From Bacteroidota bacterium (GTDB lineage: Bacteria > Bacteroidota > Bacteroidia > J057 > JAJTIE01), in the NCBI GenBank assembly GCA_021300195.1, contig JAJTIE010000003.1, positions 95,547 through 127,770 on the forward strand: 32,224 bases of DNA, given 5' to 3'. A program made the translations under genes and the position numbers. Positions within the stretch are counted from its first letter, which is position 1, and every line of letters begins with the position of its first letter. The notes beneath the pieces are model-generated. The model worked only from the letters and a program-made list of their open reading frames with translations, was not told the DNA's origin and did not search any database. Shown here in pieces: positions 1 to 32,224 of this stretch.

Positions 1-2
1 TC

Positions 3-1235
3 CTGCTGCTCTACCTCATTTTTCGCTCTACTGGCCCGCGTGGGCTAGAAACCAGCCTACTGGAGAGCAAATACAAGTACAAAGTGGTGCAGTGGATAGA
101 AGAGGTAGCGCGTACGGTAACGACCTTTAAGCTAGCAGGGCATACCAGCCTGAATATCCAAAAGGTAGATACCGAGGTAGCTCACTATCTGGATAAGCGC
201 AAGGCACACTTCCGGGTGTTGATGGTACAATACGTCAGTGTAGTGGCCTTCAAGGTGCTGATTACGGGCGGGATTCTGATTTTGGGTAGCCTGCTCGTTA
301 TCAATAACCAGATTACGCTGGGGCAATTCGTTGCCAGCGAAATCGTAATCATCTCCGTGCTACTAGCCGTGGAAAAGATCATCCTGAGCCTGGACGTGAT
401 CTATGATGTGCTAACTGCGGTAGACAAGATCGGGCACGTAACAGATCTGCCACTCGAAGAGACGCACGGCCACATCATTCAGGAGCCAGCCTGCGGCACC
501 GATACCCGTCAGATTCCCGGCTTCGCCATCCAGCTGAAGGACCTGCACTACCAGTACGAGGGCCATGTGGCACTGCAAGCTATCAACCTGGACATTGCCC
601 AGGGCCAGATTATCGGCATTACGGGGCCTGCAGGCAGCGGTAAAACCACCCTGCTCAACGTAATCAGTGGCCTGCTGGACGACTACACGGGGATAGTGGC
701 CTATAATGGCTTCAGCATGCGCGACATCAACCTGACGAGTCTGCGCGACAACATTGGCGATGCCCTGGGCACCCAAGACATCATCTACGGCACCATCGAG
801 GAGAACATCAGCATGGGCAAAAACCGCCTGAGCTTTGACCAGATACAGTGGGCACTGGAACAAGTGGAACTTTCCGACTGGGTAAACCGCCAGCCCAAAG
901 GCATACGCACCGTACTGCTCTCGGGCGGAAAGAACCTGGAGGCCACCACCATCCGCAAGCTGCTCCTGGCACGCAGCATCGTAGAGATGCCGCGCCTGAT
1001 TGTGCTCGATGAGTTCTTCAATAACCTGGACCCCGACTATAGCCGGCGCATGATGCAGTTCCTTACGGCCCGGCAGCATGGCTGGACCCTGATTGCCGCC
1101 ACGCGCAATCCCTATTTCCTCTCCTGCTGCGACGTGGTGGTTATGCTGGACCAGGGTGAAATCGCACTCGGTGGTAGCTATAAAGAGGTAAAGAAATCGG
1201 CTCGATTCAAAGCATTCTATGGAGAAGAAGCCTAG
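3..1235 (+). CDS. ABC exporter, C-terminal part (type I secretion, 5' end outside window)
   Basis: The reading frame is open from base 3, so the first methionine-like codon (GTG at 84) is probably internal and the gene starts upstream of the window. The visible part begins in the membrane domain (hydrophobic stretches around bases 230-400) and continues into an ATP-binding domain. Walker A is GPAGSGKTT near bases 625-651, the Q-loop lies in GTQDIIYGTIEEN, and Walker B is LIVLDEF near 1000. Two elements are abnormal: the signature reads LSGGK followed by a stretch longer than usual, and the H-loop histidine is replaced by arginine (AATRNPYF near 1100). The next two genes encode an HlyD-type adaptor and a TolC-type protein, so this should be the inner-membrane ATPase of a type I secretion system. 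Its stop lies inside the next gene (17-base overlap). The substrate is unknown, and an N-terminal peptidase domain cannot be excluded. Confidence 0.88.
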   Translation: MLLYLIFRSTGPRGLETSLLESKYKYKVVQWIEEVARTVTTFKLAGHTSLNIQKVDTEVAHYLDKRKAHFRVLMVQYVSVVAFKVLITGGILILGSLLVINNQITLGQFVASEIVIISVLLAVEKIILSLDVIYDVLTAVDKIGHVTDLPLEETHGHIIQEPACGTDTRQIPGFAIQLKDLHYQYEGHVALQAINLDIAQGQIIGITGPAGSGKTTLLNVISGLLDDYTGIVAYNGFSMRDINLTSLRDNIGDALGTQDIIYGTIEENISMGKNRLSFDQIQWALEQVELSDWVNRQPKGIRTVLLSGGKNLEATTIRKLLLARSIVEMPRLIVLDEFFNNLDPDYSRRMMQFLTARQHGWTLIAATRNPYFLSCCDVVVMLDQGEIALGGSYKEVKKSARFKAFYGEEA

Positions 1236-2565
1236 CTACTTTCACACCGAGGTGGAGCGCATGCATGTAGAAAAAAGATTCTACAGCTTTCGGCTCCTTA
1301 CCATCAATCGTTCTACCCGGGTTATTGCATACGGTTTGATCGGGCTGTTTGCCCTCGTACTCATCGCCATGTTTCTGCCCTGGCAGCAGAACGTGCGCGG
1401 CCAGGGCTACGTAACCACCCTGCTACCCGGAGAGCGCCCCCAGCAAGTAAATACTGCCATCGGCGGCATCATCCAGCGCTGGCAGGTGCGCGAGGGCCAG
1501 TATGTACGGCGGGGAGATACCCTGATGGTGATCAATGAGATTAAGGAAAAGTTCTTTGACCCCAAGCTGCTAGACCGCACTGAGCAGCAGGTGCAGGCCC
1601 AGAATGAGGCGAACCTGAGCACCCAGGACAAGGCGCGTGCGCTGGACAACCAGATACAGGCCCTGCAGGATGCCATGACCTTTAAGCAAGCCCAGGCGCG
1701 AAACAAGGTGGTGCAGAGCCAGGCCAAGCTGCAGAGCGACAGCCTGAACTTCCTGGTAGCCCGCCAGCAGTTTGCGCGCTACGAAGAGCTGTATGCCCAG
1801 GGCCTGATCAGCCTGACGGATTATGAAAAACGACGTGTCAAGTTTCAGGAAACACAAAACTACTACGAGGTGGCGCAGCAGGAGCTGGAGAATGCCCGCA
1901 TTGGCCTGCTGGGTGTACGCGCGGAGTACATGGACAAGATTAGCAAGGCCCTCAGCTCGCGCAGCGAGGCACTGGGCAAGCTGAGTGAGGGCCAGGGCAA
2001 ACTGGCCAAGCTGGAAAACGAGCAGAGCAACCTGGAGATACGCGCCGGCTTCTACATCATCCGCGCACCCCAGGATGGACTGGTGGTAAAAACCCTGAAG
2101 GCCGGCACCGGCGAAACCATTAAGGAAGGCGATGCCATCTGCACCATCATGCCAGCAGACTACCACCAAGCGGTAGAGCTCTATGTATCGGCCACCGATG
2201 TGCCCCTGCTAACCCCCGGCCGCAAGGTACGCCTGGAGTTTGACGGCTGGCCCGCCCTGCAGTTTAGCGGCTGGCCGAGTGTGAGTGTGGGCACCTTTGG
2301 CGGCGAAATAGCCGTGGTAGACATGGTAAAGAGCACCAATGGCAAATACCGGGTACTGGTAAAGCCCGACCCACAAGAGGACCCCTGGCCGCGCCAGCTG
2401 CGGATAGGCAGCGGCGTGTATGGCTGGGCCATGCTGGATGAGGTGCGAATATGGTTCGAAATATGGCGCCAGCTGAACGGCTTCCCGCCTAGCCTGCAGA
2501 TGCCTATGGAGTACGAGCAGAAGGACCAGAAAAACATGAACGGGGATGCCCAAAAAACTAAGTAG
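1219..2565 (+). CDS. HlyD-family membrane fusion protein (type I secretion adaptor)
   Basis: The 448-residue product has a short cytoplasmic N-terminus, one membrane segment at about residues 34-54, and a beta-barrel/lipoyl-like half motif (GGIIQRWQVREGQYVRRGD). A long Gln/Glu/Lys-rich coiled-coil hairpin at about 110-275 is followed by the second lipoyl half (RAPQDGLVVKTLKAGTGETIKEGD) and a C-terminal beta domain. This is the order expected of periplasmic adaptors linking an ABC exporter to a TolC channel. The start at 1219 overlaps the exporter gene by 17 bases, consistent with translational coupling; an alternative ATG at 1261 would remove 14 residues but keep all domains. The end overlaps the TolC-like gene by 20 bases. 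Role and complex are inferred from family and operon order. Confidence 0.92.
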   Translation: MEKKPSYFHTEVERMHVEKRFYSFRLLTINRSTRVIAYGLIGLFALVLIAMFLPWQQNVRGQGYVTTLLPGERPQQVNTAIGGIIQRWQVREGQYVRRGDTLMVINEIKEKFFDPKLLDRTEQQVQAQNEANLSTQDKARALDNQIQALQDAMTFKQAQARNKVVQSQAKLQSDSLNFLVARQQFARYEELYAQGLISLTDYEKRRVKFQETQNYYEVAQQELENARIGLLGVRAEYMDKISKALSSRSEALGKLSEGQGKLAKLENEQSNLEIRAGFYIIRAPQDGLVVKTLKAGTGETIKEGDAICTIMPADYHQAVELYVSATDVPLLTPGRKVRLEFDGWPALQFSGWPSVSVGTFGGEIAVVDMVKSTNGKYRVLVKPDPQEDPWPRQLRIGSGVYGWAMLDEVRIWFEIWRQLNGFPPSLQMPMEYEQKDQKNMNGDAQKTK

Positions 2566-3982
2566 CCTGCTAGCTGCGTGGCTGTGCCCCTGGCTGATAG
2601 CCGCACAGCTGCCTACAGCGGCAGACAGCCTGCCCCCCCAGCTGCTGCTGGAGCAGGTGTATGAGCAGGTGCTGCTGCACCACCCCCTTATCCGCCAGGC
2701 CGAGCTGCTGGGCGATATTGCCGAGGCCGAAATCCGCCTGGCACGCGGCGGCTTTGACCCCGGCCTGGATGTCCACTGGAACCAAAAAATACTGAAGGGC
2801 ACCCAGTACTATACCAACTGGAACAACTTTGTGAAGATCCCCACCTGGTGGGGCCCCGAGATAAAAGCCGGCTATGAGCGCTATGTGGGCATTAACGTAA
2901 ACCCGGAGAACTTTACCCCAAAGGAGGGCCTCATTTATGCCGAGATCAACGTGCCCCTGGGCAGGGACTTGCTCTTTGACATGCGGCGGAACGTGCTACA
3001 GCAGGCCCGCCTATTGCCACAGATGAATGAGGCCGAGCGGCTAAAGACGGTAAACAAGCTGCTGCTACAGGTGGCCAAGGACTACTGGGACTGGTACTAC
3101 ACCTACCGTGCCCTGGCTGTGTATGAGCAGGGTTACCAGCTGGCAGCCCAGCGCTTTGCCTTTACCCAGCAGGCAGCGCGCATAGGCGAGGCGGCGGCCA
3201 TAGACACCGTGGAGGCACGCCTGGAAATGCTGGACCGGGAGATCCTGCAGGCCGAGGCACAGATAAAGTACCGGAATGCCGCCCTGGCACTCAGTAATCA
3301 TCTGTGGACAGACTCGGGCCTGCCCCTGGAGCTACAGCCGGGCATAACCCCCCTGCGCACCGACCTGCAGGCACGCATACCCGAAGGGCTGGATAGCCTG
3401 CAGCAGACTGCCCTGAGTGCCCACCCCGAGCTGCTGAAGCTGAATGTAAAGATGCAGCAGCTCGCCTTTGAGCGCCGGTTCCAGAGCCAGGCACGCCTGC
3501 CCCAGCTCAGCGTAGACCTGAAGCCCTACCTGATACCCGGTACCGACCCCTTTGCACAACCCGGCATTCGATATTGGGAGGACAACTTCAAGGTAGGTGT
3601 CAACTTCTATACCCCCCTCTTCCTGCGCAAGGAACGCGCCAAGCTGCAGCTAACAGACATAAAGCTACAGAGCACCCAGTGGGAAATAGATGCCACCCGG
3701 CGTGAGATACAGGTGAATGTGCAGAGCAGCTGGAACGACCTGAATAACTACGTGCGGCTGGTGGGCGTGCAGATCCGCGCAGTGTCTTATTCTGGCACGC
3801 TGCTGGATGCCTCTCAGGTAAAGTTTCGTGCAGGAGAAACCAGCCTCTTCCTGGTAAATAGCTACGAGCGAAAACTGCTGAAGGAACAAGTGGGCCTTGC
3901 TGAGCTGCAAGCAAAGTACGCCAAGAGCCTGGCCGCCTATTACTTCAGCTCTGGCACACCCCTGCGCCAGCTGCAATACTAG
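2546..3982 (+). CDS. TolC-family outer-membrane efflux/secretion protein
   Basis: The 478-residue protein begins with a signal peptide (MPKKLSSLLAAWLCPWLIAA, then a polar stretch). Two long alpha-helical regions rich in Ala, Gln and Leu (about 150-300 and 350-470) follow, as expected for the duplicated helical barrel of TolC-like channels. The motif LLLEQVYEQVLLHHPLIRQA at the mature N-terminus is the usual first helix of outer-membrane efflux proteins. It is the third gene of the secretion operon, overlaps the adaptor gene by 20 bases and would form the outer-membrane exit duct. The GGGG run just before the ATG at 2546 lies at a plausible ribosome-binding distance. After the stop there are 84 bases before the convergent gene; no strong terminator was seen. 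Confidence 0.9.
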   Translation: MPKKLSSLLAAWLCPWLIAAQLPTAADSLPPQLLLEQVYEQVLLHHPLIRQAELLGDIAEAEIRLARGGFDPGLDVHWNQKILKGTQYYTNWNNFVKIPTWWGPEIKAGYERYVGINVNPENFTPKEGLIYAEINVPLGRDLLFDMRRNVLQQARLLPQMNEAERLKTVNKLLLQVAKDYWDWYYTYRALAVYEQGYQLAAQRFAFTQQAARIGEAAAIDTVEARLEMLDREILQAEAQIKYRNAALALSNHLWTDSGLPLELQPGITPLRTDLQARIPEGLDSLQQTALSAHPELLKLNVKMQQLAFERRFQSQARLPQLSVDLKPYLIPGTDPFAQPGIRYWEDNFKVGVNFYTPLFLRKERAKLQLTDIKLQSTQWEIDATRREIQVNVQSSWNDLNNYVRLVGVQIRAVSYSGTLLDASQVKFRAGETSLFLVNSYERKLLKEQVGLAELQAKYAKSLAAYYFSSGTPLRQLQY

Positions 3983-4066
3983 CCGGGGCAGGGCCGAAGA
4001 ACAACAGCCGTATCTCGGCATCCTGTAGTAGCCTGCCCGTCGCCGTGTTACCCCTGTCCCGGTAGT

Positions 4067-4840
4067 CTAGTCGTAGATTGTTTTGACATAGCCTACCTGG
4101 ATCAGCTTCTCCGCCTTGGTATAGAAGCTGAAACGGAACAGCCCGGCCTCGCGAAACAAGTAGGGGAAATGCACAAAATGATCCTCCGGATCTATATCCA
4201 GGTACAGGGTTTCCACCAGTTCGGTAAAGGCTTTGCCCTCCCGTTTCCATATATCCACCACCAGCTGGTTTGTGTAAAAGGGGCTGGGATTGGACACAAA
4301 AACAGTAACAGAGCTACCCCTGGGGCCTATGCCAAACACCTGGGCTACCTGGATGGCCTTGTCACCTTCCACCCGCTCGCAAAAGCCCACCTGCGCTTGT
4401 GCAAATGCCGGTGTAGCCTCTGCACCCGGCGTACCCCCGGTCTTTTGCAGGCTTAGCTGCACGGTCTGCCGCGCCAGCACGGTGCCCCCGTTGTTTACAA
4501 TACGGGCTTCGTAGGCACCCGCCTCGCCAAAAAAATAGTCGATCACCACAAAACCTTGATCGGCCGGGTATTCCAGCGGAATCTTGTCTGAAAAGGTTGC
4601 GCCCTTCTTCTCGATCTCAAAGCGGAGGTTGGCCCCATCGGCCACCTTGCCCTGGCCCCGGAACAGGATGTAGAGGCTGCTGCCCTCTGTGCCAATCTGC
4701 CACTGGGTAGCCACGCCCTTGGGGCTACCGTCCTCGGTGTAGCTGCTGCAGAATACCAGCGTTTGCCCCACAGCCTGTGGCAGCAGGTACAGCCAGCCAG
4801 CCGTTATCAGGCCTATTGTATAAATCCTCCATGGGTGCAT
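4067..4840 (-). CDS. Secreted two-domain protein of unknown function
   Basis: The product is 257 residues from the ATG at 4840, giving a signal peptide ending near LPQAVGQ. An upstream in-frame ATG at 4882 is rejected because a perfect promoter box (TATCTTTG) lies between the two starts. The mature protein appears to be two similar halves of about 100 residues. Each opens with VFC/VGFC, contains GSS followed by a hydrophobic strand (GSSLYILF, GSSVTVFV), and closes with an EAG-x-hydrophobic strand (FGEAGAYEARI, FREAGLFRFSF). This suggests a duplicated beta-sandwich domain. No catalytic motif was recognised. It converges with the TolC-like gene and diverges from the glycoside hydrolase. A periplasmic or surface role is inferred from the signal peptide only. 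Confidence 0.75.
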   Translation of the reverse strand: MHPWRIYTIGLITAGWLYLLPQAVGQTLVFCSSYTEDGSPKGVATQWQIGTEGSSLYILFRGQGKVADGANLRFEIEKKGATFSDKIPLEYPADQGFVVIDYFFGEAGAYEARIVNNGGTVLARQTVQLSLQKTGGTPGAEATPAFAQAQVGFCERVEGDKAIQVAQVFGIGPRGSSVTVFVSNPSPFYTNQLVVDIWKREGKAFTELVETLYLDIDPEDHFVHFPYLFREAGLFRFSFYTKAEKLIQVGYVKTIYD

Positions 4841-4845
4841 ACGCG

Positions 4846-4853
4846 CAAAGATA
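4846..4853 (-). promoter_or_regulatory. Bacteroidota -7 box TATCTTTG, 5 bases before a start codon
   Basis: Read on the minus strand the bases are TATCTTTG, a perfect match to the Bacteroidota box TAnnTTTG. Only five bases separate it from the ATG at 4840, so the predicted transcript start falls at or next to the start codon. A CTTTG upstream could be the -33 element, but its spacing (about 26 bases) is longer than usual. Confidence 0.65.
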
Positions 4854-4942
4854 CAAGCTTGTATTCGCCGATTAGCGGGCAAAGGGCTACAGACCCGCCT
4901 TCCCGCTGCATTTCTTTATCTTGCAGCTCGAGCGCAAAATAC

Positions 4943-6190
4943 ATGCCAAATTTCCTGATCTCTGGGCCGATCTTCCTGTTTTTTATATGCCTGAATCTGG
5001 CAGCCTGCCTGCCAGGCCTGTGGGCCCAGCCTCTGGCTTCAGACTTTTGGGGCATGCATGTGCATGCGGGGGCACACTTCCCCACCCAGGCGCCCTTTGG
5101 CAGCCTGCGGCTGTGGGACAGCCAGGTGTGCTGGTACCAGCTGGAGCCTACCCAAGACACCTGGAACTGGGCTACCCTGGATGCGCGGGTGAGCCAGGCC
5201 GAGGCGCAGGGGATCTCCATCACCTACGTACTGGGGCAAACTCCCACCTGGGCCACTGCCAACCCCCAGGATACCATTAGCCCCTACTGCCACGGCTGCA
5301 ACCACAACCCCCGTGTGCTGGCCGACTGGGAGGACTATGTGCGCCAACTGGTGCGCCGCTACCGGGGCCGCATACAGGCCTATGAGCTGTGGAATGAGCC
5401 CAACTACCGGCTGTTCTACAACCAGCCAGCAGACAGCTTTATTACCCTGGTGCGGGCTGCCGCGCCGATCATCCGAGCCGAAGACCCCGCAGCGCGCATC
5501 GTAAGCCCGGGCATTATAGCCAACGACTGGAAGTGGCAAAATACCGACGGCCCCACCTGGCTGCGGCAATACTTTGCCCGGGCGGAGGGCCGAAACTGCG
5601 ATGCAGTGGGCATACACCTGTACACCCGCGAAGAACGGCCCCTGGAGCAGGAGCTGCTGCCGCTGATAGATACCGTACGGCACTGCCTGCAGGAGCTGGG
5701 GATGGGCAGCTACCCAATATGGGACACAGAAACAGGCTATGGAAATGCCGAGACGGCAAACCAGAGCAAGGTGCTGTATTATCGGGGCGACTCGGCCCAG
5801 GCCTGTGTGGCCCGGGCGCACCTGCTACGCTGGATGTGGGGTATACAGCGCTACTACTGGTATATGTGGGATAACCTGGGCTGGGTGGGCCTATACATGC
5901 TGCAGCCCGACTATGAGGCTCCTACGGCTGGCCAGCTGGCCTACCGCCGGCTGCGGCAGTGGCTGCTGGGGGCGCGGCTCATCCGCCACGAGCGGCAGGA
6001 TGGGCGCTGGATGTGCGAGATAGAGAAAGACGGCCTGCGCAGCTACATCCTGTGGCACGAAAGCAAAGCCACCGAGTGGGCGGTGCCCGCGGCCTGGCGG
6101 GTGCACCAGCTGCACCACCTGGATGGTACCGCAGGCCCACTGCCTGCTGTACTCTCGGTAGGCCCTGTGCCGATACTACTTACCCCCTAG
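4943..6190 (+). CDS. Secreted clan GH-A glycoside hydrolase
   Basis: The product is 415 residues from the ATG at 4943, chosen because it gives a clean signal peptide (hydrophobic FLFFICLNLAACLPGLWA). An upstream in-frame ATG at 4763 would run through the neighbouring promoter region. The fold is predicted to be a (beta/alpha)8 barrel. YELWNEPN places the likely acid/base at Glu152, and WDTETGYG places the likely nucleophile at Glu263, about 110 residues apart as in clan GH-A retaining enzymes. Supporting features are SLRLWDS near the N-terminus, PTWA, and the DP-x-A-RIVSPG strand. The pattern is closest to GH39/GH5-like cellulase-superfamily proteins, but the exact family and substrate are not certain. 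A weak promoter (TATCTTGC, 4917-4924) lies 18 bases upstream. The gene ends 24 bases before the convergent accC. Confidence 0.82.
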   Translation: MPNFLISGPIFLFFICLNLAACLPGLWAQPLASDFWGMHVHAGAHFPTQAPFGSLRLWDSQVCWYQLEPTQDTWNWATLDARVSQAEAQGISITYVLGQTPTWATANPQDTISPYCHGCNHNPRVLADWEDYVRQLVRRYRGRIQAYELWNEPNYRLFYNQPADSFITLVRAAAPIIRAEDPAARIVSPGIIANDWKWQNTDGPTWLRQYFARAEGRNCDAVGIHLYTREERPLEQELLPLIDTVRHCLQELGMGSYPIWDTETGYGNAETANQSKVLYYRGDSAQACVARAHLLRWMWGIQRYYWYMWDNLGWVGLYMLQPDYEAPTAGQLAYRRLRQWLLGARLIRHERQDGRWMCEIEKDGLRSYILWHESKATEWAVPAAWRVHQLHHLDGTAGPLPAVLSVGPVPILLTP

Positions 6191-6214
6191 CGGGTTTTCC
6201 ACCAGGCGTAGAGC

Positions 6215-7714
6215 CTAGGTGCGGCGGCTACGCCATGCGCTGTAGTGGTGATCCCCCTCCTCGGCCAGGGCGGGTACCGGCCAGGGGTTTCCGGCATCGT
6301 GCGCGGCCAGCAGGGCCGGGGCGGCACTGGCTGCCACGGCAGCCTCAGCAGCCGTGGGGGGCTCTGCCAGCAGCTCGGGCCGGTAGTACTGGCCCACAAA
6401 GCCGGTATCGAACTGGCCGCTGACAAAGGCCTCGTGCTGTAGCACAAAGCGGCAAAAATCCAGGGTGGTCTCCACCCCTACAATCTCGTATCGGCGGATG
6501 GCCTCGATCATTTTTGCAATGGCGGTGCCTCTATCCGCAGCGTGTACAATCAGCTTGCTCAGCATAGGGTCATAGTAGATGGGGATGTCCATCCCCTCGG
6601 CATAGCCATCGTCTACGCGTATGCCCGCCCCCTCGGGTGCCCGGTATACAGCCAGAGTGCCAATATCGGGCAGGAACTGATTGCGTGGGTCCTCGGCATA
6701 CACCCGTACCTCAATGCTGTGGCCCTGTATATGCAGGTCTTCCTGCCCGAAGGGCAGCCGCTCGCCCCGGGCAATGCGTATCTGCCATTCCACCAGGTCC
6801 AGGCCTGTAATCATCTCCGTTACCGGGTGCTCTACCTGCAGGCGGGTGTTCATCTCCAGGAAATAGAATTTCCGGTCGGCATCTACCAGAAACTCTACCG
6901 TGCCGGCATTGGTATAGCTACAGGCCTTGCATACATTCACTGCGGCCTCGCCCATAGCCTTGCGCATCTCGGGAGTCAGGATGGCACTGGGTGCCTCTTC
7001 CACCACCTTCTGGTGGCGGCGCTGCACGCTACACTCTCGCTCAAAGAGGTACACCGTATTGCCCTGCTGGTCGGCCAGCACTTGTATCTCGATGTGGCGG
7101 GGGCCCAGGGCGTATTTTTCGATAAACACGGCACCGTCTCCAAAGGCGCTCTCGGCCTCGTGCACGGCCCCCTGCATCTGGGCCTCAAACTCGGCCTCGT
7201 TTTCTACAATGCGCATGCCCTTTCCGCCCCCGCCGGCACTGGCCTTTATAAGCACCGGGAAGCCAATTTCTCGGGCTATCTGCCGGGCAGCAGCCACATC
7301 GGTTATGGGCTCGGCCATGCCGGGCACCAGGGGCACCCCATAGGCCTGTACAGCCTGCTTGCTGGCTATTTTGCTGCCCATCAGCTGCATACTCTCTGCG
7401 CTAGGGCCTATAAAGGTGATGCCCGCCGCCTGGCAGGCAGTGCGAAAGGCTGCATTCTCGCTCAGGAAGCCGTAGCCGGGGTGCAGGGCATCGGCCCCTG
7501 TTTTTTTGCACAGGGCCAGGATGTCGTCCCCCCGCAGGTAGCTGTCTCGGCTGGGGGCTGGGCCTATGCAGTAGGCCTCGTCGGCATAGGCTACGTGCGG
7601 GCTGTGGGCATCGGCCTCGCTGTAGATGGCTACCGTTTGTATGCCCATGCGGCGGGCGGTCTTCATTACCCGCAGGGCTATCTCGCCGCGGTTGGCTACC
7701 AGTATCTTTTTCAT
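6215..7714 (-). CDS. accC: Acetyl/acyl-CoA carboxylase, biotin carboxylase subunit
   Basis: The 499-residue product starts MKKILVANRGEIALRVM, the standard AccC N-terminus, so the ATG at 7714 is preferred over 7753. It catalyses ATP-dependent carboxylation of biotin on a carrier protein. Visible motifs are the glycine-rich ATP-grasp loop KASAGGGGKGMRIV, RHIEIQVLAD, ERECSVQRRHQKVVEEAPS, and EMNTRLQVEHPVTEMITG with the catalytic E-x-N-x-R. All expected active-site residues appear intact. It is about 50 residues longer than E. coli AccC, with an Ala/Pro-rich C-terminal tail ending HYSAWRSRRT. No carrier domain is fused and no accB lies next to it. A perfect TACCTTTG box is six bases upstream of the ATG. 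The acyl-CoA carboxylase beta subunit at 23366 could be a partner. Confidence 0.94.
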   Translation of the reverse strand: MKKILVANRGEIALRVMKTARRMGIQTVAIYSEADAHSPHVAYADEAYCIGPAPSRDSYLRGDDILALCKKTGADALHPGYGFLSENAAFRTACQAAGITFIGPSAESMQLMGSKIASKQAVQAYGVPLVPGMAEPITDVAAARQIAREIGFPVLIKASAGGGGKGMRIVENEAEFEAQMQGAVHEAESAFGDGAVFIEKYALGPRHIEIQVLADQQGNTVYLFERECSVQRRHQKVVEEAPSAILTPEMRKAMGEAAVNVCKACSYTNAGTVEFLVDADRKFYFLEMNTRLQVEHPVTEMITGLDLVEWQIRIARGERLPFGQEDLHIQGHSIEVRVYAEDPRNQFLPDIGTLAVYRAPEGAGIRVDDGYAEGMDIPIYYDPMLSKLIVHAADRGTAIAKMIEAIRRYEIVGVETTLDFCRFVLQHEAFVSGQFDTGFVGQYYRPELLAEPPTAAEAAVAASAAPALLAAHDAGNPWPVPALAEEGDHHYSAWRSRRT

Positions 7715-7720
7715 GCACCA

Positions 7721-7728
7721 CAAAGGTA
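7721..7728 (-). promoter_or_regulatory. Bacteroidota -7 box TACCTTTG before accC
   Basis: The minus-strand bases TACCTTTG match TAnnTTTG exactly and end six bases before the accC ATG. This supports both the start choice and an own promoter for accC, separate from the NlpC gene 72 bases upstream. No convincing -33 TTG was found at the usual spacing. Confidence 0.6.
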
Positions 7729-7786
7729 CGCAAAGCCCGATATGGGCGTGCACCCCCGCCCCTGCCAGGAATGCACGGACGGCGGC

Positions 7787-8599
7787 TCAGTGCCCGGGCA
7801 CCGGGTGGTCTGTGCCCGGTTTGGGTGGGCGGGCCACCGTGGCTAGCCTATGTGTAAGGTGCTGGGTCTCGTAGGCAAAGATGCCCTCGGGTGTCAGTTG
7901 GTCTATGCGCACGCGCTGGCTGGCATGCAGGATTTCTCCGTTCTCCAGCACCATGCCCACATGGGTAATGCGCCCCTTGTCGTTGCAAAAGAAGGCCAGG
8001 TCTCCGGGCTGCCGCAGCTCATAGGCAATGGGGCTGCACACCTCCGCCTGCTGCCAGGCATCGCGCGGCAGCCACTGCCCGCACAGGCGGTATGCCATCT
8101 GCACCAGGCCAGAGCAGTCTATGCCTGCCTCGGTCTTGCCCCCCCACAGGTAGGGTGCATTTAGGTAGCATAGGCCTGCCTCTATGGCCGTGCCATAGGG
8201 AGATTCGGGCAGGTGGACCGCTGGCAACTGAAACTGCTGCTGCCCCAGCCGGAAGTGCTGAGGCAGGCCCGGCGGCAGGGCTGCGCCGCACTCCAGCAGC
8301 ACCGGTGTGGCAGGCTGTGGGCTGTGGGCCAGGCTGCGCAGCACGGGTAGCGTGTGGGGCACCACCCGCCAGGTAGAGGCCAGCCAGGGGTCTGCGGCTT
8401 CCGGCTGGCCCAGCATGGGTGCAGGGGCCCAGCCCGTGTAGTCATCCCACAGGCTACGCAGCTGTAGCCAGTCGGGCACCTGGGCCAGCACCACCACAGG
8501 CTCGAATAGAAAGAGCTGAGACACCAGCTCACTTGCGTGGCGTGCCTCAGCCCGTAGGGGTACAATTCGCTCGGTGGCGATGCGTAGATCGTATGGCAT
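7787..8599 (-). CDS. NlpC/P60 (C40) cysteine peptidase with N-terminal SH3-like region
   Basis: The 270-residue protein has an SH3b-like N-terminal region (IVPLRAEARHASELVSQLFLFEPVVVL) and a C-terminal NlpC/P60 domain from about residue 140. The catalytic cysteine is Cys162 in GIDCSGLVQ, the first histidine is His213 in RITHVGMV, and His225 lies in EILHAS. YLWGG precedes the cysteine as usual. Members hydrolyse gamma-D-glutamyl-meso-diaminopimelate-type bonds in cell-wall peptides. No signal peptide is visible, so it may act on cytoplasmic muropeptides during recycling; this is an inference. The start codon overlaps the stop of the upstream lipoprotein gene (TAATG), pointing to coupled translation. 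Confidence 0.9.
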   Translation of the reverse strand: MPYDLRIATERIVPLRAEARHASELVSQLFLFEPVVVLAQVPDWLQLRSLWDDYTGWAPAPMLGQPEAADPWLASTWRVVPHTLPVLRSLAHSPQPATPVLLECGAALPPGLPQHFRLGQQQFQLPAVHLPESPYGTAIEAGLCYLNAPYLWGGKTEAGIDCSGLVQMAYRLCGQWLPRDAWQQAEVCSPIAYELRQPGDLAFFCNDKGRITHVGMVLENGEILHASQRVRIDQLTPEGIFAYETQHLTHRLATVARPPKPGTDHPVPGH

Positions 8600-9432
8600 T
8601 AGCGCAGCGGGATCTGCCCACTAAAGCGGCCGATGGTAACGGTGGCAGTCTTGCCAGTAGCGCAGCCCTCGCCGTAGTTTATGGTTACGTCCTGCGCATT
8701 TTGTGGCTGGGCCAGCAGCACCCCCTTGTAGATAAAGGGGCAGTCTACGTGAATCTCCAGCGGCTGCTGGATGGTGAGTGTATAGGGGTTGCCATTACGG
8801 CCGATGCCCGTGGCCGATCCGGTAATGCGGTACACATCATCGTAGATATTGAGTGCTGTAGTGGCGCCTGCCACCCACTCGCGCGTGCGGTTGCTGCTCC
8901 AGTAGATTACCCCACCGTTATTTTTCAGCGTTACCGTGTCATTCTCCACTACTGCGAAGGTGATGTTCCCGGCGGCATTGGCACCCTGGTTGGTTACCAC
9001 CCGGCGAAGCTGGTGCCGGTTGTCATTCACGTAGTAGTTTTCGGTGGTGGTGGTAATTACGGTGTTTGCATCGCGGTAGTTTCCTGTCCAGCTGGCGCGG
9101 ATGATGCCCCTGCGGGTGCGCAGGTCATTGCACAGGATGCCTGTGCTGCCAAAGTTGATGACCAGGGTACGGGGCGTGGCGGAAATGTCCAGGGTGGCGG
9201 AGGCCCCATTGGGCAGCTGCCAGATCAGTCCATCCTGGGTTTTGCCCGATCCGCCATTCACCTGGGCATCCACCAGGTTGCGCACATTGGCGGTCTCGCT
9301 CTCAGATAGTTCACTGTCTTGTGCAAAGGTGAGGTCTACCGTCTCGGGTTTATCGTCCTTATCCCGGTTGCAGGCAGTGATGAGCAAGCAGACAAGGGCC
9401 AGGAGCAGGTTTTTGGGGGTAAAATACTTCAT
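8599..9432 (-). CDS. Lipoprotein of unknown function
   Basis: From the ATG at 9432 the product is 277 residues and begins MKYFTPKNLLLALVCLLITAC, a lipoprotein signal peptide with the lipidation cysteine near residue 21. An upstream in-frame ATG at 9609 would extend through the end of the helicase gene and is rejected. The mature part starts with acidic, charged residues (NRDKDDKPETVD) and is otherwise beta-rich with many Thr, Asn and Gly (GNYRDANTVITTTTENYYVNDN). It ends VTIGRFSGQIPLR. I recognise no enzymatic motif; it resembles generic Bacteroidota surface lipoproteins. The TAA stop shares bases with the ATG of the NlpC/P60 gene, suggesting the two are made together. Confidence 0.82.
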   Translation of the reverse strand: MKYFTPKNLLLALVCLLITACNRDKDDKPETVDLTFAQDSELSESETANVRNLVDAQVNGGSGKTQDGLIWQLPNGASATLDISATPRTLVINFGSTGILCNDLRTRRGIIRASWTGNYRDANTVITTTTENYYVNDNRHQLRRVVTNQGANAAGNITFAVVENDTVTLKNNGGVIYWSSNRTREWVAGATTALNIYDDVYRITGSATGIGRNGNPYTLTIQQPLEIHVDCPFIYKGVLLAQPQNAQDVTINYGEGCATGKTATVTIGRFSGQIPLR

Positions 9433-9443
9433 GATTAGGCGTA

Positions 9444-9476
9444 AAAAAGTATGGTGTACGGACAGAGATAAGCAAA
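9444..9476 (-). promoter_or_regulatory. Promoter for the lipoprotein-NlpC pair
   Basis: On the minus strand, TTTG (9473-9476) is followed after 21 bases by TACTTTTT (9444-9451), a one-mismatch form of TAnnTTTG. The ATG follows 11 bases later. The element sits in the 46-base gap after the helicase stop codon. Confidence 0.5.
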
Positions 9477-9478
9477 GT

Positions 9479-10930
9479 TTATGCCAATTGTGCCGAGATG
9501 CGAAAAGGTGATTGGTACAGATAGAGCGAGCGCGCTGCGCGGGTAAGGGCGGTATAGCTCCAGCGCAGCAGTTCGGTTTCCTGCCCTTCTCTAAAGAGCC
9601 AGGGCTCAAAGAGTACCATCACATGGTCCCACTGGCCACCCTGTGCCTTGTGGGTGGTGATGGCATAGCCGTACTTCAGCTGCAGGCACTGGATGTAGGG
9701 GTCGGTGCGCAGGTCTTTTTTTCGGGTGTTTTTGCCCTCGGCCCTCAGTTCTTGCATACGCGCCTGCCACACCTGGTTTGTCTGTGTTCGGGTTAGGGCG
9801 GGGCTGCTGCTGCCCAGTAGCGAGGTGGGCACCTTGCCCGTTATCTCGTGCTCTGTGCCCTCCAGGTCCTGAAAGCCCACTTGGCAGCTGCACCATTCCA
9901 GGCCATATTTTTCCTCGCGGCTTCTGTAGTCAATATGGCGCAGCACACCCAGGTCGCCATTGGCAATAAAGGGCAGCTCGTGGTACTGCTGCTGGTAGTA
10001 GTTCTTTACCACCAGCACGCTATCCCCCTGCACCAGGTAGTCCGGCTCGTGGAAGAGCTGTGCGCGTATGGCCTGGTTGATCTTTACGGCCATTCCATTG
10101 CTGTGGCACAGGATAACACAGGCCTCGGGCCTGTCGGGCTCATACAGCTCGCAGAAGCGCTCCACCAGCTGCTGTCCACTTTCCAGTACATGCACGTCTT
10201 CTGCGGTATGCAGGCTTAGGTCTGCCAGGGCACGTTCTCCATCCAGTGCCTCGCGCAGGCGCGTAGCGTTGTAGAGTATGCCAGAGTGTAGCGCCTGGCG
10301 TTTTACCTCGGTCAGGGTGGTGCGTCCGGCGGTCAGGCCCAGCTGCTCCGTCAGGTAGCGGGTGCTTAGCGCCGGGCTACGGTTGCTGCCCACGGGGGGT
10401 AGCTGGGCAGGGTCGCCCAAAAAGAGCATGCGCTTGCCTGCCGCGCCGTCGTAGGCATACTGTACCAGATCGGCCAGTAGTGGGCGGTTTTCCAGGCCAT
10501 TCCCCTCGGGGGTGTCTCCGTCTCCCAGCATGCTGGCTTCGTCTACAATATAGACCGTTCGTGCCGGGTCGTCATTCTTGTTCAGCCGGAAGCGGATGCT
10601 GCCACTGGCATCGCTCTCTGCCCGATAGATGTATTTGTGTATGGTGCTGGCATTGCGCCCGGTGCGGGCTGCCAGCACCTTGGCGGCCCGGCCTGTGGGG
10701 GCCAGTAGCACACAGCGGATGCCCTGGTCGGCCAGCCAGTGCACCAGTGCCTGCATCATAGTGGTCTTGCCCGTTCCGGCAGCCCCCTGCAGCACCAGCA
10801 GGGGGCGCAATGCCCCGGTGCCTAGCCAGCGGCCAAGGGCGTGGAAGGCCCGCTGCTGGTGGCCGGTGGGCTCCAGCCCGAAGCAGGCTAGCAGCTCGGC
10901 CTCTATCTGTGCGGGGGGGATGGACAGCAT
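9479..10930 (-). CDS. RecD-like superfamily 1 DNA helicase
   Basis: The product is 483 residues from the ATG at 10930; an in-frame ATG at 10990 would add 20 residues and overlap hpt. Helicase motifs are in order: Walker A GAAGTGKTTMMQALV, motif II VYIVDEASMLGD, motif III FLGDPAQLPPVGSN, and late motifs YGYAITTHKAQGGQWDHVMV and WSYTALTRAARSLYLY. These are typical of RecD/Dda-type SF1 helicases and of the short RecD-like proteins common in Bacteroidota, which lack long N-terminal domains. It should unwind DNA at the expense of ATP during repair or recombination. It lies 37 bases downstream of hpt on the same strand, probably in one transcript. Confidence 0.88.
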   Translation of the reverse strand: MLSIPPAQIEAELLACFGLEPTGHQQRAFHALGRWLGTGALRPLLVLQGAAGTGKTTMMQALVHWLADQGIRCVLLAPTGRAAKVLAARTGRNASTIHKYIYRAESDASGSIRFRLNKNDDPARTVYIVDEASMLGDGDTPEGNGLENRPLLADLVQYAYDGAAGKRMLFLGDPAQLPPVGSNRSPALSTRYLTEQLGLTAGRTTLTEVKRQALHSGILYNATRLREALDGERALADLSLHTAEDVHVLESGQQLVERFCELYEPDRPEACVILCHSNGMAVKINQAIRAQLFHEPDYLVQGDSVLVVKNYYQQQYHELPFIANGDLGVLRHIDYRSREEKYGLEWCSCQVGFQDLEGTEHEITGKVPTSLLGSSSPALTRTQTNQVWQARMQELRAEGKNTRKKDLRTDPYIQCLQLKYGYAITTHKAQGGQWDHVMVLFEPWLFREGQETELLRWSYTALTRAARSLYLYQSPFRISAQLA

Positions 10931-10967
10931 GGATGCGTGATTGCGGCGGTGCGAAAAGCCCGATGTG

Positions 10968-11567
10968 CTACGTGCGCTGGTATACGCCATTCAGGTGGCG
11001 GCCTTGCTCGTCATAGTCCAGCCCGTAGCCTACCACAAAGGCCGACTCAATCTCAAAGCCCACGTACTCGGGCGGCTGTGCGTAGGCATGGCAGGTGGGC
11101 TTGTACAGCAGGCTGGCCACGCGTATAGGCCCGATACCCGCCAGCTGCTGGCGCAGGAAGTGGAGCGTGTGCCCGCGATCTACAATATCCTCCAGGATGA
11201 GTATCTGCGCACTGGGTGGGAAGGGGGGGCCTAGCTGAAAGTGTGGGCTACGCTGGGCCTGCTGCGCGCCTCCATAGGTGCTAATCTTTACCGGATGCAG
11301 CAGGTAGGGGAACTGCAAGTAGGGCATGAGCGCACCGGCAAACCGAAAAGCCCCGTTCAGTACGGGCACCAGTAGCACGGGTGCATCGGCAGTAGCCCCT
11401 GCGTAGTGCAGGTTCAGCATGCCTGCCAGCACCTGGATGCGGGCCTGCAGCTGTGTGTGCGAGAGGAGGAGCCGAAAGGTATGGCCATTTAGCCGATATA
11501 GTGCCGGAGACGCTGCCGGGCTGCCTGCCTCGGCAGGGTATGGGGGCGAAGGTTCGGATGGAGACAT
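10968..11567 (-). CDS. hpt: Hypoxanthine phosphoribosyltransferase
   Basis: The 199-residue product starts at the ATG at 11567, close to the family's usual size of 180-200 residues. It would convert hypoxanthine (and often guanine) plus PRPP to the nucleotide in purine salvage. The PRPP-binding signature is ILILEDIVDRGHTL, and the pyrophosphate-loop region is VPVLNGAFRFAGALM. The C-terminal FVVGYGLDYDEQGRHLNGVY is the strongly conserved HPRT ending. The N-terminal 20 residues are Pro/Ser/Ala-rich and poorly conserved. It lies 23 bases after the secreted protein gene and just before the RecD-like helicase, so it is probably co-transcribed with them. Confidence 0.93.
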   Translation of the reverse strand: MSPSEPSPPYPAEAGSPAASPALYRLNGHTFRLLLSHTQLQARIQVLAGMLNLHYAGATADAPVLLVPVLNGAFRFAGALMPYLQFPYLLHPVKISTYGGAQQAQRSPHFQLGPPFPPSAQILILEDIVDRGHTLHFLRQQLAGIGPIRVASLLYKPTCHAYAQPPEYVGFEIESAFVVGYGLDYDEQGRHLNGVYQRT

Positions 11568-11590
11568 GGCCTGTGTGGTATACCGGTTGC

Positions 11591-12376
11591 CTAGTACAAG
11601 ATGGGGTTCTCGGTGAGGTACATCAGCACATCCTGGGGCTGCTGGCCTATGTCGGGTATCTGGGTGCCCGGCTCTATGCGCATGGCCTCCCAGATGATGC
11701 GGTGGGAATAGGGGAACTCCAGCGAGTAGCGCAGGAATACGCTTTGCATCTTGCGCATCACCATATTGAACTGATTCACCGTAAAGTCTTCGAATGCTAC
11801 CGGGTTTAACGGCAAATCTGGGCAGTACCAGTAGCAGCTGGTGTAGGTAAAGGCATCTGAGCCGGTAAAGCCCTTTACCACACACAGCTTGCGGCAGCTG
11901 CGGTTCAGGATGCTGTCTTGCGTAGCGGGTAGGCTCATGCCCACAAAGGGGAGCGAAAACTCGTTGCCATACTGCCAGTACAGGGTGTCTTCGTGGGCGT
12001 ATTTCAGGAATACTTTGTTGTATCTGCCCGAGAACCACAGGTAGTCCAGCGATCTGGATTCGCCATAAAAGCAGATGTACATGTCTTCGGGGCTAAACTG
12101 AACTGTGCAGCTGTCTCCATGCATGCGGATCGGAACCGTGAGGTCCAGGGCCTCGTACTGTATCTGGTAGTGCACGGTGTGGCCTACGGCTTTGTGTACC
12201 GGCACAGCTGCCTGGCCTGCTACCGGCTCGGCAGGCTGGGCCCAGGCAGGCTGCACGCCTAGGCCTGATAATAGCCCCCACAGCACCAGCAAGGCCAGGC
12301 TGCCGCGCAGCAGCCCAGCTGGCTGGCCAGGGGCGCAGAAAGGAGGGTGGTTAATCCGTGTACACAAGGCATGCAT
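11591..12376 (-). CDS. Secreted protein of unknown function
   Basis: I place the start at the ATG at 12376 (261 residues). An earlier in-frame ATG at 12496 would put the signal peptide deep inside the protein. A hydrophobic stretch LLRGSLALLVLWGLLSGLG ending QPAWA forms a signal peptide after an unusually long N-terminal region of about 23 residues. The mature part is aromatic- and cysteine-containing: VHYQIQYEALDLTVPIRMHGD, then MYICFYGESRSLDYLWFSGRYNKVFL. It ends with a helix-like segment, FNMVMRKMQSVFLRYS. The layout is reminiscent of small exported Bacteroidota proteins such as GLPGLI or DUF4412 types, but I cannot assign a family. It heads the hpt-helicase group on the minus strand. Confidence 0.68.
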   Translation of the reverse strand: MHALCTRINHPPFCAPGQPAGLLRGSLALLVLWGLLSGLGVQPAWAQPAEPVAGQAAVPVHKAVGHTVHYQIQYEALDLTVPIRMHGDSCTVQFSPEDMYICFYGESRSLDYLWFSGRYNKVFLKYAHEDTLYWQYGNEFSLPFVGMSLPATQDSILNRSCRKLCVVKGFTGSDAFTYTSCYWYCPDLPLNPVAFEDFTVNQFNMVMRKMQSVFLRYSLEFPYSHRIIWEAMRIEPGTQIPDIGQQPQDVLMYLTENPILY

Positions 12377-12721
12377 GACCAGCGCGCATCTTCTCACAAG
12401 ATCGGAATTTCCTGGACGCACTTCTACTTTTTTGCACAGCAATACCACCTGGGCAGACAAAATGACAGTTCGAACAGGCCGTACAACACCTGGCACGCAT
12501 TATGCGTATTCCTTGTGTGGTGCGGTTTTGGGTTCCAGTTTTTTGGGCAGGGAACCGAGCAGGGCCAAGCACAGACTAGCAAGGCACGCGAACAGGCTCG
12601 GCCGCGTTTATTAAATAAATCAGGGAAGGCCACCGGCCAGAGAGCCCGATGAAATGACGGAAGGCAGGGCCTACACCACAGACTAAAGAGACGAAAGATG
12701 GAAAAGCCAACAGGAGTACCG
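12377..12721. other. Divergent intergenic region without recognised gene
   Basis: This stretch separates the minus-strand secreted protein from the plus-strand SirB1-like gene. It holds an AT palindrome (TTTATTAAATAAA, 12607-12619) in otherwise GC-rich sequence and a short GGCCACCGGCC inverted repeat at 12628-12638. I found no convincing TAnnTTTG box in either direction and no RNA gene. Confidence 0.4.
12607..12619. repeat. AT-rich perfect palindrome
   Basis: TTTATT, one base, then AATAAA form a perfect inverted repeat about 100 bases before the SirB1-like gene. It could be an operator or a promoter up-element; with a single-base spacer it is not a typical terminator. Confidence 0.35.
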
Positions 12722-13585
12722 ATGGAAAGAAACACCTTTGATGCACTGGTGAAGCTGCTGGATGACACAGACCCCCGCGTGGCCCAGCATGTAGAAGCTG
12801 AGCTGATGAGCCTGGGCACAGCAGGCATAGCCCTGCTAGAGGAGGCGTGGGAAAGCACCCGGGACGAGCAGATCCAAAAACGGCTGGAAGAACTAATAGC
12901 CCGGATACAGACCGAACACAGTACGCGCGAGCTATACCAGTGGCGGCTGGATGGGGGTAGAGACCTGACAGAGGGCTGGCTGAAGCTCACACAAATACGC
13001 TACCCCACCCTGAATGAGCAGAAATACCAGAACGAGATAAAGAAGCTGGTCAGCAAAATATGGCTACAACTCAGCCCGGGCATGAACGACCTGGAGAAGC
13101 TATGCGTCATCAACCGGCAGCTGTACAATGTAGAGAAGTACATCGGCAACTTTAAGGAGCCAGAGAAGATTGAGAACGCCTTTCTGGGTCAGCTAATGGA
13201 TACACGGAAGGGCAATAGCCTCTCCATGAGTGCCTTTTACTACATTGTATGCGCCGAGCTGGACATCCCCCTGCAGGTGGTAAACTTCCGGGGCTACTAC
13301 GCACTGCGCTACATTAGCCGCACCAGCCATTTCTATATAGATGCGTACAACAAGGGTATGTTCTTCACCCCCCAACAGGTAGAGGACTTTCTGGCCAAGC
13401 TGAAGGCGGACACGAACGTGAACACCTATAAGCCGCTGAGCAACATCTACATCCTCATCCACCTGATCCAGAACCTCATCCAAAATCTGGACGAGCAGGA
13501 GCGCACCGAGGATGCCGAGGTGTACCGCCAGCTGCTAAAGGATATCGATATCCAGTGGGATAAAACGGATGGGCTAGACCTATAG
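12722..13585 (+). CDS. SirB1-type transglutaminase-like protein
   Basis: The product is 287 residues from the ATG at 12722, which follows AGGAG at a good distance; an in-frame ATG at 12698 would add eight residues. The N-terminal 60 residues look like a short HEAT-like helical segment (LVKLLDDTDPRVAQHVEAELMSLG, then LEEAWE). The remainder matches the SirB1/transglutaminase-like family: NDLEKLCVINRQLYNVEKYIGN, then MDTRKGNSLSMSAFYYIVCAELDIPLQVVNFRG. The usual nucleophile position of true transglutaminases (the 'GxCxxxA' site) is not evident: the equivalent NSLSMSAFY has serine. This is common in this family, so an enzymatic role is doubtful. No clear promoter was found. Confidence 0.82.
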   Translation: MERNTFDALVKLLDDTDPRVAQHVEAELMSLGTAGIALLEEAWESTRDEQIQKRLEELIARIQTEHSTRELYQWRLDGGRDLTEGWLKLTQIRYPTLNEQKYQNEIKKLVSKIWLQLSPGMNDLEKLCVINRQLYNVEKYIGNFKEPEKIENAFLGQLMDTRKGNSLSMSAFYYIVCAELDIPLQVVNFRGYYALRYISRTSHFYIDAYNKGMFFTPQQVEDFLAKLKADTNVNTYKPLSNIYILIHLIQNLIQNLDEQERTEDAEVYRQLLKDIDIQWDKTDGLDL

Positions 13586-13713
13586 CTAAGCAGTGCCGGG
13601 GTATCACACGGTGGATAGATTGTGCGGCTTGGTATGGTGGGGTACGGATGTGCTTACACCCTTTTGGGAACCCATGGAAAATCCGGGCAACGGCAAGCTT
13701 CGAAGGCGTCCAT

Positions 13714-13730
13714 CCCGTGTAGTACACGGG
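13714..13730. repeat. Perfect palindrome CCCGTGTAGTACACGGG
   Basis: Two 8-base arms are separated by one base, lying 160 bases before gltX and 130 bases after the SirB1-like gene. There is no following T-run, so a protein-binding site is as likely as a terminator hairpin. Confidence 0.45.
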
Positions 13731-13878
13731 CCACACGCAGTGGATCGTATAGTGGCACCATCCGCTCAGCGCAAATGCACCCGCCAGGGCCTGGCCAACA
13801 AGCATAAACTCGCAGGTGGCAACGTGTGACCAAAATACCGCACTCACGGTAATTGCCGCCAGCTAGGGCCAAATGGTG

Positions 13879-13886
13879 TATCTTTG
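13879..13886 (+). promoter_or_regulatory. Bacteroidota -7 box TATCTTTG before gltX
   Basis: This is a perfect TAnnTTTG match ending four bases before the gltX ATG at 13891. A TTG about 23 bases upstream could be the -33 element. The expected transcript start coincides with the start codon. Confidence 0.7.
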
Positions 13887-13890
13887 CACC

Positions 13891-15414
13891 ATGTCCGTAC
13901 GAGTTCGTTTTGCCCCTAGCCCCACCGGCCCCCTGCACGTGGGGGGTGTGCGCACCGCGCTGTTCAACTACCTGTTTGCCCGCCACCACGGGGGCGAGTT
14001 CCTCCTCCGTATCGAGGATACGGACCAAACCCGCTATGTGCCCGGTGCCGAGGCATACATCCTGGAGGCACTGGCCTGGTGCGGCATTACGGCAGATTAT
14101 GGCCCACACACACCCGAGGGGCCAGATGCCCCCTACCGCCAGAGTGAGCGCAAGCCCATGTATAGGCAGTATGCCGAGCAACTGGTGCAGGCGGGCTATG
14201 CCTACTACGCCTTCGACACCCCCGAGCAGCTGGAGCAAATGCGCGAAAATGCCAGCCAAGCCGGCATGAAAAACTGGCAGTACAACGCCATAACCCGCCA
14301 GAGCATGCAGAATAGCCTGACCCTGCCTGCCGACGAGGTGCAGCGCCGCCTGCAGGCCGGAGACCACTACGTGGTGCGCATGGCCATGCCCCGCCACGAG
14401 GAGATCCGCTTTGAAGACGCTGTGCGCGGCTGGGTAACCGTGCAGACCAACCAGATAGATGACAAGGTGCTGATGAAGGCCGACGGCATGCCCACCTACC
14501 ACCTGGCCAATGTGGTAGACGACCACCTGATGCGCATAACCCACGTAATACGGGGTGAGGAGTGGCTGCCCAGTGCCCCCCTGCACGTGTATATGTACCA
14601 GTGTTTCGGCTGGCAGCGCCCCATTTTTGCCCACTTGCCCCTGCTACTCAGCCCCGATGGAAAGGGTAAGCTGAGTAAGCGCGATGGAGACAAGCACGGC
14701 TTCCCCATCTTCCCGCTAGACTGGCGAAACCCCGAGACCGGCGAGACCGCCAAGGGCTACCGCGAGGCCGGCTACCTGCCCGAGGCGTTCATAAACTTCC
14801 TGGCCCTACTGGGCTGGCACCCTAGCGACGACCGAGAAATCTTCAGCATGAAAGAACTGATTGAGCTTTTCTCGCTCGAGCGGGTGGGGAAGAGCGGCGT
14901 GAAGTTTGACAAAGCAAAGAGCGTATGGTTCAATGCCACCTATCTGCGCCAGCAGGCACCCGAGGCCCTACTACCCCTGCTGAAACAGCAGCTGGCGGCC
15001 GAGGGGCTACCCAGCCCCACCGATGAGCTGCTGCTGGCACTGCTACCCGGCCTGCAAGAGCGAGCCGAGTACCTGACAGACCTGGCCCCGCTGGCACGCC
15101 CCTATGTGCAGGCACCCGCTGTGTATGATGCCGAGCTGATAGCCAGCAAATGGAAGCCCGAAGCCAGCCCCTTCCTAGCCGGACTGCTGCCTAGCCTGGA
15201 GGCACATGCCGACTGGACAGAGCCCAGCCTGGAGGCCCTGGTAAAGGAGGCCATAGCACAGGCGGGCCTGGGCCTGGGCAAGGTAATGCCCGCCCTGCGC
15301 ATAGCCCTCACCAACACCACTCAGGGGCCGGAGTTGTTCCGCATATTCGAGCTACTGGGTAAGGACGAAACGCTGAGGCGGCTGCGCCACGCCCTAAGTG
15401 CTGTGGCCGTGTAG
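13891..15414 (+). CDS. gltX: Glutamate--tRNA ligase
   Basis: The 507-residue class I aminoacyl-tRNA synthetase attaches glutamate to tRNA-Glu in the cytoplasm. The N-terminus MSVRVRFAPSPTGPLHVGG contains the HIGH-type motif (LHVGG, residues 15-19). The KMSKS-type loop is KLSKR at residues 260-264 in GKGKLSKRDGDKHG. Other conserved parts are RIEDTDQTRY and the catalytic-domain segment IRGEEWLPSAPLHVYMYQ. The C-terminal helical anticodon-binding domain is complete. The ATG at 13891 is chosen over 13873 because the promoter box lies between the two. A hairpin (15426-15452) follows the stop. Confidence 0.96.
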   Translation: MSVRVRFAPSPTGPLHVGGVRTALFNYLFARHHGGEFLLRIEDTDQTRYVPGAEAYILEALAWCGITADYGPHTPEGPDAPYRQSERKPMYRQYAEQLVQAGYAYYAFDTPEQLEQMRENASQAGMKNWQYNAITRQSMQNSLTLPADEVQRRLQAGDHYVVRMAMPRHEEIRFEDAVRGWVTVQTNQIDDKVLMKADGMPTYHLANVVDDHLMRITHVIRGEEWLPSAPLHVYMYQCFGWQRPIFAHLPLLLSPDGKGKLSKRDGDKHGFPIFPLDWRNPETGETAKGYREAGYLPEAFINFLALLGWHPSDDREIFSMKELIELFSLERVGKSGVKFDKAKSVWFNATYLRQQAPEALLPLLKQQLAAEGLPSPTDELLLALLPGLQERAEYLTDLAPLARPYVQAPAVYDAELIASKWKPEASPFLAGLLPSLEAHADWTEPSLEALVKEAIAQAGLGLGKVMPALRIALTNTTQGPELFRIFELLGKDETLRRLRHALSAVAV

Positions 15415-15425
15415 AGCAGCCTGTC

Positions 15426-15452
15426 GTTCCCCCCCACCGGGGCTGGGGGAAC
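15426..15452 (+). terminator. GC-rich hairpin after gltX
   Basis: GTTCCCCC and GGGGGAAC form an 8-base-pair stem around an 11-base loop, 11 bases after the gltX stop and 14 bases before the Crp/Fnr ATG. There is no clear T-run, so it may be a weak terminator, an attenuator or an operator for the next gene. Confidence 0.45.
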
Positions 15453-15466
15453 GCCACTTTGATCCT

Positions 15467-16039
15467 ATGGAGACACTACGCGCCCATATAGAGCAGCAAG
15501 TATCCTTTACCGCTGCAGACTGGGACATTCTGCAGCCCTACCTGAAGCGGCGCACCTACCTGAAGCGGCAATACCTGCTACAGGCAGGCGATGTATGCCA
15601 GTACGAATCATTCATTGTGCGGGGCTGCATGCGGGCTTTCCAGGTGGATGCAAGGGGGCATGAGGCCGTGCTACAGTTCGGCATAGAAAACTGGTGGATT
15701 GCCGACCTGAACAGCTATCTAACAGGTGAGCCTGCACGCTTTCATGTAGAAGTGCTAGAGGATAGCGAGGTGATACAGATAGACCGTACCGACCTGGAAA
15801 CCATATATACCCGCATACCGGTGCTGGAGAGCTACTTCCGGCGGCTATTTCAAAAAGGGTTTGCGGCTGCCCAGCTCCGCCTTATCGATATGATTACCCA
15901 CAGTGCGCTGGACCGCTACCAGCAGTTTCTGCGGCAGTACCCCACACTCAGCCAGCGTATCCCACAGCGGCACATAGCGGCTTACCTGGGCATCACCCCC
16001 GAGCACCTGAGTAAAATCCGCCAGCAGCTACGTAGTTAG
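15467..16039 (+). CDS. Crp/Fnr-family transcriptional regulator
   Basis: The 190-residue product starts at the ATG at 15467; an upstream in-frame ATG at 15398 lies inside gltX. It has a cyclic-nucleotide-binding-type beta-roll (YLKRQYLLQAGDVCQYESFIVRG, then LQFGIENWWIADLNSYLTGEP), a dimerisation helix, and a short C-terminal helix-turn-helix (IPQRHIAAYLGITPEHLSKIRQQL). This small form with a degenerate effector pocket is frequent in Bacteroidota; the canonical cAMP contact Arg-Ser is not seen, so the ligand is unknown. No cysteines suggest an Fnr-type iron-sulfur cluster. It could control the SnoaL-like gene downstream, which has an inverted repeat in its leader. Confidence 0.9.
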   Translation: METLRAHIEQQVSFTAADWDILQPYLKRRTYLKRQYLLQAGDVCQYESFIVRGCMRAFQVDARGHEAVLQFGIENWWIADLNSYLTGEPARFHVEVLEDSEVIQIDRTDLETIYTRIPVLESYFRRLFQKGFAAAQLRLIDMITHSALDRYQQFLRQYPTLSQRIPQRHIAAYLGITPEHLSKIRQQLRS

Positions 16040-16153
16040 GGGAGCACGCCCCCCATGTGGGATTTTCGCAAGGACGATATTGAAACGGTAAGCTACTGTT
16101 CGCGATAGTTGCCCCCCGCCAGGGCCTGGGCCAAAGATAGGTTTAGGAGTTTT

Positions 16154-16169
16154 ATTAATCCACGTTAAT
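16154..16169. promoter_or_regulatory. Inverted repeat ATTAA-N6-TTAAT, possible operator
   Basis: The two half-sites ATTAA (16154-16158) and TTAAT (16165-16169) flank six bases. They lie upstream of a CATCTTTG box (16191-16198) that precedes the SnoaL-like gene. The spacing suits a dimeric regulator such as the adjacent Crp/Fnr protein, but this is inference. Confidence 0.35.
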
Positions 16170-16190
16170 GTGTGGGGGTGCAGGCCGCTG

Positions 16191-16198
16191 CATCTTTG
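16191..16198 (+). promoter_or_regulatory. Probable -7 box CATCTTTG
   Basis: One mismatch to TAnnTTTG, 33 bases before the ATG at 16232. Unlike several other genes here, this would leave a leader of roughly 30 bases. Confidence 0.45.
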
Positions 16199-16231
16199 TA
16201 TCATCACATTTTACTTAAATTCTAAAAAGTC

Positions 16232-16585
16232 ATGAGTACGATCAAAGAAAAAGTAGCCCAGCTAAACCAGATGATCCTAGGCGGCCAGATCATGGAAGCC
16301 TTCGAGCAGTTTTACCACCCTGAGGTAAGGATGCAGGAGAACGATGCCCCCATAGTAGAAGGAAAGGATGCAAACCGTGAGCGCGAGAAGGACTTTGTTT
16401 CCAAGATTATCGAGTTCCGTGGAGCCGAGGTGAAAGAGGTAGCCGTAGGCCCCGAAAGCAGCATGGTTGTTTGGCACTACGACTTTACCCATGCCGACTA
16501 TGGCGTGCGAAATTACACCCAGGTATGCCTACAGGACTGGAAGGATGGCCGGATCATTAGCGAGCGGTTTATCTATGTAAACTAA
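16232..16585 (+). CDS. SnoaL-like / NTF2-fold protein
   Basis: The 117-residue protein has the small NTF2-like cone fold of the SnoaL-like family. It opens with helix KEKVAQLNQMILGGQIMEAFEQFYHPEV, followed by IVEGKDANRERE and strands such as MVVWHYDFTH and YTQVCLQDWKDGRIISERFIYV. Such proteins can be isomerases, hydrolases or non-catalytic ligand binders; the sequence does not tell which. It is a single-gene unit with its own promoter and a strong terminator 83 bases after the stop. The upstream Crp/Fnr gene is its likely functional neighbour. Confidence 0.82.
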   Translation: MSTIKEKVAQLNQMILGGQIMEAFEQFYHPEVRMQENDAPIVEGKDANREREKDFVSKIIEFRGAEVKEVAVGPESSMVVWHYDFTHADYGVRNYTQVCLQDWKDGRIISERFIYVN

Positions 16586-16667
16586 GGCCTGTAAGCTTGC
16601 CCTTTCATCTTCATCTAGCATTCAGGGCCCTGTATTGCTGATATATACCATACAGTGTGTGTATAAC

Positions 16668-16699
16668 GCCCCTATTCCGGTTCGGAAGGGGCTTTTTTT
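16668..16699 (+). terminator. Rho-independent terminator
   Basis: GCCCC and GGGGC pair at the base of the stem, and TTCCG and CGGAA pair above a two-base bulge, with loop GTT. Seven T residues follow. This ends the SnoaL-like transcript and is the clearest intrinsic terminator in the window. Confidence 0.85.
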
Positions 16700-16867
16700 G
16701 CCGTTTCTCCCCCCATTTTAGAGCCATTATGTAAGCTTATACCCAAATTTAGGGGAGAAAAATCGGGGATAGCCCTGATTTTCAATGGTGTATAGAGCAT
16801 TATGAATAGGGAAACACAGGGCGCTTGGACGTACTTTCCATATTAAAAATGTCAAATTCATAAATTT

Positions 16868-17923
16868 CTAGGCCCTATTGCTTAACAATATCTTTGTCAA
16901 TCTTAGCATAATTCTGAATGAGGTACTTGGATTATAAATCTGATTGACAGTACCTGTAATGGATAAATTTTCTTTCGGACTATAAAATGCCAATGCTCCA
17001 GATAGTCCCGAGTGTCCAATAAAATAGGGCATTGTTCGAAATGGGTCAAATAAAATTGGAAGTTGAAATTTTTGCAAGCCAACCCCCGATTTAATCGGGA
17101 AGAAAATTGAATTCCACTGCTGTAGCTCTTCTATGTATGAACGTGGAAACAACTCCCCATTAAAGAATGACCTAAGAAATATTAATAGCTCTTTAGAGGT
17201 AGATACGATCCCCCCGTCTGGGCCGAAGGAGCTCATTTCCTTGAATATACGCAGAATGTTTGACTTATAGTAGAAAGGTATGGGAGTCAGATCTGTTTCA
17301 TCGGTGTACAAGTAAGTTTGGGTTAGCTCAAGCGGATTAAAAATAATTTCTTGACAGCTATGTTCGAAACTACTTCCTGTTATTTCCTCTATTATAGCAG
17401 ACAAAAGTTGAAAATTTGTATCTGAGTAATGAGCCATTTTTCTCTTTCCAGGAGCAAATTTTTGCCTCATTTCCTTTGATCTCTCTATTGCCTCCTCTCT
17501 TGTCCAGCTCTGATCATTCCCCTTCTTTAGCTCACTTTCCAGACAGTATCCTGTGCTCATTTTCCCCTGGAAATAATCTGGTATTCCGGATGTATGTGCG
17601 AGCAGGTTTCTTATGCTGATTTCGGGCACATAATTACACCCATTCATTGTGTGTAAGTTCAGCAGCATGTCTGCACTCAGGATATTTTGTATTTTTTGTT
17701 CTAACTCAAGCCGACCCTTGAACCTTAAATTTAGAATGATGGCCAGGGTAAATAGTTTGGTTACGCTGGCTACAAAAAAAGACGTATTGCTATTAAGATT
17801 GCCTGATTGCCCCAGCCATGTTTCTCCAGCATGATCTATGGCAAAGGAGGTTCCAAAAACATGCGGAGCACCTGTGGCTTTGTCCAGAACGGCCTGTAGG
17901 AGGGCTTCCTTTTTGCTATTCAT
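16868..17923 (-). CDS. Serine hydrolase, beta-lactamase class C / penicillin-binding-protein fold
   Basis: The 351-residue protein has the three landmarks of the serine beta-lactamase-like fold: S-x-x-K as Ser53-Val-Thr-Lys56, a Tyr-Ser-Asp element at 166-168 where the family usually has Tyr-x-Asn, and His-Ser-Gly at 304-306 in place of Lys-Thr-Gly. LLAHTSGIPDYF and FGPDGGIVST are typical of esterase or D-aminopeptidase-like members. No signal peptide is evident, unlike most relatives. Base composition is markedly AT-rich: three sampled 60-base lines have 19, 23 and 24 G+C, against 41 of 60 in a sampled gltX line. This suggests recent acquisition. Substrate unknown; resistance activity should not be assumed. 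Confidence 0.85.
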   Translation of the reverse strand: MNSKKEALLQAVLDKATGAPHVFGTSFAIDHAGETWLGQSGNLNSNTSFFVASVTKLFTLAIILNLRFKGRLELEQKIQNILSADMLLNLHTMNGCNYVPEISIRNLLAHTSGIPDYFQGKMSTGYCLESELKKGNDQSWTREEAIERSKEMRQKFAPGKRKMAHYSDTNFQLLSAIIEEITGSSFEHSCQEIIFNPLELTQTYLYTDETDLTPIPFYYKSNILRIFKEMSSFGPDGGIVSTSKELLIFLRSFFNGELFPRSYIEELQQWNSIFFPIKSGVGLQKFQLPILFDPFRTMPYFIGHSGLSGALAFYSPKENLSITGTVNQIYNPSTSFRIMLRLTKILLSNRA

Positions 17924-17976
17924 AACATAAAAAGGCTATCCTCTGGCAGAAACAGTCTGGGAGATGTACGGCATAA

Positions 17977-19014
17977 CTACCAATTCAATGAGATCTCAGA
18001 CGTCAGTTCATAGTCATCCGCATGAGATGCTTTCAGGTTCAGCTCTGCTATCTCGCTTAGCAGACCGAACACCTGCTGCGGGTCCTCAGCTTCCACCAGG
18101 CGCGTGCGCCAGGGCTTGAAGTGCGCCAGGCCTTTGAAGTAGTTGGCATAGTGGCGGCGCATTTCATACAGGCCCACACGTTCCCCCTTCCAGCGCAGGC
18201 TTTGTTCCAGGTGGGTGCGCACCACGGCCACCCGCTCGGCCAGGCTGGGGGGGGGCAGTAGCTGGCCGGTGGCCAGGTAGTGCTTGATCTCGCGAAAAAT
18301 CCAGGGGTAGCCTATGGCCGCGCGGCCTATCATCAGCCCATCGGGCCCATACTGCTGCAGATACTGCTGTGCCTTCTGCGGGCTGTCTATGTCGCCATTG
18401 CCAAAAATGGGGATCTCTATATCGGGGTGCTGCTTCACCCGCTGGATCCAGCTCCAGTCGGCTGTGCCCTTATACATCTGGGCCCGTGTACGGGCGTGGA
18501 TACTCAAGGCCTGTATACCCGCATCCTGCAGGCGCAGGGCTACCTCTACAATACGTATGGAGTCTTGGTCCCAGCCCAGACGCGTCTTTACGGTTACAGG
18601 CAGCGCTGTGGAACGCACGATCTCGCGCGTCAGGGCCTCCATCTTCTCCGGCTCCCTCAGTATGGCGGCCCCAGCCCCCTTACACACCACCTTCTTCACC
18701 GGGCAGCCAAAGTTGATGTCAATTATGTCTGGCTGTGTTTTTTCTACAATGGCCGTGGCCTCTCGCATGCTTTCCAGCTCGGCACCAAATATCTGTATGC
18801 CCACGGGGCGCTCTTGCTCATAGATGTCCAGCTTCTGCAAGCTCTTGGCGGCATCGCGTATCAACCCCTCGCTACTGATAAACTCGGTGTACAACAAGTC
18901 TGCCCCCTGCTGCTTGCACACGGCACGAAAGGGTGGGTCGCTCACATCCTCCATGGGGGCCAGCAGCAGCGGCTGTGGCGGCAGCTGTACGGGGCCTATC
19001 TGTACCGGCTTCAT
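17977..19014 (-). CDS. dusB: tRNA-dihydrouridine synthase
   Basis: The 345-residue flavoenzyme reduces uridines in the tRNA D-loop. Its N-terminus PLLLAPMEDVSDPPFRAVCKQQGADLLYTEF is the FMN-barrel opening of the Dus family. INFGCPVKKVVCKGAGAAIL carries the conserved cysteine (GCPVKKVVCKGAGA), and PVTVKTRLGWD, LSIHARTRAQMYKG, IPIFGNGDI and LMIGRAAIGYPWIF complete the motifs. The length and motif set fit DusB. A perfect TATCTTTG box ends four bases before the ATG. It is downstream of, and on the same strand as, the DUF349 gene, with a 210-base gap. Confidence 0.94.
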   Translation of the reverse strand: MKPVQIGPVQLPPQPLLLAPMEDVSDPPFRAVCKQQGADLLYTEFISSEGLIRDAAKSLQKLDIYEQERPVGIQIFGAELESMREATAIVEKTQPDIIDINFGCPVKKVVCKGAGAAILREPEKMEALTREIVRSTALPVTVKTRLGWDQDSIRIVEVALRLQDAGIQALSIHARTRAQMYKGTADWSWIQRVKQHPDIEIPIFGNGDIDSPQKAQQYLQQYGPDGLMIGRAAIGYPWIFREIKHYLATGQLLPPPSLAERVAVVRTHLEQSLRWKGERVGLYEMRRHYANYFKGLAHFKPWRTRLVEAEDPQQVFGLLSEIAELNLKASHADDYELTSEISLNW

Positions 19015-19018
19015 ACCA

Positions 19019-19026
19019 CAAAGATA
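19019..19026 (-). promoter_or_regulatory. Bacteroidota -7 box TATCTTTG before dusB
   Basis: The minus-strand bases are a perfect TAnnTTTG and end four bases before the dusB ATG, the same geometry as gltX. No clear -33 element was found. Confidence 0.65.
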
Positions 19027-19224
19027 CGGCAGAATGCAGTACTCATAGGGCTGGCATGCCCATGCAAGAAATAAGCTGGCATAAGATGGTACTGCTTATC
19101 ACACACGAATCAACGCATAGACACTTGCGTGCCAACTTACGCCAAACTCATGACACTATCTCCCCCCTTAGCCGGACTATGTTGCTGTGGCTCCGTATTG
19201 TCGGACACGCAGGTTAGGTGCGCA

Positions 19225-21273
19225 CTACGAGCGCGCCATTCGCTTCAGCACCTTGAACTCCTTATCCAGCTTGGCCCTTTTCTTTTCAGCCTGCTCTATT
19301 TTCTGCTGGATATCGGCCCGCAGTGGGTCGCCCTTCTTGCCTTTGGCAATAAAGAGGATATTGTTTTGATACTGCTGGATCTCCTCCTCCAGTTCGCGTA
19401 ACAGGCGGCTCATGCGCTTGTATTCTCGGTCGAGTGCCTCTTCACCCTGGTCGTTTCGGATGGAGAGAAACTTGCTTTCTTGCTGGATTTTAGCAAGCTG
19501 GCTAGCATCTTCCACTACTAGACTCAGGTATTGATTCCAGGCAGCCTGCCACTTGGCGGCCATTTTGCCTGCTGCTCTTCGTGGCACGTCGCCTATAGCA
19601 GCGTAGGCCTTCTGTATATCCTCTGCCGCCAGTCGTAGCACTGCTTTGGTGGCCTCGTCCATATTTTCGGGCTGCTGTGTCAGCAGGGCCTCCAGTTTGG
19701 CCAGTTCTGCCGTCTTTCGTTCCAGGTTCTGCTCCTCCTGCTCCAGGGCGGCCTTGTGTCGGTTTTTCAGGCGTGTGAAGAAGGTGTCGCAGGCATGCCG
19801 AAACCTTTTCTGCGGTTTGCGCGCCTCCTTATAGGTGTCGGGGCCGGTCTGCTTCCAGTCGTGCTGTAGTTTTTTCAGGGTCTCTATTGTCGGCTCCCAG
19901 TCTTCACTGTCCTTTAGGGCATCGGCCTGCGTTGCCAGCTCTTCCTTGCGCTTCACCAGCTCCGCCCGTTTATCGTCTATGGACTTATAGAAAGTGCTTT
20001 TGGCATCAAAGAAGGCATTTACCTCCTTCTTGAAGCGGCGATTCAGCTCGGCATTTACTTCCTTGGGGGCTGGGCCATGGGCAAACCACTGCTCTTGCAG
20101 GGCCTTCAGCTCTTCGGTAGCCTGCTGCCAGGCGGTAGCATCCTCGCTGCTGAAGTGGGCATAAAGCTGCACCTGCTCCAGCATTTGCGCTTTCAGGTCC
20201 TGGTTGTGCTCCCGCAGTTCGTCTCGGGTAGTATAGAAGCGGCGGCGGGCTTCGTAAAACTGGTTGTTAGCAGCCTTGAACGCCTCCCATACAGGTTCAG
20301 ACTCCTTCCGGGGTACAGGGCCAAGGGCCTTCCATTCTGCGTGCAGTGCGTTCACGCGGTCGGTTCTGGTGCTCCAGTAGGTAGGGTCCAGGGCTTGCTC
20401 GTCTGTGGGCTTGCCTAGCTGCTGCAGCGTTTGTATAAGGGCCTGCTTCTGCTCCAGGTTCACCCGGCGGTCCTGGTCTACCAGTTCCATATAGTTGCTG
20501 CGCAGGCTGTAGAACTGGTCTAACAGGGCCTTGTAGCTCTCGTTTATTTCCTCGGCCTTGAATGGGACTACGGGGCCAAGGGCTTTCCATTTCTGCTGGA
20601 TGGCCTGCACCTCCTTGCTCATGCGGGCATCTTCCTTTAGCACCAGGGCACGCAATTCGGCTAGCAGGGCTTCCTTCTGGACGGTGCTTTCCTCACGCGA
20701 TTTCCGGTCGGTTTCTTCAAAACTCCCTTTTGCCTTATTGAAGGTACCCATGGCCTCGCTAAAGCGGAAGCTGAGATCCGACACCTCTTGTTTTTCTGCC
20801 TGTCCGGCCTTGTCTTCGGGGCTTACCTCCTTCAGGCGCGCCAGCTCGGCGGCATAGCGGGTGTCAAACTGCTTCTTCAGTTGGCCCGCGTGGCGCACCC
20901 GGTTCCGGCTGAGGGGTTCTCCTGCTATTACCTCCATAAGCAGGCCGAGTTCCTTCAGGCTGCTCTGTGCAATGGCTTCGCCGAAGTCTTTGCTATTGAG
21001 CGAAAGCGTGCTGATGAGTACGGCGCGAAACTGGCGCTCGCCCTCGCGCTTCATGCGCAGGCGCTCTTTCTCTTCTGCCGCTTCCCCATCCTCGGCCTCA
21101 TCTGGCTCTTGGGCCACGGCTTGTTGGGCTTGCCCAGCCAGGGGTTGGGTCGGCATTGCCTCCGGGCCTTGTTCCCCATCCTTGGCCAAGGGCGCTACTG
21201 GCACGCCTGCCTCTTCCTGCTCTTCGTGCGCACCCACCTTCGGGTCTACCACTTCTTCTTGCTTCTCAGCCAT
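19225..21273 (-). CDS. DUF349 repeat protein
   Basis: The 682-residue product starts MAEKQEEVVDPKVG at the ATG at 21273; an in-frame ATG at 21312 is upstream of the promoter box. The first 90 residues are acidic and low-complexity. The rest consists of helical DUF349 units with the hallmark W-x4-GP: WKALGPVVPFK, WKALGPVPRKE, WFAHGPAPKEV and WKQTGPDTYKE, plus a degenerate fifth unit (YAAIGDVPRRA). A coiled-coil C-terminus ends EQAEKKRAKLDKEFKVLKRMARS. Such proteins are common in Bacteroidota; function is unestablished and I do not assign one. No signal peptide or membrane segment is present, so it is cytoplasmic. Confidence 0.9.
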   Translation of the reverse strand: MAEKQEEVVDPKVGAHEEQEEAGVPVAPLAKDGEQGPEAMPTQPLAGQAQQAVAQEPDEAEDGEAAEEKERLRMKREGERQFRAVLISTLSLNSKDFGEAIAQSSLKELGLLMEVIAGEPLSRNRVRHAGQLKKQFDTRYAAELARLKEVSPEDKAGQAEKQEVSDLSFRFSEAMGTFNKAKGSFEETDRKSREESTVQKEALLAELRALVLKEDARMSKEVQAIQQKWKALGPVVPFKAEEINESYKALLDQFYSLRSNYMELVDQDRRVNLEQKQALIQTLQQLGKPTDEQALDPTYWSTRTDRVNALHAEWKALGPVPRKESEPVWEAFKAANNQFYEARRRFYTTRDELREHNQDLKAQMLEQVQLYAHFSSEDATAWQQATEELKALQEQWFAHGPAPKEVNAELNRRFKKEVNAFFDAKSTFYKSIDDKRAELVKRKEELATQADALKDSEDWEPTIETLKKLQHDWKQTGPDTYKEARKPQKRFRHACDTFFTRLKNRHKAALEQEEQNLERKTAELAKLEALLTQQPENMDEATKAVLRLAAEDIQKAYAAIGDVPRRAAGKMAAKWQAAWNQYLSLVVEDASQLAKIQQESKFLSIRNDQGEEALDREYKRMSRLLRELEEEIQQYQNNILFIAKGKKGDPLRADIQQKIEQAEKKRAKLDKEFKVLKRMARS

Positions 21274-21299
21274 CAGTTCACAACTTCGTCTACCTTTCA

Positions 21300-21307
21300 C
21301 AAATATA
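21300..21307 (-). promoter_or_regulatory. Bacteroidota -7 box TATATTTG before the DUF349 gene
   Basis: A perfect TAnnTTTG on the minus strand, 26 bases before the ATG at 21273 and just after the lysS stop. It supports independent transcription of the DUF349 gene and the shorter start. Confidence 0.6.
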
Positions 21308-21313
21308 GCCAAA

Positions 21314-23071
21314 TCAGTACGGATTTGTCCACTTCGCCACCTCCTGTGCCGTAATGGGTGGCAGTTTTTCGTCTTGCCTGGCGCCGATGGCCTGCAGGCG
21401 CTCGAATAGTAACTGCGGATCCTGGGCCTTTAGATCCTCATAGGTGTTCACATCCAACGCGTGCAGCAGCTTTACCCAGGCAAAGGGGATATGCAGATTC
21501 TCGGCAAACTCCAGGTTAATGGGCGTGTGATGATCGCGCTGCGGGCGCATTTGTGGGAAAAAGAGCACGTCCTGTATGCTTGCACTATTTGTCAGGATCA
21601 TGGCCAGGCGGTCTATGCCCATGCCCAGGCCTGCAGTGGGGGGCATTCCATACTCCAGCGCACGCAGGAAGTCTTCGTCCAGCATCATAGCCTCCTCGTC
21701 TCCCAGATCCCGCAGCAGCAGTTGCTTCTCAAAACGCTCGCGCTGATCTATGGGGTCGTTCAGCTCGCTGTAGGCATTACACACCTCCTTACCGTTGCAG
21801 ATCAGTTCAAAGCGCTCCACCAAACCCGCCTCTGTGCGGTGTTTCTTGGCCAGGGGGCTCATTTCTATGGGATAGTCCATAATAAAGGTGGGCTGGATCA
21901 GCAGGGGTTCCACCTTTTCGCCAAAAATTTCATCAATCAGCTTGGCGCGATCCTTGGCTTCACTTACGTCTACGCCCATCTGCTCGGCTGCCTGGCGCAT
22001 GTGAGCCTCATCCAGGTGGCGGATGTCCACCCCCGTGTATTGCTGGATGGCATCGTATAGGCTAAGGCGCTGAAAGGCAGGGCCAAAATCGATGACGTGA
22101 TCGCCCACGGGCAGGGCCGTCTTGCCATGTATGGCCAGGGCCGCCTGCCGGATCATATCCTCTGCCAGGTCCATCATCCACAGGTAGTCTTTGTAGGCCA
22201 CATATAGCTCCACCTGGGTAAACTCGGGGTTGTGAAAGCGGCTCATCCCCTCGTTCCGAAAGTCTTTGGCAAACTCAAAAACCCCGTCGTAGCCCCCTAC
22301 AATTAAGCGCTTTAGGTACAGCTCGTTCGCGATCCGCAGGTAGAGCTTCATATCCAGCGTATTGTGGTGCGTTACGAACGGACGGGCATAGGCCCCCCCA
22401 TACAGGGGCTGCAGGATGGGTGTCTCCACCTCCAGGTAGCCCCGGTCTACCAGAAAGCTGCGCAAGGCCTGTATCATCTGGCTACGCTGCACAAAGGTGT
22501 CGCGCACACGGGGGTTTACCACCAGGTCCACATAGCGCATACGGTAGCGCTGCTCGGGGTCGGTAAAGGCATCGTACACCACACCGTCCTTCTCCTTGGG
22601 CAGGGGCAGGGGGCGCAGGGTCTTGCTCAGTATCCGGAACGACTGTACGTGCAGCGTAGTCTCGCCCGTCTGGGTACGGAAGGCATAGCCCTCTACGCCT
22701 ATAAAGTCGCCCAGCGATAGCTGCTTCTTATAGATATCATTATACAGATCCTTATTCTCGCCCGGGCACAGCTCATCGCGGTTAAAATACAGCTGTATCC
22801 GCCCCTGGCTATCCTGTAGCACCGAGAAGCTGGCCTTGCCCATAATGCGCTTAGCCATTACCCGCCCCGCCAGGCGCACCTGCTGGTAGGCCTCGGGCTG
22901 CTCGGGATCAAAGTTCTTCAGAATATCTGTGCTGTGGTGGCTTACCGGAAAAGCCTCATTGGGATAGGGATTAATGCCCTGATTGCGCAGATACTGCACC
23001 TCCTCTCGGCGGATCTTCTCCTGCTCGCTCAGGTGGGGGGCTATATTGGGGGTATCGGTAGTTTGAGACAT
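21314..23071 (-). CDS. lysS: Lysine--tRNA ligase, class II
   Basis: The 585-residue product starts MSQTTDTPN at the ATG at 23071; the longer ORF from 23155 crosses the promoter. It has an N-terminal OB-fold anticodon domain ([32 protein letters not shown]) and class II motifs: motif 2 [24 protein letters not shown], and motif 3 [27 protein letters not shown] closes the catalytic domain. It is about 80 residues longer than E. coli LysS because of a C-terminal tail (helical, [17 protein letters not shown] and following), as is usual in Bacteroidota. It charges tRNA-Lys in the cytoplasm. Confidence 0.96.
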
Positions 23072-23121
23072 GCTACGATCTGGAACGCTGTAATACAATA
23101 CGAAATCCGAGGGGGGAGGGG

Positions 23122-23129
23122 CAAAAATA
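23122..23129 (-). promoter_or_regulatory. Bacteroidota -7 box TATTTTTG before lysS
   Basis: A perfect TAnnTTTG on the minus strand, 50 bases before the lysS ATG. It shows that not every gene in this window has a start codon placed directly at the promoter. Confidence 0.55.
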
Positions 23130-23365
23130 GCGGGCAATGTGCTTAGTCCGTACAATCAGCCGGGTGCGGGTACCGTCGTGTCGGTATCTGCGGGTATCTG
23201 CTATTTGTCATTCCGCACCGCCGAAGACGAAAAACTGGCTCTACCCGCAAATGTAGCGCTATTTGGCAAAAGGCGGGCCGCCCTACGGGTTCTTTTGTTT
23301 CGGTTTTTGGGTTTGGCCTTTGTATTTTGCCAGCCAGATTCCAATTGATGCAACTCCCTGAAGTC

Positions 23366-25006
23366 ATGCCCACCAAAACTGCCAAGCACGCCCCCCCCCT
23401 ACCCGCCCACTATGCCGAGCTGCTGGAGCAGCTGCAGCACAAACAGGCCGAAGTAGCCCTGGGTGGAGGTGCCCAGGCGATAAAAAAGCACAAGGAAAAA
23501 GGGAAATGGACCGCCCGCGAGCGGATAGACTACCTGCTGGACGAGCCGGAAACGGCACTGGAGGTGGGCGAGCTGGCCGCAGACGGCATGTATGCCGAGG
23601 AAGGCGGATGCCCCTCGGCAGGTGTGGTGGTCAAGATCGGGCAGGTGCAGGGCCGCTGGGTGGTCATTGTGGCAAACGATGCCACCGTGAAAGCCGGAGC
23701 CTGGTTCCCCATGACAGGCAAGAAGAACCTGCGTGCCCAAGAGATAGCCATGGAAAACCGCCTGCCCATCCTGTATCTGGTAGACAGCGCGGGGGTGTAC
23801 CTGCCCATGCAGGACGAGATATTTCCGGACAAGGAGCACTTTGGCCGCATTTTCCGCAACAACGCACGCATGAGCAGCATGGGCATCCCCCAGCTGGCCG
23901 CCATCATGGGCCCGTGTGTGGCCGGAGGGGCCTATCTGCCTATCATGAGCGATGAAGCCCTGATTGTAGACGGAACAGGCTCCGTATTCCTGGCTGGTAG
24001 CTACCTGGTAAAGAGCGCCATAGGCGAAGAGGTAGACAACGAGACCCTGGGCGGGGCCACCACCCACACCGAGATAAGCGGGGTGGTAGACTACAAGGTA
24101 AAAGACGACCAGGAGGCCCTGGACACCCTGAAGAACCTGGTGGGCAAGATGGGCGCCACGCCCACAGCCGGCTTTAGCCGTACAGAAGCCCGGCCACCGG
24201 CGGTACCCGCAGAGCGGGTGTTCGACCTACTGCCCACAGACCGGGCCAAACCCTACGACACCCACGAGCTGCTACAGTGCCTGGTGGATGCCGACAGCTG
24301 GGAAGAATACAAGGCTGGCTATGGCCAGACCATCCTGACCGGCTATGCACGCATAGAGGGCTGGGCGGTAGGCATTGTAGCAAACCAGCGAAAAATTGTG
24401 AAAACGGCCAAAGGCGAGATGCAGTTTGGTGGCGTAATCTATAGCGACAGTGCCGATAAGGCCGCCCGCTTTGTGATGAACTGCAACCAGAAGCGCATTC
24501 CGCTGGTCTTTCTGCACGATGCCACCGGCTTTATGGTGGGTAGCCGCAGCGAGCACGGCGGAATCATCAAGGATGGGGCTAAAATGGTGAATGCCGTGGC
24601 CAATAGCGTGGTGCCCAAGTTCAGCATTGTCGTGGGCAATAGCTACGGGGCTGCCAACTATGCCATGTGCGGCAAGGCCTACGATCCCCGCCTGATCTAT
24701 GCCTGGCCTACGGCCCAGATAGCCGTAATGGGCGGTATGCAGGCCGCTAAAACCCTGCTGCAGATACAGGTAGCAGCCCTGAAAAAGAAAGGCGAAACCA
24801 TTACCCCGGAAACCGAGCAGGAACTGCTACAAAAGATAAGCCGCGCCTACGAGGCACAGACCAGCCCCTACTACGCCGCCGCCCGCCTGTGGGTAGACGG
24901 CATCATAGACCCACGCGCCACACGCCACCACCTGAGCGTAGGCATAGCCCTGGCCAACCAGAACCCGGATATACCACCCTACAGTACGGGTGTGATACAA
25001 ACCTAG
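23366..25006 (+). CDS. Acyl-CoA carboxylase, carboxyltransferase (beta) subunit
   Basis: The product is 546 residues from the ATG at 23366; ATGs at 23348 and 23327 are also in frame and cannot be excluded. It transfers the carboxyl group from carboxybiotin to an acyl-CoA. The N-half crotonase-like domain shows GKWTARERIDYLLD and IMGPCVAGGAYLPIMSDEALIV. The C-half shows FLHDATGFMVGSRSEHGGIIKDGAKMV and GNSYGAANYAMCGKAYDPRLIYAWP, then VMGGMQAAKTLLQ. The 'GAANYAMCGKAY' and 'AWPTAQIAVMGG' blocks resemble methylcrotonyl-CoA or geranyl-CoA carboxylase beta more than propionyl-CoA carboxylase. Substrate is therefore tentative. A TATTTTG element near 23330 may be its promoter. Confidence 0.92.
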   Translation: MPTKTAKHAPPLPAHYAELLEQLQHKQAEVALGGGAQAIKKHKEKGKWTARERIDYLLDEPETALEVGELAADGMYAEEGGCPSAGVVVKIGQVQGRWVVIVANDATVKAGAWFPMTGKKNLRAQEIAMENRLPILYLVDSAGVYLPMQDEIFPDKEHFGRIFRNNARMSSMGIPQLAAIMGPCVAGGAYLPIMSDEALIVDGTGSVFLAGSYLVKSAIGEEVDNETLGGATTHTEISGVVDYKVKDDQEALDTLKNLVGKMGATPTAGFSRTEARPPAVPAERVFDLLPTDRAKPYDTHELLQCLVDADSWEEYKAGYGQTILTGYARIEGWAVGIVANQRKIVKTAKGEMQFGGVIYSDSADKAARFVMNCNQKRIPLVFLHDATGFMVGSRSEHGGIIKDGAKMVNAVANSVVPKFSIVVGNSYGAANYAMCGKAYDPRLIYAWPTAQIAVMGGMQAAKTLLQIQVAALKKKGETITPETEQELLQKISRAYEAQTSPYYAAARLWVDGIIDPRATRHHLSVGIALANQNPDIPPYSTGVIQT

Positions 25007-25081
25007 CCCCTAGCCGGGCCCGGCAAGGGCACAACCCCCAAACAGCGGGCTGGATGGGGCCTGCACGGCAAGCCCGGGGCC

Positions 25082-25112
25082 TTGAAAACCCCCGGGTTTA
25101 TGCGCATATTTG
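25082..25112 (+). promoter_or_regulatory. Promoter for the RecB-like gene
   Basis: TTG (25082-25084) is followed after 20 bases by CATATTTG (25105-25112), one mismatch to TAnnTTTG. The GTG start at 25180 lies 67 bases downstream. The spacing matches Bacteroidota promoters. Confidence 0.5.
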
Positions 25113-25179
25113 TTCAGGATCGACACCCCCGGGCAGAGCGGCCTGCGCGCCTGCCGTACATCGTTCAAGATATACCCTC

Positions 25180-28100
25180 GTGCCCCTTACCCTCTACAAA
25201 GCCAGTGCCGGCAGTGGAAAAACCTACACCCTGGCACTCAGATGGCTACAGCTGGCCCTACAGTACCCAGATGCCTGGCAGCACATTCTCGCCATTACTT
25301 TTACCAAAAAAGCCACGGCCGAGATAAAGACCCGACTGCTACGTGTTGTTACCCTGGTGGCCTACCACCAGGAGCCCGACCGGCTGGCCCGCCTGCTAGA
25401 CAGACCTGCAGCCGAAGCCGAAAGCCTGAGGAAAGAGGCCGAAAGCCTGATACGCAAGCTGGAAATCCCGCCCCAGGCTCCCGGCGAAACACTGGCAGAC
25501 CCGGGTAGAAGGCTGCTGCATGCCCTGCTACACCGCTACCATCGGCTAGGCGTTAGCACCATCGATAGCCTGTTTCAGCGCATCGTGTACGCCTACGAGC
25601 GCGAGCTGGGCCTGCCGCTGGGGCGCGAGGTGCTGATAGAGCTGGACCTGCTGGGCGAGCAGCTGGCCGATGAACTGCTACGCCAGCTGCTGCCTGCTAC
25701 CCCCCTGCATGGCCGCCTACTCAGGTACGCCCTGCACCGCCTGGAGGAAAAAAAGAACTGGGAACTGCGCCACCAGCTGCTGGCACTCATCATGCGGCAG
25801 CTGGACAGCAAGGCGGTACCCTACCTGGAGCAGGTGCTGCCCCATGCCGCCCAGCTGCCCACCTATGTGCAGGCCAATGAGGCCCGCCTGGCCCAGCTAG
25901 AGGGCCAGCTGCAAGCCCTGGGCCAGCAGGGGCTGGCACGCTTGCAGGCGCATGGGCTGGAGGTTTCTCATTTCAGCTATGGCAAAAGTGGTGCCGCCCA
26001 GTGGTTTCACCGCCTCGCCCAGCAGCCCCTCCAGCTGGATGGGCATGAGGGCAGAGAACGGCTGAAGCAAGCCGTAGCGTGCGGAACGGCGGAAGGATTT
26101 TACGCCAAACAACAGACCAATGAGATCAGGCAGCGCATAGAGGCCGCCCTGGAAGATGGCCTGTACGACCTCTTTGCCCAGATGCTGGCGCTGCTGGAGG
26201 GGCACGTGCTGCGGGAATACCTCACCCGAAAGCACCTGCAGAAAGAGCTGTATGAGCTACAGCTACAGGTCGATATTGCCGAGTTTTGGAAAGCCTATAA
26301 AGCGCAAGCAGGCATCCAGCTGCTGGGCGATGCCGAACAGCAGATAGCCCGCATCCACGCCGAATCGGACCTGCCTATCCTGTACGAACGCCTGGGCGAC
26401 CGCTACCGGCATATCCTGCTCGACGAGTTTCAGGATACCAGTGAGCAGCAGTGGGCCAACCTGCTGCCCCTGGCCGATGAGGCGCTGGGCAACCATGGCG
26501 TGGTGGTGGTGGTGGGCGATGTGAAGCAGAGCATCTACCGCTTCCGGGGCGGAGCCCCCCAGCTGCTGCAGCAGCAGCTGGGCCAAGACCTAGTGGCCTA
26601 TGCGCCACAAACGATCTCCCTGAATGACAACTACCGCAGCGCCCGTGCCATCGTGCAGGTAAACAATGCACTCTGTAGGCACATACCCCAGTGTACCTAC
26701 AGCAAGGCTGCTCCGGCTATCACCCAGCAGCTCTTGTCGGCCATCTATGGCAACGACGCAGCCCAAACGGCAAAGCTGGACCGAGCGGGCTATGTACACT
26801 GGAAGTTTTATCCCCTAAAGGAGGGAGAAAAGCAGGATAAAAAAGAAGCGAAAGGCGAGCGGAAGGAACAGATAGAGGCCGACTTTTTGAAACAGATACA
26901 GGCCCTGCTGGCAGCGGGCTGGCGGGGTAGCGACCTGCTGATTCTGGTAAGCAAGAACAAGGAGGCCAGCGCGGTGGTAGAGCTGCTGCACACGGCGGGC
27001 ATACCGGTTTTTACCCCCGATGCCCTGCTGCTACAGCATGGGGCACAGGTGCGCCTGCTGCATGCGCTGCTAGCCTACACCCACACCCCCGCAGCCGTGC
27101 ACCTGGCCGAGGCGCTGACTGCCCAGGCTGCCCTGCTGAGCCAGGCACCCGATCCGGCCCTGCTGGCCGCCCCAGTGGCAGCGCAACTGGTGGGCCTATC
27201 GCCAGGGCTGCCTGCGCTCCTGGCAGCCAACCTGCCCCCCTACACCCTGGCCATGCGGCTCTGTGCCCTGTTCGAAACCCTGGACCCCCAGCAGGATGCC
27301 TACCTGCAGCAGTATCTGCAGCTGCTGCACAGCCAACTGGGGCTACACGGGCAGCTAGCCCACTTTCTGCACTACTACGATACCGAAGGCAAGCACAAGA
27401 ACAAGCTGAACCTGCCCGCCAGGCCAGAGGCCGTACAGGTGCTTACCATCCACAAGGCGAAGGGACTAGAGGCACCCGTGGTGCTGCTACCCTACGCAAA
27501 CTGGGACTTCTTCGATAAATTGAGCAGCCAATCCAGCTGGGTGTCTCTTCCGCCCTCTTACGGTATTCCCTTCGCTATACCGGTGGAAGCCCAAACGAAG
27601 ATAGAGCATACCGACCTGGCCGCGGCCTACGAAGAGGAAACCCTGGCTACGCTGCTAGACCAGCTGAACAAGCTGTATGTAGCCACTACACGCGCCGGCC
27701 AGCGCCTGTACGCATGGATAGAACTGCCCCAAGCAGCCGAAAAGAAAGGGAAGAAACAAAAAGAGCAGGAGCAAGCGAAAGAGCAAACTATATCCTCCAG
27801 CGGGGCACTGCTAGACCTGCTGAGCCGCCAGGAGCCCCTGGCGCAGGGCCGCAGCGAGCATGAGTTTGTGTGGGGCACTGCCGAGGCACCGCAGCGGGCA
27901 GAGGCACCCGGGGTGCCCGAGCACCCACAGCCCTACCCCATAGCCGGCAAGCAGCTGATGCCCCTACAGCAACCAACAGCAGGGGCAAACACAGAAGCCC
28001 GGCAACTGGGCGATGACCTGCACGCCGAGCTGGCCCGCCTGGCAAGCCTGCCCACCAGTGCCGTATCTGCGCCCGCCCGGGCGCTGTGGGCGCAGCTGTG

Positions 28101-28392
28101 GCAGCACCCAGCCCTGCAGCCCTACACCAGCTGGCGGCGGCTACCCGAGCAATGCCTGGGCTACCAGGGCCAGCTGCTACGGCCCGACCTGCTGTGCCAA
28201 CAGGGTACACAGCTGGTGCTTATCGACTATAAGAGCGGGCAGCCCGATGCCGCGCACAGCCTACAGGTAGCCACCTACCGGGCTGCCCTACAGGCAGGTG
28301 GCCGGCAGGTAGTGGATGCTTTTCTGGTATACCTGGATGTGGGGCAGGCTAGGGTAACAGCGGTGCAGGCGGTGCCTGCTGCCCAGGGCTAG
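25180..28392 (+). CDS. UvrD/RecB-like helicase-nuclease
   Basis: The 1070-residue protein is taken from a GTG at 25180, because homologous proteins begin a few residues before Walker A (LYKASAGSGKTYTLALRW) and the longer ORF overlaps the carboxylase gene. All UvrD-type motifs are present: Ia ITFTKKATAEIKTRLL, II LLDEFQDT (Asp415-Glu416), III VVGDVKQSIYRFRGG, IV LNDNYRS, V VLTIHKAKGLEAPVV, and VI NKLYVATTRA. The C-terminus is a RecB-type PD-(D/E)xK nuclease with LLRPDLL, LVLIDYKSG (Asp1016, Lys1018) and the QVATYRAAL helix. It probably resects double-strand breaks in an AddAB/RecBCD-like manner. A partner AddB/RecC gene is not in the window. Its 3' end overlaps the convergent repeat gene by 44 bases. 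Confidence 0.92.
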   Translation: MPLTLYKASAGSGKTYTLALRWLQLALQYPDAWQHILAITFTKKATAEIKTRLLRVVTLVAYHQEPDRLARLLDRPAAEAESLRKEAESLIRKLEIPPQAPGETLADPGRRLLHALLHRYHRLGVSTIDSLFQRIVYAYERELGLPLGREVLIELDLLGEQLADELLRQLLPATPLHGRLLRYALHRLEEKKNWELRHQLLALIMRQLDSKAVPYLEQVLPHAAQLPTYVQANEARLAQLEGQLQALGQQGLARLQAHGLEVSHFSYGKSGAAQWFHRLAQQPLQLDGHEGRERLKQAVACGTAEGFYAKQQTNEIRQRIEAALEDGLYDLFAQMLALLEGHVLREYLTRKHLQKELYELQLQVDIAEFWKAYKAQAGIQLLGDAEQQIARIHAESDLPILYERLGDRYRHILLDEFQDTSEQQWANLLPLADEALGNHGVVVVVGDVKQSIYRFRGGAPQLLQQQLGQDLVAYAPQTISLNDNYRSARAIVQVNNALCRHIPQCTYSKAAPAITQQLLSAIYGNDAAQTAKLDRAGYVHWKFYPLKEGEKQDKKEAKGERKEQIEADFLKQIQALLAAGWRGSDLLILVSKNKEASAVVELLHTAGIPVFTPDALLLQHGAQVRLLHALLAYTHTPAAVHLAEALTAQAALLSQAPDPALLAAPVAAQLVGLSPGLPALLAANLPPYTLAMRLCALFETLDPQQDAYLQQYLQLLHSQLGLHGQLAHFLHYYDTEGKHKNKLNLPARPEAVQVLTIHKAKGLEAPVVLLPYANWDFFDKLSSQSSWVSLPPSYGIPFAIPVEAQTKIEHTDLAAAYEEETLATLLDQLNKLYVATTRAGQRLYAWIELPQAAEKKGKKQKEQEQAKEQTISSSGALLDLLSRQEPLAQGRSEHEFVWGTAEAPQRAEAPGVPEHPQPYPIAGKQLMPLQQPTAGANTEARQLGDDLHAELARLASLPTSAVSAPARALWAQLWQHPALQPYTSWRRLPEQCLGYQGQLLRPDLLCQQGTQLVLIDYKSGQPDAAHSLQVATYRAALQAGGRQVVDAFLVYLDVGQARVTAVQAVPAAQG

Positions 28393-29794
28393 CCGGCGCG
28401 CCCACAGGCCTTCCTCCCTTATTCTGTGGCTGCAGGTGCGGGGCCGTGCGGATGCCATAGGGGGCGGTTACCCCACCATAGCGGCGGTACTGGCAGCGGG
28501 CTATGTGGCTGGGCAGGTTAGGCCGCTCCTCGGGGTACATGCGTATCAGTTGCTCCGTCATCCCTTTCTGGATGAAATGCTCAATCATCAGATCCTTGGT
28601 TTCGGCCTCACTCAGCAGCACCCGCTTAAATGTAACCTCGCCCTGCCGGTTGCGCCGCATGGCGGGGTCTACCGGCACAATCACGATGAGATTTCGCACC
28701 GCTGCCCGCTTCAGCTTTACAATGCGTTTCTTGCTGCTGTCGGCATCTGCCCAGCGTACCATGCGCTTTATGCGCTTGTCTATCACATAGTCTGCTATCA
28801 TTACGGTTCCGTAGTCTTCGGTCTTTACCATCTGCCCGGCCGACAGGGAGGAGACTACGTTGCTCAGCTTACAGTTCTTCTTGTGGTTGCGCATCAGCAT
28901 CTGCATCTGGTAGGCAGCGCGCTCCAGGTTGGTCGTGCGTTTCATACTGGGGTCGCAGGGCACACGGTACTTGTGCAGCGGGGTGTGCTTTATCTTCAGG
29001 TGGCCACAGGTAGTGCCATCCAGGCTGCGGTGCCGTATCCGCAGCTGGCGGCAGGCGGTGCCATCCAGGCTCTGGTGGCGTATACGCAGGCGGCTGCACG
29101 CAGTGCCATCCAGGCTGCGGTGCTGTATCCGCAGACGTCGGCAGGCGGTGCCATCCAGGCTCTGATGTCGTATGCGCAGGTGGCCACAGGTAGTACCATC
29201 CAGGCTGCGGTGCTGTATCCGCATACGTCGGCAGGCGGTGCCGTCCAGGCTCTGATGGCGTATACGCAGGCGGCTGCACGTAGTGCCATCCACCATACGG
29301 TGCTGTATCCGCAGCTGGCGGCAGGCGGTGCCGTCCAGACCCTGGTGGCGCACAGCCCGGCGAAGGCAGGCGGCACCATCCACCGTGCGGTGCTGTATCC
29401 GCAGCCGGCGGCCCGTGTAGCCCATGGCAGCCTTGCTGGGCCACGGCCTGCGCTTTTTTGCCCACAGCTCGCCGCCATCCCGTAGGCTGTGCCGGGTGCG
29501 CGGGGTGTATGGCTTTGCATACAGCCCACCGGGGCGATGCCTTGGGCGGCGGGGTATCCGGGAAGCTGGCGGGCTGTCCCCTTTCCGCGGGGTGGCTTCG
29601 TCGGATGAGCCCCGGAGGTAGCCACCTGCGAGCAGTCGCATTCTTTGGGGAGGGCGATAAGCGGTGCGGGTGGCGGCTGGGGGGTAGGCCTGTGCTACAG
29701 CGAGCGAGCACTCCTGGGCCGCAGACTGACAGGCTGCCGCCTGCAGCAGAGATCCCAATGCCACGAGGGCCCAGAATGTGCGCACTCCTTGCAT
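28349..29794 (-). CDS. Exported basic protein with 15-residue Cys/His tandem repeats, unrecognised family
   Basis: The 481-residue product starts MQGVRTFWALVALGSLLQAA, a signal peptide; the Cys at residue 22 after QAAA gives an imperfect lipobox. Residues 40-125 are Arg/Pro-rich. Residues 129-263 are nine 15-residue repeats, and a tenth decays by about 275; the pattern is LRI-x-H-x-SLDGT-x-C, with Cys at 143 then every 15 residues to 263 and His at 135 then every 15 to 270. I, L/V and C also recur every five residues. The C-terminal 200 residues are basic, with VPCDPSMKR and VPVDPAMRR as a possible second internal repeat, and end in a Pro-rich tail. Several other frames are open across the repeats, but only this one spans the gene and joins a signal peptide to a TAGTTTTG promoter box 10 bases upstream. 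Function unknown; I recognise no known domain. Confidence 0.72.
   Translation of the reverse strand: MQGVRTFWALVALGSLLQAAACQSAAQECSLAVAQAYPPAATRTAYRPPQRMRLLAGGYLRGSSDEATPRKGDSPPASRIPRRPRHRPGGLYAKPYTPRTRHSLRDGGELWAKKRRPWPSKAAMGYTGRRLRIQHRTVDGAACLRRAVRHQGLDGTACRQLRIQHRMVDGTTCSRLRIRHQSLDGTACRRMRIQHRSLDGTTCGHLRIRHQSLDGTACRRLRIQHRSLDGTACSRLRIRHQSLDGTACRQLRIRHRSLDGTTCGHLKIKHTPLHKYRVPCDPSMKRTTNLERAAYQMQMLMRNHKKNCKLSNVVSSLSAGQMVKTEDYGTVMIADYVIDKRIKRMVRWADADSSKKRIVKLKRAAVRNLIVIVPVDPAMRRNRQGEVTFKRVLLSEAETKDLMIEHFIQKGMTEQLIRMYPEERPNLPSHIARCQYRRYGGVTAPYGIRTAPHLQPQNKGGRPVGAPASPGQQAPPAPLLP
28990..29419 (-). repeat. Nine tandem 45-bp repeats plus a degenerate tenth
   Basis: Unit boundaries fall every 45 bases, at 29015, 29060, 29105, 29150, 29195, 29240, 29285, 29330 and 29375. 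Alternate units are more alike than neighbours, giving a 90-bp higher-order period. The units at 29330 and 29375 are the most divergent, and 28990-29014 preserves part of a tenth. The period is a multiple of three, so copy-number change would keep the reading frame. Confidence 0.93.
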
Positions 29795-29804
29795 ACAATC
29801 TTCA

Positions 29805-29812
29805 CAAAACTA
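29805..29812 (-). promoter_or_regulatory. Bacteroidota -7 box TAGTTTTG before the repeat-protein gene
   Basis: A perfect TAnnTTTG on the minus strand, with the ATG 10 bases downstream. It supports the assigned reading frame and start. A TTC about 19 bases upstream is a poor -33 candidate. Confidence 0.6.
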
Positions 29813-29954
29813 ACAGAATGTGGGCGAAATGCCTGACAAAACAAGACAAAAAGCTGAAAATGAGACAAAAAGGAGGGTTTTTCAATGACTTATGTGTAGC
29901 ACGCTACCCCACACGCTCGAGCTCATTCCCGCCTATGCGGTATTTGCACCTGCG

Positions 29955-31763
29955 CTAAAACCGGATGCCAATCACCACGACGTCATCCGTCTGCTCCATA
30001 TCCCCGCGCCAGTGGCGCAGCTCAGCATCCAGCAGCAGCCGCTGGTACTCCATATCCTTATCGTGTATCTCCTGCAGGAAGGTCTGAAATCGCTTGCCCT
30101 GAAATCGCTTGTTGATCTCCTCGCCTATCTGGTCCGGATAACCATCGCTGTAGATGTACACCGTGTCTCCGGCTTCCATCTCAAGGGTATGGGTGGTGTA
30201 GGACGCTACCTCTTCGATCTGGTAGCCGCCTATGCCCTGTTTATCGCCCTTTATCTCCTCTATCTCGCCGTTTGCGCGCACAATCAGCAGGGGGCGGTTG
30301 GCACCGGCATATTGTAGCTTGCCGCGCTTGGTATCTACCTGCAGCAGGGCAATATCCAGCCCATCCTGGTTCTTTCTGCGTCCGGCCTCAGTGCTCTCCG
30401 TCTCCTGCTGTAGGGCTACACGCACCCGCAGGTTTAGGTGGTACAGGATCTCATCGGGCTTGAAGATGCCCTCCAGCTCTACAATCTGCCGCAGCAGGGT
30501 GTTGGCCATGATGGTCATAAATGCCCCGGGTATACCGTGGCCGGTGCAGTCTGCCGCAGCAATGATGGCCTTGCTGAGCCTGCGGCTAAACCAGTAGAAG
30601 TCGCCGGATACAATGTCCTTGGGCTTATAGTATACCAAGCTCTGGGGGAAAGTCTTTTTAATACCCTCCAAGCTGGGCAAAAAAGCATCCTGTATGCGCC
30701 GTGCGTAGTTTATACTGGAGATGATGTCATCATTTTTCTGGCGAATCAACTCGTGGCTGCGCTCTATCTCCTCCTTCTGTGCCTTTACTTCGCGGGTACG
30801 CTCCTCCACCTTAGCCTCCATGTAGGAGTAGAGTTGTGCATTCTGTATGGCTATAGCGGCCGGGGCAGTAAGCAGGCGGAGTAGTTCCAAGCTTTCGTTA
30901 CTAAAGGCGTGGGTCTTCTCGCTGTTTTCCAGGTAGAGGATGCCATAGAGCTTGCCCTGATAAATCAGCGGCGTGCAGAGTATGCTTCGGCAGAGATTTT
31001 TTCGTATGTAGGGATGACTGAGGAAGTTACCTTCCTTCAAAGCATCGTGCAGGATAATGTTCTCGCGCGTGCGCACAACATATTCTACCACCGCAGGGCA
31101 TACCGGGCTGAAGTCCGATATCTCCGCCCGCCCGGTTTGGGTAGCATGTTCGGTGGGGGTGCCGCTTGCCTCTATGAATATTCGTCCATCTGCGTCCTCC
31201 ATCAGGATATAACCCTTGCGGGCATCGGCATTTTCTACCACCAGGCGCATGAGCTTGTGTAGCAGCTTGTGCAGCTGTATCTCTCCTGTGATGCTCATAC
31301 TGGCCCGGTGGAGCTCGGTTAGGATCCGGGCTTTTTGGGTTACCTCCTGCTGCTGGAGATAGAAGCGACTAGCCTCACGCAGGCCGAGCCCAAAAGTGAT
31401 TTCGTCCAGCGGACGGTAGAAGATACGAAAGATCTTGGCAGCCTCCACCTCGTCTGCATCCAGGTTCTCGGGCCCGTCAGTTATCAGGATGCGTAGCCCA
31501 TGCGGCCATTTTTCATAAGCCCGCCGCAAGTGGCGGACAGCCAACTGGTCGTTCCCGTCGCTGGACACAATGGTCATGGCAATTTCCACCCCCTCCAGCA
31601 CCATTCGGTCCAGCCGGCGCAGCAGGTCGTCTGCATCTGCCGCCACTATCAGTTCATAGGCCTGCACTACGCCACCAAATAGGCCCCGCACCCGGCCCAG
31701 GCTGACACGGTCTGGCTCTACCAGCAGTATTACTGGCTTTATGATATCCGGATGATCCTCCAA
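29955..31763 (-). CDS. REC-GAF-SpoIIE (PP2C-type) phosphatase
   Basis: The 602-residue product begins at a TTG (31763): an in-frame stop lies two codons upstream and the next ATG would remove the first strands of the REC domain. Residues 9-120 look like a receiver domain, with PVILLVEPD, ILITD and FYRPLD, where Arg117 replaces the usual lysine; Asp69 may be the acceptor but the surroundings are atypical. A GAF domain spans about 145-310 and a coiled coil about 312-365. The C-terminal SpoIIE/PP2C domain keeps its metal ligands: SGDFYWF (Asp388), AADCTGHGIPGAF (Asp405), YSDGYPDQ (Asp540) and QTDDVVVIG (Asp593-594). It should dephosphorylate Ser/Thr on a partner such as an anti-sigma antagonist, with the GAF domain sensing a signal. 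No kinase gene is adjacent. Confidence 0.9.
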   Translation of the reverse strand: MEDHPDIIKPVILLVEPDRVSLGRVRGLFGGVVQAYELIVAADADDLLRRLDRMVLEGVEIAMTIVSSDGNDQLAVRHLRRAYEKWPHGLRILITDGPENLDADEVEAAKIFRIFYRPLDEITFGLGLREASRFYLQQQEVTQKARILTELHRASMSITGEIQLHKLLHKLMRLVVENADARKGYILMEDADGRIFIEASGTPTEHATQTGRAEISDFSPVCPAVVEYVVRTRENIILHDALKEGNFLSHPYIRKNLCRSILCTPLIYQGKLYGILYLENSEKTHAFSNESLELLRLLTAPAAIAIQNAQLYSYMEAKVEERTREVKAQKEEIERSHELIRQKNDDIISSINYARRIQDAFLPSLEGIKKTFPQSLVYYKPKDIVSGDFYWFSRRLSKAIIAAADCTGHGIPGAFMTIMANTLLRQIVELEGIFKPDEILYHLNLRVRVALQQETESTEAGRRKNQDGLDIALLQVDTKRGKLQYAGANRPLLIVRANGEIEEIKGDKQGIGGYQIEEVASYTTHTLEMEAGDTVYIYSDGYPDQIGEEINKRFQGKRFQTFLQEIHDKDMEYQRLLLDAELRHWRGDMEQTDDVVVIGIRF

Positions 31764-31800
31764 GGCTTAAACTAAATAGGCGAGCACCGAAAGCAACTAC

Positions 31801-31830
31801 GCAAGGTACGCATAAGCGTTACAGACGCAA
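31801..31830 (-). promoter_or_regulatory. Probable promoter for the REC-GAF-SpoIIE gene
   Basis: On the minus strand, TTG (31828-31830) is followed after 19 bases by TACCTTGC (31801-31808), a two-mismatch version of TAnnTTTG. The TTG start codon is 37 bases further on. The spacing is good but the box is weak. Confidence 0.4.
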
Positions 31831-31954
31831 TTGAGAAAAGATAAAACCAAGAGAAGTAATCGTGCTAGCGGCTCTAACCAAATATTAGGCATATTTGTAC
31901 CCGGACGCGGCCGTATCAAGCTACAAGGGCCGTGGCGGTGTGTATTTGCTGTAT

Positions 31955-32224
31955 ATGAGCGCAAACGAAACCCTTATTCACCCTACCGCGCTGGTAGACC
32001 CTGGAGCCCGGATCGGCAAGAACGTGCGGATAGGTCCGTTCACAATCATCCACCGCAACGTGGAGTTGGGCGACAATACGGTAGTGGGCTCGCACTGCGA
32101 GCTAGGCCACCCCTCGCACGACCCAGCCTACTCGGGGCCTCTGGTTATTGGGGCAAATAGCCTCATTCGCTCCTATAGCATGTTTTACGAGGGATCAACC
32201 TTTGGAGAAGGGCTGATAACGGGA
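31955..32224 (+). CDS. Hexapeptide-repeat acyl/acetyltransferase, N-terminal fragment
   Basis: The frame is open from the ATG at 31955 to the window end, giving 90 residues of an incomplete protein. Left-handed beta-helix repeats are clear: IHPTALVDPGARIGKNVRIGPFTI, then VELGDNTVVGSHCELG, LVIGANSLIRSYSMFYEGSTFGEGLITG. The opening resembles LpxA, but LVIGANSLIRSYSMFYEGSTF is closer to sugar N-acetyltransferases of the WbbJ type that act on cell-envelope polysaccharides. The exact substrate cannot be set from this fragment. A TGTATTTG element (31941-31948), one mismatch to the promoter consensus, ends six bases before the ATG. The gene is divergent from the phosphatase gene. Confidence 0.85.
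   Translation, partial: MSANETLIHPTALVDPGARIGKNVRIGPFTIIHRNVELGDNTVVGSHCELGHPSHDPAYSGPLVIGANSLIRSYSMFYEGSTFGEGLITG

Follow-up and report, generated by a model that had tools for sequence, protein, structure and literature searches.

The pentapeptide-repeat proteins, which form a right-handed quadrilateral beta-helix, and the spruce budworm-type antifreeze proteins, which form a 15-residue left-handed beta-helix, are among the closest described counterparts of a tandem-repeat protein encoded in a 32,224-nucleotide stretch of DNA (the window) from a Bacteroidota bacterium. As in the pentapeptide-repeat proteins, its hydrophobic or central residues recur at intervals of about five (positions 4, 9 and 14 of each unit); unlike in them, a possible coil would take 15 residues, not 20, the central residues are flanked by Arg, Gln and His, and there is no Pfam match. 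An earlier sequence-only reading had noted that I, L/V and C recur every five residues. This recurrence is seen as L4, C9 and I14 of the unit, whereas pentad periodicity by itself is not significant (column-permutation fraction 0.13 for the window array), and the i-2 positions of the pentads carry R, T or L rather than consistently small residues. With the budworm-type antifreeze proteins it shares the 15-residue unit and a possible three-sided coil; in contrast to them it lacks the TxT face, is basic rather than neutral, is bacterial, is joined to a C-terminal domain and has no sequence match in PDB. Multihaem cytochromes and metallothionein-like proteins are similar in their many Cys, and in the His of the array, and differ in that CXXCH occurs in none of 19 family sequences, CXXC is essentially absent and the Cys are spaced at 15-16 residues. 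The absence of CXXCH from all members excludes haem binding through this motif, haem having been among the ligands earlier proposed. Finally, CarD, the UvrD-type Tudor domain and the SH3-like KOW domain of Mtr4 weakly resemble the predicted beta-core of the C-terminal domain in two models (Z 3.5 each); these are intracellular partners of nucleic acids or RNA polymerase, whereas the window protein is exported and has no detectable sequence relation to them.

The gene and its parts are as follows:

28349..29794 (-), whole gene, 481 aa with an ATG start, defined by the ORF list, in-frame homologues and the third-position excess against the homologue from genome G001
29805..29812 (-), promoter-like box TAGTTTTG, matching the Bacteroidota -7 box TAnnTTTG
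29723..29794 (-), probable signal peptide, residues 1-24, by inspection and from relatives with comparable hydrophobic leaders
29393..29722 (-), variable basic Pro/Arg-rich linker, residues 25-134, by alignment
28988..29392 (-), nine 15-residue units, residues 135-269, consensus H-[RQ]-S-L-D-G-T-[AT]-C-x-x-L-R-I-[RQ], forming the proximal Cys ladder
28952..28987 (-), junction HTPLHKYRVPCD, residues 270-281, conserved as HxPxxxYxVxCD[PA] in most lineages
28487..28957 (-), conserved C-terminal domain, residues 280-436, from alignments A2 and A5, an AF2 model and genome profile searches
28352..28486 (-), variable Gly/Pro-rich C-terminal tail, residues 437-481, by alignment, with pLDDT mostly below 50

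The 481-aa frame is a genuine gene, since its homologues continue in frame with the same layout and the substitutions favour this frame. The homologue from G001 is 50% identical in pairwise alignment across residues 67-479, and codon-aligned comparison of the C-terminal part gives 78, 64 and 122 changes at codon positions 1, 2 and 3, respectively. Identity to G001 is 53.5% in the 481-aa frame versus 30-50% in the other five, and the shifted frames on the same strand contain 8-24 stops in this comparison. Comparison between units of the array yields a pN of 0.318 and a pS of 0.497 in the 481-aa frame; pN exceeds pS in 4/5 alternative frames, and the array pN/pS is lowest in the 481-aa frame. 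Other long frames do cross the array (349 aa on the + strand, 309 and 209 aa on the - strand), as would be expected if 45-bp tandem repeats merely held frames open and the real coding lay in another frame or on the other strand. Given the codon-position changes, stops and pN/pS values, we consider such a spurious ORF extremely improbable and reject it; the assignment of 28349-29794 (-) as coding, made earlier from the sequence, is thus upheld. A convergent UvrD-like helicase gene (24889-28392, +) shares its 3' end (28349-28392, 44 bp) with the repeat gene, tail to tail, and a gene for a GAF + SpoIIE-type phosphatase (29955-31763) lies upstream on the same strand. Neither neighbour was found beside relatives of the repeat gene, and we found no gene neighbourhood conserved between lineages, and hence no conserved operon partner or guilt-by-association. 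There was no metal transporter among the neighbour genes examined.

Inspection of the N-terminal sequence MQGVRTFWALVALGSLLQAAACQSAAQ agrees with the export signal claimed by the sequence-only reading, and the leaders of relatives are likewise hydrophobic, several of them ending in AQ. The window protein has AAAC at residues 19-22, which raises the question of a lipobox; by inspection, Cys is missing from this position in most relatives. Near the mature N-terminus, every other full-length member examined has a C-x-G-x-x-C motif, which is missing from the window protein, L018 and L021, and so from the window's own family as well as L021. The proposed promoter box is present as a TAnnTTTG match at 29812-29805; however, its end lies just 10 nt from the ATG and there is no TTG (-33 element) at 17-23 nt spacing, so its support for expression is weak. 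No T9SS C-terminal sorting domain (Por_Secre_tail and relatives) was matched by Pfam in the window protein or its relatives.

In the array, His 135, 150, ... 255 and Cys 143, 158, ... 263 define nine H-x7-C-x6-H units with a period of exactly 15. There are 9 pairs of His with a Cys at +7 or +8, whereas 1000 shuffled versions of this stretch average 1.09 such pairs and never exceed 6, so that the exact register of nine copies originally described stands far above chance. At the DNA level the array (29012-29412) has a period of 45 with higher-order copies of 90 and 180 bp, which match at 84% and 89%, respectively, versus 67% for the single-unit period. As the 90- and 180-bp blocks are more alike than single units, the array has grown through duplication of blocks of two and four units, and this also accounts for the alternation of QHR and RHQ between adjacent units. 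The high basicity claimed for the protein is confirmed by a pI of 11.2, with 90 K/R versus 32 D/E in the scored stretch. Structure prediction for the mature protein gave a mean pLDDT of 43, with about 35-38 in the array and one short predicted strand in most units; at such low confidence the AF2 array model is no evidence for a solenoid.

The supposed decaying tenth unit (H270 to C280) is instead a junction conserved in most lineages, leading into a domain of about 160 residues with C280 and C308, a SAGQ segment and ETK and MYPEE motifs. Residues 275-440, singled out earlier as a separate piece for searching, turn out to hold the part that defines the family. The A5 alignment of the domain has a mean column identity of 47%, with invariant C, E/K of ETK and YPEE residues; among its Cys, C15 is near-invariant and C43 invariant. 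An AF2 model of the domain (L018 and four relatives) has a mean pLDDT of 66 and a predicted order of helix, beta-core and three helices. Fold searches, all below the confident threshold, returned a UvrD-type Tudor domain for one model (Z 3.5, 48 aligned, rmsd 2.3) and CarD for the other (Z 3.5, 79 aligned, rmsd 5.0). No confident structural match was found, the best Foldseek E-value being 0.16, and the possible SH3-like core is to be taken as a lead only. The top Foldseek rows were peptide deformylases, which are not credible (E 0.16, TM about 0.2).

Searches with this domain (A2, then the A5 profile) recovered carriers in 22/395 sampled genomes of the class, with one gene each; in members of the f46 lineage two matching pieces belong to a single gene. 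The A5 profile, which includes the window sequence, matches the window protein with E = 2.4e-71. In the window's order the count of genomes with the domain is 6/22, in families f1, f2, f3 and f8, and the domain profile found nothing in the f4, f5 and f6 genomes or in the incomplete f7 genome. The domain is retained in 13/13 genomes of one other order and in 3/3 of a third. A whole-genome search detected relatives in 6/60 near genomes, including the window's own, and in two phylum-wide samples, seemingly drawn from well-studied groups, only the window's own genome matched. Scans of genome contigs gave no relatives with a single-protein query and four records of relatives with an alignment query. 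In each genome the matches to a repeat-only profile were confined to the same gene, and thus the single-repeat search proposed earlier found the repeat nowhere outside these genes. No sequence match was found in Pfam, NCBIfam, PHROGs or PDB; in Pfam the window protein had no family at E up to 1 and its relatives gave only weak, unrelated helix-turn-helix and herpesvirus matches. These negatives bear out the earlier statement that no recognised family is involved, and literature searches returned nothing relevant. A phage or mobile origin likewise has no support, with no relative in phage records (repeat region only), IMG/VR or PHROGs. We regard these genes as a real family, so far without a name, whose protein products are exported and strongly basic; it belongs to poorly known Bacteroidia lineages and is present in single copy in every sampled genome of two small orders. 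As a side observation, the homologue of G003 (L007 1126-2388, L004 1465-2259) is probably split inside the array at the ends of contigs C22 and C2, probably by an assembly break.

Members share the order of a hydrophobic leader, C-x-G-x-x-C (in most), a basic Cys-free zone, a zone with one Cys per unit, the junction and the domain. The array occupies 128-471 residues between the N-terminal segment and the domain in full-length members, the pI of members is about 10-11.6, and the unit generalises across lineages to H-[KR]-x-hydrophobic-[DE]-x3-[C or Y]-x2-[L/P/Y]-x-[IV]-x. Most lineages have a hydrophobic residue or Cys at positions 4, 9 and 14, as a 15-residue coil with three sides would allow. 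With the anchor set by the pattern CDP, CDA, TDP or CPIQF, the proximal Cys of nearly all lineages lie 17, 32-33, 47-50, 62-66, 77-83, ... residues upstream of the first Cys of the domain, and this phase spacing is present in f1, f3, f8, f77, f50 and f46. The window protein has Cys 17, 32, 47 ... 137 residues upstream of the domain Cys; L035 of the f46 lineage has them at 17, 32, 48, 63, 79, 94, 110 and 125, with an extra f46 Cys at 7. In this lineage (L035, L046) the ladder is kept with almost no His. Conversely, the outer, Cys-free zone is a variable basic region of His/Arg/Lys units of 15-18 residues, and distal units of L018, L019, L022, L039 and the f50 lineage keep His and basic residues without Cys. 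The sequence-only reading had described a fixed Cys/His lattice; since His is separable from Cys and extends beyond the Cys zone, this joint lattice does not appear to be what selection preserves. By sequence comparison, the deepest feature of the array is the Cys ladder, as its phase holds across lineages, even in f46. In L019 and L039 the Cys has moved from unit position 9 to position 8, beside Tyr9, and its retention despite this shift suggests that the thiol matters and not bulk alone. What is new here is the family and its phase-locked Cys ladder rather than any proven mechanism. L021 (G002, 5518-6543), the only lineage of its kind, has the C-terminal domain without a Cys zone or array. 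The domain thus occurs in the absence of a ladder, and the array would be dispensable for some of the domain's functions. The f46 homologues (L035 412-2019, L046 8741-10228) also stand out by a double unit of 31 residues that contains two Cys, and by a C-terminal extension rich in Lys, Arg and Glu.

A regular row of Cys in an exported protein poses the question of what the thiols are for, particularly in bacteria without the DsbB or VKOR oxidases. None of the 17 carriers tested had a match to VKOR (PF07884), whose single match among 23 genomes was in a non-carrier, and DsbB (PF02600) was found in 0/15 genomes, of which 12 are carriers; each search succeeded on named control genomes. As neither enzyme was found in the carriers tested, enzymatic disulfide formation via VKOR or DsbB is unlikely in them. 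The disulfide stacking suggested by the sequence-only reading is hence less likely in its enzymatic form, while other oxidants could still produce it. As the ladder is phase-locked, the question of thiol purpose is a testable one.

We tentatively favour, as a possibility rather than the probable answer in all its parts, a single-copy, Sec-exported, basic, polyanion-binding envelope scaffold with a domain-anchored, thiol-lined rod; the broader role as a cell-envelope scaffold is probable. The C-terminal domain, with its helix, SH3-like beta-core and helical end, would dock the protein to a fixed envelope partner, and the repeats, with one beta-strand per unit, would form a rod or solenoid whose length changes by block duplication. 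The outer His/Arg/Lys zone, to judge from its charge, may bind polyanions, for example LPS, exopolysaccharide or DNA; the inner zone beside the domain would present a row of thiols, one per unit and in phase with the domain. In this reading the thiols would be structural, either lined up in a stack along one rod or linked to those of adjacent rods, directly or through metal. The leader, the pI of members and the pan-order retention (13/13 and 3/3) are consistent with this scaffold; the lack of a conserved operon partner suggests a stand-alone structural role, and a domain conserved while array length varies widely, with block duplication in the DNA, makes the array look like a spacer. The fixed Cys phase upstream of the domain, the hydrophobic or Cys positions 4, 9 and 14 and the short strand predicted, at low confidence, in most units also fit. 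The low array pLDDT (about 35-38), the best fold Z of 3.5 and the L021 protein, which has the domain but no array, argue against the scaffold.

Several of the same observations can be read otherwise. The thiol row, aided by His where present, might bind Cu(I), Zn, Cd or Hg as a periplasmic or surface store, buffer or sensor. One Cys per unit in fixed phase across lineages, the frequent His and the 9 to 8 shift in L019/L039, which favours a need for thiol over hydrophobic packing, are in line with this, and without VKOR or DsbB the thiols could stay reduced. However, His is nearly lost in f46 and distal units lack Cys, so that no common Cys/His site is conserved; the neighbours are not conserved, those examined include no metal transporter, and the high basicity of the protein would be unusual for a metal store, most of these being acidic or neutral. 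We consider metal binding rather unlikely on this balance. Disulfides between units or molecules, which would build a basic, insoluble layer in the envelope or a fibre outside the cell, are unlikely too: the many evenly spaced Cys of an exported protein, the conserved C15 and C43 of the domain and the N-terminal C-x-G-x-x-C of most members would suit such a matrix, whereas the missing VKOR and DsbB speak against it unless other or non-enzymatic oxidants act. It is doubtful that Cys is simply a buried core residue of a beta-solenoid, without thiol chemistry, in a fibrous adhesin or spacer. Positions 4, 9 and 14 are indeed hydrophobic or Cys, and some units have Tyr, Met, Phe or Leu in place of Cys9, but Cys is kept in three orders and occurs at position 8 next to Tyr9 in L019 and L039, for which packing alone is insufficient. 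An equally doubtful, more specific proposal is an exported thiol-ladder rod in which reduced Cys, stacked per coil and phase-locked to the anchor, would act as a one-dimensional metal-thiolate or redox wire or as a cross-linking strip in the envelope of lineages without DsbB and VKOR; such a rod would be a new class.

One further tblastn match (E 3e-5), to a Lactococcus plasmid, was rejected as a relative, as it is a different 15-residue amphipathic repeat, GGITENIPEQIQNVA, without a Cys/His array and sharing the period alone. It lies in Lactococcus garvieae pLG42 (L036 1316-1978), which codes for a 220-aa protein, unrelated to the window protein, with about a dozen near-identical GGITENIPEQIQNVA units, directly after a heavy-metal P-type ATPase.

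Follow-up and report, generated by a model that had tools for sequence, protein, structure and literature searches.

We propose that the 45-bp repeat array described here grew by in-frame copying of 90-bp blocks of two units, that its 15-residue motif is held by purifying selection, and that the gene belongs to a family of probably exported, cationic scaffold or adhesin proteins; to this explanation as a whole we assign a probability of roughly 0.55. The array lies in a 32,224-nucleotide stretch of a Bacteroidota genome (the window). As a form of variation it is of an ordinary, already known type, the intragenic tandem repeat, and the main interest lies in the gene that carries it, a single-copy gene, present in every sampled member of two orders, that combines fast-changing repeats with a conserved C-terminal domain. 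The features of the locus are listed below with the evidence for each.

28349-29794, minus strand: 481-residue open reading frame containing the array, with a hydrophobic leader, the repeats and a conserved C-terminal domain (homologues, purifying selection).
29714-29794, minus strand: N-terminal hydrophobic leader, a putative Sec signal peptide, about residues 1-27 (by eye).
29015-29419, minus strand: array of nine units of 45 bp, or 15 residues, each, with a 90-bp higher-order period (TRF, identity matrix).
28997-29014, minus strand: partial unit, a copy of 29177-29194 at the left edge of the 180-bp period (18 nt identical).
28454-28993, minus strand: conserved C-terminal domain, KYRVPCDP ... 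CKL ... MYPEE (alignments, predicted model).

TRF reported a period of 45 bp at 29013-29412 (8.9 copies, 67% matches), one of 90 bp at 29012-29412 (4.5 copies, 84% matches) and one of 180 bp at 28997-29338 (1.9 copies, 89% matches). Positional identity along the array was 249/371 at lag 45, 272/326 at lag 90, 193/281 at lag 135 and 195/236 at lag 180, and a comparison of 180-bp blocks gave 154 identical positions of 180. In the identity matrix of the nine units, pairs of the same parity (n = 16) share a mean of 36.2 of 45 nucleotides, as against 30.0 for pairs of opposite parity (n = 20). The grouping into odd and even units ranks first among the 126 possible 5:4 splits, and identity at lag 2 exceeds that at lag 1 by 7.5 of 45 (permutation p = 0.00055). 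The sequence-only reading had placed a 45-bp array with a 90-bp higher-order period at 29015-29419 and had claimed that alternate units are closer than adjacent ones; TRF and the matrix bear out both statements. The two pairs that it cited are identical at 42 of 45 positions (29060 and 29240, lag 4) and at 43 of 45 (29105 and 29195, lag 2), and the matrix, which it had named as its own check, shows even/odd clustering and not the lack of such structure that was to speak against it. The last two units (29330 and 29375) are degenerate, and diverged segments extend the array on either side at the protein level; when these flanks are added (15 segments, protein level, unit lengths of 14-18 residues allowed), the lag-2 excess is non-significant (p = 0.14). 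The longest exact repeat within 28701-29700 measures 28 bp, and a short-read assembly could therefore still resolve the array in the window. TRF also detected a 17-bp tandem repeat elsewhere in the window (18104-18140, 2.1 copies).

The parity pattern extends to synonymous sites. Where two units carry the same residue, the codons are identical at a frequency of 0.793 in same-parity pairs and 0.557 in opposite-parity pairs, a measure that also puts the odd/even split at rank 1 of 126, and pS is 0.289 within parity classes compared with 0.556 between them. Parity at synonymous sites therefore points to two old unit types that were copied together, and not to protein-level selection alone. Expansion by two-unit blocks, as the sequence-only reading had suggested, is thus supported by synonymous sites that follow parity and by relatives that show blocks of the same kind. 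Two diverged unit types, A and B, were copied jointly as 90-bp AB blocks, giving rise to the even/odd pattern, and purifying selection kept the 15-residue motif. The copying presumably took place in frame, through slippage or unequal recombination among the units. A 180-bp ABAB block was probably copied once, the identity of the 180-bp blocks suggesting a doubling of four units.

An explanation by selection only, in which adjacent units are oriented in opposite directions in the fold and no blocks were copied, draws on the protein-level alternation of certain distant relatives whose units have diverged strongly, among them several f50 members in which units of 15 and of 17-18 residues alternate beside the C-terminal domain. 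We regard it as unlikely, as the parity of the window is also present at synonymous sites, where selection on residues is not expected to produce it. As the sole cause of parity in the window, selection is contradicted by these sites; it may still act as an additional force.

Block copying was followed into the relatives by determining, for each of 21 genes, the lag at which 75 nt of DNA best match the gene itself. A lag of two units was the commonest outcome, with 9 of the 21 genes (90 nt for the window gene, 93-102 nt for the rest), and it ties with another lag in three more (L027, L035 and G004); these counts are not independent, the f50 genes being mutually related and several best matches weak. 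The best lag is a single unit in L025, L029, L031 and L009, the last with tandem single-unit copies at lag 48, and is longer in L026, L036, L002 (162), L011 (141) and L012. Between two congeners of f46, in another order, there are gaps of 33 and 60 nt, which total 93 nt or one two-unit block (3 against 4 copies); the copy number of G098 is unsure, 131 Ns standing beside the repeats in its fetched locus. One 16-residue unit is present in 4 copies in G005 and 2 in G004, a difference to which an assembly doubt applies. The G004 homologue is split across two contig ends (L010 and L069) within a near-identical 45-bp array, and its copy number is therefore unsure, which calls for caution with draft genomes. 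Its 5' part (L069:328-1590) contains a near-identical 90-bp duplication of two units, matching at 74 of 75 positions at lag 90, that was not seen by eye in the congener G005.

A whole-array test at the protein level, restricted to unit lengths of 14-18 residues and leaving out the truncated L010 (4 units), gave a lag-2 over lag-1 excess with p < 0.05 (uncorrected) in 6 of 20 proteins and full parity in 2 of 20. By the same test no parity signal was found in L009 (f4), L011 (f6) or L002, from the second f1 genus. Parity is not family-wide, because few proteins reach significance and these three show none. A tentative and rather doubtful idea is that the proteins represent a new class of exported cationic Cys/His repeat filament with the AB pair as its real building block; arrays in separate orders would then have grown repeatedly by complete AB pairs, AB being the block that functions. 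Since two-unit blocks recur in separate lineages, they offer a natural way to test which of the two, recombination length or protein structure, determines block size.

The repeat units read TACRRLRIQHRSLDG and similar, with the very basic consensus LDGTxCxxLRIxHxS. In all 21 proteins the repeat region has a pI of 9.7-12.0 and a net charge of +11.7 to +20.8 per 100 residues, and in nearly all it is self-similar at lags of 15-18 or 30-34 residues; the similarity is weak in L029 and absent from L012, whose basic region lacks cysteine and shows little repeat structure. The most hydrophobic 12-residue stretch falls within the first 60 residues in 19 of the 21 proteins, start methionines having been chosen heuristically (for L030 the stop-to-stop frame was used, and the start of L032 is probably too late). 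The exceptions are the truncated L010 and the window protein, in which the leader reaches a hydrophobic maximum of 1.92 over the first 60 residues and another stretch of the same protein reaches 1.97. Since the leader of the window protein is thus surpassed in hydrophobicity, export of this protein is less sure than that of most relatives. A CxGxxC motif directly follows the leader in 17 of the 21 proteins (L024-L036, L040, L042, L009 and L011) and is absent from the window protein, L002, L012 and the truncated L010. Spacings from cysteine to histidine of the kind found in the repeats number nine in the window protein, 10 in L009 and 8 in L011.

The leader, the charge and the cysteine spacing suggest, less firmly than the block structure of the array, an exported cationic scaffold or adhesin. 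The protein might be exported by Sec and act, in the periplasm or on the cell surface, as an extended cationic scaffold or adhesin, with basic repeats that could bind polyanions, regularly spaced cysteines that could form disulfides and a C-terminal domain that perhaps serves as a folded anchor. The regular cysteines and histidines, roughly one cysteine and one histidine in each unit of the window array, might instead bind metal or haem, array length setting the capacity. The recurrence of Cys-to-His spacings in the window protein, L009 and L011 and the CxGxxC motif that most members (17 of 21) carry behind the leader are consistent with such a role, but f46 proteins keep the cysteines and have few histidines (4 and 1), L012 lacks such spacing, and neither the window protein nor its family relative L002 has CxGxxC. 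Pfam gave no convincing match to a known metal-binding family, and we consider this role improbable. A role as cargo of the type IX secretion system (T9SS) seems highly doubtful. GldL, a gliding/T9SS marker, was found in 24 of the 24 genomes examined, carriers and non-carriers of the array gene together, so the system is probably present; yet for the same reason GldL does not tell carriers from non-carriers and is uninformative as a discriminating partner. NCBIfam includes T9SS sorting-domain models, and neither the window protein nor the 21 members had an NCBIfam match.

Structure prediction yielded a full-length model with a mean pLDDT of 56. The model is confident for the C-terminal domain and for the leader, a predicted helix over residues 2-35 whose first part has high pLDDT, and not for residues 37-270. 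The repeats were modelled with a pLDDT of about 30-36, which may reflect either disorder or poor alignment of the repeats. Modelled alone, the C-terminal domain reached a pLDDT of 80 and a pTM of 0.73, with a predicted helix, a long beta-hairpin and further strands, and three helices. Foldseek against the PDB returned no significant match (best E 0.083 with the full model, 0.078 with the domain alone), and a viral structure library gave no significant fold match (best E 0.043). The beta part of the domain bears a weak likeness to the SH3-like barrels of CarD, Tudor and CAP-Gly, which is within noise: the best VIA Z scores for CarD/Tudor/SH3-like folds were 4.1 (full model) and 2.8 (domain alone), tied with unrelated proteins and below the trusted level, and there was no sequence match.

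The window protein matched no Pfam or NCBIfam family at E <= 1. With the 21 members, Pfam gave 5 stray matches, each in one member (best E 0.013), and NCBIfam gave none at E <= 0.1. A PDB sequence search with the family profile returned nothing at E <= 1, phmmer with the window protein against the PDB gave one match (E 0.9), and PHROGs gave one (E 0.55). A text search of the open-access literature found nothing on the family, which seems to be undescribed in the libraries searched.

In its own genome the array gene is the only match, which leaves no candidate paralogue there, and the carriers among the genomes searched have a single such gene each. Sampling one genome per species, we found matches in 2 of 2 genomes of its own family and, with the C-terminal part, in 6 of 22 of its own order (own genome included in both); the nearest relative found belongs to another genus. 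Profile searches detected the family in 13/13 genomes of the order of G164, 3/3 of the order of G059, 22/395 of the class sample and 1/395 of the phylum sample, the last being the own genome. A wider search of contigs with the single window protein found no relative, and with alignment A2 it found four carriers, Bacteroidetes bacterium ACE_BAC9 and three uncultured Bacteroidia. Judged by these matches, the family occurs in a few lineages of the class Bacteroidia. No shared neighbour genes were seen by eye among the open reading frames of 11 loci.

Two known systems invite comparison. Intragenic tandem repeats of variable copy number have been described in Legionella pneumophila (PMC2639597) and, as far as the portion of that report used here goes, they share with the window the location of in-frame tandem repeats in coding sequence and, with the array family, copy numbers that differ between related genomes (here congeners of different species); in our case, however, units are copied two at a time and the protein belongs to a different family. 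The palindromic amphipathic repeat coding elements, or PARCELs, consist of 25-residue units encoded by DNA with dyad symmetry (PMC2996958). On the evidence of the part of that source consulted, they resemble the array family in having variable-number repeats in proteins without an assigned function, many of them membrane-targeted. Their unit length is not found here, the window having units of 15 residues and its relatives units of about 15-18, and the array family differs further from what that part describes in having one gene per genome searched and a conserved C-terminal domain.

The reading frame of the array was assessed by comparing its units in six frames. The gene frame gave a pN/pS of 0.47 with zero stops; one plus-strand frame gave 0.56 but has stops in 2 of 8 units, and the remaining four gave 1.28-1.97. 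The minus-strand gene frame alone combines a lack of stops with purifying selection. Among units 1-7, 4 of the 15 columns vary at the first codon position, 4 at the second and 12 at the third. From the frame-wise pN/pS and this codon-position pattern it follows that the repeats are read from the minus strand and kept by protein-level selection. Length changes had been expected to stay in frame on the ground that 45 is divisible by three, as a possible source of variation between strains, and the array does lie within a single open frame on which purifying selection acts. With tandem units in such a frame and a unit length that is a multiple of three, it is an intragenic coding tandem repeat. 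A non-coding or regulatory minisatellite, or a reading on the plus strand, can be dismissed almost entirely: a unit length that is a multiple of three leaves several frames open, and a plus-strand frame of 349 residues (28436-29485) spans the array, but among frames without stops a pN/pS below 1 is seen solely in that of the minus-strand gene (1.97 in the stop-free plus frame), and the minus-strand protein has homologues in many genomes.

Downstream, the array gene converges with an open reading frame for a UvrD-like helicase on the plus strand (24889-28392), and the 3' ends of the two overlap by 44 bp (28349-28392). The gene upstream of the array gene, also on the minus strand (29955-31763), encodes GAF and SpoIIE phosphatase domains.
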